Assembly: GCF_009497655.1 (NCBI RefSeq)
Contig: NZ_CP023317.1
Span: 1,703,501-1,767,500 of the forward strand
Direction: 5' to 3'
Length of the DNA: 64,000 bases
Source: Priestia megaterium
GTDB taxonomy: Bacteria > Bacillota > Bacilli > Bacillales > Bacillaceae_H
The notes beneath the pieces are model-generated. The model was given only the letters and a program-made list of their open reading frames with translations. It did no database searches and had not been told where the DNA came from. Of the stretch, positions 1 through 64,000 are shown one piece after another (the first letter of the stretch is position 1; every line of letters begins with the position of its first letter). Position numbers and translations under genes: made by a program.

Positions 1-1
1 A

Positions 2-109
2 CCATTATCTACGGAAGTAAAATTGGAATTTCAAATAAAAGAAGAATCTTTAAACATAGAAAATACAAAGGTAAACAGAAACCAATCTATTAAAAATGTA
101 CTAGTATGA
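2..109 (+). CDS. Possible 3' end of a gene entering from the left edge
   Basis: An open frame runs in from the window edge and ends at TGA 107-109. It gives 35 charged, Lys/Glu/Asn-rich residues with no motif I recognise. A second frame is also open to TAA 91-93, so the choice is weak. Nothing else explains positions 1-200, which precede the ribosome-binding site of the next gene. Confidence 0.25.
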   Translation, partial: PLSTEVKLEFQIKEESLNIENTKVNRNQSIKNVLV

Positions 110-232
110 CTAGTTTACATTTTATAGAAAGTGAATTCTTATTACCTAAAATGATCTTATGATGAAGAAGGAGTTTTCATAAAACATCACGAATAGTATA
201 CCTTATGAAACTAGAAACTAGGTGCACCATCT

Positions 233-922
233 ATGGATAAAACGAAACTGGAAAAAGAATTAAGTAGTTATATGGGAAGGTTACTTCGTGAAAATTTTGG
301 AAGAGGTCCTGGAGGTGTATTCACCGTCATTTCTCCTCCTTTTATAACCGTTTATTTTAAAGCCTTTTTATTACCTTTAGAAAAGGCTTTGCTAGACAAG
401 GGACAAGTTATCTATGTTCAAAAAACACGTGATTTGTTGATGGAGACTTTAATTGAAGAGATAAAAGGATATATCCAATTAAATATACATTTAGATATTG
501 AAGAATTTTATTATGATTGGAATTTAGAGCTGCAGTCTGGCATGTTTATCATGATCCATTCTGATAAAAATAACATAGTCAACCATTCCTATAAAAATCA
601 GAAATTGCTGCATAAAGAAGTTGAGGAAGTGACTCAAAAAGCAGAAAAACTTCCTCAAGATGTTTCTTCTTATTTATTAGATCAGAGAACACTCCTTATA
701 ATCAGGGAAGGTATTATGGTAAATGTAGAGAAAGAATTAGTTCAATTAGGGTTTGAAGAAAACCTTACATTGGCTAAAAGAAATCTCGAAAAAAGGCTAC
801 TTCATGAGCATAGCCAATCATTAGAAGTAATTTTAGATTCAAAGGTAACAGATATACTAGTCGCATGGGATTTTCATAAAGATAAAAGTACAATTCTTCT
901 GATTTTAAACCCAACTTCATAA
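233..922 (+). CDS. MpsC-like (DUF2294) protein, two tandem domains
   Basis: The 229-residue protein looks like two DUF2294/MpsC modules in tandem, roughly residues 3-115 and 125-229. Module 1 shows the family core 'GRGPGGVFTVISPPFITVYF' and module 2 a matching 'RTLLIIREGIMVNVEKEL' segment. Single-domain relatives are about 110-125 residues. MpsC is linked to a sodium-translocating membrane-potential system in Staphylococcus, but the biochemical role is poorly defined. ATG 233 follows AGGTG at 220-224. A strong hairpin ends the unit, so it seems monocistronic. The assignment rests on motif recognition. Confidence 0.7.
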   Translation: MDKTKLEKELSSYMGRLLRENFGRGPGGVFTVISPPFITVYFKAFLLPLEKALLDKGQVIYVQKTRDLLMETLIEEIKGYIQLNIHLDIEEFYYDWNLELQSGMFIMIHSDKNNIVNHSYKNQKLLHKEVEEVTQKAEKLPQDVSSYLLDQRTLLIIREGIMVNVEKELVQLGFEENLTLAKRNLEKRLLHEHSQSLEVILDSKVTDILVAWDFHKDKSTILLILNPTS

Positions 923-956
923 CGGCACTGATAAGCTAGGCACTGAACTAGATGTA

Positions 957-1005
957 GGCCAAAAAGAAAGGTTATCTAACCTTTCTTTTTGGCCTATTGT
1001 TTTTC
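957..1005 (+). terminator. Rho-independent terminator after the MpsC-like gene
   Basis: Perfect 18-bp arms (957-974 and 977-994) with a 2-nt loop are followed by TATTGTTTTT. Because the stem occupies 957-994, a start codon at 989 for the next gene would lie inside it and is unlikely. Confidence 0.85.
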
Positions 1006-1036
1006 CCCTCCTATTAAAATAAAGAAAGTGGTGATA

Positions 1037-1471
1037 ATGATGCTATTTCAATCGGATGAAGGAAAGGAACCTTTAACTGTTGAGATACACACTGAAGTGG
1101 ATATAGTAGAAGCGCGTCAGAAAGGACGGATGTTCTCTAACTGCTTAGGCTTCAGCACACTTGATCAAGCCCGAATTATTACGACTATTTCAGAATTGTC
1201 CAGAAATATATATAAATATGCCACGACGGGAAAAATTATAATGGAAATAATAGAGAATCAACTTGAAATAGGACTCAAAATAATAGCTATAGATAAAGGA
1301 CCAGGCATTAAAAATATTCAACAAGCGCTAGAAAGTGGCTATACAACGTCAGGGGGATTAGGCGTTGGTTTATCAGGGGTAAAAAAATTAATGGACGAAT
1401 TCACCATATCATCTCAAGAAGATCATGGCGTTAACATCGAGGTTATAAAATGGAAAAAAAGAAATAAATAA
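1037..1471 (+). CDS. RsbT-like anti-sigma / switch serine kinase
   Basis: This 144-residue HATPase_c protein carries the GHKL signatures: N-box ELSRN (53-57), G1 box DKGPG (86-90) and the lid segment GGLGVGLSG (106-114). This pattern is typical of RsbT, which phosphorylates RsbS in the stressosome and activates RsbU upstream of sigma-B. RsbT is about 133 residues, so length fits. ATG 1037 (or 1040) follows AAAGTGGTG; upstream codons would run into the terminator stem. No RsbR, RsbS or RsbU lies beside it, so it is an orphan and its partner is unknown. SpoIIAB/RsbW kinases are the alternative, but the motif spacing favours RsbT. Confidence 0.75.
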   Translation: MMLFQSDEGKEPLTVEIHTEVDIVEARQKGRMFSNCLGFSTLDQARIITTISELSRNIYKYATTGKIIMEIIENQLEIGLKIIAIDKGPGIKNIQQALESGYTTSGGLGVGLSGVKKLMDEFTISSQEDHGVNIEVIKWKKRNK

Positions 1472-2058
1472 AAGAAACACAAGGTAAAAGGTTAAGAACT
1501 GACTTCCTCTTTACAAAAAACTCCTTTATTAAATAGGAGATAGCTTCTAAAAATATCATCCCCTGATGATCCTGCTCTAGGATACGGTTAAGATATTTCA
1601 CATGCTTGAGTTGGTGCCTTCAGCATGTGCTTCTCCTCTATTAACTCTTAGCCGTAGGACAAAAATTTTTCTCTGCAGTAATCACAAGAGGCTTAAAAAC
1701 ATGAGAAAAAGGTGTGGGAAATTATGAGCAATTCCATTTAATCGTTAAATGGAAGGAGCAAGCTCTCATGATAGAGAGCTTGCTCTTTTTATTTCTTAAT
1801 ATAATCCTATCTGACAAAAAACAGCCTGTTTCAAGTACACCAAAAACATACATTTATGATACATAGATTTTGAGATCATCTCTGGAACATTTCTACCCGT
1901 ATTAGGGACGTAATAGAGGGAGAGTGTGTAAAGAGGTTACCCCTTACTTAACTCAGTTATATAAACAAACAATACTCATATACATTTATTGAATGGCTTT
2001 TTTAAACTTGGTGCGGAATAAAACGTAAATAGATAAAGAGTACATAGGAGGAGAAAAC
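1472..2058 (+). other. Gene-free stretch with a structured RNA candidate
   Basis: No coding frame is convincing here. Two nested stems are visible: an outer TACGGTTAAG/CTTAGCCGTA pair (1583-1592 with 1647-1656, one G-U) encloses a perfect CACATGCT/AGCATGTG pair (1599-1606 with 1622-1629). A small ATCCT/AGGAT hairpin (1569-1583) sits at the 5' base. Another hairpin (1733-1753) precedes a strong terminator at 1756-1791. The arrangement suggests a short non-coding transcript or a leader. I could not match it to a known riboswitch. From 1800 to 2040 I see only AT-rich upstream DNA of the next gene. Confidence 0.4.
1756..1791 (+). terminator. Terminator of the structured non-coding region
   Basis: Perfect 12-bp arms GAGCAAGCTCTC (1756-1767) and GAGAGCTTGCTC (1774-1785) are followed by a T-run. 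It lies 285 bp past the RsbT-like gene, so it may end a separate short RNA. Confidence 0.85.
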
Positions 2059-3321
2059 ATGTTTGTTCATATAGTTCAGCCTGGTGATACGTTATCTTCA
2101 ATAAGCAGAAGATATGGTTATTCCGTTGCACAGCTTAGGAGCGTGAATGGGTTAGAAGAAGCAAATATTGTTCCCGGTCAAGCCTTGCTCATAGCCCTAT
2201 ATGTATACACAGTTCAACCTGGTGATACGATGAAAGGTATTGCTAAAAAAGCGTACGTGTCCTTGGAGCAATTGAAAAGGGCTAATCCTTCAGTCTCGTA
2301 TAACTACTTGCAAGTCGGAATGAAAATAAACATTCCTAACATATCAGACTATATTGCAGGGACACTAGAATACTATGCCGTTCGAAATCCAGAAGCAGAT
2401 CGCGAGTTAATCAGTGATTTTGCAACGTATTCCTCTTCCATTTCTATCTTTGAATATCATTTTGGCAGCAATGGAGATATTATAAATAATTTAAACGATT
2501 TAGTAGCGATTGAAACGACTTGGAAAAATCGCGTTACACCGCTAGTTACGATTACTAATCTAACTTCTGAAGGGTTTAGTTCTGATCTTGCCCATCAAGT
2601 TTTAAATAATCCTCCGGCACGAAAAAATCTTGTCGATAATATCTTTGATTTAGTATCTAGAAAAGGATACGGAGGGGTAAATATTGATTTTGAACGTGTG
2701 AAGACCGAAGACAGAGACCTTTTTACCGGATTTTTACGTCAACTGAGTGAACGTTTAAAACCTGCAGACTATGTGCTGACAATAGCGGTTCCAGCCAAGA
2801 CAAGCGAAGATATCCCTTGGTTAAAAGGATATGATTACGGAGGAATAGGTGCGGTTGTTAACTTTATGTTCATAATGGCATATGACTGGCACCATGCAGG
2901 CAGCGACCCTGGTCCTGTTGCACCTATTACTGAAGTAAAGAGAACAGTAGAATTTGCGATAAAAAGTGTTCCGCGAAGAAAACTCATCATTGGCGTTCCT
3001 TTGTATGGATACAATTGGTCAATTCCTTACAAGCCCGGCACGGTAGCACCCGCTATATCCAATCAAAATGCGATCAAAACAGCGATGAGATATCAGTCTC
3101 CCATTCAATATTCAAAGGAGTACAAATCTCCATTTTTTCGGTATAAAGATCAAGCGGGGCAGATGCATGAAGTATGGTTTGAAGATGTAAGAAGCATGAG
3201 TGAAAAAATGGTGTTAGTTCGTCAATTCGGCTTGCAAGCAATAGGTGCTTGGCAATTAACGCTTGGGTTTACGCCAGGACCTTGGCTTTTAAAGAAATTC
3301 TTTACTATTAGAACAGTATAA
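2059..3321 (+). CDS. sleL: SleL/YaaH-type spore peptidoglycan hydrolase (2 LysM + GH18)
   Basis: Two N-terminal LysM repeats (about residues 2-46 and 48-92, each with the VQPGDT core) precede a glycoside hydrolase family 18 domain (about 100-415). The GH18 active-site strand reads YGGVNIDFE with the catalytic Glu near residue 212. At 420 residues it matches YaaH/SleL, the N-acetylglucosaminidase that degrades cortex muramic-lactam peptidoglycan during germination. There is no signal peptide, as usual for spore-loaded family members. ATG 2059 follows AGGAGGAG. Other LysM-GH18 paralogues (YdhD, YkvQ) cannot be excluded. Confidence 0.8.
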   Translation: MFVHIVQPGDTLSSISRRYGYSVAQLRSVNGLEEANIVPGQALLIALYVYTVQPGDTMKGIAKKAYVSLEQLKRANPSVSYNYLQVGMKINIPNISDYIAGTLEYYAVRNPEADRELISDFATYSSSISIFEYHFGSNGDIINNLNDLVAIETTWKNRVTPLVTITNLTSEGFSSDLAHQVLNNPPARKNLVDNIFDLVSRKGYGGVNIDFERVKTEDRDLFTGFLRQLSERLKPADYVLTIAVPAKTSEDIPWLKGYDYGGIGAVVNFMFIMAYDWHHAGSDPGPVAPITEVKRTVEFAIKSVPRRKLIIGVPLYGYNWSIPYKPGTVAPAISNQNAIKTAMRYQSPIQYSKEYKSPFFRYKDQAGQMHEVWFEDVRSMSEKMVLVRQFGLQAIGAWQLTLGFTPGPWLLKKFFTIRTV

Positions 3322-3395
3322 ATAGCAGCAGCCATTATGGATTAATCTAGAAAATTTTATGTATAGTAAATTATAAGAGGGTGGGGGGTTCTTCT

Positions 3396-3731
3396 ATGGC
3401 AAAAAGGATAGATGTCTCAATAAAGCAGCATCAATTAAAACTATATGATGGAGCTAAATTAGTAAAGACATATCCTATTGCTGTAGGGAAAATGATCACT
3501 CCAACTCCAATTGGGAAATTTAAAATCATTAATAAAGATACGACCCCTCCAGCTGTATTTGGCCCCTTATGGATGGGACTATCAAAGCCTACATATGGAA
3601 TACACGGGACTAATGATCCAGCCTCTATTGGCAGAGATATGTCACATGGATGTGTCCGAATGGATAATGAAGATATTCTAGAACTTTCCTCTGCAGTTCC
3701 CATTGGAACGCCAGTTTATATACATAAATAA
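3396..3731 (+). CDS. L,D-transpeptidase, YkuD domain only
   Basis: The 111-residue protein is a bare YkuD catalytic domain. It has the [10 protein letters not shown] stretch and the active-site SHGCVRM with nucleophile Cys near residue 86. The family makes 3-3 peptidoglycan cross-links or attaches proteins to the wall. It lacks the LysM module and signal peptide of B. subtilis YkuD. ATG 3396 is chosen because GGGTGGGGGG lies 7 nt upstream; a GTG at 3381 sits inside that purine tract. Its position 60 bp after the LysM-GH18 gene suggests a shared cell-wall or spore role. Confidence 0.85.
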
Positions 3732-3833
3732 TAGTTTAAGAAGAGCACAACTGTTTACATTTAGTTAATTATCGAGATCGAGGGTATCAAAGTTTAAGGA
3801 TATGCTATACAATCATGGGTTTTTATGTAATAC

Positions 3834-3870
3834 AAAAAAGCACCCCGGTTAACAGAGGTACTTTTAGTAT
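3834..3870 (-). terminator. Terminator of the aldolase-like gene
   Basis: AAAAGCACC (3836-3844) pairs with GGTACTTTT (3857-3865) with one mismatch. On the minus strand it is followed by a T-run, just beyond the end of the leftward gene. Confidence 0.6.
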
Positions 3871-3876
3871 TTTAAC

Positions 3877-4836
3877 TTATTTTGATGCTGGAGACGTAGT
3901 AACTTCTGGAGACGTTACTTTGTCATAAAAATCTACGAATTTGTCACGATCCTCGCTATCACGGTAAGCCATAGCTACACGTGGATGTTCATTCAGCACA
4001 CCAGAAATCATGTAAGGGATGATATAGCCCCATTCCCACTTTTGACGCATTTCAAGCATATGCTTTTCAATTACGCCGAGAATCGGCTTCATCTCATAAC
4101 TTGGTTTTGGTATGTAGCTAACAAGCAGCTCTGTGTTACAGTTACCAGCTGCACGGCCCATACCATAAACAGATGAATCAAGGAATGTAACGCCATTACG
4201 CATCGCAGTTAATGTATTAGCAAAAGCTAGTTGCATGTTGTTATGCGTATGGATCCCAAGCTGCTTGCTAGGAATCATGGCTTGGAACTTTTTCACTTGA
4301 TGCTCGATATCGGCAGGGTCTAGGCTTCCAAAGGAGTCAACAATATACACAACATCTACGGGGCTTTTCTTTACCATTTCAAATGCTTCAATAAGCTGAT
4401 TTTCCGGTACGCTAGATAGTGCCATAATGTTAAGTGAAGTCTCATAGCCTAAATCGTGGAACATTTTTATAAGCTCTAAGCCTTTATCTACTTCGCGAAT
4501 ATAGCATGCCACTCGAATCATATCTAACATACTTTGCTCACGCGGCAGGATGTCATTCGGATCTACACGCCCGATATCTACTAAAGCAGATAGCTTCGTG
4601 AACTTTTTCTCAGGGATAATTTCTTTGAGAAAGTTATCGTCAAGAAATCTCCATGGGTTGGGCTCAGTTGCTTGAAGAAGCTTAGGTGAATTTTTATAAC
4701 CGATCTCCATATATTCAACGCCGGCTGCGCTTAGGCCGTTATATAAGTCTTGCACAAATTCAACGCTAAAATCCCAATTATTAATTAAACCTCCGTCACG
4801 AATGGTACAGTCTATAATTTTGCTATTATGTCCCAT
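3877..4836 (-). CDS. DRE-TIM metallolyase-type aldolase
   Basis: The 319-residue protein begins with CTIRDGG, the metal- and substrate-binding D-R-x-G motif of the HMG-CoA lyase / 4-hydroxy-2-oxovalerate aldolase superfamily. It also carries the second metal motif GIHTHNN near residue 200. It is shorter than HMG-CoA lyases or isopropylmalate synthases and ends in a Ser/Thr-rich tail. Substrate cannot be read from sequence. ATG follows GGAGG on the minus strand. No pathway partner sits beside it. Confidence 0.7.
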   Translation of the reverse strand: MGHNSKIIDCTIRDGGLINNWDFSVEFVQDLYNGLSAAGVEYMEIGYKNSPKLLQATEPNPWRFLDDNFLKEIIPEKKFTKLSALVDIGRVDPNDILPREQSMLDMIRVACYIREVDKGLELIKMFHDLGYETSLNIMALSSVPENQLIEAFEMVKKSPVDVVYIVDSFGSLDPADIEHQVKKFQAMIPSKQLGIHTHNNMQLAFANTLTAMRNGVTFLDSSVYGMGRAAGNCNTELLVSYIPKPSYEMKPILGVIEKHMLEMRQKWEWGYIIPYMISGVLNEHPRVAMAYRDSEDRDKFVDFYDKVTSPEVTTSPASK

Positions 4837-5307
4837 GATATTTATTTCCTCCTATGTCGTCTATTTATGTATTTTTTTAAACTTTATCGCTTTTATGCTT
4901 TTAAGCACTAAACTCTCCTATTGTGTTTATACCATGACTGATTCAAAGGCGTCAATGTATTTTCTAAATGTGTCTATGCTTTACTGTATTCCATGGGTAG
5001 AAGATGCTTTGTCTTTTCATCCGCTTGATGCTCTTAAAACAACACCAAGTTCAGCACTACAACCCCTAGTATATACAAACACACCCTTTATTACATCACT
5101 ACTTACTGCAATAAAGGGTGTTTTTTAATTGAAACCGTTTATTAAGGAGAGGAACTGCCATTAGTATCTAGTATAGGTTTAGATTTCTCTATAATTAATC
5201 CATAAATTTGGAAAGATATTTAAAACCTGAGAAATAAAAGATTTTTTCACATTAACAGTTGTATACGAAGTATTAGCTGTTACTTAATCATTTTAATTTA
5301 CTGGTCT
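4837..5307. other. Intergenic region without a supported gene
   Basis: The interval between two leftward genes contains a good plus-strand terminator (5081-5127) but no convincing reading frame on either strand. The minus-strand leader of the aldolase gene contains an 'ACTAGGGGT...GCTGA' stretch that recalls a TPP riboswitch, but the other conserved TPP elements are missing. Confidence 0.4.
5081..5127 (+). terminator. Terminator hairpin with no visible plus-strand gene
   Basis: ACACCCTTTATT (5081-5092) pairs perfectly with AATAAAGGGTGT (5110-5121), followed by six T on the plus strand. The only gene that could use it is the leftward YeiH-like gene, for which the U-tract is poor. Confidence 0.6.
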
Positions 5308-6354
5308 TTACATTGTCCAAAATGTAAGAAATGATAAGAGTATAGAAGTAATAAACATCGCAATCAATGGCTTTAATGCTTTTGTTCGAAGAGCCTTCAT
5401 ACTTACATTTAACCCTAAGCTGACCATAGCCATTGTTAAAAGAAACGTGGTTAGAGTTGAAATATCATTCATGATCGTTTTAGGTATGATAAGGTGCTTG
5501 CCTACGACATAACTTCCAAAAATACTCATGATGATAAAACCTATTAAAAACCAAGGAAATTCAATCTTCGTATCCTTTTCCATTTTTCCTGTTCGCTTCA
5601 TCCAGTACATTAAGATAAAGCTTAATGGCACAAGTAAAAGCACTCTGCCTAACTTAGCCAACAGGCCAATAGCTAGGGCGTCGCGTCCAGCTGGTGCTGC
5701 AGCTAGAGCTACATGGGCAATTTCATGGAGGCCAACGCCTGACCAAATTCCATATTGGATATTCGTTAAATGTATATAGGGTCTTAAAATGGTATATCCA
5801 ATGGCAAATAGAGTTCCCACTAAAGCGATAACACCAGCTCCGATAGCTGTATCTTCTTCTTTTGCTTTTACAATCGGAGAAACAGCTGCAATAGCTGCCG
5901 CACCGCATATTCCTGTTCCTATTCCTAAAAGAAGAGATAAACCACGATCAGCCTTCATCCATTTGCCTAGAAGAATTGTTAAAACAATCGCAAATACAGC
6001 CGTTCCCACATCGCGAAGTAGCAGTCCTAGCCCTTGATGAATAACAACATCAATATTAAGCTTTAGTCCATATAAAACAATCGCATAACGTAACAGCTTT
6101 TTAGAAGAAAATTCAATTCCAAATCTTATTTTTTCAGGGTATCCCCAAATTTGACGATAAATGACTGCCATTATAATTGAACAGGCTAGTGGACCGATAT
6201 GATTAAACCCCGGGACTTTTGCTAATCCATAAGCAAGTAAAGCAAAAAGAAAAGTAAAAGCAATTCCTCCAGCCCATAAGGAAATATTAAATGACGTCCG
6301 GGTATTTGTTCGTAAGAATACAGTCCGCTTTTGGGCTTTATTTATATTTATCAT
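5308..6354 (-). CDS. YeiH / UPF0324 family putative sulfate exporter
   Basis: A hydrophobic 348-residue protein with about ten membrane segments and the family stretches GIGTGICGAAAIAA and SGVGLHEIAHVAL. The family is annotated as a putative sulfate/sulfonate-related exporter in the cytoplasmic membrane; direct evidence of substrate is thin. Three ATGs occur close together (6369, 6363, 6354). TTGGAG lies too close to the first, so 6354 (MININKAQKR) is chosen. Confidence 0.8.
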   Translation of the reverse strand: MININKAQKRTVFLRTNTRTSFNISLWAGGIAFTFLFALLAYGLAKVPGFNHIGPLACSIIMAVIYRQIWGYPEKIRFGIEFSSKKLLRYAIVLYGLKLNIDVVIHQGLGLLLRDVGTAVFAIVLTILLGKWMKADRGLSLLLGIGTGICGAAAIAAVSPIVKAKEEDTAIGAGVIALVGTLFAIGYTILRPYIHLTNIQYGIWSGVGLHEIAHVALAAAPAGRDALAIGLLAKLGRVLLLVPLSFILMYWMKRTGKMEKDTKIEFPWFLIGFIIMSIFGSYVVGKHLIIPKTIMNDISTLTTFLLTMAMVSLGLNVSMKALRTKALKPLIAMFITSILLSFLTFWTM

Positions 6355-6489
6355 ACATTTCATCTCCAATATGAATTCTTATCAAGCGCGGCTTCACACA
6401 AGAAGTGTATGATTTAACTATAAAAGACACTTTATTATTAGTAAAATACATATAAATCATGATTAAGATTAAAAATATTAATAAGTGAA

Positions 6490-6539
6490 ACAAAAAAAGA
6501 GCAAGTTGATCTTCAGAGTTACTGAAAATCAATTTGCTC
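6490..6539 (-). terminator. Terminator downstream of lgt
   Basis: GAGCAAGTTGAT (6499-6510) pairs with ATCAATTTGCTC (6528-6539), with an inner TTCAG/CTGAA pair. A T-run follows on the minus strand, just past the end of lgt. Confidence 0.8.
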
Positions 6540-6599
6540 CTTTTGTATGTTTTTATCGTTTAATTCTTTAAAAAATCATTCATACAAAAACATATGTGC

Positions 6600-7415
6600 T
6601 TATGAGAGAGATACAGTCTTACTAGTTGCTAAGCCTTTTTTACGTCTATACCATAGCAGGATCAAACTGCCTAGCACGCAAAGGAAAGAAACGAGCTGAG
6701 CTATTCTGATATGAGAAGTTAGCATTAAGCTATCTGTACGCAATCCCTCTATAAAAAATCGTCCTATCGAATACCATAGTAGGTAAGTAAGAAAGACTTC
6801 GCCTCTTTTTAACAAAGATTTTCTTAGTACGATCAAGACAAGAACACCTATTATGTTCCAAAGGGATTCATAAAGGAATGTAGGATGATAATAAGTTCCA
6901 TTGATATACATTTGATTAACAATAAAATCAGGTAAATGTAAAGTTTCTAAAAACTGACGTGTAACAGGTCCGCCATGTGCTTCTTGATTCATAAAGTTTC
7001 CCCACCGGCCAATAGCTTGGCCTAATAATAAGCTAGGAGCTAAAACATCAGCCATTTTCCAAAAAGAAAGATTCTTTTTTCTGCAAAACCATATAGCTGT
7101 TAATACAGATCCAATAATTCCACCGTGAATAGCTATGCCTCCATGCCAAATTGCTATAATTTCGCCTGGGTGGTCTTTATAGTAACTCCATTCAAAAAGT
7201 ACGTAGTAAATTCGAGCAGTAACGATAGCAATGGGTAGTGCTAGCAGAAGTAAATCAGAGATGGTTTCTGAAGAGATACCTCGTTTCTTTCCTTCTTTCG
7301 AGGCTAACAAAAAGCCTAAAAAAGCTCCTATCCCTATAATAATTCCATACCAATGGACCTCAAGTGGACCAAGGTGGAAGGCGATAGGGTTTAAAGGTTG
7401 TGTGTGTTGGTTCAT
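6600..7415 (-). CDS. lgt: Prolipoprotein diacylglyceryl transferase
   Basis: This 271-residue, seven-helix membrane enzyme transfers diacylglycerol from phosphatidylglycerol to the lipobox Cys of prelipoproteins. The Lgt signature [10 protein letters not shown] is clear near residue 136, as are the conserved [11 protein letters not shown] loop and a late [10 protein letters not shown] motif. ATG follows AAAGGAG. In Bacillus the main lgt usually sits near hprK; here it stands alone, so it may be a second copy. Confidence 0.92.
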
Positions 7416-7594
7416 GTTTTTTCTCCTTTACTTCATATCGGTTTTCTTACATTTTTTTAGAGTGATATTAAATTAGAGTGCCTTTTTAGTATATCTAATT
7501 AGATATAGAAAGGACAACTTTTGCTTACGAAAGGCCACTATTTCTTTGCCTGCTTTAGTGTAACAGAATAGTCAAAATTAAAATAAACAGTACA

Positions 7595-7623
7595 TTGACT
7601 TAATTAACAAAATATACTATTAT
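7595..7623 (+). promoter_or_regulatory. Promoter of the MarR-family gene
   Basis: TTGACT (7595-7600), a 17-nt spacer and TATTAT (7618-7623) form a good sigma-A promoter. The start site would lie near 7630, inside the palindrome described next. Confidence 0.7.
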
Positions 7624-7646
7624 TTTAGACAATATATTGTCTAAAA
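7623..7646 (+). promoter_or_regulatory. 24-nt perfect palindrome, probable MarR operator
   Basis: TTTTAGACAATA (7623-7634) is followed directly by its exact reverse complement TATTGTCTAAAA (7635-7646). It overlaps the end of the -10 box and the expected start site, and ends 12 bp before the start codon. This is where an autorepressing MarR protein would bind. Confidence 0.75.
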
Positions 7647-7658
7647 TGGAGGGTTAAT

Positions 7659-8228
7659 ATGGATATTTATAAAGATCTTTTTTTAATGCAGCAAACTTAC
7701 GCTACCTTATTTTCTCTGGCAAATAAAGTCCAGGTGAAAGGAGATCAGTCTCTTGAGCTCTTAACATCAAGACAGCATATGGCGATGGTGGCAATTGCTC
7801 ATTTACCTGAAGATGAAACAACGTTAAATAATATTGCTAGAAAATTAGGAACCACAAAACAAAGCGTCAAGCAGTTAATTACCATTATGGAAAAAAAGGG
7901 GTATGTTGACGTGGTTCCTAGCAGTAAAGATAAACGTGCAGTTAACGTAAAAATCACCAAAGAGGGAAAAGAAGCGCTGCTTGTTGTTTCAGAAAAAGGA
8001 ATTTTCTTTTTGGAAGACCTTTTTAAAAAGTTTTCAACCGAAGAGTTGGAAATAATGTGGAAGCTTTTAAAGAAACTTTATAGCTTTGACGGGGAAGAAC
8101 ATGATGGATTTGAAGAAGAAGGCAACATCAAAATGGATGAAGATCACAATGAATTACAGTTGAGAGTGATAAGGGAGCTTGAAAGTCGAAGAGTTCAAGC
8201 AATTGATAATATAAAAAAGAACTTATAA
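7659..8228 (+). CDS. MarR family transcriptional regulator
   Basis: A 189-residue winged-helix protein. The recognition part 'IARKLGTTKQSVKQLITIME' is followed by a wing with the DKRAVNVKIT signature. The usual length is about 140-150; the extra 40 residues are an acidic C-terminal tail. It lies right after a promoter and 24-nt palindrome, so it is probably autoregulated. The serine hydrolase gene 86 bp downstream is the nearest possible target. The ligand is unknown. ATG 7659 follows GGAGGG. Confidence 0.85.
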   Translation: MDIYKDLFLMQQTYATLFSLANKVQVKGDQSLELLTSRQHMAMVAIAHLPEDETTLNNIARKLGTTKQSVKQLITIMEKKGYVDVVPSSKDKRAVNVKITKEGKEALLVVSEKGIFFLEDLFKKFSTEELEIMWKLLKKLYSFDGEEHDGFEEEGNIKMDEDHNELQLRVIRELESRRVQAIDNIKKNL

Positions 8229-8314
8229 AAATAAATTTGATAGGCTACTTTACTTTGAAGCATATCAATCCTTTTAATGATTTTCGAAATAAAGGATAAG
8301 GGAGAGCACTCATT

Positions 8315-9343
8315 ATGTTTGAAATCAGTGATGAAACAGTACGATTAATTAACAAGACCTGTAGAGGAAAAAAGAATTTGAAATTAACCGTTGGCTATTT
8401 AACGGACAACCAATATGTTATCAAAATTTATAATGAAAGCGGTGAAATTGACTCATCCAAAAAATATCATTATGAAATTGGTTCTATTACTAAGACTTTT
8501 ACTATATCGCTGCTATCAAAATACATATCTGAAAACAAGTTGACACTAAACGATTCTATACGAAAGTACATAAAAGAACTTAAGGAAGACACGTATTATC
8601 CTACATTGCTCCGCCTCGCTACTCACTCTTCTGGATATTCGGGAAGCTTACCTTTAAATAAACGGGAATATTTTAAAATAATTTTTAATTTGATTTTTGG
8701 CGGAAGTGATTTGAATAAAAATAATCCGTTACATATGGATTTTAACAAAATGAAGATGCTGATCGAAAAAAGTAAATTAAAAGAAGTAGATTATTCATGG
8801 AAGTATTCCAATTTCGGTATATCCCTTATTGGATACGTGTTGGGAATGATATCGGGCAAGGGGTATTGGGATACTATGAATGACTTTCTTCTTAATGAGC
8901 TTGGACTAAAGGATACTTGTTTAGGCGCTTCAAACGATAATCTACATGGCTATGACCGCAAAAATAATGATTGTGGCAACTGGCAGTGGGACAAGGGGAA
9001 TTTTATATCACCTGCGGGCGCAGTATCCTCAACCGCTGATGATTTACTTAAATACGCAAAAATAAATATGGATGAAGATAAACCATATCTGTCTTTTTGT
9101 CATGAAAAATACGCCAATGGAACAAAGAAGTTTGATATGGGTCTTGGATGGTTGCTTTTAAAGAAAAACAATAATGTGGTATTGCACGGCGGTGGAACCG
9201 GATGCTTCAGCTCATTTTTAGGAATTGATAAAGAAAAGAAAGTTGCGTCCGTCGTTTTAGCTAATTATAAACTAGGTAGAAATAATGATGAACATATAGG
9301 GAGGTCTTTATTAGAAAGCCTGCAAAAGTCAAAAGATATATAA
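8315..9343 (+). CDS. Serine hydrolase, class C beta-lactamase / PBP fold
   Basis: The 342-residue protein has the three serine-acylase motifs: S57-I-T-K60 (nucleophile and base), YSN near residue 166 and HGGGTG near residue 292 in place of KTG. There is no signal peptide or membrane anchor, so it is probably a cytosolic esterase or peptidase rather than a true beta-lactamase. ATG follows AGGGAGAG. A hairpin at 9391 ends the unit. Confidence 0.85.
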   Translation: MFEISDETVRLINKTCRGKKNLKLTVGYLTDNQYVIKIYNESGEIDSSKKYHYEIGSITKTFTISLLSKYISENKLTLNDSIRKYIKELKEDTYYPTLLRLATHSSGYSGSLPLNKREYFKIIFNLIFGGSDLNKNNPLHMDFNKMKMLIEKSKLKEVDYSWKYSNFGISLIGYVLGMISGKGYWDTMNDFLLNELGLKDTCLGASNDNLHGYDRKNNDCGNWQWDKGNFISPAGAVSSTADDLLKYAKINMDEDKPYLSFCHEKYANGTKKFDMGLGWLLLKKNNNVVLHGGGTGCFSSFLGIDKEKKVASVVLANYKLGRNNDEHIGRSLLESLQKSKDI

Positions 9344-9390
9344 GGATGGAAGACAATTTGAAAGAATATGGCCGAATATGACCGACCTTC

Positions 9391-9418
9391 AAGAAGCATA
9401 GAATATGCTTCTTTTTTT
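9391..9418 (+). terminator. Terminator after the serine hydrolase
   Basis: AAGAAGCATA (9391-9400) and TATGCTTCTT (9404-9413) form a perfect 10-bp stem with a 3-nt loop and a T-run. Confidence 0.85.
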
Positions 9419-9519
9419 GAGGAAACCGTGCTATTATCATTAAGGTTTGCAAGCAATAGAAGATTTTTGTCTTTCCGTACATTTTTTTGGTATAGTGTTA
9501 GAAATAAGGAGTGGGTAAG

Positions 9520-10338
9520 GTGGTTTTCACTGAATTTTTCCAGCAGTTTCCAGTAAAGGTTTTAACGGTAGGGCTGCTGATTGTACTTATCGTTTATTTT
9601 ATTCGCAAATTCATTAAGCTTTTCTTTGATAAAACGAGCTTTTTAGATGAAAAACGAGAAGAGACGCTCATGCACTTTTCTAATCAGGTCACAAGAGTAT
9701 TGGGGCTGGCTTTTTTCTTTATTTATGTGCTTAGCCATTTCTTTGACTTCGGAAAGATTCTCACTAGTTCGGTAGTGTTGGCCAGTGCCCTGGCAATAAT
9801 CCTCCAGCATATCATCCGTGATTATATAATGGGACTGACTTACTTGTTTGAACGCCAGATCCACCACGGAGATTATGTTATTCTTAACGGAAACCGTCAA
9901 GGGAAAATAGAAGAAATTACAATGCGCTACTTAAAGATTCGTCAATATGACGGCTACCTCTATACCGTCTCATATAGCAACATTACGGAACTTCAGAATG
10001 GAACCCGAGGAAGACGCCGGGTAAATGAAAGTCTTATTCTCAACTACAGGCAAAACCCGGACGATGCCTTCAAAGTAATGGAGAAGGTAGCACAAACATG
10101 TAACGAAAAATATGGTCAATATTTGTTGAAAGATATGAATGGAATTCCTATAGAGGGCTTTCAATTCAATCAAATTACTGAACTGAACGTAGGTTTTAAA
10201 GGTCACCAATATTCATTATCAGGCCTTGTGAAGGAAGCTGATTTTGTAGAAGCGAGCCAAAAGGTGCGATATGAACTCGCAATGGCTGCCTACAAAAATG
10301 ACCTAATGATGGCTGAAAGCTTCGAGACAAGCCATTAA
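9520..10338 (+). CDS. Small-conductance mechanosensitive channel, MscS family
   Basis: Three N-terminal membrane segments (about residues 10-110) lead into the MscS pore and beta domain, with 'GDYVILNGNRQGKIEEITMRY' marking the beta region. At about 272 residues it is near the E. coli MscS length. GTG 9520 is preferred: AAGGAG (9506-9511) lies 8 nt upstream, whereas the upstream GTG 9511 overlaps that site. A terminator follows at 10386. Confidence 0.85.
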   Translation: MVFTEFFQQFPVKVLTVGLLIVLIVYFIRKFIKLFFDKTSFLDEKREETLMHFSNQVTRVLGLAFFFIYVLSHFFDFGKILTSSVVLASALAIILQHIIRDYIMGLTYLFERQIHHGDYVILNGNRQGKIEEITMRYLKIRQYDGYLYTVSYSNITELQNGTRGRRRVNESLILNYRQNPDDAFKVMEKVAQTCNEKYGQYLLKDMNGIPIEGFQFNQITELNVGFKGHQYSLSGLVKEADFVEASQKVRYELAMAAYKNDLMMAESFETSH

Positions 10339-10385
10339 AAATAAAACTCGTACCTTGTTTATATACAAGCTTTTATATGTAGGAT

Positions 10386-10425
10386 AAAAACACCCTTGTG
10401 ATTTTTCAAAAGGGTGTTTTTTATT
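10386..10425 (+). terminator. Terminator after the MscS-family gene
   Basis: AAAAACACCCTT (10386-10397) pairs with AAGGGTGTTTTT (10410-10421), followed by more T residues. Confidence 0.85.
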
Positions 10426-10562
10426 TTTAAAAATATCTATTAAGTACTTCTCCAGTAAAGATTAATTCTCTGAAACAGAACAAATTAATTAGTACATCTA
10501 AATTCTTCTAGTAACATGGTAAAATTAAACAAATAACGTAAAAAGGTAAAGGGGGATTAACT

Positions 10563-11324
10563 ATGGCGCAAAAATCTAATTATACAAAAATTAACTCCAA
10601 AATGTGGGATGAATGGGCTTCAGCGGGAGGAGAATGGTCATTAGCTATTAATCATCAAGATTTTGTAGATGCAACTCAAGGTAAGTTTGATATCTACTTA
10701 ACACCTTGTAAGCCTGTTCCGCATAACTGGTTTATTCCATTTAAAAAAGCAAAAATATTGGGACTTGCTAGCGGAGGAGGACAGCAGTGCCCAGTCTTTG
10801 CAGCCCAACATGCGGAAGTTACGGTTTTTGACTACTCTGATAAGCAATTAGAATTAGAAAAAATGGTGTCCACTAGAGAAGGCTATTCTATTGAAATAGT
10901 TAAAGGGGATATGAGTAAGACATTTCCCTTTGAAGATGAGACGTTCGATATGATTTTTAACCCTGTATCAAACTGCTATATTCAAGATGTGGAACACGTT
11001 TGGCAAGAATGTTTTAGAGTTCTAAAAAAAGGTGGCGTTCTGCTATCTGGCTTTGCAAATCCTGCTCTTTATTTATTTGGAGAAGATGAAAAAGCATTAC
11101 AAGTGGTTAATAAATTACCTTATGATGGAACTAAAAACACCGTAGAAAATGATGAAGAACTTATAAAAAATGGCGGTGTACAGTTTAGCCATTCATTAGA
11201 AACTCAAATTGGCGGACAACTAAAAGCTGGATTCACCTTACAAGACCTTTATGAAGATCATCATCACAAGGGGAAAATCACTGAATATATGCCTTGTTAT
11301 ATTGCAACTAAATCCATTAAATAA
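10563..11324 (+). CDS. Class I SAM-dependent methyltransferase
   Basis: The 253-residue protein has a Rossmann SAM site: motif I ILGLASGGGQQ (about 61-71), an acidic end of strand 2 (VTVFDYS) and motif III-like ECFRVLKKGGVLLSGF. The family acts on small molecules (UbiE/Methyltransf_11 type), and the substrate is unknown. ATG 10563 follows AAAGGGGGAT. It stands alone between terminators. Confidence 0.8.
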   Translation: MAQKSNYTKINSKMWDEWASAGGEWSLAINHQDFVDATQGKFDIYLTPCKPVPHNWFIPFKKAKILGLASGGGQQCPVFAAQHAEVTVFDYSDKQLELEKMVSTREGYSIEIVKGDMSKTFPFEDETFDMIFNPVSNCYIQDVEHVWQECFRVLKKGGVLLSGFANPALYLFGEDEKALQVVNKLPYDGTKNTVENDEELIKNGGVQFSHSLETQIGGQLKAGFTLQDLYEDHHHKGKITEYMPCYIATKSIK

Positions 11325-11602
11325 TAGTGGGTTATCATATTGAATGAGCTACCTCAACTTTTTCCAATACGGCGTCATAGTAGAATAATGGCTCAAAAAT
11401 AAGATGCCATGTTCACCGAGAGAAATGGCAGAAAAAGTGGGAGAGCCTTTAGAAAGAAACTTATCAGCTTATGTTTGGTTGAACAGATGCTTCAAAAGAA
11501 TGAAATGGTCTACCTCCTATTCTTAATTACAGTATTTTTTGTCTTAATGTGAAAAAAAAGGGTAAATGTTCTAAGAATCACCTAAAAATAGGAGGAGATC
11601 AA
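11325..11602 (+). other. Spacer with no supported gene
   Basis: The stretch has several short frames broken by stops, including one reading NELPQLFPIRRHSRIMAQK before a stop. It may be debris of a former gene. The last 55 bp resemble the upstream region of the secreted-protein paralogue at 34.5 kb. Confidence 0.3.
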
Positions 11603-12076
11603 ATGAGAAAAGCGAAACAAGCTGTTGTAGCTTCTGCCGTAGGTTTAGCTGTGTTAGCGACGCCATTAGCTCTACCGAACTTAGGAGGTTCTGCAGGTTC
11701 CGCAGAAGCTGCAGAAGTTGGAGGAGACGTAACAGTTGATCCCGTAGCCATAGGACAAGCGATTGCAGATGCGGCTAAAACAGCCGACAATCGAAGTGGG
11801 TTCGTCAAGGGAGCAATGGAAAAAGCGTTTTTTGAATCGGGTCAACAATATAATGTAATGGTCATGAATTTGAGTCAAAGTTATAATTCAGATCAATTAC
11901 AAGGTGTTCAGTATTTTGATACCGTAGATTATGATGGTATTACGTATGGAGTCTGGATATTTGAAGAAGGAACATTTATTAATGAAGGTGATGGAGGTTA
12001 TGATAACTGGGCCTTCAGAGGCTGGTTTGAACGCACAGGAGATGACGAGAAAACAGTCAATTTTCATAGACCTTAA
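11603..12076 (+). CDS. Small secreted protein, copy A
   Basis: The 157-residue protein has a Sec signal peptide: MRKAKQ, a hydrophobic core and a likely cleavage after AEAA near residue 37. The mature part of about 120 residues is acidic and rich in Trp, Tyr and Gly. I do not recognise a family with known function. ATG 11603 follows GGAGGAG; a start at 11549 would lack a ribosome site. A near-identical paralogue lies inverted at 34079-34552 (7 differing residues of 157), and the similarity extends into the 5' leader. Confidence 0.8.
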   Translation: MRKAKQAVVASAVGLAVLATPLALPNLGGSAGSAEAAEVGGDVTVDPVAIGQAIADAAKTADNRSGFVKGAMEKAFFESGQQYNVMVMNLSQSYNSDQLQGVQYFDTVDYDGITYGVWIFEEGTFINEGDGGYDNWAFRGWFERTGDDEKTVNFHRP

Positions 12077-12115
12077 CTAAAGATAACATAAGACTCCCAT
12101 CAGGGAAGAGCATAT

Positions 12116-12150
12116 GAAGAGCCTTTACCGCCATGGTAAAGGCTCTTCTC
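12116..12150 (+). terminator. Hairpin after secreted protein copy A
   Basis: GAAGAGCCTTTACC (12116-12129) and GGTAAAGGCTCTTC (12135-12148) form a perfect 14-bp stem. The T-tract after it is weak. The hairpin differs from the one after copy B, so the duplication ends near the stop codon. Confidence 0.7.
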
Positions 12151-12151
12151 A

Positions 12152-12196
12152 ATATTTGAAAGCCTGAGACCGGATGTTTATAAGCATGCAGAATAG
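12152..12196 (+). pseudogene. Orphan 3' end of a nitrilase-family gene
   Basis: This frame reads IFESLRPDVYKHAE-stop, almost the same as the last residues IFEGLRPNVYKHAE of the intact amidase gene at 18130-18936. Similarity at DNA level continues past the stop (12151-12223 versus 18891-18963). No upstream part of the gene is present, so this is a fragment left by duplication or recombination. Confidence 0.75.
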
Positions 12197-12222
12197 AAAT
12201 TTGTATATCATCTACAGCTTAA

Positions 12223-12270
12223 AAAGAGAAAAACTCCTGTTGCGTCTGAACAGGAGTTTTTCTCTTTGCA
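12223..12270. terminator. Bidirectional terminator between copy A and speG
   Basis: A perfect 19-bp stem (12223-12241 with 12249-12267) has A-runs before and T-runs after. It can end transcription from both sides, in particular leftward speG. Confidence 0.8.
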
Positions 12271-12336
12271 TTAACAGAAGCCCGATCTCATTCTTTTTTC
12301 TCTTTTAGTGAGCAGGAAACTTATACTAATTCAACC

Positions 12337-12861
12337 TTAGTTTTTACTTTTGGTTTGTAAATATTCTTTTTGAAACATACACATTCTTATAGCGTTATGA
12401 TAGCTTCCATCGACAAAAAATTCATCTTTTAACTCACCTTCGATAGAAAAACCGACCTTCTTATAGATATGAATTGCTTTTTCGTTTTCCTTGTCTACAA
12501 TTAAGTAAAGTTTATGCATATTCAATACCGAAAAGGCATAATTCATTGCTAGATTTGTGGCAACCATGGCGTAACCATGACCTTGATATGTAGGGTCAAT
12601 AATAATTTGAAACTCTGCTCTACGATGAATATAATCAATTTCGACCAATTCCACTAATCCAAGCATATCCCCGTCCTTTTCTAGTATGAACCGACGCTCA
12701 CCTTGATCGTGAATATGTTTATCATATAAGTCCTGTAGCTCTACAAAAGCTTCATAAGGCTCTTCAAACCAATAAGACATAATATTTGCATCATTATTGA
12801 GTTCATGGACAAATTTTAAATCTTCTCTTTCCAAAGGACGTAACTTAAGTTCCTTATTCAT
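12337..12861 (-). CDS. speG: Spermidine N1-acetyltransferase SpeG
   Basis: The 174-residue GNAT enzyme matches SpeG as I remember it from E. coli, including [22 protein letters not shown] and [16 protein letters not shown]. It acetylates spermidine and spermine with acetyl-CoA in the cytoplasm, relieving polyamine toxicity. The acetyl-CoA loop is [13 protein letters not shown] follows GGAGG at a suitable distance. It stands alone between terminators. Confidence 0.92.
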
Positions 12862-13036
12862 TTCTCAAACCTCCATATTCTAGCATTACTTTAGCACTTT
12901 CCGTTTTAAATGTAAAAGTTGCTGTAGTTTTAAAAAATAACAAGACATAGTGCGATGTTTTACATATTTATTAAAAGAGCAATAGTATAATTTAAACATC
13001 TTGTAAGTGAAACTCATTAACTTTAAGGAGTATCTT

Positions 13037-13423
13037 ATGAAAAAAGCAGTTGGTATTTTTATTATTTTACTGTGTTGTATAAACCAAAGGGTTGAGGCAG
13101 CTAATCAGCCTTCAGTAGAACCTATACATCATGAGATCTACGTTTCTCCTACAGGGGACGACAAAAACTTAGGTACTAAAAGCAAACCTTTTAGAACATT
13201 AAGAAAGGCAAGTGAAGCAGCTCCACCCGGAACTACGGTTTACATCAGAGGTGGCATTTATTACGAACAATTAATTATTAGCCGTTCAGGTACTAAACAA
13301 GAGCCTATTATTTTCAGGAACTATAAAAGTGAAAAGCCCCTTATTAGTGGAGAAAAAATAAAGCAGTCTACACAAATAGACTGCTTCTTAATTAATTATT
13401 TACCTGTTTCGGCAAAACGCTGA
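13037..13423 (+). pseudogene. Truncated secreted right-handed beta-helix (DUF1565-like) protein
   Basis: It starts at ATG 13037 after AAGGAG with a signal peptide ending near VEA. It then enters the start of a DUF1565/pectate-lyase-like helix: IYVSPTGDDKNLGTKSKPFRT and YIRGGIYYEQLII. Family members are several hundred residues long. Here the similarity stops near position 13350, where the frame runs into the arsenic-operon terminator and overlaps the end of arsC. It is probably a 5' remnant. Confidence 0.65.
13361..13386 (-). terminator. Terminator of the arsR-arsB-arsC operon
   Basis: AAGCAGTCTA (13361-13370) and TAGACTGCTT (13377-13386) form a 10-bp stem. A T-rich run follows on the minus strand, just past arsC. 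Confidence 0.8.
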
Positions 13424-13818
13424 ATACGCTCACCAATTTCATCACGGACACGTTGAAAGAATGCCCATTTCTCTTCATCTGTTCCTTCTGCTTTTGCAGG
13501 ATCATCAAATCCCCAGTGTTCACGCTTCACATGAGGAGGTGTTACGGGGCAATGATCAGCTGCATGGCCACATAATGTAACCACTAAATCTGCATTATTT
13601 AAAATTTCAGGATCAATAATATCAGATGTTTGGTTTGAAATATCAACACCAGCTTCTTTCATTGCTTTTACAGCGTTAGGATTTAATCCATGAGCTTCTA
13701 ATCCTGCACTGCGTACATCCCATTCATTGTTATTTAGATATTTTTTTGCCCATCCTTCAGCCATTTGGCTACGGCAAGAGTTACCTGTACATAAGAAATA
13801 AAGTGTTTTTTTAGACAT
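13396..13818 (-). CDS. arsC: Arsenate reductase, thioredoxin-dependent
   Basis: This 140-residue low-molecular-weight phosphatase-fold enzyme reduces arsenate to arsenite. The P-loop CTGNSCR (10-16) is present, and the resolving cysteines are at about 83 and 90 (LCGHAADHC), as in the thioredoxin-coupled Bacillus/Staphylococcus type. It is the last gene of the leftward ars operon, 24 bp after arsB. Confidence 0.95.
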
Positions 13819-13842
13819 GTGTAAAATCTCCTTTATGATGTG

Positions 13843-15141
13843 TTAAGAAATAATTGATAACCAAATATATAAACCAACAAGTGTAATAAACAATGTTGGG
13901 ATGGTTAAGATAATACCTGTTTTAAAATAAGTTCCCCAAGAAATCTTAACTCCTTTTGTCGAGAGAACATGAAGCCATAAGAGCGTCGCTAGAGAGCCAA
14001 TAGGTGTAATCTTTGGTCCTAGATCCGAACCAATGACATTTGCATAAATCAGAGCTTCTTTAATCGTACCTGTTGCAGAAGTTGCATCAATGGCCAAAGC
14101 ATCAATCATCACGGTTGGCATGTTGTTCATAATCGATGAGAGAATGGCTGCAATAAATCCCATACCAATGGTTGCTGCAAATAATCCTTGATCAGCGGTT
14201 GTTTGAATAAGGCTTGCTAGTACTTCAGTTAGCCCCACATTGCGTAATCCATACACAACAACATACATACCAATCGAAAAGAAAACAATCGCCCACGGAG
14301 CTCCTGCTAACACTTTTCTCGTGTGAACAGCCGGGCTTTTTCTTGCTATTCCTAAGAATAAAATGGCAATAATACCTGCGATAATAGAAACTGGAACATT
14401 GAAGAACTCACCAATAAAGTAACCAAGAACTAAAATAAATAAAACGATTCCTGATAAACGGAACATTTTCATGTCTTTAATGGCCTCAACAGGTTTCTGT
14501 AAATCATCTAGATTGTATTTCTTAGGGATGCTTTTACGAAAATACAAATACAAGACAGTAATACTTGCCAAAAGTGAAAATAAATCTGGCACAATCATGC
14601 GTGAGGCAAATTCAGAAAAACGAATACCAAAGAAATCAGCTGATACAATGTTGACCAAGTTACTTACTACAAGAGGTAACGATGTTGTATCCGCAATGAA
14701 TCCACTGGCGATAATAAAAGGAAAGACCATTTTATCTTCAAATTTGAGTGCCCGCACCATAGCAAGTACGATAGGTGTTAGAATTAAGGCTGCCCCATCA
14801 TTAGCGAATAATGCGGCTACTACAGCTCCTAGGAGGGATACATATACAAACATGCGAACGCCATTACCTCCTGCAGCTCGTGCCATATGTAACGCTGCCC
14901 ACTCAAAAAATCCAATTTCATCTAAAATTAAAGAAATAATAATAACTGCAATAAACGTTAACGTTGCGTTCCATACAATTTGAGTTACATCCAGCACGTC
15001 ATGGAAATCAACCACACCTGCTAAAAGAGCTAAAACTGCGCCTCCACACGCTGACCAACCAATAGACAAGTTCTTTGGCTGCCAAATGACAAAAATCAAT
15101 GTCACTAAGAAGATGAGGGAGGCTACTATAACTGATACCAT
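13843..15141 (-). CDS. arsB: Arsenite efflux permease ArsB
   Basis: The 432-residue membrane protein has about 12 helices and the ArsB/NhaD-like features [14 protein letters not shown] and [12 protein letters not shown]. It expels arsenite produced by ArsC. It lies between arsR (18 bp) and arsC (24 bp) in one leftward operon. Confidence 0.93.
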
Positions 15142-15159
15142 TTTACAAACCTCCTACTA

Positions 15160-15507
15160 TTAGCAACAACTAATGCGTAATCCTTGCTTTTCTAGTTCTT
15201 TTAATCGTCCATCTTCGCTTGGTAAAGATTCAAGTATATTAAGGACAAACTGATAATAGCCGTTTTCTTTATTTAATGAATAGAAAATCCAATGTCCTTG
15301 TCGTCTTTCCTTTACAAGTTCGATATCTCTTAATTTACGCAAGTGTTGGCTAATAGCCGGTTGACTTGCTTTATAAATTTCGACTAGCTCACAAACACAG
15401 CACTCGTTATTTTGGAGCAGTTTCATCATAGATAATCTTGTCTTATCGCCAAGCAGCTTCAGTATCTGTGCTGCTTTCTCCATTTCTATTTGTACTTTTA
15501 CATCCAA
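15160..15507 (-). CDS. arsR: ArsR arsenic-responsive repressor
   Basis: This 115-residue ArsR/SmtB protein has a CVCEL metalloid site at the start of the DNA-binding helix and the recognition segment ASQPAISQHLRKL. Its C-terminus ends in Ser-Cys-Cys, which could add thiols. It heads the arsR-arsB-arsC operon and should be released from DNA by arsenite. The operator is probably in the divergent region at 15529-15660. Confidence 0.92.
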   Translation of the reverse strand: MDVKVQIEMEKAAQILKLLGDKTRLSMMKLLQNNECCVCELVEIYKASQPAISQHLRKLRDIELVKERRQGHWIFYSLNKENGYYQFVLNILESLPSEDGRLKELEKQGLRISCC

Positions 15508-15528
15508 TCCAACTCACCTCCTTATTTC

Positions 15529-15660
15529 CAAATATAATTATATAAGTATTTGATTATACATTCAACAAAAATATACACTACTATTAAACAAAAAAATTTG
15601 ATTAATGTCTTGATTTATCTAAATTTTCCAGATATGATGAATACATCAAAAAAAATTGAT
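15529..15660. promoter_or_regulatory. Divergent ars control region
   Basis: Between the two ars units lie an imperfect CAAATA...TATTTG inverted repeat (about 15529-15553) and an ATC-A8-TTGAT 16-mer at 15645-15660. A similar sequence is at 15588-15603. The same 16-mer recurs exactly at 15882-15897. These are plausible sites for the two ArsR-type proteins encoded on either side. Confidence 0.6.
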
Positions 15661-15683
15661 TTATAAAAGTGAGGGGAAAAGCA

Positions 15684-15881
15684 GTGAGAGTCAACAACTC
15701 TGGAAACTTATCGGTTACGTACTTTCGAGCCTATTTTCATTTAGTTATGAACACTCAAGGGATGAACTATAAGGAAGCACAAAGTCTAATCTTTCAGCGT
15801 TTTTTTCATCAAGATCCTACGTTAAGAGGGGAAACTACATACAGTAACTTTAAAAAAGCTGCCGAGAGCTTCGAACTTTAA
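15684..15881 (+). CDS. Small protein of the arsI unit, unknown function
   Basis: A 66-residue basic protein read from GTG 15684, with GAGGGG 8 nt upstream; an earlier GTG at 15669 lies before that site. It has no cysteine pair, signal or membrane helix, and I know no family for it. It is the first gene of the rightward ars unit and is followed by a 16-mer operator-like sequence and a second arsR. Confidence 0.6.
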   Translation: MRVNNSGNLSVTYFRAYFHLVMNTQGMNYKEAQSLIFQRFFHQDPTLRGETTYSNFKKAAESFEL

Positions 15882-15897
15882 ATCAAAAAAAATTGAT
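15882..15897 (+). promoter_or_regulatory. Second copy of the ars 16-mer operator-like site
   Basis: ATC-A8-TTGAT is identical to 15645-15660. Its dyad lies just before the ribosome-binding site of the second arsR gene, so binding could regulate arsR2-arsI separately from the upstream small gene. Confidence 0.6.
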
Positions 15898-15911
15898 GAA
15901 GGAGAATGACA

Positions 15912-16241
15912 ATGGAAACAGTCAAGGAAGGAAAGCACCCATTTAAACAGTACGAACAAAAATTTAAAGCTCTTGCTGATCAAAAGAGATTAGAAATTAT
16001 GTATGAGCTCTGCCAGCGAGGACAGACATGCGTATGTGATCTAACTGAATTCTTTGGGATGTCTCAATCTAAACTTTCCTACCACTTAAAGATTTTATTA
16101 GAAGCAAACCTCATCACAAAAGAAACAAAAGGGACATGGAGTTATTATGATTTAAATGATAAAGAGGTGAACCACCTCTTATCAGAAGAACTATGCTGCT
16201 TGTTTAGAAAAGATACAAGTAAAAGCGGCCCATGCTCTTAA
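15912..16241 (+). CDS. ArsR/SmtB family regulator, second ars regulator
   Basis: A 109-residue winged helix with CVCDLTEFFGMSQSKLSYHLK, so it has the CxC metalloid site and a typical recognition helix. It ends with CC and a final PCS, similar to ArsR types that use C-terminal cysteines. ATG 15912 is chosen because GAAGGAG ends only 1 nt before ATG 15906. It is probably co-transcribed with arsI 50 bp downstream. Confidence 0.88.
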   Translation: METVKEGKHPFKQYEQKFKALADQKRLEIMYELCQRGQTCVCDLTEFFGMSQSKLSYHLKILLEANLITKETKGTWSYYDLNDKEVNHLLSEELCCLFRKDTSKSGPCS

Positions 16242-16291
16242 TTTACTACATTCCAAATAATATTATTTAGCATGCGAAGGAGGAAGTGTAA

Positions 16292-16726
16292 ATGAAATAT
16301 GTTCACGTAGGAATTAATGTAACGAATCTAGAGGCGTCCATTAAGTTTTATCAAAAGGTATTTGGCGTTCGACCTGTAAAAACGAAAGTAGATTACGCTA
16401 AATTCTTGTTAGATGAACCCGGATTAAATTTCACCTTGAACGTACGTGACGATGTAAAAGGTAATCAAGTGAATCATTTCGGCTTCCAAGTAGAAACTCC
16501 TGAGGAGATTCATTCTCATAAATCACGACTAGAAAAAGAGGGGTTCTTTGCTCGTGAAGAAATAGATACGACCTGCTGCTATGCTGTGCAAGATAAGTTT
16601 TGGGTAACAGATCCTGACGGGAACGAGTGGGAGTTTTTTTATACGAAATCTGATAGTGAGGTTCATAAGACTGAGGATAGCGTTGGAGTGAATGAAAAGT
16701 CACCTGCAAGCAACTCATGTTGCTGA
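16292..16726 (+). CDS. arsI: ArsI-type C-As lyase (VOC fold)
   Basis: This 144-residue glyoxalase-fold protein shows the ArsI pattern: His5, His62 and Glu115 as Fe(II) ligands and the vicinal pair Cys95-Cys96 in TTCCYA that binds trivalent organoarsenicals. ArsI demethylates methylarsenite to arsenite, which ArsB can export. The C-terminus ends SCC. It adds organoarsenical resistance to the locus. CadI-like annotation of this family is an alternative name. Confidence 0.88.
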   Translation: MKYVHVGINVTNLEASIKFYQKVFGVRPVKTKVDYAKFLLDEPGLNFTLNVRDDVKGNQVNHFGFQVETPEEIHSHKSRLEKEGFFAREEIDTTCCYAVQDKFWVTDPDGNEWEFFYTKSDSEVHKTEDSVGVNEKSPASNSCC

Positions 16727-16738
16727 TGCTTAAATGAC

Positions 16739-16777
16739 AAAAAAGACAGGAAGAAGTAGACTCTTTCTGTCTTTTTT
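16739..16777 (+). terminator. Terminator after arsI
   Basis: AAAAGACAG (16741-16749) pairs with CTGTCTTTT (16767-16775), followed by a T-run. Confidence 0.8.
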
Positions 16778-16978
16778 ATTTAACATAAAATCGATTATGT
16801 TTAGGGGAGTTTTCTTGTTAAGACAGCTAACTGTAAGCATATATATTTTCTTGCTTATAATTAGAACTCGTTCCTATGCCAAAACTTGATTAGAATAGAT
16901 AGAAATGAATGCTTATATGAACAATAGGTTTGATTGTATGTTAAATGTTAAAGGAATAAAGTGAGGGATTACCCTTAA

Positions 16979-17356
16979 TTATTGAGACTCTTTTATTCCT
17001 TCTTCCTGCTTGCTTATGTAAGCATTGCCCCATTTCTCTAAAGATTTAAGTATTGGGATAAAACTTTCTCCAAGCTCTGTTAAATAATATAAAACTCTTT
17101 TAGGGTTATCGTTTGTTTCTTCTCTTTCTATTAATCCGTCTTTTTCCATATCGCGAAGCTGGAGTGTAAGAATGCGCTGAGTAATACCCGGTATTTCACG
17201 GCGCATTGCATTATAATACATAGGTGACTTTGATAACAAAGACAAAATAATGCCTTTCCATTTACCGCCCATAATGTGCATCGCTAATTCAATTGGACAG
17301 GCTTGCTTTACAGTTAACGTACAAGGGCCGTATTGATCGCTTTTAAACTCTGACAT
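16979..17356 (-). CDS. HxlR family transcriptional regulator
   Basis: The 125-residue winged helix shows the family's starting Cys-Pro-Ile-Glu segment, 'GGKWKGIILSLL' and 'GITQRILTLQLRDMEKDGLI'. The family often senses electrophiles or thiol stress through the N-terminal Cys. It is divergent from a metallo-hydrolase/amidase pair, with a perfect inverted repeat between them, which suggests it controls that pair. Confidence 0.85.
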   Translation of the reverse strand: MSEFKSDQYGPCTLTVKQACPIELAMHIMGGKWKGIILSLLSKSPMYYNAMRREIPGITQRILTLQLRDMEKDGLIEREETNDNPKRVLYYLTELGESFIPILKSLEKWGNAYISKQEEGIKESQ

Positions 17357-17372
17357 TTCCTCACCTCAATGG

Positions 17373-17404
17373 GGAGTAACAAATTTGTGCCTTCTTGTTA
17401 CTCC
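17373..17404. promoter_or_regulatory. Candidate HxlR operator
   Basis: GGAGTAACAA (17373-17382) and TTGTTACTCC (17395-17404) form a perfect inverted repeat with a 12-nt centre, in the short gap between the divergent genes. Confidence 0.55.
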
Positions 17405-17458
17405 TATTTTTTCTGATTACACTTATGATATCAAATAAATCAGAAGAAGGTGTATGAA

Positions 17459-18118
17459 TTGGAATTTGTTCAAATCTCTGAACATGTTTATAGACTCACT
17501 TATGAAACCGTCGTTGGTATCCGAGTTAAGATCAATACATGGTACATAGTGGATGGTGAGGATGTTTATCTCATCGATACCGGAATGGAAGACTATGCAT
17601 ATGCGCAGTTGAATGCAGCAAAATCTTTAGGTATTCCCAAGAGTATCTTGCTGACACATGGCCATTTGGATCACATTAATGGTGCCAAGTATTTAAAAGA
17701 TCATTTAAATATTCCTATTTACGCACACGAAATTGAAACGCCTTTTATCAATGGCGAAAAACCGTATCCAAACAAGGCAGAAAAAGAAACAACAGGCGTA
17801 GAACATCAAGTTGAAGGTTTAAGTGACAATATCATTAAAACGTTACCCGTAGACGTATATCTAACACCCGGACATACCCCAGGACATGTCATATACCATC
17901 ATAAAGAGGACAATGTGCTGCTAATTGGAGACTTATTCTTTTCTAATACCGAATCCTTACATCCACCGATTCGAAAGTTCACAGTTGATATGGATGAAAA
18001 TATTAATAGAGGGCGAATTATAGATAAAATTAAACCCTCTATTATTTCTTCTTCACATGGCGAAGATGTCAAATACAGCAATGATTTATATTCTATTTAT
18101 AAATTTATCTATGAATAA
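17459..18118 (+). CDS. Metallo-beta-lactamase fold hydrolase
   Basis: About 219 residues with the zinc motif THGHLDH near residue 70, a TPGHTPGH second ligand stretch near 140 and a GDLFF segment. It is a general MBL-fold hydrolase with unknown substrate. TTG 17459 is preferred since GAAGG ends at 17450; GTG 17450 overlaps that site. The stop is 11 bp before the amidase gene, so the two form an operon. Confidence 0.82.
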   Translation: MEFVQISEHVYRLTYETVVGIRVKINTWYIVDGEDVYLIDTGMEDYAYAQLNAAKSLGIPKSILLTHGHLDHINGAKYLKDHLNIPIYAHEIETPFINGEKPYPNKAEKETTGVEHQVEGLSDNIIKTLPVDVYLTPGHTPGHVIYHHKEDNVLLIGDLFFSNTESLHPPIRKFTVDMDENINRGRIIDKIKPSIISSSHGEDVKYSNDLYSIYKFIYE

Positions 18119-18129
18119 GAGGGAAAAAC

Positions 18130-18936
18130 ATGAAAATACAATTATTTCAAATGGAGATTATTGAAGGAGAAGTTAAGCAAAACGAAAACCGTATTGTATC
18201 CTTATTTGCAGAAAAGCTGGATATAGATACGGAAATTGTTGTAATACCTGAAATGTGGAATACGGGTTATGATTTAAAAAATGTAGCAGAAAAAGCAGAC
18301 ATTGATTTAAAGAGGGCTTTTCCATTTATCCAAAGTTTAGCAACTAAACATCGAGTGAATATCATTGCAGGTTCAGTTTCGAATAAAAGGAATGGAAATA
18401 TTTATAATACAGCCTTTGCAGTATCAAAAACGGGCGAACTGCTCTACCAAAAAGATAAGATACATCTCGTGCCGATGTTAGATGAACATCATTATTTAAC
18501 AGGTGGAGATGAAGTACCGGAAGTATTCAAAATTAACGGTATCAAAACTAGTCAAATTATATGTTACGATTTACGTTTTCCAGAAATCACACGCTTTCCG
18601 GCTTCTCAAGGTGCAAAAATTGTATTCTACGTTGCACAATGGACTACTAAAAATATAGACCATTGGAAAACACTATTGAAAGCACGAGCTATAGAAAATG
18701 GTGTATACGTCATTGCATGTAACAGCGTGGGGAATGTGAATCATAAAAATCATGTCGGCAACACATACGCTGGACATTCAATGGTCATCGATCCAAATGG
18801 AAACATTATAGAAGAGGGGAGAGACAAAGAAGAAATCATAACAGCAGAAATTCATATACAGAAAGTTACAGAACAACAAAAAAACATCCCAATATTTGAG
18901 GGCCTGAGACCCAATGTTTATAAGCATGCGGAATAG
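18130..18936 (+). CDS. Nitrilase-superfamily amidase (carbon-nitrogen hydrolase)
   Basis: The 268-residue protein has the Glu-Lys-Cys triad: VIPEMWNTGY (Glu), YQKDKIHLVPM (Lys) and SQIICYDLRFPE (Cys). It resembles omega-amidases of the YafV/MtnU type that deaminate 2-oxo acid amides in methionine salvage or glutamine transamination. It follows the metallo-hydrolase gene closely. A duplicate of its last 14 codons lies at 12152-12196. Confidence 0.85.
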   Translation: MKIQLFQMEIIEGEVKQNENRIVSLFAEKLDIDTEIVVIPEMWNTGYDLKNVAEKADIDLKRAFPFIQSLATKHRVNIIAGSVSNKRNGNIYNTAFAVSKTGELLYQKDKIHLVPMLDEHHYLTGGDEVPEVFKINGIKTSQIICYDLRFPEITRFPASQGAKIVFYVAQWTTKNIDHWKTLLKARAIENGVYVIACNSVGNVNHKNHVGNTYAGHSMVIDPNGNIIEEGRDKEEIITAEIHIQKVTEQQKNIPIFEGLRPNVYKHAE

Positions 18937-18989
18937 AGATTTATATATTATTTATAGCGTAAAGGCCAGCACATGACTGTGTCTCATTG

Positions 18990-19043
18990 CTTTTCCATAC
19001 TGAAAAGCACCCTTTTTAGAATACTAGTATCAGTATGGAAAAG
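18990..19043. repeat. Perfect 14-bp inverted repeat with a 26-nt loop
   Basis: CTTTTCCATACTGA (18990-19003) and TCAGTATGGAAAAG (19030-19043) are exact complements. It lies between the convergent amidase and PocR-AraC genes. No long T-run follows on either side, so its role as a terminator is uncertain. Confidence 0.6.
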
Positions 19044-19074
19044 TTATATGTTTCTTACGTCAGGACTGAAAACT

Positions 19075-20118
19075 CTACATCTTTTCTTGATAATATTTCC
19101 GATAGACGTTAGGAGTTATATTTTCATATTTTTTAAATGTCTTGATGTAATATCCAGGATCATTAAAACCTAATTCATCGCTAATCTGTGCAATAGACAA
19201 ATCCGTTTCTTCTAATAATTGCTTGGACCACTCTATTTTTTTGAGCGAAATAAAAACAGAAAAATTCATACCCGTTTCTTTGGTAAATATACGGCTGAAA
19301 TAACCTGTGCTAATGTGACATAAATCAGCCATCTTTTGCTGAGATATTTTTTCTCTTTTATGTTTATAAATGTAGTCAAAGGCTGGCTGTAATACTTTGT
19401 TTTTACAAACTAAGTGATCGTTAATAGACGTTTTTACATAAGCATTAGTAACTGTGTTGGCTAATTCCTTTTTTATATTTTGAATATTATCTAGAGAATA
19501 ACCGTAAGAAATATCTTCAGTAGAAACGTCTTCTTTTACTGGAGCCATCTTTTCATATACTTCTAAAATCAAATTTTTATTCATAGCTTCCTCTACAATG
19601 TAGTTACAAAGCCTATATAACATTTGAGCAGCTTCGTTAATTTCTGTATAGGATAGAGTAGGAATAGAATCATATAGACGCTGTATTTCCTCATTATTAT
19701 TTAACTTCTGTTCAAATCCCTTTGATGGAACAGTAAGCATTTGTTCCAATTGAGGATGTTTGTCACCATCCTCAATTTTTACTTCTCCCGCCATGATAGC
19801 GCCTACATATTTATCATCAATTATAATGGGAATGGCAATATCGACAATATTCCAGTGGCATAAATAGATATAAGGAGCATTGGTTCTAACTGCCTCCAAT
19901 CCTCCCCGCGCATCGCACTTTTCACAAAGTTTTGCCGTATCAGGATTTTTACGCATAGTCTCACAAAATGGACGTACACCACTGTGTTGAGAAATGGGCA
20001 CTCCTTTATAGTTAACCGTAACAATCGCTAATTTTGTAACAAACGCAAGTGAATCTTGAAGATTTCGCCATTTCTTTAAATCTAGTATTTTATCTAAATT
20101 CATGTAAGTAGTTTTCAA
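19075..20118 (-). CDS. PocR sensory domain - AraC transcriptional regulator
   Basis: The 347-residue protein has an N-terminal PocR domain (about 1-170) with the Cys-rich CEKCDARGGLEA stretch and AIPIIIDDKYVGAI. Two AraC helix-turn-helix units follow at the C-terminus (about 245-345). PocR domains sense small polyols such as propanediol or glycerol. It is divergent from gldA-dhaKL and most likely activates them when glycerol or dihydroxyacetone is present. Translation seems to start at TTG 20118 behind GGGAG; ATG 20103 is the alternative. Confidence 0.85.
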   Translation of the reverse strand: MKTTYMNLDKILDLKKWRNLQDSLAFVTKLAIVTVNYKGVPISQHSGVRPFCETMRKNPDTAKLCEKCDARGGLEAVRTNAPYIYLCHWNIVDIAIPIIIDDKYVGAIMAGEVKIEDGDKHPQLEQMLTVPSKGFEQKLNNNEEIQRLYDSIPTLSYTEINEAAQMLYRLCNYIVEEAMNKNLILEVYEKMAPVKEDVSTEDISYGYSLDNIQNIKKELANTVTNAYVKTSINDHLVCKNKVLQPAFDYIYKHKREKISQQKMADLCHISTGYFSRIFTKETGMNFSVFISLKKIEWSKQLLEETDLSIAQISDELGFNDPGYYIKTFKKYENITPNVYRKYYQEKM

Positions 20119-20429
20119 TAATGTTTTATCTCCCTTGCTTCTACTTCCCGTGTGGTAGTTTGTATTACCTACTTGAGAATACCTTTATTTTATTCCTGAG
20201 TTTGTAAAATAAAAGAGTGTTCAGCGATAAAGGTAACCTCTTTTCAACGTGAACTTAGTAGTATTTTCACCTGAAATAATGTCATAATAATACCATATTA
20301 AATGAAGAGAGCAAAAAAATACGATAAAAAGTTGTAAAAACTCGTCATTTAAGACTAATGTAATCTTACACAAAAGATAGTAAAATTTCGATTGTAAGGG
20401 ATTACAAAGTTAATTAGGAGGTTTTATTT
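20119..20429. promoter_or_regulatory. Divergent control region of the glycerol genes
   Basis: This 311-bp gap has no gene. Near the gldA side TGTAATCTTACA (20359-20370) and TGTAAGGGATTACA (20393-20406) form an imperfect inverted repeat around a TAAAAT box. This could be an activator site or an mRNA hairpin ending 23 bp before the gldA start codon. Confidence 0.45.
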
Positions 20430-21563
20430 ATGAGAAAAGCATTTATTAGTCCTTCAAAATACATTCAAGGTGAAGATGAAATTTTAAATTTAGGTTATTT
20501 TGTGAAAACATTTGGTACCTCTGCACTTTTAATAGCACATCCTGAAGATATTAAACGTGTACAAGGCAAATTAGATGCAACAGCAGAAAAATATGGTATT
20601 ACATTTTTTGAAGGCGGATTCAATGGCGAGTGCTCCAGACCAGAAATTTCTAGATTGCAGGAAATAGCAAAAGAAAACAACTGTGATTGTACAATTGGTT
20701 TAGGTGGTGGTAAGGCAATTGATACGGCAAAATGTGTAGCAGAGGGAGAAGGGTTAATTATCGTCCCAACAATTGCTGCTACGGATGCACCTACAAGTCA
20801 TTCCGCAGTTATCTACACACCAGAGGGTGCTTTTGATGATTACGCATACTTTAAGCAAAGCCCAAGTGTTGTATTAATTGATACAACAGTCATTGCTAAT
20901 GCACCTACTAGATTCTTAGTATCTGGTATGGGGGATGCGTTATCCACTTATTTCGAAGCAAGAGCAACAGCACGTTCTTTCTCTAATGTAAATGCTGGAT
21001 TACCTTGTGGAGTGCGTGAGGACGTATGTGCACCAGCAAAAGGTACAAATGCAGCGTTAGTTTTAGCAGAACATTGCTACAACACTCTATTAGAGGACGG
21101 GGTTAAAGCAAAAGCAGCAAGCGATCATAATGTTGTTACTCCGGCCTTAGAAAACATTATTGAAGCTAATATTTTATTATCAGGGTTAGGATTCGAAAGT
21201 GGTGGATTAGCTGGAGCACATGCCATTCATGATGGGCTTACTCTTTTAGAAAGTGCGCATCACTACTTCCACGGTGAAAAAGTAGCTTTTGGTACATTAG
21301 CACAATTGGTATTGGAAAATGCGCCAACTGAGGAAATAGAAGAAGTGTTAGATTTCTGTTTAGCAGTAGGACTCCCAGTTTGTCTTGCTGATATTGGAGT
21401 AGAACAAATTACACAAGAAGAGTTAATGGAAGTAGCTAACAAAGCTTGTATTCCAGAGGAATCTATTTATTCTATGCCATTCCCTGTTACTCCAGAGTCA
21501 GTAGCTGCAGCTATTCTTGCAGCAGATCAAATTGGAAATGATTATAAGAAGAGGTTAATATAA
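20430..21563 (+). CDS. gldA: Glycerol dehydrogenase
   Basis: The 377-residue iron-type alcohol dehydrogenase oxidises glycerol to dihydroxyacetone with NAD+. NAD-binding GLGGGKAIDTAK is near residues 92-103. The metal ligands are in GMGDALSTYFEA, AHAIHDGL and YFHGEKVAFG. ATG 20430 follows TTAGGAGG. The stop codon is 1 nt before dhaKL, so translation is coupled. Confidence 0.93.
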   Translation: MRKAFISPSKYIQGEDEILNLGYFVKTFGTSALLIAHPEDIKRVQGKLDATAEKYGITFFEGGFNGECSRPEISRLQEIAKENNCDCTIGLGGGKAIDTAKCVAEGEGLIIVPTIAATDAPTSHSAVIYTPEGAFDDYAYFKQSPSVVLIDTTVIANAPTRFLVSGMGDALSTYFEARATARSFSNVNAGLPCGVREDVCAPAKGTNAALVLAEHCYNTLLEDGVKAKAASDHNVVTPALENIIEANILLSGLGFESGGLAGAHAIHDGLTLLESAHHYFHGEKVAFGTLAQLVLENAPTEEIEEVLDFCLAVGLPVCLADIGVEQITQEELMEVANKACIPEESIYSMPFPVTPESVAAAILAADQIGNDYKKRLI

Positions 21564-21564
21564 G

Positions 21565-23328
21565 ATGAAAAAAATTATTAATAAACCAGAAAATGTCGTA
21601 CTTGAGATGTGTAAAGGAATGGTTCTAGCACATCCGGAACTGAATTTAATTGAAAAATATAAAGTCATTAAAAAAGAGCAAATTAATAAAAATAAAGTAA
21701 GCATAATTAGCGGGGGCGGCAGTGGACATGAACCTGCTCACGCTGGATATGTCGGGAAGGGCATGTTAGATGCAGCAGTTTGTGGAGATGTATTTGCCTC
21801 ACCTTCTCAAATACAGATTTATCAAGCCATTAAAGAAACAGCTAGCGATAAGGGAACTCTACTCGTGATTAAGAACTACAGTGGTGACATGATGAATTTC
21901 AAGAATGCGGCTTATCTAGCAGAAGAAGATGGAATTCAAGTGGATTATGTAAAAGTAGATGATGATATTGCTGTACAGGACAGCTTATATACAGTTGGAA
22001 GACGTGGAGTGGCTGGTACTGTTCTTGTCCATAAAATAGCAGGTGCTGCAGCAGAACGCGGATATGATCTACCAAAAGTGAAAGAGGCAGCAGAAAATGC
22101 TATTGCGAATGTTAAAAGCATTGGTATTGGACTAACTTCTTGTACAGTTCCTGCTAAAGGAACTCCTACTTTTGAGATTGCAGAAGATGAGATGGAATTT
22201 GGCGTTGGCATTCATGGAGAACCTGGTATCCGTCGTGAAAAAATTATTTCAGCAGACGAACTTGCAGAGCGCATGGTAACGGCATTATTAAAAGAAATAG
22301 GGATAGAAGATGGAAAAGGAGAAGTGGCTGTCCTAATTAATGGATTTGGAAACACACCTCTTCAAGAACTGTATTTATTAAATCATTCTGTCATTCGTGA
22401 ACTGTCACGTAGAAAAGTAACGATTGCAAGAACGTTTGTCGGAAACTATATGACAGCCATTGATATGGCCGGTGCTTCTATTTCAATTATGAAATTAGAT
22501 GAAAACTTAAAGAGTCTTCTATCTGAAGAGTGCGATACTCCTGCGCTAAAACTTAAAGGTGAAGTACCAGCTGTCACTTATGATGAAATCATCGGTAGCG
22601 TAGAGGCCCCGAAAGTGTCTTATGAGGTGCAAACCAACAAAGAATATTCCGTAGTAACGGAAAATCGATTGACGTTGAATAATATTATTTTTATGGTAGA
22701 CCAAATGAGTGAATGTATTATTAGAAATGAAATACCGTTTTGTGAATTAGATTCCCATGCTGGTGACGGAGACTTTGGTATGAGTGTTGCTAAAGGATTC
22801 AAACAATTGAAAGCTGAATGGCACGAAATTCTAGAAAATAAATCAAATGATATTGGCAACTTCTTAGAGGCATGTTCCATTGTTATCATGGAGCACTGTG
22901 GCGGGGCATCAGGGCCTATTTGGGGATCAGCATTTCGTGCGGCTGGAAAGAACACTGAATCTAAAACCGAACTGACTTTAACAGAATTTGCTGAAATGAT
23001 CCAAGCGTCTGTAAAAGGAATTCAAGCAACAGGAGAACGTTCTTTTGGACGTGGAGCTGTTGTGGGAGATAAAACTTTAATTGATGCCTTAGTACCTTAT
23101 GCAGATACGTTAACGTCAAGTGCTGCTGAAGGTGAAAGCTTGAAACATGCGCTTGTCAAAGCAGCAGAAGCTGCTGTTGAAGGAGCAAAATCAACTGAAC
23201 AGATTGTTGCACGTATGGGGCGTGCTGGTACGGTTGGAGAAAGAAGCCTTGGTTATCCGGACGCAGGTGCACATGGCTTAGGTGTAATTTTTACTGAAGT
23301 AGCTCACGTAATGCAAGAAAAACAGTAA
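21565..23328 (+). CDS. ATP-dependent dihydroxyacetone kinase, DhaK-DhaL fusion
   Basis: In 587 residues it combines a DhaK domain (about 1-330) and a DhaL domain (about 380-587). His217 in GIHGEPG is the covalent dihydroxyacetone-binding residue. The DhaL part has DSHAGDGDFGMS and GGASGPIWGSAF for ATP and metal binding. This is the single-chain ATP type, not the PTS type, which fits the absence of dhaM. With GldA it converts glycerol to dihydroxyacetone phosphate. Confidence 0.93.
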   Translation: MKKIINKPENVVLEMCKGMVLAHPELNLIEKYKVIKKEQINKNKVSIISGGGSGHEPAHAGYVGKGMLDAAVCGDVFASPSQIQIYQAIKETASDKGTLLVIKNYSGDMMNFKNAAYLAEEDGIQVDYVKVDDDIAVQDSLYTVGRRGVAGTVLVHKIAGAAAERGYDLPKVKEAAENAIANVKSIGIGLTSCTVPAKGTPTFEIAEDEMEFGVGIHGEPGIRREKIISADELAERMVTALLKEIGIEDGKGEVAVLINGFGNTPLQELYLLNHSVIRELSRRKVTIARTFVGNYMTAIDMAGASISIMKLDENLKSLLSEECDTPALKLKGEVPAVTYDEIIGSVEAPKVSYEVQTNKEYSVVTENRLTLNNIIFMVDQMSECIIRNEIPFCELDSHAGDGDFGMSVAKGFKQLKAEWHEILENKSNDIGNFLEACSIVIMEHCGGASGPIWGSAFRAAGKNTESKTELTLTEFAEMIQASVKGIQATGERSFGRGAVVGDKTLIDALVPYADTLTSSAAEGESLKHALVKAAEAAVEGAKSTEQIVARMGRAGTVGERSLGYPDAGAHGLGVIFTEVAHVMQEKQ

Positions 23329-23674
23329 AATTTGGTATTATCTCCTCTAAGTATAGTGTAAAGAAATTACTCTTTGAGAGTGAGGGCTACACTATATTTA
23401 GTGGGGATTTTTTATGGTTCACTAAGGACGAGCTTCAACTTACTTAAACTGGAAAATGATAGTTTTCTTATCTCAAAAAAAAGCCCGTAAAAGTATACTG
23501 TTGCTGACTATCTATATCAGGCAACCTTAATCTTAAATTAAAACATGTTAGCGATATTCAAAAGCATACTAACCGTCTAGAAAAAGAGTGGGAAAGATAT
23601 AAAAAGAGCAAAGGCTTCTTCATTTATAAGAAGCCTTTGCTCTTTTTATATTGTTAGCTATTAGTAAGTACTAG
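23329..23674. other. Gap with hairpins and possible gene debris
   Basis: A TATAGTGTA/TACACTATA stem (23352-23360 with 23388-23396) with a T-rich tail probably ends the dha operon. Next comes a short frame encoding KHVSDIQKHTNRLEKEWERY (about 23530-23600), out of frame with ADYLYQATLIL just before it. This looks like the broken 3' end of an unknown gene. The strong hairpin at 23601 follows. Confidence 0.35.
23601..23650. terminator. Strong bidirectional terminator
   Basis: A perfect 20-bp stem (23601-23620 with 23628-23647) has A-runs before and T-runs after. It can end the leftward small membrane gene and any rightward transcript. Confidence 0.85.
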
Positions 23675-23908
23675 TTAGAGAAAAACAATTCCAAGTATAA
23701 ATAAACATATGGTAATAATGTTTATAACATTTTTAGCTTTGTCATCTTCTTTTATTGAAGTTACAAGTTCAAATATTATGACAAGAGTAAGTATAGACAA
23801 AGCTATCTGTAGATGTAAGTTAAATGCATATACAGATATTACAATTAGAGCATATATAATACCTAAAATTATATTTTTGTTATTCTTAGTTTTTTCATAA
23901 TTACTCAT
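23675..23908 (-). CDS. Small two- or three-helix membrane protein
   Basis: A 77-residue protein with a polar start (MSNYEKTKNNKN), two hydrophobic helices and a third at the C-terminus. ATG follows AAGGAG at a good distance on the minus strand. It has no recognised family. The strong terminator downstream supports expression. Confidence 0.55.
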   Translation of the reverse strand: MSNYEKTKNNKNIILGIIYALIVISVYAFNLHLQIALSILTLVIIFELVTSIKEDDKAKNVINIITICLFILGIVFL

Positions 23909-24645
23909 TTAAAAACTCCTTATTTAAAAATATTAGCTGTTCTTTGTTTTTTAAGGGAAGGTTTCAGTAACTAGGAGTAGGGTAAGGAAGATAATAGAAA
24001 AGGAAAAGCTATGTATAATATGATTTATATTTTCTTTGTCTGCTTTCTCTCAAGTGGATAATTTTACAAAAGTTTTAAAAATGAATACCTCCTATAATTG
24101 CTGTAACTAGCGTGTTTAATAATATCAAATACTTCTTTCTAAGAATTGTAGCACAAATAAAAAGCTCCCCCAGCACCATTTGTTTTAGAAAAACTTGATA
24201 AGCAATTTTATTTTTTAATACCCTTTCATCCTTGTTGGGTGAGTACACTGAAAGATGGGGTAGTCCTCATATCATATTCTATAAAAAGTGTACTAAATAT
24301 GACTGCCTATAGTTCTGAAACAGTACGTTTTCATAAAGATATTCTATCTAGCTCAACTGTATATTAAAATAAACGTACTAGCTTAATTTATTGCTTGTTG
24401 ATATGTTGTTAGATATGTACCTGTTTAGAAAAAAATAAAATAACTTACTGATAGTCCTTATGTAGAGCAGAACAAGCAGATTCTTAATTATTAAGAGCCT
24501 GCTTGTTTTACTTTACACGTAGCAGTAGATTCTTTATTTACGCTTTTATTGGCAAACAGAGCCTGGCACTGTTCGTCATTAGCAATGGGTCAGAAAAGTG
24601 CGCCTGTCTTTTTTCATTCTTAATTAATTACCTGTGGGCTAACGT
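23909..24645. other. 737-bp region without a supported gene
   Basis: No frame with a ribosome site is convincing on either strand. The only clear element is a hairpin, AACAAGCAG (24471-24479) with CTGCTTGTT (24499-24507) plus an inner TCTTAAT/ATTAAGA pair, followed by a T-rich run on the plus strand. The rest is AT-rich and could be decayed DNA. Confidence 0.4.
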
Positions 24646-25503
24646 CTAAATACGCATTAATGCGCCATTAGGCTTTGGTAAATCTTGATCCGTTATCAAA
24701 TTCATTTTGCAAAAATGTTCAAAAAATTGCTGTGCCTGCTCTCGTTCGTTTGAGTCACTTTTCAATGAAACTATATCAAGCAAAATTTGAGCCATCCATG
24801 AATTATCAAAATAACGGTATTTACCTGTATTCCACACCATTTTTTGGGAGTTCTTTTCGTTTATATAATATTTCCAGAAAAGCATCTGATTGGATTCTTG
24901 TTCTGTAAGTTGGAGTCTGTACGTTGAATGAGCAGGAATATATCCATCTTCGCAAAGCTTACCGATAAAATTTTCATTGACCATATAGACACCTAAGATG
25001 CGTCTGTCTTTTTCAGGCATACTGGAATCTATTGCTGTTAACAAGACAGCGCTATTTTGATGTAGGCGGGTGGGTTTGGTTGGCTTCCCCTTGTAATTAC
25101 CACTTTTTATTACGCCTGAAAAAACCGTCCACTCTGAAAAAGAACTATTCTGTTCTTCTGTGTCGCACCAAAAAACCATTTGTGATTCGGGATGAAGTTT
25201 ATGGTTTTTCATAAGTTTTTCATGTCCCCAGCGAAGTTCCTGATTTTTTCGCTGTAATTTTTTTTCTTCTTCCTTCTTCCATTCTTCCTCTTTTCGTTCC
25301 GTTTCCTTTTCTTCTAAAATTTTTTCCAGGGAATGAGCAACACTTTTATCATGCAGTTTTAGGTGCTTTCCAAATACATCGGGGAAAACAAATTTTTTGT
25401 TTTCTGATGCGAAATTTATTTCAATGCTAGAATCATTATATTTAACTATAGTACCTGTTCCAAAATGCTTGTGTGTAACTTTCTTATCGATTAGATTCAT
25501 CAT
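24646..25503 (-). CDS. Uncharacterised protein with SH3-like N-terminal domain and coiled coil
   Basis: The 285-residue protein starts with a small beta domain (about 1-50: VTHKHFGTGTIVKY ... KKFVFPDVFGKHL) like those appended to helicases and nucleic-acid proteins. A charged Glu/Lys coiled coil (about 58-98) and an unrecognised C-terminal domain with Trp- and Phe-rich stretches follow. Function is unknown. Paired ATGs (25503, 25500) follow AAGGAGG. Confidence 0.6.
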   Translation of the reverse strand: MMNLIDKKVTHKHFGTGTIVKYNDSSIEINFASENKKFVFPDVFGKHLKLHDKSVAHSLEKILEEKETERKEEEWKKEEEKKLQRKNQELRWGHEKLMKNHKLHPESQMVFWCDTEEQNSSFSEWTVFSGVIKSGNYKGKPTKPTRLHQNSAVLLTAIDSSMPEKDRRILGVYMVNENFIGKLCEDGYIPAHSTYRLQLTEQESNQMLFWKYYINEKNSQKMVWNTGKYRYFDNSWMAQILLDIVSLKSDSNEREQAQQFFEHFCKMNLITDQDLPKPNGALMRI

Positions 25504-25928
25504 TCTAGGCCTCCTTGTAGAATAAAAACGCGGTTACTACTTAGATAGTAAATTAATAATTTTATTCAACTAACTTACCTTTTGAGTTAACACAATTATT
25601 TTAATTTTATTTAAAAAAGAAAAAGCAACCTCAGTCTTTAATGGCATTCGAGTGAGGTTGCTTTTTGAGATAACTCTATAACTTTAGATAAATGATAACA
25701 TATTTATACGATAACGACTATCTTTTCCATGACGAGCACATGTATAAAAGGGGAGCTTTTTATACATCATATCTTCAATCACCTGAAAGAAAATAGTTGT
25801 TATATCAACAATCTATAAAACGTTTTATGGTAACTGTTTAAATATAGTTCAAACAGCAAAAGAACTACTGTATATTTCAGTAGTCCTACCAGTTCTATAA
25901 AGGCAAGCTAAATATAATTTGATAAATT
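25504..25928. other. Gap holding one terminator
   Basis: The only clear element is a hairpin AAAAGCAACCTCA (25621-25633) with TGAGGTTGCTTTT (25653-25665) followed by T. I see no gene in the remaining AT-rich sequence. Confidence 0.45.
25621..25668 (+). terminator. Hairpin terminator between leftward genes
   Basis: A 13-bp perfect stem with a T-run on the plus side and an A-run before it makes it usable in both directions. The leftward PEP-mutase-like gene ends 260 bp away. Confidence 0.7.
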
Positions 25929-26774
25929 CTATTCAGGAGTCCCAATTAGTTCTGTTATCGCATCATAACTCATATTATCATTCATTAATCGTTGAAAATT
26001 ATTATCACAAAGGATATCTTCAGTAATTCTTTGTAATAATGTAGCAGTTGCTCTAAAAGGGGCGGATCCAGTACTTAATCTTTCAATACCAACTTGCGAT
26101 AATGTATTAATAGAAGGCAAGTTTGGCCCAGACAAAAGATTAATGGGACAAGATAGTTCTTGTCGAACTTTTTTAATGGATTCCATGTCATATAGCCCAG
26201 GAATAAAAATACAATCTGCTCCAGCCTTTTGATATGCTTTTCCCCTATTGATGGCTTCTTGAAGTCTTAGATCCGGATTTCCTGTATTTAACCAGTACAA
26301 ATCAGTACGCGCATTAATAAATAATGGGGCTTTTAACGATTTGGATAGTAATCTAATTTCAGATATTTTTTCTACTTGCAACGAAACATCTAAAATAGGA
26401 CTATCTAAATCTCCCGTCCCATCTTCTAGGTTTATACCAATTCCTCCTGCTAAAATAATTTGTCTTGTATTATCTACCACTTCATTAGTAGACCTGCCAT
26501 AGCCAGACTCTAGGTCTACACTGACAGGAATATTGACGGAATTAATAATTCTCTTAACAGCTTCTAACATTTGTTCAAAAGGGATTTTTTCACCATCATT
26601 ATATCCTAAAGACATTGCTATGCCAGCACTGGTTGTTGCAATAGCTGGAAACCCATTTTTCTCAAAAATTTTAGCACTGATAACATCCCAAGCATTAGGC
26701 AATACAAAAGTATAGGGTCTTTTGTGAAGTTGTTGAAACGTCTGAAATTTAAGTAACTGCTTTTCATTATTCAC
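25929..26774 (-). CDS. Isocitrate lyase / PEP mutase family protein
   Basis: The 281-residue protein belongs to the PEP mutase/ICL superfamily by 'TSAGIAMSLGYNDGEKIPF' and 'NIPVSVDLESGYG' (metal-binding Asp/Glu), with NARTD later. It is the short YqiQ/BcpA-like type, so 2-methylisocitrate lyase or oxaloacetate decarboxylase activity is possible, but the sequence does not settle it. It is followed 96 bp further on by a DinB gene on the same strand. Confidence 0.8.
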   Translation of the reverse strand: MNNEKQLLKFQTFQQLHKRPYTFVLPNAWDVISAKIFEKNGFPAIATTSAGIAMSLGYNDGEKIPFEQMLEAVKRIINSVNIPVSVDLESGYGRSTNEVVDNTRQIILAGGIGINLEDGTGDLDSPILDVSLQVEKISEIRLLSKSLKAPLFINARTDLYWLNTGNPDLRLQEAINRGKAYQKAGADCIFIPGLYDMESIKKVRQELSCPINLLSGPNLPSINTLSQVGIERLSTGSAPFRATATLLQRITEDILCDNNFQRLMNDNMSYDAITELIGTPE

Positions 26775-26870
26775 AATGGTTCTTCCCCCTTTAAGTAAAC
26801 AACTTTATGGCTTTGTATGAGCGTTCTTTAGAGCAGAGAAAAATAAAACAACGGGAGATTAATCAGAAAC

Positions 26871-27347
26871 TTAATCCCATATTATAGGACGTTTAACTTT
26901 TGCAGTTCTTAAATAATCTAAAAGTTGTCCTGTATGTACTGATTCATGATAAGCCACTCGTAACAACATATCTCCTAACTCTCGAATATATCCCATCTCC
27001 GATCGGTCTATCTTTATCTCTGTTAGCTGCTTTTCATTAAGGAGGCCTAAAAACTCTATAAATTTTTCCCTATATGGTTGAGCAAACTTTAATGCTTCTT
27101 CAACAGAACTAAATGTTACTGCCTTATAAGGATTATGCTCCTCTGTTAGAGAAAGGTTAAGTGGTTTTTCTAACATTTGATGATAGAGGTATTCTCCTTC
27201 AAGAACATGATGTATCATCTCCCTACATGACATTGCTTCTGGATCAGGGCGCCAGTCTAACCTATCTTGAGGTATTGACATCCATACTTTTATACTTCGA
27301 CGTCTCACTTCTTCAAAGTTTAGTAAAATAAAACTCATTGCATCCAT
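26871..27347 (-). CDS. DinB-family four-helix protein
   Basis: A 158-residue DinB/DfrA-type protein with the spaced metal-binding histidines in MIHHVLEGEYLYH and YHESVHTGQLLDYLR. Such proteins act as thiol-dependent transferases or nickel/zinc enzymes, often in response to damage; the substrate is unknown. A frameshifted paralogue lies at 40678-41147. Confidence 0.85.
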   Translation of the reverse strand: MDAMSFILLNFEEVRRRSIKVWMSIPQDRLDWRPDPEAMSCREMIHHVLEGEYLYHQMLEKPLNLSLTEEHNPYKAVTFSSVEEALKFAQPYREKFIEFLGLLNEKQLTEIKIDRSEMGYIRELGDMLLRVAYHESVHTGQLLDYLRTAKVKRPIIWD

Positions 27348-27507
27348 TTTCGCTCACTCCTTTAGTTTTACTACAAATATAACACATCCAAAGTCTTACA
27401 ATGAAAAATATGGATGGTTTTATAAATATTATCTGTTTATTTAGATTAATCATTAATTTTTTAAGAAAGCCTGTTAATATAGATTTATTGAAAATTAGGA
27501 GGAAGTT

Positions 27508-28419
27508 ATGAGACAAAAAATAATTAGAATTAATAAACCAAACATATATAATTTTGATTTAATTTTAAGGTACATAAAAAACTCGCCCTCTTTTGTAATC
27601 GAGAAGGTTATTGAAAACACATATTGTAGAGCTTTTATAATAGGGGGAAGAACGTACCTAGTACTAGTTAGGGACGAAGGAATCGATAGTAAGTACTTGG
27701 AAGTTAAAGTTATTGGTGAAGAAGTTAAGAATAATCAGGTTCAACTAGTAAAGGAGAAAATTATCACAATATTTTGTCTGGAACAAGATATAAACAAAGC
27801 TCAAAAGTCTATAGCTAATGAATCTAAGATAGGAAAATTAATAAAAATGTACGAAGGGTTTAGACCTGTTTTATTAGGAAGTGTCTACGAATCCATCATA
27901 TGGGCAATCATCGGTCAACAAATTAGTGCAAAAGTTGCTCATAGGATTAAAAAGAGTTTGTTAGAAAAAACAGGAGCTAAAATAATAATTAATAACTGTG
28001 AATATTATACAGATTTATGCCCCCACAAGGTGATGAAGTTAAATATAAACCAACTTCGTGACTTAAAGCTAAGTCAAAGGAAAGCTGAATATATTCATGA
28101 AATAACTAAAGCCATTATAGATGAAGAGCTAGACTTAAGTTGCTTATATTTATTAGATCGTGAAGGGGGTTGTAGCTATTTAATGAAACATAGAGGTATA
28201 GGAAAATGGACGGCAGAGTCAATACTAATGAGAGGTATAGGACGTCAAGACATTCTACCCGCAGGAGACTTAATTATACGTAAAGTAGTAGGAGAGATTT
28301 ATGAGTATAACGAATTATTAACAGAATCACAAGTTAGAAAAATATCTACTCAATGGAAAACTGCGGAAACCTGGATTACTCATCTATGCTGGTTTTACAT
28401 GCAAGAAAAAATATTATAA
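27508..28419 (+). CDS. alkA: DNA-3-methyladenine glycosylase II, AlkA-like
   Basis: The 303-residue HhH-GPD glycosylase excises alkylated bases. The hairpin and catalytic Asp are clear in RGIGKWTAESILMRG and LPAGDLIIRK, preceded by the typical SVYESIIWAIIGQQIS. ATG 27508 follows GGAGG. It is divergent from the DinB gene, so both may answer alkylation damage. The peptide cluster follows downstream but has its own promoter. Confidence 0.88.
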   Translation: MRQKIIRINKPNIYNFDLILRYIKNSPSFVIEKVIENTYCRAFIIGGRTYLVLVRDEGIDSKYLEVKVIGEEVKNNQVQLVKEKIITIFCLEQDINKAQKSIANESKIGKLIKMYEGFRPVLLGSVYESIIWAIIGQQISAKVAHRIKKSLLEKTGAKIIINNCEYYTDLCPHKVMKLNINQLRDLKLSQRKAEYIHEITKAIIDEELDLSCLYLLDREGGCSYLMKHRGIGKWTAESILMRGIGRQDILPAGDLIIRKVVGEIYEYNELLTESQVRKISTQWKTAETWITHLCWFYMQEKIL

Positions 28420-28505
28420 ATGGAATATTTGTCGGTTTAAAATAAACGAAAAAAAGTATAATTTACCTGTTTTTGTTTGAATATTATAAAAATTGGATTT
28501 AATTG

Positions 28506-28534
28506 TTGAAAATGCCTTTTTAATGCAATATTAT
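28506..28534 (+). promoter_or_regulatory. Promoter of the peptide cluster
   Basis: TTGAAA (28506-28511), a 17-nt spacer and TATTAT (28529-28534) form a good promoter, with an expected start near 28541, about 27 nt before the peptide start codon. Confidence 0.65.
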
Positions 28535-28567
28535 AAATATATCTTTTAAGAAATGGAGGTGTTAGTT

Positions 28568-28630
28568 ATGAAGGTAAAAGTTAAGAAAACAACTAATAAA
28601 GCTGCGGTATTAAACGGTATTCCAGGCTAA
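28568..28630 (+). CDS. Candidate precursor peptide of a microcin-C-like system
   Basis: A 20-residue basic peptide starts at ATG 28568 behind the very strong site GGAGGTG (28555-28561). It begins MKVKVKK and ends VLNGIPG-stop. It lies between a dedicated promoter and a 30-nt hairpin, immediately upstream of a ThiF/MccB-like gene and an MFS exporter. This is the mccA position in microcin C operons. Known MccA peptides end in Asn; this one ends in Gly with Asn five residues before the end. A regulatory leader peptide is the main alternative. Confidence 0.65.
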   Translation: MKVKVKKTTNKAAVLNGIPG

Positions 28631-28652
28631 AACGTTATCATTATGTGAACTA

Positions 28653-28680
28653 CTTACTTATTGTTTAAACTTCAAGTCTG
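28653..28680 (+). repeat. 28-bp inverted repeat, left copy
   Basis: The sequence around the GTTTAAAC core matches the reverse complement of 31175-31202 at 26 of 28 positions. It lies just after the precursor peptide, and its partner lies just before the final terminator of the cluster. Confidence 0.8.
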
Positions 28681-28685
28681 TAAAT

Positions 28686-28715
28686 ATAGGGAACTATCAT
28701 ATGATAGTTCCCTAT
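28686..28715 (+). terminator. Hairpin between precursor and enzyme genes
   Basis: ATAGGGAACTATCAT (28686-28700) is followed directly by its exact reverse complement (28701-28715), then TTTCAATAATT. The weak T-tract suggests partial termination, giving much more precursor mRNA than enzyme mRNA. E. coli microcin C operons have a comparable terminator between mccA and mccB. Confidence 0.7.
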
Positions 28716-28751
28716 TTCAATAATTAAGAGAAATGGAGTGAAATGTAGAAA

Positions 28752-29858
28752 ATGAAACCTAAGTTCAAAGAGACAATCCCTGTATTTTTTATAAATGATG
28801 AAATCCATATTGGTGAAGAAGATGGAGTAGCAGGAGTTATTGAAGATCCCAGTGGAAGTATTAAGTATTTAATTTCTCTTATTAACGGAAAAAATTCTAT
28901 AGAAGAAATAATACATTTAGTCCAAGAAAAGTATCCAAACATAAAAGAAAATGAGGTATTGGAAGGGATAAAGGCATTAGATACAGAGAAATATTTAGAA
29001 GATAATTCTTTGAATCCTCAATCTATAGGAGATTATGAACTCGAAAGATACAAAGCAAACCTTAATTATTTTTCGCTTTTTACGTCTTTAGAGGACAATA
29101 AGTACAATGTGCAAGAAACTATCATAAATACAAAGGTTGCTTTGCTCGGAATCGGAGGTTTAGGTAGTCAAATACTATATCATCTATCTGCATTAGGTTT
29201 TCATAACATTAATGCATTGGATTTTGATACTTTGGAATTAAGCAATTTTAATAGACAGTTGTTATATTCTGAAAAAGATATTAATAAGTTAAAAACGGAA
29301 TTAGCAAAGGAAAGAATATCGCGTTTTAATCCTAATGTTAAGTTAAACGTTACTAATAAGCGTATAGAATGTGCTGAAGATGTAATGGCACATATTGAAG
29401 GTAGTGATTATGTAATTTGTGTAGCCGATAAACCAACCCTTCATATACAGGACTGGGTGAATGAAGCAGTAGTGAAGTTAGGAAAGCCGTTAGTTTCAGG
29501 TGGAGTCCTAAACACAAGGGGCAGATTTTATTCTATGTTACCAGGAAAAACTGGGTGTGTAGAGTGTCATAAACAAACCATAATTGAAAGTGATGTTATA
29601 GTTAATAAGCAACTTGACAGTATGCATCAGATAAATTTTCAACGAAATAATGCTGCGATTAGTCCTAATGTAGCTATGTTGGCTGGTGCTATTGTAAATG
29701 AATTTTTAGGGTTGGTAACAGGTATTCAAACTCCAACATCATTAGGGAAAATGATGGAATTAAATTTCCTTACATATCAAACTTACCCTATTTCAGAGTG
29801 GAATAAGAAAGAGGATTGTCCAGTTTGCCATTCCGCACCTGTAACAGCAGGTAAATAA
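28752..29858 (+). CDS. MccB-like / ThiF-family peptide adenylyltransferase
   Basis: The 368-residue protein has an N-terminal RRE/PqqD-like peptide-binding region (about 5-95) and an E1-type adenylation domain. Visible are the nucleotide loop GIGGLG (133-138), the acidic strand end LDFD (157-160), NFNRQLL (165-171) and zinc pairs CVEC (269-272) and CPVC (356-359). This order matches MccB, which couples a nucleotide to the C-terminus of a peptide. No YcaO partner or ThiS/MoaD-like carrier is nearby, which argues against thiamine or thiazole roles. The ribosome site GGAGTG is rather far (about 12 nt). Confidence 0.8.
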   Translation: MKPKFKETIPVFFINDEIHIGEEDGVAGVIEDPSGSIKYLISLINGKNSIEEIIHLVQEKYPNIKENEVLEGIKALDTEKYLEDNSLNPQSIGDYELERYKANLNYFSLFTSLEDNKYNVQETIINTKVALLGIGGLGSQILYHLSALGFHNINALDFDTLELSNFNRQLLYSEKDINKLKTELAKERISRFNPNVKLNVTNKRIECAEDVMAHIEGSDYVICVADKPTLHIQDWVNEAVVKLGKPLVSGGVLNTRGRFYSMLPGKTGCVECHKQTIIESDVIVNKQLDSMHQINFQRNNAAISPNVAMLAGAIVNEFLGLVTGIQTPTSLGKMMELNFLTYQTYPISEWNKKEDCPVCHSAPVTAGK

Positions 29859-29875
29859 TTATGATGGGGGGGTAA

Positions 29876-31114
29876 ATGTTGAAATCTTATGAAGTACTAA
29901 AGAACAGAGATTTTTTATGCTTATTTTTAAGTGCCACAACAAGTAAGTTGGGCACGTCTTTTTTTCAAATCGCACTGCCTTTATTAGTATATGATTTGAC
30001 TAAATCACCAAGTTTAATGGCATTAACATTTGTTTTAGAAATTACGCCTCAAGTATTGTTTAGTTTGTTAGGCGGAGCCTTAGCTGATCGTATAAGTAAG
30101 AAATACATTTTATTAATAGGTGATATTTTATCAGCCATTTTAATTATTATCATACCTCTTGCAGCTTTAATAAACGTGTTAGATATATGGATTGTATATG
30201 TGGTAGCTTTTTTAATATCAGCTGTGAGTGCATTTTATCATCCAAGTTTTGAATCAGTCATACCAGAAATTTTAGAAGGTGAAAATTTAATACAGGGTAA
30301 CTCTTTATTCAAGTTATCAGAGACAATCACAACCTTTGCAGGCCCTTCAATAGCAGGCATTTTAATTGCTTTGGTTGGAACTCATAACTTATTATATTTT
30401 AATTTTTTCACGTATTTTCTTTCTGGAATATTCATTGGCTTAATAACTAAGAAATATAAAAGCCAGAATCCAGTTAATAGTTCTATAATGAATTCAATAG
30501 CTGAAGGAGTTAAATACGTTATAAATACTAAAAAGATTTTGATAGGGACTATTCTCATATTCTTAATCAATGTGGGTTATGGTGCTATGGAAGCTTTATT
30601 TATGTTTCATCTAAAGGATAATTTACATTTATCGGCACAGTATATTGGTTTAATATTTTCCCTACAAACCTTAGGGTCATTTGTAGCAATTTATGCTGCA
30701 AATAAACTAAATAAATTACCACGGGGAAATATAATTATCTATTGTGGTGTAATAATAGGTTTAGGTCAAACTATCCTTACTTTTTCAAACACTGCAGTTA
30801 TTTTGTTAATAGTCTGTAGAATTGTAATTGTCGGTTCGGTAACATTATTAGCAATTAATTGGTTTACCCTTAGGCAAGAGATTGTGCCATCAGCCTTATT
30901 GGGAAGAGTAATTAGTTCAACTCGTATGTTAGCTTTTTTGGCTTTACCGATTAGTGGAATGTTAGCAGGTGTTGCAGCTGAATATATTAGCGTCTCTTTA
31001 ATTTTTATTTCAGCAGGCATCCTAACGATTGTGGCGTCTTTAATCGGCATTAAGACCTCTCTATTTGAGACCCAACAATCTATAGATCAACCTATTAATA
31101 GTAGCAACAAGTAG
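29876..31114 (+). CDS. MFS exporter of the peptide cluster (MccC-like)
   Basis: A 412-residue protein with 12 predicted helices. It has the MFS motif GGALADRISKK between helices 2 and 3 and the PSFESVIPEI loop of the drug-exporter group. It begins 17 bp after the MccB-like gene, so they are co-transcribed. In microcin C systems MccC of this family exports the nucleotide-peptide and gives partial immunity. No MccE- or MccF-type immunity gene is beside it. A G-rich run (29865-29872) serves as ribosome site for ATG 29876. Confidence 0.85.
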   Translation: MLKSYEVLKNRDFLCLFLSATTSKLGTSFFQIALPLLVYDLTKSPSLMALTFVLEITPQVLFSLLGGALADRISKKYILLIGDILSAILIIIIPLAALINVLDIWIVYVVAFLISAVSAFYHPSFESVIPEILEGENLIQGNSLFKLSETITTFAGPSIAGILIALVGTHNLLYFNFFTYFLSGIFIGLITKKYKSQNPVNSSIMNSIAEGVKYVINTKKILIGTILIFLINVGYGAMEALFMFHLKDNLHLSAQYIGLIFSLQTLGSFVAIYAANKLNKLPRGNIIIYCGVIIGLGQTILTFSNTAVILLIVCRIVIVGSVTLLAINWFTLRQEIVPSALLGRVISSTRMLAFLALPISGMLAGVAAEYISVSLIFISAGILTIVASLIGIKTSLFETQQSIDQPINSSNK

Positions 31115-31174
31115 ATAATTACTTGGGTTGACTTGAAACATATTGATATTTAGTGTATTCTTCTATAAGAACTT

Positions 31175-31202
31175 CATACTTGGAGTTTAAACAATAAGTA
31201 AG
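31175..31202 (-). repeat. 28-bp inverted repeat, right copy
   Basis: Reverse complement of 28653-28680 at 26 of 28 positions. It ends directly at the cluster's final terminator. Confidence 0.8.
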
Positions 31203-31238
31203 AACCCCTTTAACATACGGTTAATAGGGGTTTTTAAT
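31203..31238 (+). terminator. Terminator of the peptide cluster
   Basis: AACCCCT pairs with AGGGGTT, extended by TAAC/GTTA, followed by a T-run. It closes the rightward unit. Confidence 0.8.
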
Positions 31239-31381
31239 TTTTAATCCAAATGTGCATCTGATATACAAGCAAAAATCTTTTTTCATACCGAAAATACGAG
31301 TTATGTTAAGTAAAACGTAAAGTATTTGATGAAAATAATCAGTTTAACTATTTACTCTTAGTGATGACAAATGGATGGGTG

Positions 31382-31822
31382 TCACCAAAAAGTTGGCTTA
31401 CCGACCATAAACCAAAGCATAGTCATTAATAGAATGATATAAATCCAAATAGATCGCTCTAGTTTAGTTGCCAGTTCTTTTTTATTTTGTCCTTCCTCCT
31501 TGTACTTTCGAAGTGTTGGTGAAAAAGCACGGGCCAGAAAGAACAAGGAGCAAAAAAGGAAAATCAGTGTCATTATAATCCACGGCGTAGTCCACGTCCA
31601 TGGGCCACACATAACGAGGAGTATCCCTGTGATAACAAGAACATGGCCCGTATGTTTTGCGAGCCTAACAACAGATTGAAATGTGATCAAATAGGCATTC
31701 ATTTCTTGTTCTCTTGAACTATGTAGTTTTTTAACAATTGGCAAGAGAATAAAAAAAGGACCAATCGATAAAATGACACTAGAAACATGAATATATACTA
31801 ATATACGGTACAACAAATCCAT
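31382..31822 (-). CDS. DUF2269-type membrane protein
   Basis: A 146-residue, four-helix membrane protein with HVSSVILSIGPFFILLPIV at the start and a W-rich last helix. It resembles the DUF2269 family of unknown role. It follows the ASCH-like gene by 12 bp, so both are likely one leftward operon. Confidence 0.65.
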   Translation of the reverse strand: MDLLYRILVYIHVSSVILSIGPFFILLPIVKKLHSSREQEMNAYLITFQSVVRLAKHTGHVLVITGILLVMCGPWTWTTPWIIMTLIFLFCSLFFLARAFSPTLRKYKEEGQNKKELATKLERSIWIYIILLMTMLWFMVGKPTFW

Positions 31823-31834
31823 TTCTTTTACCTA

Positions 31835-32185
31835 TCAATCGTTAACTAATCTGAACTCATGCACCCATACCCTCATTTGCGGAAGCCAAGGCATCCCAGG
31901 ATGATAAGACAAAATAGATTGTTTATATTCCTCTACTGTAGCATAGCCTTCCTGGCGAGCATTTTCATCTGTTAATTCACCTAGTGATTGAGAATAAACT
32001 CGTTCCACTACAAATTTTTGATCTTCTAAAACCATTATCTCTCCTACATCAGCATATCTTCCATTTCGGCGAGTTGCTGTTTTGCTGCCTTTGATTACTT
32101 TATTTACATCATCCGGCATTGTTACAAGTCGATCGATTGTACATGTTTTTGGTGGCAATTCATTTTGTGCTTCATGGTTACTCAT
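31835..32185 (-). CDS. ASCH-domain-like protein
   Basis: A 116-residue soluble protein with KVIKGSKTATRRNGRYADVGEI, which resembles the ligand- and RNA-binding loop of ASCH/PUA-like domains. The substrate is unknown. ATG 32185 (MSNHEAQ) is chosen because AAAGGAG lies at the right distance, inside a longer frame starting at 32203. Confidence 0.65.
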   Translation of the reverse strand: MSNHEAQNELPPKTCTIDRLVTMPDDVNKVIKGSKTATRRNGRYADVGEIMVLEDQKFVVERVYSQSLGELTDENARQEGYATVEEYKQSILSYHPGMPWLPQMRVWVHEFRLVND

Positions 32186-32203
32186 TAAAAAAACTCCTTT
32201 CAT

Positions 32204-32697
32204 TTCTTGTCTCTTATTTAATGTATCACATTTTTAATAACGAATTTCATTTGAATTTATTAGGTTGAAAATTTCTCTAATAAATCTATTATAATTTATC
32301 CCTTTTGTTAGTGGATAGTCTAAGCACATGACATAATGTATATAAGAGGATGAATTATTTTTTGAGCGTATAATAAGGGTTATTTTATAGATTGAAGTTT
32401 CAATAACTGTAAGTATTAAAGGTATAAACCTACTTTTTACAAAAAAGATATTTCTTTGGCTGGTTTGTACAAAACTTTCTCCTTTACAACTAGATGCGTT
32501 TATTGTATGATTACACAACAGGAACATTTGTTCGATATTAAGGGTTTAGAGATAAATAAAGGAACAACAGAATAAACCAAGACAGTTAAACACAAAATTT
32601 TCTCGCACGGAGCAAAAACATTTGAGCCAATCCTTATTATTTATCCACATACATTGTCGTTTACTGTAAACGTACTAACAATCGGAGGTTTTAAATT
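32204..32697 (+). promoter_or_regulatory. Upstream region of the second recA
   Basis: No credible gene lies here. A LexA box sits at 32522-32533, 165 bp before the recA start codon. The leader between them is AT-rich and contains no strong hairpin. A 97-codon leftward frame (32234-32527) lacks a ribosome site and overlaps the LexA box. Confidence 0.5.
32522..32533. promoter_or_regulatory. LexA (SOS) box
   Basis: GAACATTTGTTC is a perfect GAAC-N4-GTTC palindrome, the core of the Bacillus SOS box, and is followed by G as in CGAAC-N4-GTTCG. It marks the recA gene as damage-inducible. Confidence 0.8.
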
Positions 32698-33729
32698 ATG
32701 AATGATAAACAAGCAGCACTAGATATGGCTCTAAAACAAATTGAAAAACAATTCGGTACAGGATCAATTATTAAGATGGGGGAAGGCACACATACAAAAG
32801 TTGAGGCATCTAGCTCAGGTTCATTAGCTTTAGATATCGCTCTTGGGATTAATGGTTATCCAAAAGGAAGAATCATGGAAGTGTACGGACCCGAAAGCTC
32901 AGGTAAAACAACAGTTTCCTTACATGCGATTGCAGAAGTACAAAAAAATGGAGGTCGAGCTGCCTTTATTGATGCTGAACACGCACTTGATCCAGTTTAC
33001 GCAAGAAAACTAGGTGTAGATATTGATGAGTTACTGTTATCTCAACCAGATACTGGTGAGCAGGCACTTGAAATTGCTGAAGCATTAGTTAGAAGTGGTG
33101 CTGTAGATATTATTGTTGTTGACTCAGTAGCAGCATTAGTTCCTCAAAAAGAAATTGAGGGAGAAATGGGAGATTCTCACGTAGGTCTACAAGCTCGTTT
33201 GATGTCTCAAGCCCTTCGTAAACTATCTGGAGCAATTAATAAGTCTAAAACCATTGCTATCTTCATCAATCAAATCAGGGAGAAAGTAGGCGTTATGTTT
33301 GGAAATCCGGAAACAACGCCAGGTGGAAGAGCACTAAAATTCTATTCTTCCGTTCGTCTTGAGGTTCGCCGCGCTGAACAACTTAAACTGGGAAATGACA
33401 TAGTTGGTAACAAAACAAGAATCAAAGTAGTCAAAAATAAGATGGCACCTCCTTTCCGCATTGCTGAAGTAGATATTATGTATGGAGAAGGTATCTCAAG
33501 AGAAGGAGAAATCTTAGATATTGGTTCTGAAGTAGATATTGTTCAAAAGTCTGGATCTTGGTTTTCATATAATGGAGAACGTTTAGGACAGGGAAGAGAA
33601 AACGCTAAGGTTTTCTTAAAAGAAAACCCTGAAATCAGAGAAGAAATTAGAAAAAACATTATTGATTTTAAATATGGTAATACTGACAACGATAATGATA
33701 TTGATAGCGATAGCGAAAACGAAAGCTAA
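32698..33729 (+). CDS. recA: RecA recombinase (probably a second recA)
   Basis: The 343-residue protein is a full RecA: Walker A GPESSGKT (about 66-73), IDAEHALDP, Walker [13 protein letters not shown], loop L2 with [22 protein letters not shown], and an acidic tail [14 protein letters not shown]. It binds single-stranded DNA, promotes strand exchange and triggers LexA self-cleavage. Usual neighbours of chromosomal recA (cinA, rny) are missing. It lies beside an integrase remnant and accessory genes, so it is likely the extra copy; B. megaterium is known to have two. ATG follows GGAGG. Confidence 0.95.
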
Positions 33730-33789
33730 TAAAAGCTTAAAATGCCTTTCCCGGCAGCTTCAAGCCCACCCATTTCACTGATTTCACTT

Positions 33790-33957
33790 CATTATTTTGG
33801 TCATTTTATGCGATTTAGTAGCCAACAGGGAGCTGATATCGTCTTAATTCAAAAGGAGCTTGGTCACAGTGATCGTAAAATAACGGAACGTTATCTAGAA
33901 AAGGTTTTGCAGAGAAAACAAAAAATTGGGCTACTGTGGAAGGAACAAGATTTCTAA
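33790..33957 (+). pseudogene. 3' remnant of a tyrosine recombinase
   Basis: The frame ends with GADIVLIQKELGHSDRKITE, then RYLEKVL, the His/Trp-box and catalytic Tyr region of phage-type integrases. The conserved HxxR is degraded (HYFGH). Everything before position 33790 is missing. It starts about 60 bp after recA. Confidence 0.75.
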
Positions 33958-34036
33958 TTGAGATACTGTTGTCTAAAGCGCTATACTAGACTTTTTATTG
34001 CAATCTCTTTAAACAGAAAAATTCTTATAGCAAACA

Positions 34037-34070
34037 AACAGAACCCTATTTAATTAAATAGGGTTCTGTT
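34037..34070 (-). terminator. Terminator after secreted protein copy B
   Basis: A perfect 34-nt palindrome (17-bp arms, 34037-34053 and 34054-34070) is followed by a T-rich stretch on the minus strand. Confidence 0.8.
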
Positions 34071-34078
34071 TAATTAGA

Positions 34079-34552
34079 TCAAGGTCTATGGAAGTTGACC
34101 GTTTTCTCATCGTCCCCCGTACGTTCAAACCAACCTCTAAAGGCCCAGTTATCATATCCACCGTCGCCTTCATTAATAAACGTTCCTTCTTCAAATATCC
34201 AGACCCCGAACGTGATACCATCATAATCTACGGTATCAAAATATTGTACACCTTGTAACTGGTCGGAATTATAACCTTGACTTAAATTCATTACTATCAC
34301 ATTATACTGCTGACCCGATTCAAAGAAAGCTTTTTCCATCGCTCCCTTAACAAAACCACTTCGATTGTCGGCAGTTTTAGCCGCATCTGCAATCGCTTGT
34401 CCTATGGCTACTGGATCAATTGCTACGTCTCCTCCAACTTCTGCAGCTTCTGCGGAGCCAGCAGAACCTCCTAAATTCGGTAGAGCTAATGGCGTCGCTA
34501 ACATAGCTAAACCTACAGCAGAAGCTACAACAGCTTGTTTCGCTCTTCTCAT
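34079..34552 (-). CDS. Small secreted protein, copy B
   Basis: This 157-residue paralogue of the protein at 11603-12076 has seven differing residues. It has the same signal peptide (cleavage after AEAA), the same GGAGGAG ribosome site and a similar leader, but a different terminator. It lies in the opposite orientation, 22 kb away. The function is unknown; duplication of a secreted protein suggests a dosage or surface role. Confidence 0.8.
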   Translation of the reverse strand: MRRAKQAVVASAVGLAMLATPLALPNLGGSAGSAEAAEVGGDVAIDPVAIGQAIADAAKTADNRSGFVKGAMEKAFFESGQQYNVIVMNLSQGYNSDQLQGVQYFDTVDYDGITFGVWIFEEGTFINEGDGGYDNWAFRGWFERTGDDEKTVNFHRP

Positions 34553-34755
34553 TTGATCTCCTCCTATTTTAGTTGGTTCTTAGAACAAATACCCTTTTTA
34601 TGAATATTAAAACAAAAATTCCATAATTAAGTATATATAGGGGACAAAAAAGTAAAATAAAGGTTTGAAAAAACCTGAAAATAATCTCGATCTATTGAAG
34701 ATTCAGATAGGTTAAACGTACATTTCAGTAAAGACTTTTATAAAACGTCACTTAC

Positions 34756-35208
34756 TTATTTGTTACTGAGTTGCTCTGCCAAACCGATTAAAAGTCCTTC
34801 TACTCCACGAATGTAGCAGAGACGATACGAGTCCTCGTACTGAACCACTTCGCCAACGAGCTGAGCGCCATATCTAGTAAGTCTGGAGACCATTTCGTCA
34901 ATGTCTTCAACAGTGAACATGACGCGTAGATAGCCGAGAGCGTTTACAGGAGCATTCCGGTGATCTGATATAGTAGGTGGGCTGAGAAATCGCGAAAGTT
35001 CAATCCGACTGTGACCATCCGGGGTAACCATCATCGCAATCTCTACACGCTGAGAACCCAATCCCGTTACGCGGCCACCCCATTGACCTTCGACGGTGGC
35101 CCGCCCTTCGAGACTCAAGCCAATCTCCTTAAAGAAAGAAATTGCGTCATCAAGGGATTCTACAACGATGCTGACATTGTCCATTCTTAGTAGGTTGTTT
35201 TTTTCCAT
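34756..35208 (-). CDS. VOC (glyoxalase/dioxygenase superfamily) protein
   Basis: A 150-residue beta-alpha-beta-beta-beta protein with two VOC modules (DNVSIVVESLDDAISFFKEIG and YLRVMFTVEDIDEMVSRLTR). A terminal GLLIGLAEQL strand takes the place of the usual metal Glu region. Such proteins are often lyases or resistance proteins. Codon use is somewhat more GC-rich than neighbouring genes, which may indicate recent transfer. Confidence 0.78.
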   Translation of the reverse strand: MEKNNLLRMDNVSIVVESLDDAISFFKEIGLSLEGRATVEGQWGGRVTGLGSQRVEIAMMVTPDGHSRIELSRFLSPPTISDHRNAPVNALGYLRVMFTVEDIDEMVSRLTRYGAQLVGEVVQYEDSYRLCYIRGVEGLLIGLAEQLSNK

Positions 35209-35492
35209 AGTTTTATCTCCTTATGTGTAAAATTTTATTATCTGTCCATTTTCATAATCATTCTATTTAAAAGTTACAAATTCCTTTCAAACAAAACATT
35301 GCTATCCTGTCACTAGGCCATATTTGTTGTATACTTTATATTCTTTGTAGAAAAATGATCTATTTGTCATTAATACACGAAGTACTTTATCATTTACTTA
35401 ACTAATTAATGAAAAAATGGGTGTAATAATAATTCTAAAGAGTGTATAGTAAAGAATAATTTTTCATTATATGTCTGAGAGGTGGGATTGTT

Positions 35493-35996
35493 ATGGAAAA
35501 GCTAGAATATGAATGGGTAAAACTAGCACGACAAACTTTATTAGAGCAGTGTAGAGAATTGAGTGAAGGTGACTTGACGAAAGAGTTTGCATTTGGTTTT
35601 CAAAATATTAGAGATTCTCTAGTTCATGTGGCAGGTTGCTACCATGCTTGGTTAGGTTCTTTTGTGCTTTCAGAAACATCATCACCACTATTCACAAAAG
35701 AAGTAATTAATACTATGAAAATAGACGATATTCAGCATTATTTTCAACAGGCTGATAGATATGTAGAAAAAGTATTGGAGCAATTCACAGATAAATTTGA
35801 TGAGTCTATCGAAAAAGAACTTGCTTGGAGAGCAAACAGTGGTTTTGTAAGAAAGACACCTCGTCAATTGCTTACCCATTCAATTACTCACGAATCACAT
35901 CATAAAGGACAAATTGTAGTTATGTTACGTCTATTAGGGCATACACCTAAAAATACGGACATATTGGGATTACCTGAAAAAGAACCTTTCAAATAA
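35493..35996 (+). CDS. DinB-family protein
   Basis: A 167-residue DinB protein with metal-site histidines in LVHVAGCYHAW and THSITHESHHKGQ. It resembles the YizA/YuaE type rather than the other DinB proteins of this window. The upstream leader has a partial copy near 40545-40620. The function is unknown. Confidence 0.82.
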   Translation: MEKLEYEWVKLARQTLLEQCRELSEGDLTKEFAFGFQNIRDSLVHVAGCYHAWLGSFVLSETSSPLFTKEVINTMKIDDIQHYFQQADRYVEKVLEQFTDKFDESIEKELAWRANSGFVRKTPRQLLTHSITHESHHKGQIVVMLRLLGHTPKNTDILGLPEKEPFK

Positions 35997-36015
35997 TAAA
36001 TTAAGAAATCATTTC

Positions 36016-36150
36016 ACGAAGAGCATATTTGCAGTCCTGGCTTATATTTGGATGTTCCAAGAGGCCGTGATCGGGCTTCCTGAAATTGTGCAAAACATCT
36101 CGCGTGTGCTGGATATTGGTGAACGTGTTGCTGAAGGCGTTCACAGCTAG
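36016..36150 (+). pseudogene. C-terminal fragment of an unknown membrane protein
   Basis: The frame reads KSIFAVLAYIWMFQEAVIG, then LPEIVQNISRVLDIGERV, and ends at TAG 36148. Base composition is more GC-rich than its surroundings, and no start region exists upstream. It looks like the last helix of a lost membrane protein. Confidence 0.4.
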
Positions 36151-36564
36151 AATCACAAAAATTTAACCAACCATCGTTGTTACGCTATCCACTAAATTAT
36201 TGTTGTTGTCTTTTCAGAGAAATAAATCCATAAATATAAGTTGGAGGGTTTTAATGAAAAAAATATTTCTTCTAATGGACTCTGAGGAAAAGGTATCTTC
36301 TTATTTCATCTAGATAACGGAATGAGCGTTAAATTCAGTGGTATTTAGTAATATTAAGTTGGGAAAATTTGTAGAAAAAGAACTATTTTGTCGTCACTAA
36401 GTGTAAATAGTAAAAAATAAAAAATAAATAAAATACTTTATCAATTACTTAACTAAAAAAACTTAAGTAAGGTTGCTTTTTAAAAACAGAGTCATCACAA
36501 TGTTTATTTTTAAAGTTATATGTATATGAATCTACAAATCTGGCCAGACTAATAACGTATTCCC

Positions 36565-36602
36565 AACAGAACAACCTCCTGTACAGGAGGTTGTTCTGTT
36601 TT
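36565..36602. terminator. 36-nt perfect palindromic terminator
   Basis: AACAGAACAACCTCCTGT (36565-36582) is followed at once by its exact reverse complement (36583-36600). It lies past the end of the leftward VanZ remnant. Confidence 0.75.
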
Positions 36603-36615
36603 ATAAATTATATAC

Positions 36616-36840
36616 TTAGTTACCATCAACCAGCTTATTGGAACAAAAAGAGCATCTATCTATATAGTCGCCCTTTTTTATTTTACTGGCTTGCTTATTT
36701 ATTAAAAGAACCACATAACTTATAACTGTTCCAAACATATTAAGTAGAACATCGTCTATATCTAAGCTACGTCCCATGAAATATTGAATAAATTCAATTA
36801 AACATGTAACAGATAAATCTAAGATTGTTACTTTTTTTAC
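36616..36840 (-). pseudogene. VanZ-family 3' remnant
   Basis: The minus-strand frame contains LIEFIQYFMGRSLDIDDVLL and NMFGTVISYV, typical of the VanZ C-terminal half, and ends with a CSFCSNK tail. A stop directly upstream (near 36842) and no start codon show that the N-terminal half is missing. Confidence 0.65.
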
Positions 36841-36952
36841 TTAACGAAACTTTCTTGATAGGGGTTTATTTTTATAGAATCCTTCAAAAAGGTTGCTATA
36901 GACCCACTTGAACTTGCTTTGTTAGGATAAAAGAGAGGAAACATTATGGAGT

Positions 36953-37123
36953 CCTGTAGTAGATATCTCCATTCTCGCAAATTCCATCTTGGGAGTAGAC
37001 GCTGCTCATGATATAACAGCTAAAGTAGAGAATACATTAGCATAAGAACACAGTATAGAGGGTGCTAACTTACATGTGGAAACAAGCCAAATAGTAAACA
37101 TGCCAATTAAAACGAATACATAA
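36953..37123 (+). pseudogene. Cation diffusion facilitator 3' remnant
   Basis: The frame VVDISILANSILGVDAAHDI then TAKVENTLA-stop-EHSIEGANLHVE matches the cytoplasmic C-terminal domain of FieF/MneP-like cation exporters. An internal TAA near 37048 and the absence of the membrane part show it is dead. It is a different subfamily from the intact CzcD at 37625. Confidence 0.6.
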
Positions 37124-37141
37124 AGGGAAGGAATTAATCAT

Positions 37142-37291
37142 ATGGAATTAGGATATAAGAAAAACATACAGCTTAAAGATAGAGATTTAAAGTATAAAAT
37201 AAAAGATAGTGAGGAAACAATTGAATTGATTGTTTTTATTGCACTTTTAAGTGTGATTTTTATTATTAATACTTTCTTTAAATTCTTATAG
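37142..37291 (+). CDS. Small single-helix membrane protein
   Basis: A 49-residue frame from ATG 37142 (GGGAAGG upstream) has a charged N-terminal half and a hydrophobic helix LIVFIALLSVIFIINTFF. It is followed by a terminator at 37355. The function is unknown; the good ribosome site and hairpin suggest a real gene. Confidence 0.5.
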   Translation: MELGYKKNIQLKDRDLKYKIKDSEETIELIVFIALLSVIFIINTFFKFL

Positions 37292-37353
37292 TCTTTTTTA
37301 CATGTGATTGTATGAAAAGATATAGTATGTATGTCTGGACGTGCATATTATAG

Positions 37354-37396
37354 TAAAAAGCCACCTTTACTTCAAATACTAGATGGCTTTTTATTT
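37354..37396 (+). terminator. Terminator after the small membrane gene
   Basis: AAAAAGCCA pairs with TGGCTTTTT, followed by a T-rich run. No gene is visible between here and the end of czcD at 37625. Confidence 0.6.
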
Positions 37397-37624
37397 TATT
37401 AACGATAATAATTTCTTTAACACGCTGCAATAGATTTGAATATTTTGTTCGTGAAAATATATCTTTTTAAAAACACAAAAACTCATTCATAATGTAAGAA
37501 AGAGCTGGGAAATAATAATTCGTAAAAGTGAGTCATGATTTTTTTGTCTGTTGACCTACACATTTAGTTTATTATCGACAGCAATATTCTTCAGGGTTTA
37601 CACATATAAAAACACCAAATTGTA

Positions 37625-38560
37625 TTAGTAATGACCTTCACGTTTGGTGGTAGAGCAAATAGCTGAATCATCATGAGGGTGCTCTTCGTTTTCTAACTGG
37701 ATAGTCGCATGCTCAATTTCTTGATGTTGAAGTTTGGATTCAATTTCTCTTAATATGACCTGACTTTCCAGGAAACTTATTTGATTATTTAACACCACAT
37801 GACAGGATAATGCATTTTTCCCACTAGTTATACTCCAAACATGTAAATCGTGGACATTTAGTACACCTTTAACTGCATGAATTGTTTCCATTACTTTTTC
37901 TAAAGAGATTCCTTTCGGTGTACCTTCCATTAAAATTCCTATTGTCTGCTTTACAATTTTCCATGCGCCCAAAGCAATTAAGAATGCAATAAGAACACTT
38001 AGGATTGGATCTACGATATTCCAGCCAGTGAATAGGATAATAAGTCCTCCGATAATAACTCCTGCCGAAGCCATTGCGTCCCCAATCATATGAAGTACGG
38101 CGCTTTTCACATTGATGTTGTCTTCCTTCCTTAAGCCAAGACCTAAGTAAAGGTTCATGGCTAAACCAACAGATGCACTAATGAACATCCATGTACTTCC
38201 CACTGGTTGGGGATCCTTAAAGCGATCAATCGCTTCGTATAGTATGACAACAGCAATAACAATTAACGTCATGGCATTAATAAAAGCAGCTAGTATCCCT
38301 GAACGGTGATACCCGTAAGTGAAATTTTCCGAAGCTGGCTTTTGGGCTTGGTGCATAGCAAACCACGATAGCCCTATGGCTGCAATATCTGTAAGTACAT
38401 GTCCAGCATCAGAAAGTAGGGCTAAGCTGTGTGAAATGAATCCTCCAATTAATTCGACTACCAGGATAATTAAAGTAAGAAAAAATGCTAATTTCATTTT
38501 CCCAATCGGAGCATGGGAGTGAAATACATCTCCGTGGTCGTGATTGTGGTTGTTTCCCAT
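37625..38560 (-). CDS. czcD: CzcD-type cation diffusion facilitator
   Basis: The 311-residue six-helix exporter of zinc, cobalt and cadmium starts with a His-rich segment (GNNHNHDHGDVFHSH). It has the metal-site helices HVLTDIAAIGL and HMIGDAMASAGVI, and a C-terminal cytoplasmic domain. ATG 38560 is chosen for its AAGGAG site. A fragment of a CzrA-like repressor gene lies just upstream, so its normal metal control may be lost. Confidence 0.92.
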   Translation of the reverse strand: MGNNHNHDHGDVFHSHAPIGKMKLAFFLTLIILVVELIGGFISHSLALLSDAGHVLTDIAAIGLSWFAMHQAQKPASENFTYGYHRSGILAAFINAMTLIVIAVVILYEAIDRFKDPQPVGSTWMFISASVGLAMNLYLGLGLRKEDNINVKSAVLHMIGDAMASAGVIIGGLIILFTGWNIVDPILSVLIAFLIALGAWKIVKQTIGILMEGTPKGISLEKVMETIHAVKGVLNVHDLHVWSITSGKNALSCHVVLNNQISFLESQVILREIESKLQHQEIEHATIQLENEEHPHDDSAICSTTKREGHY

Positions 38561-38707
38561 AAAAATCTCTCCTTGCTGCAAAAACATGATCATTGTTTGA
38601 AAAAACGTTATTTCTCTTGTTCTGGATTTCACTAAAAGTAGTTTATTCAAAAAACTCAATGGGTGGATCTTTAAATCCCCGAAAGCCTTATATACTAAAG
38701 ATTCCTT

Positions 38708-38848
38708 TTAAGACAGTAGATATAGAATGTTAATTCTTTTATGATGGGATGGTGCTTTTAAGTTCTGGGAAACCCTAACAGAAGCTTCATCATTTAAAGA
38801 TTTAATTTGACCATTTGTTTTAGTATTTTCAACTTCATCAAAAATCAT
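38708..38848 (-). pseudogene. 5' remnant of a CzrA-like (ArsR family) repressor
   Basis: A 46-codon frame, containing LNDEASVRVSQNLKAPSHHK and then INILYLLS before a stop, resembles the first helices of CzrA/SmtB metal repressors, which normally precede czcD on the same strand. The winged-helix part is missing and the start lacks a good ribosome site. The remaining gap to 39013 holds only a weak hairpin (38970-38995). Confidence 0.5.
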
Positions 38849-39013
38849 TTATGTCACTCAAAAGCTGTTTCCAAATCAATCTCATACTTCTTTTTAACAA
38901 ATCAGAAAAAATTCGGATCACGACTTTTGAATTTCTTATGTAATATGATTAATCTTATAAGAATAAAAAAAGAGACCTTATAAATTAAGATCTCTAAAAT
39001 TTTCTATATAAGT

Positions 39014-39739
39014 TTAATGACTATGAAATAGTGAAAGGGAATAGTGATAAATATAAATAATTAGTACTCCTAGCGATATTAATAGCCATACATGTAGGTT
39101 TCTGAAGTGACTAATGGCCTTTCCTATTATTTCATGAAAAATAACAAAGGATAGGGTGCCAATTGCTCCTCCGGTAGATAAGGCTTGTATTTTAAGCGAG
39201 GAAGCTTGTACATTTTCTCCAAGTAATAGACTCCCACCCAAAGATAGTGATAGAAGGACTATAATGAATAAAAAGAAGACGTTAGGTATTTTTGCTATGG
39301 AGAGCACCGTCATCAGGGCCATACCCTCTGGAATTTGGTGTAAGAGGGTAGCTACGAATACGGAAGTTGACTGATGTAGATCTGTTATCCCAAAGGTAAT
39401 TCCTGTAATAATATTATGAAAAAAGATTGCAGCCGTTAATAAAATAAGTGACTGAAAAGGTGAAATTGCACTATTTGTTTTATGCAAAAAGAGGTCAATG
39501 CATAGCATAACGATATATCCTGCTACGATGCCTAATAGAACGCCTTTTAAATCATACAGATGCGATGTGGAAGGAAGGATATCAAAAAATAACAACCCTA
39601 ATAAGATTCCTCCACACATCGCATACATAAACTGAATTCTACCTCGTGACAGGTGACTAACTAATTTAAGAAGTCCTCCACCTACTAATAAACCCATTAA
39701 AGAACCTAAAGTAAATAAGGTATTTATTTCTATATGCAT
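39014..39739 (-). CDS. ZIP-family metal transporter
   Basis: A 241-residue protein with about eight helices and the ZIP metal-site motifs FFHNIITGITFG and LLHQIPEGMAL, plus FHEIIG. ZIP proteins bring zinc or other divalent metals into the cytoplasm. Here it lies beside the CzcD exporter but with its own start region. Confidence 0.85.
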   Translation of the reverse strand: MHIEINTLFTLGSLMGLLVGGGLLKLVSHLSRGRIQFMYAMCGGILLGLLFFDILPSTSHLYDLKGVLLGIVAGYIVMLCIDLFLHKTNSAISPFQSLILLTAAIFFHNIITGITFGITDLHQSTSVFVATLLHQIPEGMALMTVLSIAKIPNVFFLFIIVLLSLSLGGSLLLGENVQASSLKIQALSTGGAIGTLSFVIFHEIIGKAISHFRNLHVWLLISLGVLIIYIYHYSLSLFHSH

Positions 39740-39924
39740 AATTGCTACTTCCTTTCGGCTATATGTTTTTTTACAACTAACCTATTCAAAGGAAGGGCAA
39801 TCATACCTATGTTTTATAAATGGTTAAAAAAATAAAATTACGTGATATTAACTTGGGAGTGATTTTTAGGTGAATCACTAATAAAAACGGACATACTAAC
39901 GTTATCTAAAGAAGAGGTGTTACT

Positions 39925-40368
39925 ATGGAATCTCCTTTTGAAATGATAACCAACGTGGACAAGGTCGAAAATGCTTATTATATCGAAGTGAAGCCAGGTG
40001 AGTACAATGCAAAGTATTGGAATAAAGAATCGGTCTATTTTGCTGATGAAGCTTTTGCTTATTTCTACACCACGATTTGCAAGTATGTGCCACAGTATCA
40101 ACCTACCCAAGTGACAGAAATCAAAGCAGAAACATGGCTGAGAATCAGTAATCAGCTGCAAGAACTCGCGTATTTTTTGAGCACCAACCCGCCTATGATT
40201 AAACTAAAGAAATGGATTGATTTTAGCAAAGTGGAGGAAACGTACAAACAGTTTGATCATCACAAAAACCAGTACATTCGTGAGTTAATTAACATGATTA
40301 ACGAATTTACAGTGTGGATAACAAAGGTATGTCAAACACACTCGTATATCACCATTTTGGGCACTTAA
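39925..40368 (+). CDS. Uncharacterised 147-residue protein
   Basis: A soluble protein with an aromatic N-terminal half and a helical C-terminal half. I do not recognise a family. ATG 39925 follows AGAGGTG. The style (single small gene, high Tyr/Trp) resembles the immunity-type genes further right, but this is only a guess. Confidence 0.6.
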   Translation: MESPFEMITNVDKVENAYYIEVKPGEYNAKYWNKESVYFADEAFAYFYTTICKYVPQYQPTQVTEIKAETWLRISNQLQELAYFLSTNPPMIKLKKWIDFSKVEETYKQFDHHKNQYIRELINMINEFTVWITKVCQTHSYITILGT

Positions 40369-40677
40369 TGGGAATTGACATTGCTTATTGTAATCTATAA
40401 GCTATGCAGAAAGTGAAAGAATTTCTCAAAACGAATATGGCATATTGGATGGAAACCTGAAAAAGAAAACGCGTTAGGTTTCTAGGGACTGGATAATGTC
40501 AAATTAATTGGAACTTTTTTATCGACAGCAAGGCACTTTATAATATCTCCAAGCGGTGTATAGTGAAAATTTCACTATATGTCTCAGAGTTGAGATTCTA
40601 ATGAAACAGTTAGAATCTCAAATGCTGATTATGTTAACTGGGTTTGTATATGTAGTATACATAAGCGCTTAACTGGT
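40369..40677. other. Gap with hairpin and partial leader repeat
   Basis: A perfect hairpin TTGAGATTCTAA (40590-40601) / TTAGAATCTCAA (40610-40621) is present. The stretch 40545-40620 resembles the leader and first codons of the DinB gene at 35493 (GTGTATAGT..., TATATGTCTSAGAG, then an ATG with similar codons), but the frame soon ends. It is probably decayed duplicate DNA. Confidence 0.4.
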
Positions 40678-41147
40678 TTAATCCCAGACTTTAGGACGAT
40701 CAACTCCCATTGTTCTTAAATACTGTAAGAGTTGTCCTGCGTGTACGGACTCATGATAACCTATACTCAATAACATATCACCTAAAGAACGAATATAGCC
40801 TACATCTGAACGATCTATTTGAATACATGTTAAATCCTCATCTGAAAAGTTATTTAACATCTCTAGAAATTGTTGAGGGTATGTCTCTGCAAATTCTAAT
40901 TCACTTTTTACAGAAATCAATGGTTTTTTTCAAAAGGAGAGTCAAATTCTTTTAAGATACCTCTATTTTTAATAGCTAGATGATAATAGTATTCTGACTC
41001 TAAGACATGTCGAACCATCTCTATGCATGTCATAGCTTCTTTATCTGGCTTCCAATCCAATTCAGTTTGAGGAATTGCTTCCCGTATCTTGATGCTTCTT
41101 CTTCTAATCTCTTTTATGTTTAATAATATGATTTCGGTTGTGCTCAT
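40678..41147 (-). pseudogene. DinB-family gene broken by a frameshift
   Basis: The N-terminal part (from ATG 41147 after GGGGGGAAG) reads MSTTEIILLNIKEIRRRSIK. The C-terminal part, ending VHAGQLLQYLRTMGVDRPKV then WD, is in another frame. Together they align with the intact DinB at 26871-27347. The frame is lost at a run of seven A (minus strand) at 40924-40930; eight A would restore it. Confidence 0.8.
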
Positions 41148-41342
41148 GCTTTCTTCCCCCCTTTTTATCTTCTTAGAGAATTTCACCAAATCAAAAAGAG
41201 AAACATCTAACTAAACTTCTTTCAAATGTTTATGGTTCTTATAATACGTTGTATGTTAATTAACTCGGCATATTGTATTCATTAATTTATCTTCCTTTAC
41301 AGTGTATTAAAATGTAATTATAAGGAAAAAGGGGATGTTAAT

Positions 41343-41595
41343 ATGCTTACAGAGGGGATTGACGTTAAGAAAACAGAAAAAGAATTAATCATAAAATGGC
41401 AACTTGCTAAATTTAATATTGCACTAGAAGATATTATTGAGGTTACGGGAGACGTACGGAGGTAAAGAAGTTGATGCAATCCGTATAGGTCCTCCATATG
41501 GAACAACTGATCGAATATTCATTAAAACTAAGAAGCAAAATTACATACTTTTCACTACAAACAGGGCGACAATCATAAACAGAATAAACTCATAA
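41343..41595 (+). pseudogene. SunI/YnzG-family immunity-like gene with frameshift
   Basis: The first part, MLTEGIDVKKTEKELIIKW then [18 protein letters not shown], continues in another frame as [20 protein letters not shown] then [16 protein letters not shown]. Together they look like the SunI/YnzG family, whose founder protects against sublancin. The break is one extra base near 41454. A sequencing error is possible. Confidence 0.65.
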
Positions 41596-41704
41596 TCGAT
41601 AGTTTTTATGTATAAATAATGGCCATATCTAATCACAGATGTGGTCATTAATATTTAGCTTCACTACCAATAAAGTGCATTATATTAATTACAAATCAAA
41701 TATC

Positions 41705-41965
41705 TTATGTATTTTTATTTTTATTTACTTTTAAATACTTTGTAAAGTAAGCAGCGAGTAATAGTAACATCATATTAACAACCCAACTTATTGTACCGTT
41801 ATAATTTAGCCACATCGATAAAAAACAATTAATGGATATGATATAAAAACATAAACTGGAGAGAAGTTCTTTAGGTTGAAAACCTACCTTTTTTATTCTA
41901 GCTCTTAAAATGAAAAAGTAGAGCACAGTTGTTAGTACTAAAAGCGGTATTACTACATGTAACAA
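41705..41965 (-). CDS. Small membrane protein
   Basis: An 86-residue protein with three hydrophobic helices and a Lys/Asn-rich end. AGGAGTG lies about 12 nt upstream of its ATG. There is no family I recognise. Confidence 0.5.
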   Translation of the reverse strand: MLHVVIPLLVLTTVLYFFILRARIKKVGFQPKELLSSLCFYIISINCFLSMWLNYNGTISWVVNMMLLLLAAYFTKYLKVNKNKNT

Positions 41966-42323
41966 ATAAAATACACTCCTATTTCTTTATTAATCCTTTA
42001 AAGGGTTATTTTACCATATAGTTGAATCTGCGCCAATAACTTGGTTTATAAAAACTAGAGGTATAAAAAAATTAAATAGAACTTAAAAACAAAAGAACCT
42101 ACCTTTTGGGAGAGGGGGGGGACTTCTTTTGCTCATTAAATAGGAACCCTAGACAGTTGTCTCAGTGTTAACACCTGTCTTCTGTTAATATTCAATACAA
42201 AAATGGTTACAGTATTAATTGTTTACAATTGGAAAATAAAACATAATTTATTCTAATTACTAAAAATCACAATGTTATAATAAAATGGGTTTGAAAATAT
42301 TTAACAACTAAGAGGTGATAAAC
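41966..42323. other. Gap without a supported gene
   Basis: AT-rich DNA with an eight-G run near 42113-42120. The right part is the upstream region of the CPBP protease gene. I see no strong hairpin or palindrome. Confidence 0.4.
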
Positions 42324-43034
42324 ATGATATTTCTTACTCTGTTTTTACTATTAATTATTGTAGGGTATCCAGTATGGGACTATTTTTATTTAAAGAAAAT
42401 AAAAAGTAATCAACTAAACAAATGGAGAATGTACGGGGAAATTGTTATTACTCAATGGATATTGGTCATCATATTTCTAGTCTATTGGTTTTTGACTAAA
42501 CACACGTTTAACAACTTATTTTCTATTAAAAAACCTTTATTTTCTTTAGATAAAGATTTTTTACTGTCTGCGGGAGTGGGGGCAGGAATTAGTATTATAA
42601 TGATTGTTTTTATGATTTCCTTTTCCAAAAATGCTAGAGAGAAAATTTCCGAAGGATTAAGTGATGAGAGTATTCAATTCCTGTTGCCATCAAACTTCAA
42701 GGAAAGGCTGTTTTTTCTTTTGGTAGCAGTTACAGCAGGAGTTTGCGAAGAGATTATTTTTCGTGGTGCAATGTTTCATTATTTCGACCACCTCCCTTTT
42801 CATTTATCTACCGTTGCAATTGGAATTATTTCAAGTCTGTTATTTGGAATTGTTCACCTATACCAAGGCTGGAAAGGGGTACTATTCACTTCCTATTTAG
42901 GTGGCATTATGTTTTTTCTTCTTGTGGGGACAGGCTCTTTGTGGGTTCCTATCGCACTACATTTCATTATTGATTCGAAGTTTGTCTTTTTGCCTAATAA
43001 AAAGAGCCCTTCAAGTGTAATTAAAGAAAATTAA
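42324..43034 (+). CDS. CPBP intramembrane metalloprotease
   Basis: A 236-residue membrane protein with EEIIFRGAMF (EExxxR), FGIVHLYQGW (FxxxH) and a late HFIID helix, the CPBP/Abi active-site set. Family members process signal peptides or give bacteriocin self-immunity. ATG 42324 follows AGAGGTG; GTG 42315 overlaps that site. The function in this strain is unknown. Confidence 0.85.
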   Translation: MIFLTLFLLLIIVGYPVWDYFYLKKIKSNQLNKWRMYGEIVITQWILVIIFLVYWFLTKHTFNNLFSIKKPLFSLDKDFLLSAGVGAGISIIMIVFMISFSKNAREKISEGLSDESIQFLLPSNFKERLFFLLVAVTAGVCEEIIFRGAMFHYFDHLPFHLSTVAIGIISSLLFGIVHLYQGWKGVLFTSYLGGIMFFLLVGTGSLWVPIALHFIIDSKFVFLPNKKSPSSVIKEN

Positions 43035-43249
43035 ATCACTATTATCAAGAGATACTTGAATAAATTATTATTCAGGTGTTTTTTTATTACTATTCATTTC
43101 TACCTTTAAATTGAGTATTGAAGTTTCATAAAATTTCCTTTTTAATGTGTTCTGAGAACAGAATTTATAAAGAGAGCTTTTTATATCGTATATAAAGAAT
43201 TTACTTAGAAAAATGTTAAAATAAAATCAAAAACCACGGAGAAAAATAT

Positions 43250-43909
43250 ATGAACCATGATATTCTACACTCATTTTTAGAAAAACATTTTGAAAGACTA
43301 ATATTAGGCCCTTCTCTATTTTATTCATGGAAAAATAGCATTCGTTTTGAAATATCGGATCCTTTGATACATTATTATAAGAAGGAACATTTAGAGCAAG
43401 CATTTTATCGTTCAATCCGATTATTTGAAGCAGTATTTGAAGAAGAAGATGAGATTCTTCTTGTTACGGATGTACACTCCATAAAAAAAGATATCTTCCT
43501 CCAAAAAAGACCTTTAAACGTATATTTAAAATACATAAAAAATAAGGAAAAGCTATATCAATTAAGTCATCATCCTTTACCTAGTGTATTTGATGAGGCA
43601 GATGATCAATCTGTCACTCATCGATTTGTACTTTCTTGTAAGAAACCAGAACTAAAATATGTACAACTCTTAAAAGCTATTTGTTATGAAGACTTTGATC
43701 ATCCATCTAGCATACTTAAAAACAACCCACAAAGTGGTTATGATATTTATTTTGTTAATCTTTCTAAAGAAATCATTTTTCATTTGTATGATGATCGAGG
43801 TTGTGATGTATTAGCCTCTAATAAAGAATCTATAAAGTTTCTTTATGAAGAATATAATCATTGGATTTTAGATTATGACCGGGAAGAAATAGATCTTTTA
43901 TTTAAATAA
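43250..43909 (+). CDS. DUF3885-type protein
   Basis: The 219-residue protein ends with NPQSGYDIYFVNL and IIFHLYDDRGCDVLA, characteristic of DUF3885 proteins that often sit among toxin-immunity genes. Function is unproven. ATG follows a purine-rich GGAGAAAA. Confidence 0.75.
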   Translation: MNHDILHSFLEKHFERLILGPSLFYSWKNSIRFEISDPLIHYYKKEHLEQAFYRSIRLFEAVFEEEDEILLVTDVHSIKKDIFLQKRPLNVYLKYIKNKEKLYQLSHHPLPSVFDEADDQSVTHRFVLSCKKPELKYVQLLKAICYEDFDHPSSILKNNPQSGYDIYFVNLSKEIIFHLYDDRGCDVLASNKESIKFLYEEYNHWILDYDREEIDLLFK

Positions 43910-43953
43910 AAACATTATTAAATGCAGAGTCACTGAACGAAAGGTTACTATAT

Positions 43954-44076
43954 ATGCGTAAAAAAGGATCTGTTCTAATAAAAAATGACAACCAACTAAA
44001 CCATGCAGAATTAGCACAAATAGCATATTGGAAACCAATTACTGTAGGGGAAGTTCTTTATAACTACTGGGATTAA
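43954..44076 (+). CDS. Small 40-residue frame
   Basis: The peptide has a basic start and ends LNHAELAQIAYWKPITVGEV then LYNYWD. A moderate AAAGG site lies upstream. It could be a small gene or the remains of a longer one; a similar 'AYW' frame occurs near 40440. Confidence 0.35.
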   Translation: MRKKGSVLIKNDNQLNHAELAQIAYWKPITVGEVLYNYWD

Positions 44077-44155
44077 ATTTTTACTAAGAAGAAAAGAAAT
44101 GACTAAAAACGATTTCAAGCTTTACTTTAAAGCGTTAAAATGTTATTCTTTGATT

Positions 44156-44210
44156 AAAAAAGCACAACCTACATATGGGGTCAGTCCCCTATAGTGGTTT
44201 GTGCTTTTTT
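44156..44210 (-). terminator. Terminator of the MFS gene
   Basis: AAAAAAGCACAA pairs with TTTGTGCTTTTTT, with an inner GGGG/CCCC stem; T-run on the minus strand. Confidence 0.8.
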
Positions 44211-44229
44211 GTTTTTATAGAAATTATCT

Positions 44230-45408
44230 TTATCTATTAGAAATCGTTAATCTAGTGGAAACACGATCTTGTTTAGTTTTCATAAGAGAGTAAACTGCTG
44301 AAAAAAGTGCTAAAGTAACCATTATACCTGCAACCCAAGGATTCGTTGTAACAGGGTAATGGTTGATTAATATACCTCCAAATCCCGAACCTAAAGCCAC
44401 TCCAAGATGTAAAAATGAAGTATTTAAACCTAGCTGAATATCAGAAGATTCAGGTGCTGCTTTAGCAAGATAATTTTGTACTGCTGGACTAAGTGCCCAA
44501 ACTAACGCTCCATATAGTATAACTACAATTAGTAAACTAATTATTGATCCTGTGGCGTATGGTAATACAAATAAAGAAGTTGCAAATAACACGAGAGATA
44601 TTAAAATAGTTCTAGCTCCTCCAAATTTATCAGAAGACCAGCCACCAATCCATCCTCCTGCTATTCCAGCTACACCAAAAATCAGTAAAACAATACTAAT
44701 CATGTTTGTTGATAATCCCATTGTAGTTTGAAGAAATGGTGTAAAATAAGTATAAACAGTAAAATGTCCTGTTAACTCTAAAACAGATATAAGATGTATT
44801 GAAACAATCTTTTTACTTTTCAATGTAGCTATTTGTTTAAGTAAAGATACCGTAGGTTGTGGAGAAACCTTAGGTAAAAATTTAATAATCCCTAACATAG
44901 ATATAATACTAAGTACTGCAACTAATAAAAATGTCATTCTCCAACCAAAATTTTCACCAATTATCGTGCCTAATGGTACACCTAACACGAGTGAAGCACT
45001 TAAGCCCATAAAAATAATTCCTATAGCACGCCCTCTTAATTCAGCAGCAACTGTATTAGCAGCCATTGTAACGGAGACAACAACTACGATAGAACAACTA
45101 GCTGCAAGAATAACCCTAGCGATTAATAAGGCTGTAAAACTCATACTGAATATAGATAAAATATTCCCTCCCAAGAAAATAAGCATGGCTATAAGCAACA
45201 ATTTACGTCGTTCAATTCGTGAAGTTAAAGCAATAAGTGTAGGTGCTCCAAACGCAAAAACAAAAGAAAAAATGGAAACCAACTGACCCACTGTTCCTAC
45301 AGAAACATGTAAATCTTCAGCAATCATCCCTAATATACCTGCGATTACTAATTCCACTGTACCGGCAACAAATGTTGTAACTGCTAAAATAAAAATTCCT
45401 TTATTCAT
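44230..45408 (-). CDS. MFS transporter (DHA1-type efflux)
   Basis: A 392-residue transporter with 12 helices. It has 'TSRIERRKLL' after helix 2 and AELRGRAIGIIFMGLSASLVLG, near the drug/H+ antiporter motif C. It resembles AraJ/YdhP-like exporters. Its promoter has the MerR-type 19-bp spacer with the same palindrome as the aldo/keto reductase promoter, so the MerR protein encoded divergently should control it. Confidence 0.88.
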   Translation of the reverse strand: MNKGIFILAVTTFVAGTVELVIAGILGMIAEDLHVSVGTVGQLVSIFSFVFAFGAPTLIALTSRIERRKLLLIAMLIFLGGNILSIFSMSFTALLIARVILAASCSIVVVVSVTMAANTVAAELRGRAIGIIFMGLSASLVLGVPLGTIIGENFGWRMTFLLVAVLSIISMLGIIKFLPKVSPQPTVSLLKQIATLKSKKIVSIHLISVLELTGHFTVYTYFTPFLQTTMGLSTNMISIVLLIFGVAGIAGGWIGGWSSDKFGGARTILISLVLFATSLFVLPYATGSIISLLIVVILYGALVWALSPAVQNYLAKAAPESSDIQLGLNTSFLHLGVALGSGFGGILINHYPVTTNPWVAGIMVTLALFSAVYSLMKTKQDRVSTRLTISNR

Positions 45409-45441
45409 TGTAAGTCCTCCTGAAATATAAATATAGATTAA

Positions 45442-45472
45442 AGAATACTCCTTATAGTGCGCTCTAATGCAA
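45442..45472 (-). promoter_or_regulatory. MerR-controlled promoter of the MFS gene
   Basis: On the minus strand TTGCAT (45472-45467) and TATTCT (45447-45442) are separated by 19 nt instead of 17. The spacer region holds the near-palindrome TTATAGTGCGCTCTAA (45452-45467 on plus). Long spacers with a central dyad are the hallmark of MerR-activated promoters. Confidence 0.75.
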
Positions 45473-45577
45473 GATGTATTTTAGGTATTTCAGAAGGTTT
45501 TCATTATAAATCATGAAGTTTTTTAATAAATAAAAAACAGCTTATACTCCAATTAATGTTTACCCTTTAAGAATTAA

Positions 45578-45608
45578 ACTATAGTCACCTGTATCAATAC
45601 ACTATAGT
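45578..45608. promoter_or_regulatory. Duplicated ACTATAGT palindrome
   Basis: The self-complementary octamer ACTATAGT occurs at 45578-45585 and 45601-45608, 15 bp apart, upstream of the merR gene. This could be a further regulator site. Confidence 0.4.
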
Positions 45609-45663
45609 AATTTCTATAATCATCAATTTAGAATCTGTATAATATTGTAAATATGTTATAATA

Positions 45664-46041
45664 ATGTTCATGGAAAAACTATTAGCAATTCAGAATATCT
45701 CCTCAATTACAGGCCTTAGTACATATACTCTGCGTTATTATGAGAATATTGGTCTACTAAGTAATATTGAGAGAGACGAAAATGGATACCGTACATACAG
45801 GCAAACCGACATTTTATGGATTGATTTTCTTATCAAGTTACGTAAAACTGGAATGCCGATAATTAACATGAAGAAATTTGCAGAATTAAGGCGTCAAGGC
45901 GATTCTACAGCAACCGCACGACGAGAATTATTAGAAATCCACCAAGAAAATGTTCTTAAACAAATAAAAGAACTAGAAAGTAATCTAACAAAAATCAGTG
46001 AAAAAATCGATTATTATAAAAAGTTGGAGGAGAAAATTTAA
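45664..46041 (+). CDS. MerR family transcriptional activator
   Basis: The 125-residue protein starts with the MerR helix-turn-helix (AIQNISSITGLSTYTLRYYE, then NIGLL) and ends in a long dimer helix. It has no Cys in the effector region, so it is the AdhR/NolA-like aldehyde-responsive type rather than a metal sensor. It lies between the MFS and aldo/keto reductase genes, which both carry matching MerR-type promoters. No ribosome site is visible before ATG 45664 or 45670; a TATAAT at 45638 would give a very short leader. Confidence 0.85.
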   Translation: MFMEKLLAIQNISSITGLSTYTLRYYENIGLLSNIERDENGYRTYRQTDILWIDFLIKLRKTGMPIINMKKFAELRRQGDSTATARRELLEIHQENVLKQIKELESNLTKISEKIDYYKKLEEKI

Positions 46042-46065
46042 ATTATTTAACAAATTTGTTTAATG

Positions 46066-46093
46066 AGACCTTACTTAAGAGGTCTTTTTTTTG
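46066..46093 (+). terminator. Terminator after merR
   Basis: AGACCT (46066-46071) pairs with AGGTCT (46080-46085), followed by a long T-run. Confidence 0.75.
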
Positions 46094-46142
46094 TTTTTAA
46101 TTAGTAAATACCAATTATTTCTATAAATGAACTATTTCTCCC

Positions 46143-46173
46143 TTGCCTTATAGCGTACTCTAATCGATATACT
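46143..46173 (+). promoter_or_regulatory. MerR-controlled promoter of the aldo/keto reductase gene
   Basis: TTGCCT (46143-46148), 19 nt, TATACT (46168-46173). The near-palindrome TTATAGCGTACTCTAA (46148-46163) matches that of the MFS promoter at 13 of 16 positions. Confidence 0.78.
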
Positions 46174-46223
46174 GCTAATGTATAGAAAAACAAAAGGAGG
46201 AAAATAAATGAAATATAGAAGTA

Positions 46224-47183
46224 TTGGATCTTTTTTCAGCTTTGGGATTAGGTTGTATGGGTATGTCTGAATATTATGGCCATCAAAATGAAGGTGAATC
46301 CATTTCAACAATTCACCATGCTTTGAGCCTAGGAGTTAACTTTTTTGATACTGCAGATCAGTACGGTTTAGGTAAAAATGAAGAATTGATTGGAAAAGCT
46401 TTAAAAAATCAAAGAAGTAGCGTAAACATAGCTACAAAGTTTGGTTTTGTTAGAAATAAAGTTGGAAAAGTTATTGAAATTAATGGGAAACCTGAATATG
46501 TAAAACAAGCTTGTGAAGCAAGTCTAAAACGTCTACAAACAGATTATATTGATCTTTACTATCTGCATCGCGTTGATACCAGGGTACCAATTGAGGAAAC
46601 AGTAGGTGCTATGAAAATGCTAATAGAAGAAGGAAAAGTTCGTCATATTGGTCTATCAGAAGCTTCTGCTCAAACAATTCAACGTGCTCATAAAATACAT
46701 CCCATAGATGCCTTACAAACTGAATACTCGATATGGAGCCGCGAAGTAGAAGAAGATGTTTTACCAACTTGCCGTAAATTAGGAATCTCTCTTGTACCTT
46801 ATAGCCCCCTAGGAAGAGGGTTTTTATCAGGTAAAATTAAATCCATCGGTAAACTTCCGGAAAATGACTATAGAAGAAATACACCTAGATTCCAAAAAGA
46901 AAATTTTAATCATAATCTCTCTTTAGTTATGAAATTAGAAGAAGTGGCGCACAAAATGAATATTAGTACATCACAACTTGCTTTAGCTTGGGTATTATCC
47001 AATGGAGATGATCTTATTCCGATACCTGGAACAAAGAAAAAGGTTTATTTAGAAGAGAATGTGGCTGCTACAGATATAAATTTACCCCTAGATATTAAAG
47101 CTATTATTGATGAAATTGCTCCAATTGGTAGAGCAGCAGGCAATCGTTATCCTTCAACCTCCATGAATTTAATAAATAAGTAA
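46224..47183 (+). CDS. Aldo/keto reductase, frameshifted at its 5' end
   Basis: The 319-residue frame has an AKR barrel with [13 protein letters not shown], the catalytic DxxxxYG..E ([16 protein letters not shown]), Lys in IATKFG, and His in YLHRVD. It reduces aldehydes or ketones with NADPH. The best start, ATG 46208 with AAAGGAGG 7 nt upstream, opens as MKYRSIG but is out of frame. The reductase frame is reached only by a shift before about 46237, near a run of six T. Start TTG 46224 has no ribosome site. So it is either a disrupted gene or a sequence error. Confidence 0.8.
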
Positions 47184-47198
47184 GAGAAGTAAGCTAAA

Positions 47199-47312
47199 GT
47201 GGAAGTTTGGAAAATGAATATGCGTGTTCTAAGTCTTACACAATTCTTAGTCATGTCATCGTTTAGTTTAATTATTCCTTTTACCCCTATCTTTCTGGGA
47301 ATCTTACGGTAA
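47199..47312 (+). pseudogene. N-terminal remnant of an MFS transporter
   Basis: A 37-codon frame, MNMRVLSLTQFLVMSSFSLI then IPFTPIFLGI, looks like the first helix of an MFS transporter and stops at TAA 47310. Nothing of the remaining protein is present. Confidence 0.4.
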
Positions 47313-47353
47313 AATACAAATAAGTTATTTTTTTAAAAAGAGGGATTATTATA

Positions 47354-47638
47354 ATTAAAAAAGGACTCATAGCAGGGACAATAGCATTGATCATTGTATT
47401 AGGAACTTCTTATTTTACTGGAAACTGGAGTTATATTTATTATGTATCAGGAACCTTAGGGGTAGCATCTGTTGCGCTTGCATTAGGATATCTAATTGAT
47501 AGCTTGATTTTAGGAAACAAAGGATCTTTCTCTTCAGAAAAAGAAACACGTAAAATAGGGCGTAGAGAAGACGCTAAAAGATTTATTTCACTAGCTGTTC
47601 CTAATTTGTTAGCAGCATTGGTTTATATAATAAATTAA
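47354..47638 (+). CDS. Small DUF5316-like membrane protein, start uncertain
   Basis: The frame encodes IKKGLIAGTIALIIVLGTSY, then GNWSYIYYVSGTLGVASVAL, with three hydrophobic helices, as in DUF5316 proteins. Relatives begin MKKG..., which here corresponds to ATT 47354, about 9 nt after AGAGGG. The first standard codon is TTG 47387 in the middle of helix 1. Either a rare ATT start is used or the start codon is mutated. Confidence 0.55.
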   Translation: MKKGLIAGTIALIIVLGTSYFTGNWSYIYYVSGTLGVASVALALGYLIDSLILGNKGSFSSEKETRKIGRREDAKRFISLAVPNLLAALVYIIN

Positions 47639-47640
47639 TA

Positions 47641-47682
47641 AAAATAGCACTATCCAGTTTGAATGGGTAGTGCTATTTTTTG
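47641..47682 (+). terminator. Terminator after the DUF5316-like gene
   Basis: AAAATAGCACTA pairs with TAGTGCTATTTT, followed by more T. Confidence 0.85.
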
Positions 47683-47819
47683 GTTCTTTGCAATGTATAT
47701 TTCATACATCTCTAGTTAACATAATGTTTGTTCTAGGAACTTCCAAATAAAATGTAGCTCTTATTGTAGCATTTACCTTATACTTAAAAATGATATGGAT
47801 ATATTTGGAGGTTTTTTAT

Positions 47820-48563
47820 ATGAAAGAAGTCACTAAATTAGGAATGATGCAAGATATTGGTGGTATTAAACTTTATTACGAATTTTTCGAAAGACAAAAT
47901 GAAAATATGACAATTATATTTGAATCTGGATATGGCTGCACTTCTGATTACTGGAACCCAATCAAAGAGGAAATTTCAAAATTTGCACAGTTTTTTATCT
48001 ACAATAGACCAGGCTTAGGAGAAAGTGAACAAGACGATAGACCAAAAGACAGTAAGCAGTCCGTTGAGAATTTACATACTCTTTTACGAAATGCCAATAT
48101 TAAACCACCATATGTACTTGTAGGTCATTCAATTGGAGGAGCTAATGTAAGGTTATATGCTAGCAAATATCCTGAAGAAATAGCAGGAATTATTCTTTTA
48201 GATTCCTGTCATGAAGATCAAAACAAAATTATGCCCCCATTATTCACTGAAGAAATGAGGTCTATTTATTTTAACCAGTTTTCAATCGAAGGTTCTATAG
48301 ATGACATTGAAAAAAGCTTTGAACAAATAAGTGAAGTTAAATCATTAGGAGACGTACCTCTTACAGTTGTGAGCGCTGGCCTACAGTCTTATCACACAAC
48401 GGAATCTTTTGCTGCATGGAATCTATTTCAACGTGATTTAACACGTTTATCAACGAAGAGTAAACATATTATTGTTAAAGATGCAGGACATCTACTGCAC
48501 GTTGATCAACCTCAGATTATCATAGATATTATTAAAGATGCATTGAAAGAAGTAAAAAAATAA
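47820..48563 (+). CDS. Alpha/beta hydrolase
   Basis: A 247-residue hydrolase with oxyanion stretch ESGYGCTSDYW, nucleophile elbow GHSIGG (Ser near 107), acid Asp and terminal His in DAGHLLHVD. It is a general esterase/lipase-type enzyme; the substrate is unknown. ATG 47820 follows TTGGAGG; an upstream in-frame start at 47790 lacks a site. Confidence 0.85.
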   Translation: MKEVTKLGMMQDIGGIKLYYEFFERQNENMTIIFESGYGCTSDYWNPIKEEISKFAQFFIYNRPGLGESEQDDRPKDSKQSVENLHTLLRNANIKPPYVLVGHSIGGANVRLYASKYPEEIAGIILLDSCHEDQNKIMPPLFTEEMRSIYFNQFSIEGSIDDIEKSFEQISEVKSLGDVPLTVVSAGLQSYHTTESFAAWNLFQRDLTRLSTKSKHIIVKDAGHLLHVDQPQIIIDIIKDALKEVKK

Positions 48564-48652
48564 GTCTGGTACAATACTGTGTTTAATTGAATTATGTTAA
48601 TGAATATCATATACAATCATAGTTAACATAATCACTCTTTCCGGAAGACATC

Positions 48653-48705
48653 AAAAAAGAGAACCCTTACGCCCCAAGGGTTCGAAGAAGTTCTCTTTTT
48701 CTCTT
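48653..48705 (+). terminator. Terminator after the hydrolase gene
   Basis: An outer AAAGAGAAC/GTTCTCTTT stem encloses an inner GAACCCTT/AAGGGTTC hairpin, with T-rich tail. Confidence 0.7.
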
Positions 48706-48805
48706 TTATGCAACTTTTTATACATTGTTGATTTATTAGTATTTATGATTAGCATGAACGAAGAAAGAATGAGTAAAAAAACTACCTTTTATACATCATT
48801 CCCCT

Positions 48806-49033
48806 TTATAACAGGGTCATCTCAAGGAAAATTAAGAAAATAACAAGCCCTAAAATGACAGAAACCATATTGAACCACCATTTATTTCGTGATCTAAGAA
48901 TCAATAGGCCAGCAAGTATTACCATTAAATATTTAGAAACAGTTTCGTTTATATGCAATACCTCAGGTAAAAAGATGGCTGATAAATAAAAACCAATAGC
49001 TAGTATCAAAGAGTTTCTAACTAAAATGAACAA
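48806..49033 (-). CDS. Small membrane protein
   Basis: A 75-residue protein with three hydrophobic stretches, read from TTG 49033 with CGGAGTG 8 nt upstream. The family is unknown. Confidence 0.5.
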   Translation of the reverse strand: MFILVRNSLILAIGFYLSAIFLPEVLHINETVSKYLMVILAGLLILRSRNKWWFNMVSVILGLVIFLIFLEMTLL

Positions 49034-49135
49034 TATAATTACACTCCGTTCAATATTTTTAAATATTAATTTTACAACCTATATTGAATTAAGAGGTTTG
49101 GTAATCCCACTCATGACTATGTATTGTAAATAAGG

Positions 49136-49708
49136 TTAATTATATTTTGTTAATAATTTCTCTCTTACGGGTTCTAACTTTTTGAATTTCTTATGATAAG
49201 ATTGCCGTTGCAATAAACTTTCCACTAACTTAAGAGCATCCTCTTTTCGATTCGCTTTTACATAACTATCAATAACCTCAATGTATTGTTTATCATATGG
49301 AAATTTCTCTTCTTGAACTAGTTCAAAAGCTTTATCAAAACAAAAAGTAGCATTGTTATAATCCTTCAAATAGAGGTATGTTCCTCCATTTCCAGCATGT
49401 AGACCCGCGCGCTCCGCATTGCTCAACCCTGAAAGATTTAGACCTTCATTTCTAATCTCAAGTGCTTTCTCGTATTTTCTTTCCATTTCTGCAATAATAG
49501 CCGCATTATGAAAGTGCTTAAACTTTGTTCGCTTTTTCTTAGGACGAGTGATCTTAAAGATAATCAAAATGACAATTAAATCTCTTATTACTAAAGAGGC
49601 GTCATAAACGAGGTTCTCAAGGCTATATTTTGCTATAGTCCTATATACTAAATGAACCACATCATAAAGAAGAGAGAAATATAACATATAAAGAAGAAAT
49701 TTTTTCAA
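49136..49708 (-). CDS. Membrane-anchored TPR-like protein
   Basis: The 190-residue protein has two N-terminal membrane helices (about 1-22 and 36-52). A cytosolic part follows with two or three TPR-like helix pairs (HNAAIIAEMERKYEKALEIR; AGNGGTYLYLKDYNNATFCF). It is probably a scaffold. It begins the region of small interaction-type genes. Confidence 0.6.
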   Translation of the reverse strand: MKKFLLYMLYFSLLYDVVHLVYRTIAKYSLENLVYDASLVIRDLIVILIIFKITRPKKKRTKFKHFHNAAIIAEMERKYEKALEIRNEGLNLSGLSNAERAGLHAGNGGTYLYLKDYNNATFCFDKAFELVQEEKFPYDKQYIEVIDSYVKANRKEDALKLVESLLQRQSYHKKFKKLEPVREKLLTKYN

Positions 49709-49859
49709 TTCGTTCCCGACTTTCTATTATTAAGTTTCTTTATTATACATGATGTATGATAAAATGAGTCGATAATATGACAAATAAAGAAATTTATGGA
49801 ACTAAATCATTCTATTAAACTACTAATGTCACTAAAAGATTGAATGCGAGGAAATAAGC

Positions 49860-50300
49860 ATGAATGACTATCCTAGAGCAGGCTTAAGATTAAGGAGTGA
49901 GCCTGGCGTAGACCCAGAAGTAAGAATAGTGTGCATTAACTTTTGCAAATGGTTAAGAACGCAAATGGAGTTTCCTATCCGAGTTGTTATTTACCTAAAA
50001 AAGGATTATCAAATTAAGAACCGGACGACAAAGGAGTTGGTAACAGCCACTTTCTTTGCTCCCTACGAAAAAGATGTTGAACCATATATCCGTATTGCTA
50101 CTGGAGATTATAAAGACTTGATCAGAGAAAGAGGAAAAATAGATGCATTGTATGCGATGTTAGAAAGCATTGCTCATGAACTTTGTCATTATCAACAGTG
50201 GTTGGAGGATAAGGAATTAGAGGAGGAAGAAGCTGAAGAGAAAGGGTCTCAACTAGTTGATGAATATGCCGAAAACATTGATTCAATTTTAGATTTCTAA
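49860..50300 (+). CDS. Putative zinc metallopeptidase-like protein
   Basis: A 146-residue protein with IAHELCHYQQW, an HExxH zinc site, followed by an acidic helix. It resembles small M48/SprT-like domains found near toxin systems, but the family is not certain. ATG 49860 follows a GAGG sequence. Confidence 0.55.
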   Translation: MNDYPRAGLRLRSEPGVDPEVRIVCINFCKWLRTQMEFPIRVVIYLKKDYQIKNRTTKELVTATFFAPYEKDVEPYIRIATGDYKDLIRERGKIDALYAMLESIAHELCHYQQWLEDKELEEEEAEEKGSQLVDEYAENIDSILDF

Positions 50301-50371
50301 CCATCTTCAATAACATTTTATGAAGGCTTGAAGTACCTAGAATATACACTAATTAAAGGGGAGGAGATAGA

Positions 50372-50635
50372 ATGAAACCAACTATTGTAGATGAACTCAT
50401 AAAGAAGATTTCCTTACTCGATTCAAGCAAGGAATATGTTGAATTAGCAGTTGATTTAAACGATATTTACGAAAGTAGTAATAAACTTGATCGATTGATT
50501 ACAGACACTCTTAGTTCTTCACTAGACCAAGAGAAGCTAATAGATCAATTAATTGAAATAGAGGTCGAACTTGATCATATTAATTGGCATTATAAAAGCT
50601 TTAAAAAGGAATTAAAACAATTACTCAACACGTAA
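50372..50635 (+). CDS. Uncharacterised 87-residue helical protein
   Basis: Short, acidic, mostly helical protein with no known domain. ATG 50372 follows GGGGAGGAG. It is 72 bp after the metallopeptidase-like gene and 21 bp before the next one, so the three may form an operon. Confidence 0.55.
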   Translation: MKPTIVDELIKKISLLDSSKEYVELAVDLNDIYESSNKLDRLITDTLSSSLDQEKLIDQLIEIEVELDHINWHYKSFKKELKQLLNT

Positions 50636-50655
50636 AGCGAAAGAAGGTACAGGTT

Positions 50656-50838
50656 TTGAAAAAAGGTGCTATAAAATTCTTGTTATATTTTCTAGTCTTT
50701 TTTGGAGGTAATTTAATTATTAATATATTACTTAAATCTCAGGCTGATTTCCTAAAAGCATTCTCTACTGCTTATGGGGTCGCATTTGGCATAGTTGCTA
50801 TCGAGATTTATACAAGAAGAAAATCCAAGGCCGTGTAA
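50656..50838 (+). CDS. Small membrane protein
   Basis: A 60-residue protein with two hydrophobic helices and a basic end, read from TTG 50656 after GAAGG. A CCAAGGC/GCCTTGG hairpin (50825-50831 with 50841-50847) overlaps its end and closes the unit. Confidence 0.5.
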   Translation: MKKGAIKFLLYFLVFFGGNLIINILLKSQADFLKAFSTAYGVAFGIVAIEIYTRRKSKAV

Positions 50839-51017
50839 TAGCCTTGGGTTTTCATTTCCGATAACTATTTTCACGTTAAATATAAGGTGTAATCGTGCAA
50901 TATTTATTGTAGGAGCGTAGAGCTGATAGTGAAGCGCTAAGGTGAGTCTAAAAATAGCTAATAACAAAAGAGATACTTTCTGTCTGAGTATAAAGTTAAA
51001 TTAAAGAAGGTGAAGTT

Positions 51018-51581
51018 TTGAAAAAAGAATTTTATTTGGGAGATAGTTTTTGGAGCGACGATAGCAAATATAAGCGTATAGATTATCCGATAAATGATGA
51101 AATCATAAAGAAAGCTGAAGTTATTTTAGGTATTAAGTTACCTAGTTCATTATTGGATTTACTGAAAATAAGAAATGGTGGGGGATTAAACTACCCACAC
51201 TTTATGTTACCTGATGGCGATGCAGAAAGTATTCCTTATGGAGGAAGAGCAAATATTGATTCAATTGACCCTATACATTTTGAAAATGATGACATAAGTA
51301 TCTTATCTTCCAAAGAACTATTAAAAGAAGTCAAACTCACCGGTGAATTTGTGGTTTTGTGGACGGATTTTCACTATTGGGTCGTGTTGGATTATCGTAA
51401 TAGATCACAAGATCCTACTGTTATGTATATCGCAGAAAACTTCTCAGCTTCAACAAACGATACTATAGAATGGGAGTATATCAAAATAGCAGATACTTTC
51501 GATGATTTTCTAAAGCAGTTATTTCGTGTACCCCCACTAAATCCAAAGCAATTAAAAAGCAGTTATAGCCGCAAACAATGA
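51018..51581 (+). CDS. SMI1/KNR4 (SUKH) family immunity-type protein
   Basis: The 187-residue protein shows the SUKH core: KKAEVILGIKLPSSLLDLLK, RNGGGLNYPHF and later FVVLWTDFHYWVVLDYR. SUKH proteins are immunity proteins for many nuclease-type polymorphic toxins. TTG 51018 is used after AAGGTGAAG. It is the first clear member of the immunity array. Confidence 0.8.
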   Translation: MKKEFYLGDSFWSDDSKYKRIDYPINDEIIKKAEVILGIKLPSSLLDLLKIRNGGGLNYPHFMLPDGDAESIPYGGRANIDSIDPIHFENDDISILSSKELLKEVKLTGEFVVLWTDFHYWVVLDYRNRSQDPTVMYIAENFSASTNDTIEWEYIKIADTFDDFLKQLFRVPPLNPKQLKSSYSRKQ

Positions 51582-51718
51582 TTAAGCTAAACCAGTTTTT
51601 TAGAGACTACATTTTTTTGCTATAATCTTATTTTCATTGGTTTAATATATATTGTTTAACCTCTACAGTATATAATGCAGTATATCGTTTATTTTTAATG
51701 TAATTCATGGAGGGAATT

Positions 51719-52813
51719 TTGTATAAATTAAAGTGCATTCCATTTTTTGTGTTTATTATTTTGTTCCTGCAAGGCTGCGAAGACTCATTAAATAAAAAAA
51801 GTAGTCGTGAACAAGAAGAAACTACCTTAATAGAAGATATAGAGAAAGAGGAAGAGGCCATGATAACCGTCTATGATAAAGCTAAATGGCATTATGAAGG
51901 AGATTTTCCAAGTAACTTGAGTGAAAAGCAGGCATTCGTTCATACTGGAATGTATCTCGGTTGGATTATTGAAGAAAACCTATATAGCAAAGAATTTGAA
52001 GAAGAAGCTGCGCAGGAGATTATAAAGTTTAAACAAAAGAACATGACCGGAACTGAAATATATATGGAATGGGATGGCGTCTTTGCCAGCGATATGCTGA
52101 ATGCGGAAGGAAGGGCCTTTACAAAAGATTACTTTGATTTCGATAAAGGTACTTATTTAGATGATTATGAAGCTATATTTCCTCATATAAAATCCCTTTA
52201 TGAGGTAGAAGATACGTGGAATAATTATGAGGCTATTAATACAAAGATTAATGAGCGTTTTGATACTTGGAAGCATACAAAAGAAGAAAATAAAGGTGAT
52301 AAGTTATTTACGGTTGATTCATATATTGGTTCATTAAAGAAAACACTTGAACAAAATGAAGATAAGTTAATTAACAATATCGAAAAAGTACATACTTTTC
52401 ATTATTATAAGGACATTGACTTACTAGACTTTGAAATCTTCATTCAGCCATTTGATTTGTCTATTAGGATGTTTTCTATGGACAATGAAGCGAATGAAAT
52501 TTTCTATGAAGGAAACAATCGTGCCATTTTTTCAGGTAGTTATGAGCTACTTGAAGAGTTTGAATACTATGAGCTAGCCGACGAGCATTCAGATGAGTTT
52601 TGGGATTTTTATGAACAAAATGAAGAAGAAATATCTGCTGCTGAGAAAGAATTGATTTCAAACTGGTTTATTTCTTGTTGGAATAAAGCTGGCGATAATA
52701 GAATAAAGCTGCCTGTTTATCTAGACTTTCATGATGATATAGAATCTTTTGATTTAAAGAAGAACAAATGGATCGATAGTGAAGACAAATGGTCTGACGA
52801 AAATGGTAACTAA
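51719..52813 (+). CDS. Lipoprotein with DUF7832-like and second unknown domain
   Basis: A lipobox is clear (FIILFLQGC, Cys near residue 20). After a charged linker comes a domain like DUF7832 (AKWHYEGDFPSNLSEKQAFV; HTGMYLGWIIEENLYSKEF), about residues 50-150. A further acidic domain (about 200-360) is unrecognised. DUF7832 domains normally occur alone and in the cytoplasm, so a membrane-anchored fusion is unusual and suggests protection at the cell surface. TTG 51719 is preferred because ATG 51707 overlaps the GGAGGG site. Confidence 0.6.
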   Translation: MYKLKCIPFFVFIILFLQGCEDSLNKKSSREQEETTLIEDIEKEEEAMITVYDKAKWHYEGDFPSNLSEKQAFVHTGMYLGWIIEENLYSKEFEEEAAQEIIKFKQKNMTGTEIYMEWDGVFASDMLNAEGRAFTKDYFDFDKGTYLDDYEAIFPHIKSLYEVEDTWNNYEAINTKINERFDTWKHTKEENKGDKLFTVDSYIGSLKKTLEQNEDKLINNIEKVHTFHYYKDIDLLDFEIFIQPFDLSIRMFSMDNEANEIFYEGNNRAIFSGSYELLEEFEYYELADEHSDEFWDFYEQNEEEISAAEKELISNWFISCWNKAGDNRIKLPVYLDFHDDIESFDLKKNKWIDSEDKWSDENGN

Positions 52814-52900
52814 ATTCATTATCTATATTAAAAAATAGAAAGGTATATGTTCGTAAAATTATACATTTTAGTTACCATAATATTTTTATCATTAGAAGTA

Positions 52901-52928
52901 AAAAAAGCCCTTACGAGGGCTTTTTTTA
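52901..52928. terminator. Bidirectional terminator
   Basis: AAAAAAGCCCT (52901-52911) and AGGGCTTTTTT (52916-52926) with a TACG loop. It separates two convergent genes. Confidence 0.88.
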
Positions 52929-52930
52929 GC

Positions 52931-53602
52931 TTACGTACCTTGTACCTCTGTTTTTAGGGTTAAACATTCCTTACAAAAATAAAAATAGATAATCATTTCT
53001 CCCAAGAAAAGGTCCACCACGGATACAAGATCTACTTCAAAATCATGAGTGATACTGGAAACATATTGCATGTCATGGTTACAGGTTGGACAGCTTATAT
53101 CATTTGGATTTTCCACGTATAGAGGCGCTCCCAACACTCTACATATATACTCCCGACCAAATAAGTCAAATGCATCATAGTAGGCGTCTTCATTGACTGG
53201 TATATCTTCTCCTAACATATTAATAAGTTTGAATTTCGTATAAGGAAGAGGAACAGGTATTTTATCTTCTTCGTCTTGAATCCATTTTCCCTTATCATTT
53301 TGGCTTAAAACAGTAACATTTTTTGTTGTTGGATTTAATTGAAATAGTTGAGGCTCCCATACAGTAGAACAATTTAAGCATGATATTAAAGGTAATTCCT
53401 CAAGTTTAGAAGTTCTTAGTTCACTTAATCTATCATCCTTTAGATCAAAACATAAAATCTGATGTAAATCTTCGCCACATAACTGACATTTTGGTACATT
53501 CCATTCTTGTCCTCCGAAACGATGATTATAAACACCACTACCTTCAATAGCTCTAAATCCTTTATGACCCTTCCAATGCTGTCCATAGGGTTCATTTATC
53601 AT
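52931..53602 (-). CDS. Double zinc-ribbon protein
   Basis: A 223-residue protein with zinc pairs CQLCGED, CLNC, CPTCNHDM and CKEC. Its end, CPTCNHDMQYVSS...MIIYFYFCKEC, resembles the C-terminal part of DUF1963 (YwqG-like) proteins. Proteins of this type are common among immunity genes. It is transcribed against its neighbours. Confidence 0.55.
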   Translation of the reverse strand: MINEPYGQHWKGHKGFRAIEGSGVYNHRFGGQEWNVPKCQLCGEDLHQILCFDLKDDRLSELRTSKLEELPLISCLNCSTVWEPQLFQLNPTTKNVTVLSQNDKGKWIQDEEDKIPVPLPYTKFKLINMLGEDIPVNEDAYYDAFDLFGREYICRVLGAPLYVENPNDISCPTCNHDMQYVSSITHDFEVDLVSVVDLFLGEMIIYFYFCKECLTLKTEVQGT

Positions 53603-53694
53603 TATAAGTCCTCACTTTTATATAATTGGTAACCTTATTATACCTCAACATAAGTTATGTTTAATAAGTTGTATGAGATATAGATTTTCACTTA

Positions 53695-53738
53695 AGTCGG
53701 GCAAGTGTGTACTCTAACGAGCGCTCACCTGCCCGACT
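53695..53738. repeat. Imperfect inverted repeat
   Basis: AGTCGGGCA (53695-53703) and TGCCCGACT (53730-53738) pair perfectly and extend with GTG/CAC after one mismatch. No T-run follows. It lies in the divergent gap between two genes and may be an operator or terminator. Confidence 0.5.
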
Positions 53739-53813
53739 ATATTATAAATTTATACAACATTCACAACTTAGAATATATAATTAAGCTAATTATTGTATGA
53801 GGGAGTTACTATT

Positions 53814-54290
53814 ATGAAGAAGTACAAGAAAATGTTAGTGGGGTTTAATAATAAAGATTTAAATTGTTATGCTAGCCGGGGAGATTGGCTCTATCTTGCA
53901 AATAAAAAAGATACAAAAAAGGGACTTTTTCGTTTACCAAATTATCTTTATTTCTTCGTTTCTTTAAATAGTAAGCGTATGCCTTCAGAATTTGGAGTTG
54001 TAAAGACAATTGAAGGATATATTACAGCAGAAGATCTTGCTAGGCTTGATTATGAAAACAGGAAAATAGATGTTTCACTCATAAATGAGGAAGTTTTAAA
54101 AGAATATGAAGAATTTCTCGAAAAGATAAATGCTAAACCAGAGCATACTCCTATAGGAGCCACATGGTTAGAAACGATATTACCTGAAAAGACGAGAAAA
54201 TTAAGAGTACATAAAAAGTTTTTTACTGGCATGTCTAAAGAGGAGAAAAAATCTGTATTTGAATTTGATATTAAAGATATATCCGAATGA
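53814..54290 (+). CDS. Uncharacterised 158-residue immunity-array protein
   Basis: A soluble Lys/Glu-rich protein with no domain I know. ATG 53814 follows GAGGGAG; upstream in-frame codons to 53793 overlap the site. Confidence 0.55.
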   Translation: MKKYKKMLVGFNNKDLNCYASRGDWLYLANKKDTKKGLFRLPNYLYFFVSLNSKRMPSEFGVVKTIEGYITAEDLARLDYENRKIDVSLINEEVLKEYEEFLEKINAKPEHTPIGATWLETILPEKTRKLRVHKKFFTGMSKEEKKSVFEFDIKDISE

Positions 54291-54365
54291 AACAAACGCT
54301 AAATTTTTATAGTCAGTATTTGTTCCATTAAAATAATTGATTTTTTGTTGAAAGGTGGAGCTTTT

Positions 54366-54947
54366 TTGGATCATTTTTTTGTTAACTTAATCCCAAATGG
54401 ATACTACGATTATGAAGAAAATGAGGTACTTCCAGCACATGAGTTAATTCTCCGACCACTACTCTTGTGTGCCAAAGAGTGCTATGTGTATGGCCTCAAA
54501 AAAGATACAGAATTATTTCAACAGTGTAATGATATACTTTCTTTTACTCGTAACAAATACAAACTAGATTTAAAAAAGGAAGTCATCAAAGGATATGAAC
54601 AACTTTGGAATGCAACAGGATGGCAGAGAGGTTCTATCTTAATCTTTCTAGAGCCAGAAAAGCTTAAGAAGCTAAATATTTTCACTTCCTGTTATGATCC
54701 TAGTATTTCGGAAAATCCTAATTCAGGAGAAAGTGCTGCAGCTATTAGATTTTGTAAAGATGTAGTTACGAAAGAAAAGCTAGTTGGTCTTTGCTTTTCG
54801 GCCTCTAACGGTATTGAATATATGAAGGTTTATGCGGAGAGCGATACATTAAAAGAATTATATGAATGTGCGTTAGTACAAGCACTGTCTTCAAGTTCAG
54901 ATTCTATATATACACCCCAAAAAAAACGTAGAAAATTACCTAGATAG
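54366..54947 (+). CDS. Uncharacterised 193-residue immunity-array protein
   Basis: It begins LDHFFVNLIPNGYYDYEENE and ends with the basic tail KKRRKLPR. TTG 54366 is chosen because AAAGGTGGAG lies just upstream. No family is recognised. The foreign GC-rich segment begins about 25 bp after its stop. Confidence 0.55.
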   Translation: MDHFFVNLIPNGYYDYEENEVLPAHELILRPLLLCAKECYVYGLKKDTELFQQCNDILSFTRNKYKLDLKKEVIKGYEQLWNATGWQRGSILIFLEPEKLKKLNIFTSCYDPSISENPNSGESAAAIRFCKDVVTKEKLVGLCFSASNGIEYMKVYAESDTLKELYECALVQALSSSSDSIYTPQKKRRKLPR

Positions 54948-54973
54948 TAAGTATCGATCATTAGCTTTTAATA

Positions 54974-55890
54974 TGACACCAGCGCGGTATCCACGTTTGG
55001 CGGGCCGAGATAGGAAACGCCTCACAGTTCCGCTGGCCTTACCACGGTTGGTCCTACCGGAACGATGGACGAGTCGTGGGCCTGCCGTTTCACAAAGAGG
55101 CCTACGGTGGCGATGACGGCTTCAAGAAAAAGGGCCAGACACTGCTCCCCGCTCCTTCCCTGGGGGTATACAACGGCCTGATATTCATCAGCCTCGACCC
55201 TGAAGCGGAACCGCTTGACGACTTCCTGGGCGACTTTAAGTTCTACATAGATTACTACACCAACCAAAGCGCGGACGGAATCGATCTTCGCGGCCCCCAC
55301 CGGTGGCGTGTCAAGGCGAACTGTAAAATCGGCGCCGAAAACTTCGCCGGCGACATGTACCAGACTCCCCAAACGCACACGTCAGTCGCTGAAATCGGTC
55401 TCTTCCGCGAACCCAAGGCTGAGAAACGCAAGGACGGAACGACCTAGTGGGCCGGCAACGGCGGGGGAACCACCTACAAGCTCCCGGAGGGAACCTTGGA
55501 GGATCGGCTTCGCTAAGTCGGCTACCCCGACGACATGATCGCCCGAATGAAGGACCATTGCAGCCAGGAGCAGCTTGAGGTAGTCGGCAAGGATGGTTTC
55601 ATGGTCTCGGCGGCATCGGTCTTCCCTAACATGAGGTTCGTCCACAACTGGCCCCGCGTCGAGGAAGGCTCCGAGGACGTGCTCCCTTTCATCTCCATCC
55701 GCGTGTGGCAGCCGATCAGCGACAACGACACGGAGGTCCTGTCGTGATTCGCGGTCGACAAAAACGCCCCAGACGAATACAAGGCCCTTTCCTACAAGGC
55801 GTATCTCATGTGCTTCGGCAGCGGCGGTATGTTTGAGCACGAGGATGTCGACAACTGCGACTCAAGTACCGGGAATCCCGCGGTCCAATT
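54974..55890 (+). pseudogene. GC-rich dead Rieske ring-hydroxylating dioxygenase fragment
   Basis: One frame across this segment encodes the alpha subunit of an aromatic ring-hydroxylating oxygenase (PYHGWSYRNDGRVVGLPF, GRVVGLPFHKEAYGG, CKIGAENFAGDMYQTPQTHT, PNMRFVHNWPRVEEGSEDV). It is broken by TGA 54974, TAG 55445, TAA 55514 and TGA 55745. Expected Rieske cysteines read stop or Trp, a Rieske His reads Gln, and the first mononuclear-iron His (DMYQT) reads Gln. Base composition is far more GC-rich than all neighbours, with sharp edges. It lacks the N- and C-terminal ends. Confidence 0.85.
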
Positions 55891-55924
55891 ATTTAGACGG
55901 TACTTATGGAAAGGAAGAAACTTA

Positions 55925-56458
55925 ATGAATATCTTTGATTGCTTAGATGAACTACAAGGAGAATTGTTTGAGAAATCATACGAAGAAATGGAAGCTAAGT
56001 ATTATGAATTATGCTCTACTAACGTGGAAGGTAATGAAGCAGAACGGATTCATAATATAAATTTAGATACTTTTCAAACGCAAGTAAAGAGTAGCCTTCA
56101 AGAAGCTGTGCATATAGTAAATGCACAGTCTGCAAAAGCCATTTATTTTGAATATGATATGGATAGTGATTGGGAAAGTACATTTTTTATTTGTGATGGA
56201 TATAGTAGTCTCTTTGAAGAAGATGATGACTGGGCCAGTGATTGGATAGACGAAATTGAAGGACCTAGTAACAAAGAGTTTGCTCAGATTTATCAAGAGA
56301 ACGGTTTTGATGCTACGGAAAAAGAAAGGGTTATAACGCTATTTTTAATTGTAAGAACGCTTGTAGCTTTCGCGAAAGCTGTAAAAAACATCAAAGTTGA
56401 TGTTCCTTTATGTATAGGATTTCATGATCAAGATCCAATCATGCGAATTAAAGAGTAG
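55925..56458 (+). CDS. Uncharacterised 177-residue acidic protein
   Basis: The native gene starts at ATG 55925 behind AAAGGAAG. The frame upstream belongs to the foreign dioxygenase fragment and only happens to be open. The protein has MNIFDCLDELQGELFEKSYE and an acidic EEDDDWASDWIDEI stretch. It is probably an immunity-type protein of unknown family. Confidence 0.6.
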   Translation: MNIFDCLDELQGELFEKSYEEMEAKYYELCSTNVEGNEAERIHNINLDTFQTQVKSSLQEAVHIVNAQSAKAIYFEYDMDSDWESTFFICDGYSSLFEEDDDWASDWIDEIEGPSNKEFAQIYQENGFDATEKERVITLFLIVRTLVAFAKAVKNIKVDVPLCIGFHDQDPIMRIKE

Positions 56459-56544
56459 CTAGTGAGATATCCACCGTGGCAACACAAATAACTCATTATA
56501 TATGGAACCTGTAGAAAAGTTATATTGAAGAGAGGATTATTAAA

Positions 56545-56949
56545 ATGTTAAAAATAAAAAACTTTCATTTGCTAACTAGTCTTTCACCAGATTTTTCTTT
56601 TTTAGATATGAAATATATTATAGAAGTAAGGTACTTTACAGAGTATAGAAACAGTTTATTGTTTGATGAAGAGAACAAAACTAATTTACATATAGTCTTT
56701 CTTTTAAAAACTAAAGGTGCTCATACCTTTCATGAAGTTAGTATGAATTTTTATAGCGTAGGGAATTTCAAACTATATGCGAGTGGGGGAGCTTTACAGT
56801 TATCTATATTAGAGATAATAGATCTTCGTGATAGAAGTTGGGAAAATATTAGATTTCAAGTGCATGATGTAGAAAATCAAGATATCGATTTTTATTGTAA
56901 CAGCATTGAAGTTTTAGGTGTTAAGGAATCACCAATTATTGATAATTAA
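56545..56949 (+). CDS. Imm50-like small protein
   Basis: A 134-residue beta-rich protein. The stretch YSVGNFKLYASGGALQLS and the following EIIDLRDRSWENIRFQVHD recall Imm50-type immunity proteins, but I am not certain. ATG 56545 follows AGAGGAT. Confidence 0.5.
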   Translation: MLKIKNFHLLTSLSPDFSFLDMKYIIEVRYFTEYRNSLLFDEENKTNLHIVFLLKTKGAHTFHEVSMNFYSVGNFKLYASGGALQLSILEIIDLRDRSWENIRFQVHDVENQDIDFYCNSIEVLGVKESPIIDN

Positions 56950-57020
56950 TAATTTAATATGTACCAAATAACTTTTCTGAGGATAATTATGCTTATGACA
57001 ACTAAGGGAGTGGCTTTTTT

Positions 57021-57347
57021 ATGAGGTTTTGTGAATATCAATCAGTAATGAATAATACCAAATGGGAAGAAATTAAAAATAAAATGAATGATTGTTCTAT
57101 AAATGCATTTTGGAGAACACAAGATGTCAAAACTAAGTATATAAGTGATTGGGATGGAGATTGGTTTTATCATTTCAAAGGTAATTATAAAAACATTGAA
57201 TGGTTAGAAATAAAGGTAGAAAATTTGGAAGAGAAGGGCCAAGTGATAAATGAACTTAGAACAATTAACGTACCAGGAGAAACGAAAGATAATGCTATAA
57301 AAGTTTATGGATACGTTCAAAATAACAATCCTATAGATTATTTATAA
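57021..57347 (+). CDS. DUF6678-like protein
   Basis: A 108-residue protein with MNNTKWEEI, ISDWDGDWFYHF, IEWLEI and RTINVPGETKDNAIKVYGYV, which I associate with DUF6678. The role is unknown, but the family is frequent among immunity-type genes. GGGAGTG precedes ATG 57021. Confidence 0.6.
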   Translation: MRFCEYQSVMNNTKWEEIKNKMNDCSINAFWRTQDVKTKYISDWDGDWFYHFKGNYKNIEWLEIKVENLEEKGQVINELRTINVPGETKDNAIKVYGYVQNNNPIDYL

Positions 57348-57474
57348 TAGCTGATGGTTCTTATAATTCGTGTTATGGTAAATAAGTTTATATGGTATAC
57401 ATCATTGAAATAGATTGATATTCTTTAAATAATCGAACTCTTAACTAAGAGAATTTTTAAGTTTGGAGAATTTT

Positions 57475-58083
57475 ATGGATAGTAGACAGCAGAAAATGAA
57501 AAGGTTATTAAAACAAAACCATGTACGAAACGAAAGAGAAAAGGTTATTGCTCTTTTTGGTAAATATTTTGACTATAAATTAAGAATTGAAGATTTTAAG
57601 AGTTGTAAAGAAACGAATGAACATAACAGATTGTTAGAGGAGCAAGTCTGTTATGAAGAGATATTTCAGCTGTACAATTCTCTCGATAGCAATGAAATTA
57701 ATAAACACCTTCGCGGAGAATTATCAAGAAGCATTAGGTTATCTCATAAGCACCTTTTAATTTTCCATAAGCTTGTTGAAAAGACAGGTACAGTACATAT
57801 AGACAAACAATATTTAAAAGAGACTTTAAATAAATTAGGGAACTCTATGTTTTTTTTGAAAGAACATAACGTTATTATTGGACATGGAATGAATAATATA
57901 ATAGGAAATATTATGATAGATAAAGGTTTAAACAATACTTTATATAACAACATAACAGAATTTATGGGAAATAATTTTATGTATTCACACTTCTACATAG
58001 TTGCTCCTGATTTCAAATTTGGATTAAATATTTCTTATGAAGAATATTTCTATTCAGTTAGTTACTGGGGGGAGAACAAATGA
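57475..58083 (+). CDS. Uncharacterised 202-residue protein
   Basis: Helical basic N-terminal half and a C-terminal half with 'NNIIGNIMIDKGLNNTLYNN'. No family is recognised. ATG 57475 follows TTGGAG. It overlaps the next gene by 4 nt (ATGA), so both are translated together. Confidence 0.6.
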   Translation: MDSRQQKMKRLLKQNHVRNEREKVIALFGKYFDYKLRIEDFKSCKETNEHNRLLEEQVCYEEIFQLYNSLDSNEINKHLRGELSRSIRLSHKHLLIFHKLVEKTGTVHIDKQYLKETLNKLGNSMFFLKEHNVIIGHGMNNIIGNIMIDKGLNNTLYNNITEFMGNNFMYSHFYIVAPDFKFGLNISYEEYFYSVSYWGENK

Positions 58084-58457
58084 AATACTTTGAACAAGCG
58101 AAAGAAATATGGACTAAATATGTCCCTAAAAATGGGCAATCAGACATTGTAGAGGGTGAACTAATTAGGGCAATTGAAAAACTAAAATGGGAAGCTCAAA
58201 GCAATGGGAATGGGAATTGGGATGAAGGTTTTGAAATGTTGGGTTTATATATTTTAGAAATATTAAATGACAACGACGTGTTTGAGCCAGATATATTATT
58301 AGAAATTCAATCTGATGTAAATATCCTACTTACTTCTGAGTATGAACCCTATTTAGAAGATGACTTATATGATCGGTTGGCAGATCATGTCATTGAATGG
58401 CATTTTGCTAAAAAAGGTCCTATTAAAAGGGCAATCAACCAGAACCTTTATAGATAA
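58080..58457 (+). CDS. Uncharacterised 125-residue acidic protein
   Basis: Begins MKYFEQAKEIWTKYVPKNGQ and overlaps the upstream gene by 4 nt; GGGGGAG lies 5 nt upstream. Coupled translation suggests the two proteins act together. A hairpin with a T-run (58469-58503) ends the unit. Confidence 0.62.
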   Translation: MKYFEQAKEIWTKYVPKNGQSDIVEGELIRAIEKLKWEAQSNGNGNWDEGFEMLGLYILEILNDNDVFEPDILLEIQSDVNILLTSEYEPYLEDDLYDRLADHVIEWHFAKKGPIKRAINQNLYR

Positions 58458-58543
58458 CAGATTAAGACAGAGAAGAGATATTTGTGTCTCCTCTCTTTTT
58501 TACGTGTTCTCATAGTCCTGATTACGTCAACTAGATTGTATTT

Positions 58544-58783
58544 TTAATGTGAACCATTGAAATCTATTTTTTGATCAACTTCCACTAAGTTTGTTTCATA
58601 AAGCTTCTCGTCTTCACCATCCCCTACAACTGCAACTAATCGTAGATCTTTCCCAGGTTCACCGAGTATTATTGCCTTTGAGCCTATGGTTTCAGAATTA
58701 CAGTCTGTATAAAGGTACTCAGAAAGTATTTCAAGAATATCGTCTTCATTATATTTAAAGTATTTTCTTTTACTATCCATCAT
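58544..58783 (-). CDS. Small acidic protein
   Basis: A 79-residue protein (MMDSKRKYFKYNEDDILEIL at its start) with no known domain. Two ATGs (58783, 58780) follow a weak GGGTG. It is leftward, like its neighbour. Confidence 0.5.
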   Translation of the reverse strand: MMDSKRKYFKYNEDDILEILSEYLYTDCNSETIGSKAIILGEPGKDLRLVAVVGDGEDEKLYETNLVEVDQKIDFNGSH

Positions 58784-58845
58784 TAACACCCATTCATCTA
58801 TATATTTTCTATCTTGATAAAAGTCTATTTATCTTTTAGTAATAT

Positions 58846-59322
58846 TTATTTCTTAACAAACATATCCTCGGCCCTAAATTTGATGACGCTGTAACCCCAT
58901 GTAGAAAAAGTACTATACAGTTGTTGTTCTTCTCTTGTTATAGGTCGAATTTCTGTGTATCCTTTTTGCAACATACAATTATCTGCAAAGGCTTCTTGTG
59001 ATTTAAAATAAGCTACCTCTAAATTGTCTAATTCTAAATCCCTATAACCAGAAATCATGCCATCTAAGGCTGTTTCTTGTATCATTTTAATATGTCCATC
59101 ACCTTGTTTAAGTATGATTCGTCCTTTCAAATCCTCACTAGTAGGTGGTTCATCTCCTACCCAATCCATTAAACCAGCGATGAAGTTTTTTGTATATTCA
59201 GGACTAGTTTCTAATACTCTGCCACAAGCAAATCTTCCGTCACTTAAAGGAATGGGCCAAAATTGACCGGGCATGAGATATCTATTTGATTTTGGATAAA
59301 ATGGATATGAAATTTTCTTCAC
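58846..59322 (-). CDS. Imm26-family immunity protein
   Basis: The 158-residue protein has the Imm26 opening 'MPGQFWPIPLSDGRFACGRV' and a terminal Trp-Gly-Tyr region. Imm26 proteins neutralise polymorphic toxins. Start ATG 59322 follows AGGAGGAC. Its toxin is not in the window. Confidence 0.7.
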   Translation of the reverse strand: MKKISYPFYPKSNRYLMPGQFWPIPLSDGRFACGRVLETSPEYTKNFIAGLMDWVGDEPPTSEDLKGRIILKQGDGHIKMIQETALDGMISGYRDLELDNLEVAYFKSQEAFADNCMLQKGYTEIRPITREEQQLYSTFSTWGYSVIKFRAEDMFVKK

Positions 59323-59347
59323 TATTTGGATGTCCTCCTCGAATGAT

Positions 59348-59371
59348 ACTAAATGCTCTTTAGCATTTAGT
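59348..59371. repeat. Small perfect inverted repeat
   Basis: ACTAAATGCT (59348-59357) and AGCATTTAGT (59362-59371) flank a 4-nt loop between two leftward genes. It is a possible terminator, though without a T-run. Confidence 0.5.
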
Positions 59372-59435
59372 TTAGCAGATGAATCTAATCATTCCTTTGT
59401 ATAAGGATTGGCTATGTTAACTAACTTTTTATATC

Positions 59436-59771
59436 TTATTCATCTAAATAAATGTTGATCATTTCTACACCCTTTAATATATAGTTACAGCCTTCAGCCG
59501 TTTTTGAAGCTAAAAACTCATTAATTGGGTCACCATAGTATTGCCATTTATCAGAAATCGTCTCTAATAATTGAGTTAGTTCGTTGAGACTTAAATCCTT
59601 TTTCACGATTAAATTGAGTTCTACAACATATACATCATCGAATTTCCAGTAAGGCTCTAATCTTTCTACGTTAGCTTTAACTAATATTTGGTTTATCTTT
59701 TCTAAAAAAAATTTTAAATCTTTTTCAGCTTCAGTTTTATTTTTTGCTGTAACATATAAACGTACAAACAA
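59436..59771 (-). CDS. Uncharacterised 111-residue protein
   Basis: A soluble alpha/beta protein (MFVRLYVTAKNKTEAEKDLK at its start). It is like small immunity proteins but of no family I can name. The minus-strand start follows AGGAGG. Confidence 0.55.
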   Translation of the reverse strand: MFVRLYVTAKNKTEAEKDLKFFLEKINQILVKANVERLEPYWKFDDVYVVELNLIVKKDLSLNELTQLLETISDKWQYYGDPINEFLASKTAEGCNYILKGVEMINIYLDE

Positions 59772-59926
59772 TATTAATACCTCCTATAAAAAGGTTTCTA
59801 TATAGTTCTAGGACATTATTATATAAGGGATTACTAGGGTAACTAGCTCTGTCTATTATATACACTTTTAGCATTACTTGTTATTCTACTTATAACTAAA
59901 CTTTTAACTGAAAGGAATTACATATA

Positions 59927-60841
59927 GTGAACTCAAAGAGAGCTGTGCAAGTAGGAGATATCTTTGCTACCCCATTACCGATGAATAAGTATGGTGCAGT
60001 TAAAGTAGTGAATATAATTGATCGCTCTTATCTTCTTGGCATTACAAGCTATATAGACAAACAAATACCTACAATTGACTCTGAAAAAATTCATCAAGCT
60101 TTGATTACCGAACTTATAATAGGTGATGCAAAGAAACCATTATATAAGTGGGTAGATGGAAGAATTCCTAAAGAGTTAATCTTTATTGGAAATACGTCCT
60201 TAACTACAGAGGAACAGGGAATCGAATCTAATATATACGGAGGAAATTGGTCAAAAGACTGTGCTCTATCAGTTTATTTTGAGTGGCGTAGACAAACTGA
60301 TCCTGAAGGATTTGCACTCGAAATTCAAAAAGAAGATGAAGCTCTCGCTTTAAAAAACTCTATATCAAAACCAAAAAAAATGTTGGATGAGAAAAATTTT
60401 TGGAGGGTTATTTCTTTATTAGACTGGAGTAAGGAAGATGAAGAGGCGATTGTAGAGGCTGCTATCAAAGAACTTTCTACTTTCACTGCATGGAAAATAA
60501 GACATTTTGAAGAAACTCTCTCCTATAAGCTTTTCTTATTAGATACAGAAGAACATGCAAAAGAAATAGGAGAATATTGTTTTTCTCAACAAGATCAACA
60601 TTTCTCACCTGACCTCTTCTTATATGCACGATGTGCAGTAGTCGCTCGTGGTAAAGAAGTTTTTGAAGATGTCTTATCTAATCCTTCAAAAATGCTCAAG
60701 GACACTGAATTTGAAACCTTACTGTCTCTTTCGTCGGAAGCTTATTATTTAAAAAAGGGGAAAGAATTCGAATATGACAGTGGCTGTAGTTATGAGACAT
60801 TTTCAAATAGAAAAGGTTGGTCAGAAGGATTTTTACAGTAA
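59927..60841 (+). CDS. Imm26-like - DUF4240 two-domain immunity protein
   Basis: Residues about 8-120 resemble Imm26 (VQVGDIFATPLPMNKYGAVK; IFIGNT). Residues about 150-285 resemble DUF4240 (EKNFWRVISLLDWSKEDEEA; ALFLYARC-like core as DLFLYARCAVVARGKEVF). The fusion of two immunity-type domains in one chain is unusual. GTG 59927 follows AAAGGAA. Confidence 0.65.
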   Translation: MNSKRAVQVGDIFATPLPMNKYGAVKVVNIIDRSYLLGITSYIDKQIPTIDSEKIHQALITELIIGDAKKPLYKWVDGRIPKELIFIGNTSLTTEEQGIESNIYGGNWSKDCALSVYFEWRRQTDPEGFALEIQKEDEALALKNSISKPKKMLDEKNFWRVISLLDWSKEDEEAIVEAAIKELSTFTAWKIRHFEETLSYKLFLLDTEEHAKEIGEYCFSQQDQHFSPDLFLYARCAVVARGKEVFEDVLSNPSKMLKDTEFETLLSLSSEAYYLKKGKEFEYDSGCSYETFSNRKGWSEGFLQ

Positions 60842-60939
60842 AGTGGGCTTTTTAGCTCATTTTTTAATATCTAAAGAGATTTGCAGTACTTAATTTGTTC
60901 TAGGGTATACACCAAAACAATCGTAAAGGGGTAAGTACA

Positions 60940-61422
60940 ATGAAAATAGAAGATAAAACATTTACCGAACGGATTCTGAAGCACTTACTTATAGGCAGTC
61001 AAATAGATGGCGTGAAGTTTGGGACCGATAATGCCATAACTTTATTGTATTTTACTAACTACACTAGAAAAGAAGACGGCGATTTTGTATTAAACATCGA
61101 GACAACTTGGACTGTATATTCTGAATTTAATGATACGTACCCATCATCAGAGAGTGATGTGCCATTTAATACAGAAGAGCAGCATTTTAAGCATATTTGG
61201 GACATGAGAAGAGAAAAGGTAGTGGATCTTGTATTAGGAACTTCATCTCCTCACCTTATTATCACGCTAGAATCAGGGAAAGTTTTATTTGTGAATGGTC
61301 ACGATTCTAACTATGAATGTTGGCAATTAGGAGATCATTTTTCAGGAGGGAGTTGTGATTGGCTTTTAGTAGCAACCCCAGGCGATAATATCGCCATTTG
61401 GTGTCCTGATGATTTTGAATAA
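60940..61422 (+). CDS. DUF6188-like protein
   Basis: A 160-residue beta-rich protein ending with SPHLIITLESGKVLFVNGHD and YECWQLGDHFSGG, similar to what I know as DUF6188, often seen among immunity genes. ATG 60940 follows AAAGGGG. Confidence 0.55.
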   Translation: MKIEDKTFTERILKHLLIGSQIDGVKFGTDNAITLLYFTNYTRKEDGDFVLNIETTWTVYSEFNDTYPSSESDVPFNTEEQHFKHIWDMRREKVVDLVLGTSSPHLIITLESGKVLFVNGHDSNYECWQLGDHFSGGSCDWLLVATPGDNIAIWCPDDFE

Positions 61423-61461
61423 GTACTAGATTACTTGGTATAGAAGGGAGAATGATAGATA

Positions 61462-61800
61462 TTGCTGACACTACATTTATATGATTTAACAATTATAGAT
61501 GATGAATGGGGAGAGAATCATAACGATTTTTACGTCAAATTAGAAGCTGACATTGGAATAAAAGGACATAAAAGCCCAATAGAAGTATTTTCAATATATG
61601 TTACGAGCCCCTGTAGACTAAGTTCAATGCTAAAAGACCAAGAAATCGAAACAAGTAGAGGCTTATTTATTATGAATGATTTTAATATTAAGGCTGTAGA
61701 AGATCGACTTAAGAAATTACTCCTACATTGCAGCAGACCAAGTTGGGAAGAATGCTTACTTGCAGTTAGTCGATATGCTATTAGAGAGTGTGAAACGTAA
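61462..61800 (+). CDS. Imm8-family immunity protein
   Basis: A 112-residue protein with HNDFYVKLEADIGIKGH and IEVFSIYVTSPCRL, typical of Imm8. Start TTG 61462 is uncertain: AAGGGAG lies rather far upstream, and the closer ATG 61452 is in another frame. Confidence 0.65.
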   Translation: MLTLHLYDLTIIDDEWGENHNDFYVKLEADIGIKGHKSPIEVFSIYVTSPCRLSSMLKDQEIETSRGLFIMNDFNIKAVEDRLKKLLLHCSRPSWEECLLAVSRYAIRECET

Positions 61801-61880
61801 TAAAGTTTGGAATTCCTTTTACGAAGACTAAGGTTAAATTAACAGGATTATTTTACATATATGCTCAAGGGAGGCAGAGA

Positions 61881-62648
61881 ATGAATTTAGATCAATTAAT
61901 TAAGTTAGGGGCTCCCTATTTTCATATAGCTGTAGGAGATACAGCATTATTATTTAACTTACAGGTTCAAGCTAGGGAATTAAATAAGACAGAATTCAAA
62001 GTAATTAGGGGAAAAAAGTGTAGGAATATCACAGGTCTAATGGATGAATGGGCTGCTGCTCTCCAATTCCCAGATTATTTTGGAGAGAATTGGGCTGCTT
62101 TTGACGAGTGTTTAAATGATCTAGATTGGCTTCCTGCAGATAGATACATCTTATTCATTACGGACGCACATCTCATTTTAAAAAAGAAGAAGAAAAATTT
62201 TAAAATTTTAATCAATATTTTAAAAAACACTATTCAAGAATGGACTGAAGGTAGGTATTATGATTCTTTCCCTACGGAACCGACTCCTTTTCATATTATT
62301 TTTCAATGTGGTGATGTACATAAGGAAATATTTCAAAAAAGGCTTGTTGATGCAGGAATAGAGCTGGTAAATACCTTTCAACTAGAAAAACAGGATAAAG
62401 CATTACAGAATTTCCAAAGAGCACATCAATTTTGTAAGAATAATAAGGAGAATTTAGTCCAAGATCAAATATGCGGCTGTTTTTACTGTTTGAAAATGTT
62501 TCATCCGATGAAAATTGAAGAATGGATAGACACTGACGATGATACTGCTATCTGTCCTTACTGCGGGATTGATTCTGTAATAGGTTACAGCTCTGGATTG
62601 CCCATTACCCAAGAATTCTTAAGAGGAATGAAGGCATATTGGTTTTAA
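61881..62648 (+). CDS. Barstar-like domain fused to a zinc-ribbon domain
   Basis: The central part 'FPDYFGENWAAFDECLNDLD' with WLP is the barstar signature (about 62-85), which inhibits barnase-type RNases. The C-terminal part has CGCFYC and CPYCG zinc pairs and the ending VIGYSSGLPITQEFL then RGMKAYWF. That zinc-ribbon is found as a separate small protein elsewhere. The fusion may bind two toxins. ATG 61881 follows GGGAGG. Confidence 0.8.
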   Translation: MNLDQLIKLGAPYFHIAVGDTALLFNLQVQARELNKTEFKVIRGKKCRNITGLMDEWAAALQFPDYFGENWAAFDECLNDLDWLPADRYILFITDAHLILKKKKKNFKILINILKNTIQEWTEGRYYDSFPTEPTPFHIIFQCGDVHKEIFQKRLVDAGIELVNTFQLEKQDKALQNFQRAHQFCKNNKENLVQDQICGCFYCLKMFHPMKIEEWIDTDDDTAICPYCGIDSVIGYSSGLPITQEFLRGMKAYWF

Positions 62649-62664
62649 ACAAGGGGGTACGTAG

Positions 62665-63189
62665 ATGGATAATTTACTGGATTTACGGATTGAATTAATC
62701 ACAGGACAAAAATTAGCTATGCAAGGGTCTTATCAAAGAAGAGCTCCCTCAAAAAAGGCCATTCCTCATCTTTTAGTAGCAAGAAAAGGTTTAAAGGATT
62801 ATGTTAACCAATACCCTACTAATGCTTTAGCTTGGCAATTGCTATCGGAGGCTGAAGAATATCTATTAAATTATAACGAGGCCTTAACGGCACTTCAGAA
62901 TGCCCTATCTCTTGGCGAAAAAGATAAAAAGTTACTAAAAAGATTAGCTATGCTAACAGAATACGGAAACCAATGGAAAGAGCTTGGAATAACATCAGAG
63001 CAATTAAAATCGTTAGAAATATATCTACAAGAAAAATTAGAATCGTATGGTTGTAATCATACGTTAATTTATACCAGAGAGTGGTTGGATATAAACGTGT
63101 TAAGAAACAAAAAGTCTAAGTTAGTAAAGGCCTTACAAAATCATGGTGGTTTTTGTGATTGTGAAGTTCTTATGAATGTGATCGATTAG
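62665..63189 (+). CDS. TPR protein with DUF2695-like C-terminus
   Basis: Residues about 40-100 form TPR-like helices (NALAWQLLSEAEEYLLNYNE; ALTALQNALSLGEKDKKLLK). The C-terminus has TREWL and NHGGFCDCEVLMNV, as in DUF2695. ATG 62665 follows AAGGGGG, 16 bp after the barstar fusion gene, so they are co-transcribed. Confidence 0.65.
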   Translation: MDNLLDLRIELITGQKLAMQGSYQRRAPSKKAIPHLLVARKGLKDYVNQYPTNALAWQLLSEAEEYLLNYNEALTALQNALSLGEKDKKLLKRLAMLTEYGNQWKELGITSEQLKSLEIYLQEKLESYGCNHTLIYTREWLDINVLRNKKSKLVKALQNHGGFCDCEVLMNVID

Positions 63190-63258
63190 GTTAAAGTACT
63201 ACTGAAAGTCTTTATTTTACTAACTTTAATAAATATCTATTTTGAAAAGGTGAAACGA

Positions 63259-63537
63259 ATGTTTGAAAGTCAGCCAACAAACAAAGATTTGATAAATAAG
63301 CTAGAAGATGTTCTCAAAGGAGACGTATCTAGAGAGCAATTTAATATGTGGGCCTACAAATGGGTTCAAAATCTAGATAATAGAAGTAATCTTTCCTTAA
63401 ATGAGAATCAATTACATGAATACTTTATTTTCTTATTAGGCATCGATTTAGAGATGGAACCCGATATATATTTCTACGACAATAGACAAATTCAAGAATG
63501 GATTGAGAAAATAAAACATGGTATTCAATTATCTTAA
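63259..63537 (+). CDS. Small uncharacterised 92-residue protein
   Basis: Starts at ATG 63259 after AAAAGGTG; GTG 63250 overlaps the site. It reads MFESQPTNKDLINKLEDVLK and has REQFNMWAYKWV. It may be a partner of the WapI-like gene that follows. Unknown family. Confidence 0.58.
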   Translation: MFESQPTNKDLINKLEDVLKGDVSREQFNMWAYKWVQNLDNRSNLSLNENQLHEYFIFLLGIDLEMEPDIYFYDNRQIQEWIEKIKHGIQLS

Positions 63538-63561
63538 TAAAGATATAAGTACTATCGTTGA

Positions 63562-64000
63562 GAAAAGAGATGCAAGAATCAAATTAAAATTGAAGGTAAA
63601 CAGGGCTTTATTCAAATTAAGTCAGAAAAGAAATATGGGTTTTCCAATAAAAAAAGTCATTTTGGAGGTTATGATATTGAAGGAACGGTTGAAATAAAGA
63701 CTGGGAATTACTATGTATTAGGAGAATTGTGGTTCACTACAAACGATATGTATGAATTTTATCAAGCATTAAACAAATGCTATAATACCCTCCAAGGCAT
63801 AGCCACTTTTATAAACTACGAAACGTCTCTTCAAATAGAATTTGAATTTAATAATCTAGGTCAAGTCGTTATCCAAGGTTATTATAGAGAGAAGCCTTAT
63901 TTGGAAAACGTACTGCAATTTGAAATAGAAAGTGATCAAAGTTTTATTTTAGCTACGTTAAATGAATTAAAAACATTTTTGAGTCAATATGGGGATATTA
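63562..64000 (+). CDS. WapI (YxxG) family immunity protein, partial
   Basis: The frame runs off the right edge. It reads IEGKQGFIQIKSEKKYGFSN, FGGYDIEGTVEIKTGNYYVL and CYNTLQGIATFINYETSLQI, the pattern of WapI, which protects against the C-terminal toxin of the wall protein WapA. No ATG, GTG or TTG exists in this frame after the stop at 63559. ATG 63570 (MQESN) is in another frame and would need one base removed. So the start is either a rare codon or a frameshift. Confidence 0.6.

Follow-up and report, generated by a model that had tools for sequence, protein, structure and literature searches.

On the forward strand of the 64,000-nucleotide stretch of Priestia megaterium DNA analysed here (the window), a gene cassette begins with a possible sigma-A promoter (TTGAAA-17-TATTAT, 28506 to 28534), which is a consensus match only. 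It is followed by a ribosome-binding site, GGAGGTG, read from the sequence (28555 to 28561), the 20-codon gene of a precursor peptide, MKVKVKKTTNKAAVLNGIPG (28568 to 28630, with the ATG at 28568 and the stop included), and a perfect 30-nt palindromic hairpin, ATAGGGAACTATCATATGATAGTTCCCTAT (28686 to 28715), which separates the precursor gene from that of a 368-residue RRE-ThiF (E1-like) adenylyltransferase (28752 to 29858) assigned by Pfam, alignment and predicted fold. After a gap of 17 bp (from the ORF coordinates) comes the gene of an MFS exporter (29876 to 31114; domain matches to PF05977 and PF07690), and an intrinsic terminator hairpin (31199 to 31236), identified by its folding score, closes the cassette. 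The original prediction had listed the short gene behind its GGAGGTG site, the hairpin, the ThiF/E1 protein with an RRE-like N-terminus and two CxxC pairs, and the MFS exporter 17 bp downstream with its terminator, and all of these stood. It had also given the cassette its own promoter. This is the weak point: the promoter-like sequence is indeed present, but a sigma-A consensus scan of the region gave 20 promoter-like matches versus 16.6 +/- 3.2 in shuffles, without a clear excess, and a promoter at this position is possible.

The hairpin between the precursor and enzyme genes (43-nt fold, -19.4 kcal/mol, z -6.8) is kept in five species, the window and four further species with a similar stem, with G-U changes in two and, in a by-eye reading, one mismatch in Scopulibacillus. 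As no two-sided compensating changes were found in the stem among the five species compared, this is sequence conservation and not covariation. The hairpin is probably an attenuator or mRNA stabiliser. Marininema has an unrelated hairpin at the same position between precursor and enzyme. The terminator hairpin (z -5.1) has a U-rich 3' side and was not among the two terminator-like sites of the consensus scan.

Genome comparison showed that the cassette is part of a 7.85-kb stretch (23436 to 31287) missing from a congener, G007, in which 125 bp replaces it between flanks that are about 95% identical. The GC content of the stretch is 0.317 versus 0.360 and 0.347 in the flanks. A second congener, G009, has about 0.7 kb like 23489 to 24175 (84%) near the same flank, so that not every congener lacks the insertion as one clean unit. 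A single 10-bp direct repeat, perhaps a chance match, was the only repeat of at least 10 bp common to both edges. Also within the insertion are genes encoding a PEP-mutase/isocitrate-lyase-family protein (PF13714; 25929 to 26774, reverse strand), a DinB_2-fold protein (Pfam; 26871 to 27347, reverse strand) and an AlkA/OGG-like DNA glycosylase (HhH-GPD, Pfam; 27508 to 28419, forward strand). Phage or viral cargo was rejected, since phage genomes gave no match at E 1e-20 and none of 174 candidate stretches in viral contigs was confirmed.

The enzyme contains a PF00899 domain (Pfam, E 1.1e-48). Its adenylation residues N165, R168, Q169, K181 and D226 and its Zn-type CxxC pairs, C269/C272 and C356/C359, did not vary in any of the 25 homologues aligned, a set without L025 and the plasmid loci. 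There is no cysteine in the enzyme sequence between C272 and C356, the interval that we take to be the place of the thioester cysteine of ThiF. An AlphaFold2 model based on 25 sequences (pLDDT 91) gave MccB as the top Foldseek match (3h9g, E 9e-27, TMq 0.77) and PaaA as the next (5ff5, E 7e-25), two E1-like enzymes that modify peptides. The structural match spans nearly full-length MccB and PaaA chains, with 21-22% identity to MccB in the structural alignments; by sequence, the top PDB match was PaaA (1.8e-28), not MccB. Residues 1-84 of the model form strands, then three helices and a strand, with a weak PqqD match at residues 38-69 (E 0.003), and from the model this N-terminal domain is RRE-like and predicted to bind peptide. 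By our own reading, the invariant adenylation residues match the R, K and D that a review names for EnfB (PMC12250964).

The PF00899 domain, together with PADLOC E1-E2 matches that cover the protein in part (best 3e-13), would also suit a housekeeping or anti-phage E1, engaged in sulfur-carrier activation or in CBASS/E1-E2-type defence, with the 20-codon gene a chance ORF. However, the RRE-like domain and a conserved peptide under purifying selection (see below) stand against this, and the 25 NCBIfam matches listed of 30 were all under their cut-offs. Instead of falling within MoeB/ThiF housekeeping proteins, the enzyme (at 1.73 Mb) was placed by the tree apart from two E1 homologues that adjoin ThiS genes in the same genome, the two ThiS-family matches lying elsewhere, at 0.52 and 4.76 Mb, no more than about 3 kb from those other E1 homologues. 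A housekeeping E1 was rejected on the tree and the ThiS positions, and a defence E1-E2 because the PADLOC matches were partial only; we give either role virtually no credence. As first noted, neither YcaO nor ThiS genes are near the cassette. YcaO is in fact found nowhere in the genome, which rejects a YcaO partner role and sets the enzyme apart from the ThiF proteins of LAP/heterocycloanthracin pathways. The tree did not recover a clade of the enzyme with MccB, although the AU test did not reject one (p 0.20), and a grouping with a PaaA-like protein from Vibrio likewise withstood it (p 0.17); the MccB and PaaA branches are long. A second tree and the AU tests were made without L002-L004, L025, L026, L112 and L113 (long or distant rows), and G506 was in no tree.

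The precursor-ThiF-MFS trio, for which the original prediction had suggested a genome search, was found at eight loci (the window and seven others) in several Bacilli families, with 11 precursor copies; L005/L007 are the same loci as L028/L029, and L124/L141 the same as L031, and each was counted once. Conservation of the short peptide beside the enzyme, on which that prediction hinged, was seen at all eight: each has a short precursor gene upstream of the enzyme gene and an MFS gene directly 3' of it, the mccA-mccB-mccC order that had been proposed. GGAGGTG or GGGGGTG is also found upstream of the precursor copies in L027, L028, L029 and L030. Among 36 pairs from nine copies (without L031, which is shorter by a residue, and the later-found G506) pN was less than pS in 34; one of the other two pairs was identical, and the near-identical L027b/L030b pair had 0 synonymous and 2 non-synonymous changes. 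For the window and L027a precursors, pS was 0.66 and pN 0.14. By these counts the precursor gene is under purifying selection. Beyond the clade, 20 homologues from the order (about 25-39% identity) show a leader-like peptide too, encoded next to the enzyme in 19 cases and joined to it in one reading frame in the other, but as these peptides were chosen by a Shine-Dalgarno filter or a leader pattern, their leader likeness is partly by selection. Their C-termini are highly variable, as in described RiPPs of ThiF-like adenylyltransferases (TLAT-RiPPs). At L126-L130 no peptide was found, a weak negative given that the listing was confined to candidates with at least three Lys/Arg among residues 1-11.

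The PEP-mutase-family gene is near six of the eight clade loci, in varying positions and orientations, and the DinB gene near five. In one sample, a PEP-mutase-family gene of at least 50% identity was present in three of three clade genomes versus 8 of 394 others (hypergeometric p 1.6e-5, kinship ignored). Relatives of DinB occur widely (62 of 397 genomes at E 1e-25), and a DinB gene also adjoins a ThiF of 37% identity on a plasmid of Sporosarcina. Searches of 5 kb to either side at the Macrococcus locus, of the G506 locus and of up to 9 kb to either side (less at contig ends) at the 20 ThiF loci outside the clade found neither gene, and DinB was not found at the Marininema locus. In a Priestia pair the differing unit is precursors-ThiF-MFS alone, and the species without the cassette keeps both the PEP-mutase-family and DinB genes. 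The DNA glycosylase gene was not found at the other seven clade loci. The motif of PEP mutase, EDKxxxKxNS, is not visible in the PEP-mutase-family protein, which scored 55.5 versus the NCBIfam PEP mutase cut-off of 319.55. Hence, we do not claim C-P bond (phosphonate) chemistry for this gene.

All 11 precursor copies end in Gly, nine of them in Pro-Gly, and the window peptide ends in VLNGIPG. As the exceptions, one Priestia copy and the G506 copy, end in Leu-Gly and Val-Gly, proline is not required. Eight copies, including that of the window, contain no Asp or Glu, and there the C-terminal glycine is the sole free carboxylate; in the three copies that have Asp/Glu (Marininema, Macrococcus and G506) another carboxylate is possible as the activated group.

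These C-termini bear directly on the reading of the locus as a microcin-C-like nucleotide-peptide cluster, which was the core of the original prediction. A true microcin C relative would link AMP or another nucleotide to the peptide to give a Trojan-horse inhibitor of an aminoacyl-tRNA synthetase. The precursor-E1-MFS gene order, the E1 fold with an RRE-like domain and the MFS exporter are all shared with microcin C7 (MccA/MccB/MccC), MccB is the top fold match, the AU test permits an MccB clade and the window peptide has an asparagine, Asn16. The comparison of gene orders is fair, since the stretch upstream of E. coli mccB (found via a match to a PDB MccB segment) translates to MRTGNAN. However, the microcin C7 precursor has 7 residues ending in Asn, whereas that of the window has 20 ending in Gly, and MccB, as set out in a review (PMC12250964), turns the C-terminal Asn via a succinimide into an N-P bond. 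With Gly at the end of every copy, this route is not available. Moreover, Asn16 is replaced by Tyr, Leu, Val or Gly in the other alignable members, and no MccD-, MccE-, MccF-like or carboxymethyltransferase gene was recognised in the insertion (ORFs and Pfam; one 285-aa protein has no assignment). Microcin C chemistry was rejected on the terminal glycine, and a true microcin C relative is very unlikely. What stands of the original prediction is a compact RiPP cassette with the mcc gene order and the MccB/PaaA fold; the product is probably a modified peptide different from microcin C.

PaaA, the top PDB match by sequence, is likewise an RRE-E1 enzyme, and the AU result for the Vibrio PaaA-like protein leaves room for a pantocin-like reaction, in which side-chain carboxylates would undergo intramolecular dehydration and decarboxylation. 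Pantocin A (PaaP/PaaA) needs Glu-Glu in a 30-residue peptide, a 2OG oxygenase and an EamA exporter, but none of these was recognised in the window, the peptide of which is devoid of acidic residues. Beside a Vibrio precursor that carries a pantocin A family annotation stand both a 2OG-Fe(II) oxygenase and a DMT exporter, whereas in the insertion no such oxygenase or DMT/EamA exporter was recognised and the exporter is MFS only. Pantocin chemistry was rejected for want of Glu-Glu, and we regard it as exceedingly improbable here.

Ring closure on a side chain was also considered. The IndF indolylamide and GrcB thiolactone enzymes (PMC12150305) resemble the proposed chemistry in that the adenylated peptide is then closed to a ring by a nucleophile of its own, but that nucleophile is Trp or Cys, and the last nine residues have neither in all 11 clade precursors. 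At three of the eight loci these residues lack any side-chain nucleophile (Scopulibacillus AGVVLGFPG, Marininema AGVVVALPG and Macrococcus AALLGGVPG), which argues against thiolactone- or indolylamide-type closure as a common step. Lysine is a further candidate, with Lys4 in all 11 copies and Lys11 in 10 by our own alignment, and activated Gly could be closed to a macrolactam on Lys11 or a leader Lys, or else transferred to an external acceptor, for example a small molecule that the PEP-mutase-family or DinB protein, the frequent neighbours described above, would help to provide. Lys11 is, however, Leu in Marininema, Lys4 falls within the presumed RRE-binding strand, and the Macrococcus and G506 loci stand against the supplied acceptor, so that we consider this route unlikely.

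Enterofaecin (EnfA/EnfB) resembles the window system in its precursor of about 20 residues and its short basic leader, (V/I)RKA there and VKVKK in the window. According to a review, EnfB is an RRE-ThiF enzyme that activates the C-terminal carboxylate with a backbone nitrogen as nucleophile, and MS and NMR support the ring (PMC12250964); a second paper regards the product as putative, with further NMR needed (PMC12150305). The two systems differ in that the enterofaecin core ends in WWIVI and those of the clade in (I/F/L/V)PG, and in that four transporter proteins plus regulators accompany enterofaecin, versus one MFS protein in the window. Our tree was made without EnfB, and the nearest proxy, L012 (core AWWIIF), fell outside the window clade.

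The PF00899 domain with intact adenylation residues, the N-terminal RRE-like domain and the conserved adjacent precursor gene are features of TLAT RiPPs, and the best reading of the clade is as a subgroup of these. We think it likely that the locus is a mobile TLAT RiPP cassette, the enzyme of which adenylates the C-terminal Gly for enterofaecin-like backbone cyclisation or for amidation. The ribosome would make the 20-residue peptide, the lysine-rich N-terminal half of which (about M-x-[VIL]-K-[VIM]) would act as leader and dock on the enzyme's winged-helix RRE. The enzyme would then adenylate the C-terminal carboxylate of Gly20, and the acyl adenylate would most likely be captured intramolecularly by a backbone amide near the C-terminus to give an enterofaecin-type ring, the penultimate proline helping the turn; alternatively, an external amine would give a C-terminal amide. 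The imide ring is proposed by analogy with one enzyme. The MFS protein would export the product, which may have an antibacterial use, and the hairpin would hold precursor transcripts in excess over those of the enzyme. No protease was recognised in the insertion that would account for leader removal in this scheme. A bolder proposal, about which we are doubtful, likens the 20-residue peptide to ubiquitin: the E1-like enzyme would activate its conserved terminal Gly and attach it, without any side-chain nucleophile, to a nitrogen of the backbone or to a small acceptor. This would make a new RiPP class, in which the PEP-mutase-family and DinB proteins that accompany the cassette would serve in tailoring or self-protection.

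The peptide linkages formed by ThiF-like enzymes are of several unrelated kinds, and numerous RiPP pathways that contain such enzymes have yet to be characterised (PMC12250964; PMC12150305). The clade offers a system of three genes and, in its various members, a natural range of cores largely stripped of side-chain chemistry, and the related-species pairs with and without the cassette are ready controls for finding the product. One in vitro assay could reveal the action of an E1 on an activated C-terminal Gly without a terminal Asn, Glu-Glu, Cys or Trp.

The 20-codon precursor gene (28568-28630) lies behind a GGAGGTG ribosome-binding site (28555-28561) and is followed by a perfect 30-nt palindrome (28686-28715), the ThiF-family gene (28752-29858; PF00899, 1.1e-48), the MFS exporter gene 17 bp farther on (29876-31114) and a terminator hairpin (31199-31236). 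Upon re-reading of the sequence all of these parts of the original prediction proved correct. The promoter it also listed fared less well: a consensus match exists, although the regional hit count was not clearly above that of shuffled sequences. YcaO, said to be missing nearby, was found nowhere in the genome, and ThiS is likewise distant, the two ThiS-family matches being at 0.52 and 4.76 Mb, each ~3 kb or less from another E1 homologue, and the enzyme at 1.73 Mb. Five species retain the hairpin that separates the precursor and enzyme genes, with G-U changes in two, and in Marininema an unrelated hairpin occupies the same position. A hairpin at this place probably attenuates transcription or protects the mRNA, so that the peptide is made in excess of the enzyme.

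Searching genome contigs with the enzyme gave five named relatives: Peribacillus frigoritolerans and Priestia endophytica (both 78% to the window enzyme), Peribacillus muralis (77%), Scopulibacillus daqui (74%) and Marininema halotolerans (63%). A plasmid search added Macrococcus bovicus pLI0213a (54%) and a class-wide search a single further locus, G506 (55%). The expected recurrence of the trio in other genomes, with the short peptide kept beside enzyme homologues, was borne out at 8/8 clade loci (these seven relatives plus the window), each having a short gene upstream of the enzyme gene and an MFS gene directly downstream. The precursors are MKVKVKKTTNKAAVLNGIPG in the window, pairs in P. 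frigoritolerans (MKVKVQKTSKKAAVLYSFPG and MKVKIQKTSKKAAVLYSFPG), P. endophytica (MSVKVKKTSKKAAVLYSFLG and one ending in SFPG) and P. muralis (MKVKVQKTSKKAAVLYSFPG and MKVKVQKTSKKSAVLYSFPG), and single copies in S. daqui (MTIKIKKANKKAGVVLGFPG), M. halotolerans (MIKVEKGASLAGVVVALPG), M. bovicus (MSLKMETIKNKAALLGGVPG) and G506 (MKLKIRKADRKEVAYATDLGDVG, with a TTG start and a weaker Shine-Dalgarno sequence). All 11 copies end in Gly, nine of them in Pro-Gly. Among nine copies pN was below pS in 34 of 36 pairs, the other two being an identical pair and a near-identical pair with 0 synonymous and 2 non-synonymous changes. On these sequence comparisons we take the 20-codon peptide gene to be real.

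An AlphaFold2 model of the ThiF protein (25 homologues; pLDDT 91.1, pTM 0.89) was compared with the PDB by Foldseek. MccB came first (3h9g; 9.0e-27, TMq 0.77), followed by PaaA (5ff5; 7.2e-25, TMq 0.72), with MoeB/ThiF below both (best 4.2e-20, TMq up to 0.60), the order expected if the N-terminal RRE-like domain is shared with MccB and PaaA. A sequence search of the PDB gave PaaA first (1.8e-28) and MccB second (1.8e-24). Residues N165, R168, Q169, K181 and D226 and cysteines C269/C272/C356/C359 were invariant in 25/25 aligned sequences. The window and the six named relatives formed one clade of seven rows, with support of 100/100 (98/98 in a second tree); G506, found later, is in neither tree. 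As predicted, the enzyme stands apart from the two same-genome E1 homologues encoded beside ThiS genes, which lie past a 100/100 branch; a third (L004) had a very long branch and an unsure placement. MccB and a Vibrio PaaA-like protein fell outside the window clade, and a joint clade with either (AU p 0.20 and 0.17, respectively) was not rejected.

The resemblance to microcin C had been predicted for the whole cluster and holds for gene layout and enzyme fold, but not for chemistry. Passages of PMC12250964 describe MccB as acting on a C-terminal Asn via a succinimide, and that terminal Asn is missing from the clade peptides (0/11), which speaks against microcin C chemistry. As controls, the translated stretch upstream of E. 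coli mccB was MRTGNAN, and the peptide before the Vibrio paaA-like gene was 30 residues long with an internal Glu-Glu-Asn and is annotated as a pantocin A family RiPP; an oxygenase and a DMT exporter come after these Vibrio genes. Pantocin is described in the same source as requiring Glu-Glu, and we rejected its chemistry, as the window peptide and seven other copies (8/11) have no acidic residue. As the window peptide lacks such residues, its Gly20 carboxylate would be the only one open to adenylation by the E1-like domain.

Several groups could capture the activated glycine. Within the last nine residues, the window peptide has Asn and the Peribacillus and Priestia peptides have Tyr-Ser; those of Scopulibacillus, Marininema and Macrococcus have no nucleophilic side chain there. 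Because these three loci lack one, the chemistry, if common to the clade, cannot depend on a core side chain, leaving a backbone nitrogen, an external amine or a lysine nearer the N-terminus. Passages of PMC12250964 describe backbone-nitrogen capture, for enterofaecin, and also external-amine capture. We infer that activated Gly20 would be captured by a backbone nitrogen in preference to the other two.

A 7.85-kb stretch of the window (23436-31287) is absent from the congener G007, which has 125 bp in that place between flanks ~95% identical. Besides the trio, this insertion encodes a 285-aa protein having no Pfam match over cut-off, a PEP-mutase-family protein (PEPM), a DinB-family protein and an AlkA-like glycosylase. 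Congener G009 has ~0.7 kb from the left portion of the insertion (84%). When P. endophytica was compared with a congener, the variable unit was the precursors-ThiF-MFS block only (2.95 kb vs 57 bp). PEPM is near 6/8 clade loci and DinB near 5/8, in changing positions, and PEPM at >= 50% identity is rare elsewhere (8/394 genomes), which hints at a possible role for PEPM and DinB. On the Sporosarcina plasmid pA38H4 the genes near ThiF include those for an M3 peptidase, an ABC exporter and a DinB protein with 51% identity to the one in the window. At L110 (G186:C3) PEPM adjoins a transporter-like ORF and a glycosylase of the AlkA-like type, 33% identical to that in the window, and ThiF was not found within the 19 kb read. 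Past the window's insertion are a short ORF behind recA (33742-33957) with a weak, below-cut-off match to a phage integrase end, perhaps a remnant, and, ~4 kb from the insertion, a second DinB-family gene (35493-35996).

Enzyme homologues at E <= 1e-30 occurred in 22/397 genomes of the order. With the window clade set aside, 19 of the 20 more distant loci read had a basic peptide resembling a leader next to the enzyme (at L010 on the opposite strand), a likeness partly due to selection, as peptides were picked by a Shine-Dalgarno filter or leader pattern; at the remaining locus the peptide continues the enzyme's reading frame at its end, as a fusion. At L025 (G184:C5) a precursor-like MKVRVVKEEKNGGLICLGTRLFKLVC sits in frame at the ThiF C-terminus and has a GGAGGT and an ATG of its own within that ORF, an arrangement that may yield substrate and enzyme as a fusion and also as separate products. 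Some leaders are found repeatedly at the distant loci (MKIEVKKTEKLKPT and MKKIVVRKL among them), cores vary widely, and 2-5 tandem precursor copies are present at 8/20. Four loci (L020-L023) have 3-5 tandem precursors before one ThiF gene, with near-constant leaders (MKIEVKKTEKLKPT or MKIKVRKNEKLTPT) and differing short cores (VIPYGG, YVPYAG, FMPYGG, YYPYIS, ANVYGG), arrays whose sequences suggest a combinatorial system. Unlike such variable cores, an identical 18-residue MKIQAKKVESVRTTAVAA precedes ThiF in 9/9 genomes of one genus (L131-L137, L139, L140). Enterofaecin ends in WWIVI, and a similar precursor at L012 (G150:C2), in the window's order, ends in AWWIIF. The conjugative Salmonella plasmid pLG26p2 (L111, 3780-6207) carries ThiF (37%) and MFS genes with a candidate upstream peptide, MKFTKHATSNAKLALVG, also Gly-ending. 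On a Macrococcus armenti plasmid (L114) the ThiF gene is followed by arginase-family and isochorismatase-family genes, possibly a different RiPP pathway.

Given the variable cores and recurrent leaders across the family, the window cassette is a member of a broad known RiPP kind, of which the Gly-ending clade is one branch. The portions of literature searched, including PMC12250964, PMC12150305, PMC7136475, PMC12710340, PMC12703449, PMC13060819 and PMC13381572 (the enterofaecin primary paper and the mining papers' supplements being outside this scope), gave no description of Gly-ending ThiF-RiPPs. The trio is a real, conserved and mobile RiPP cassette of the ThiF-like-adenylyltransferase kind, and the Gly-ending ThiF-RiPPs are a new form within these known RiPPs.
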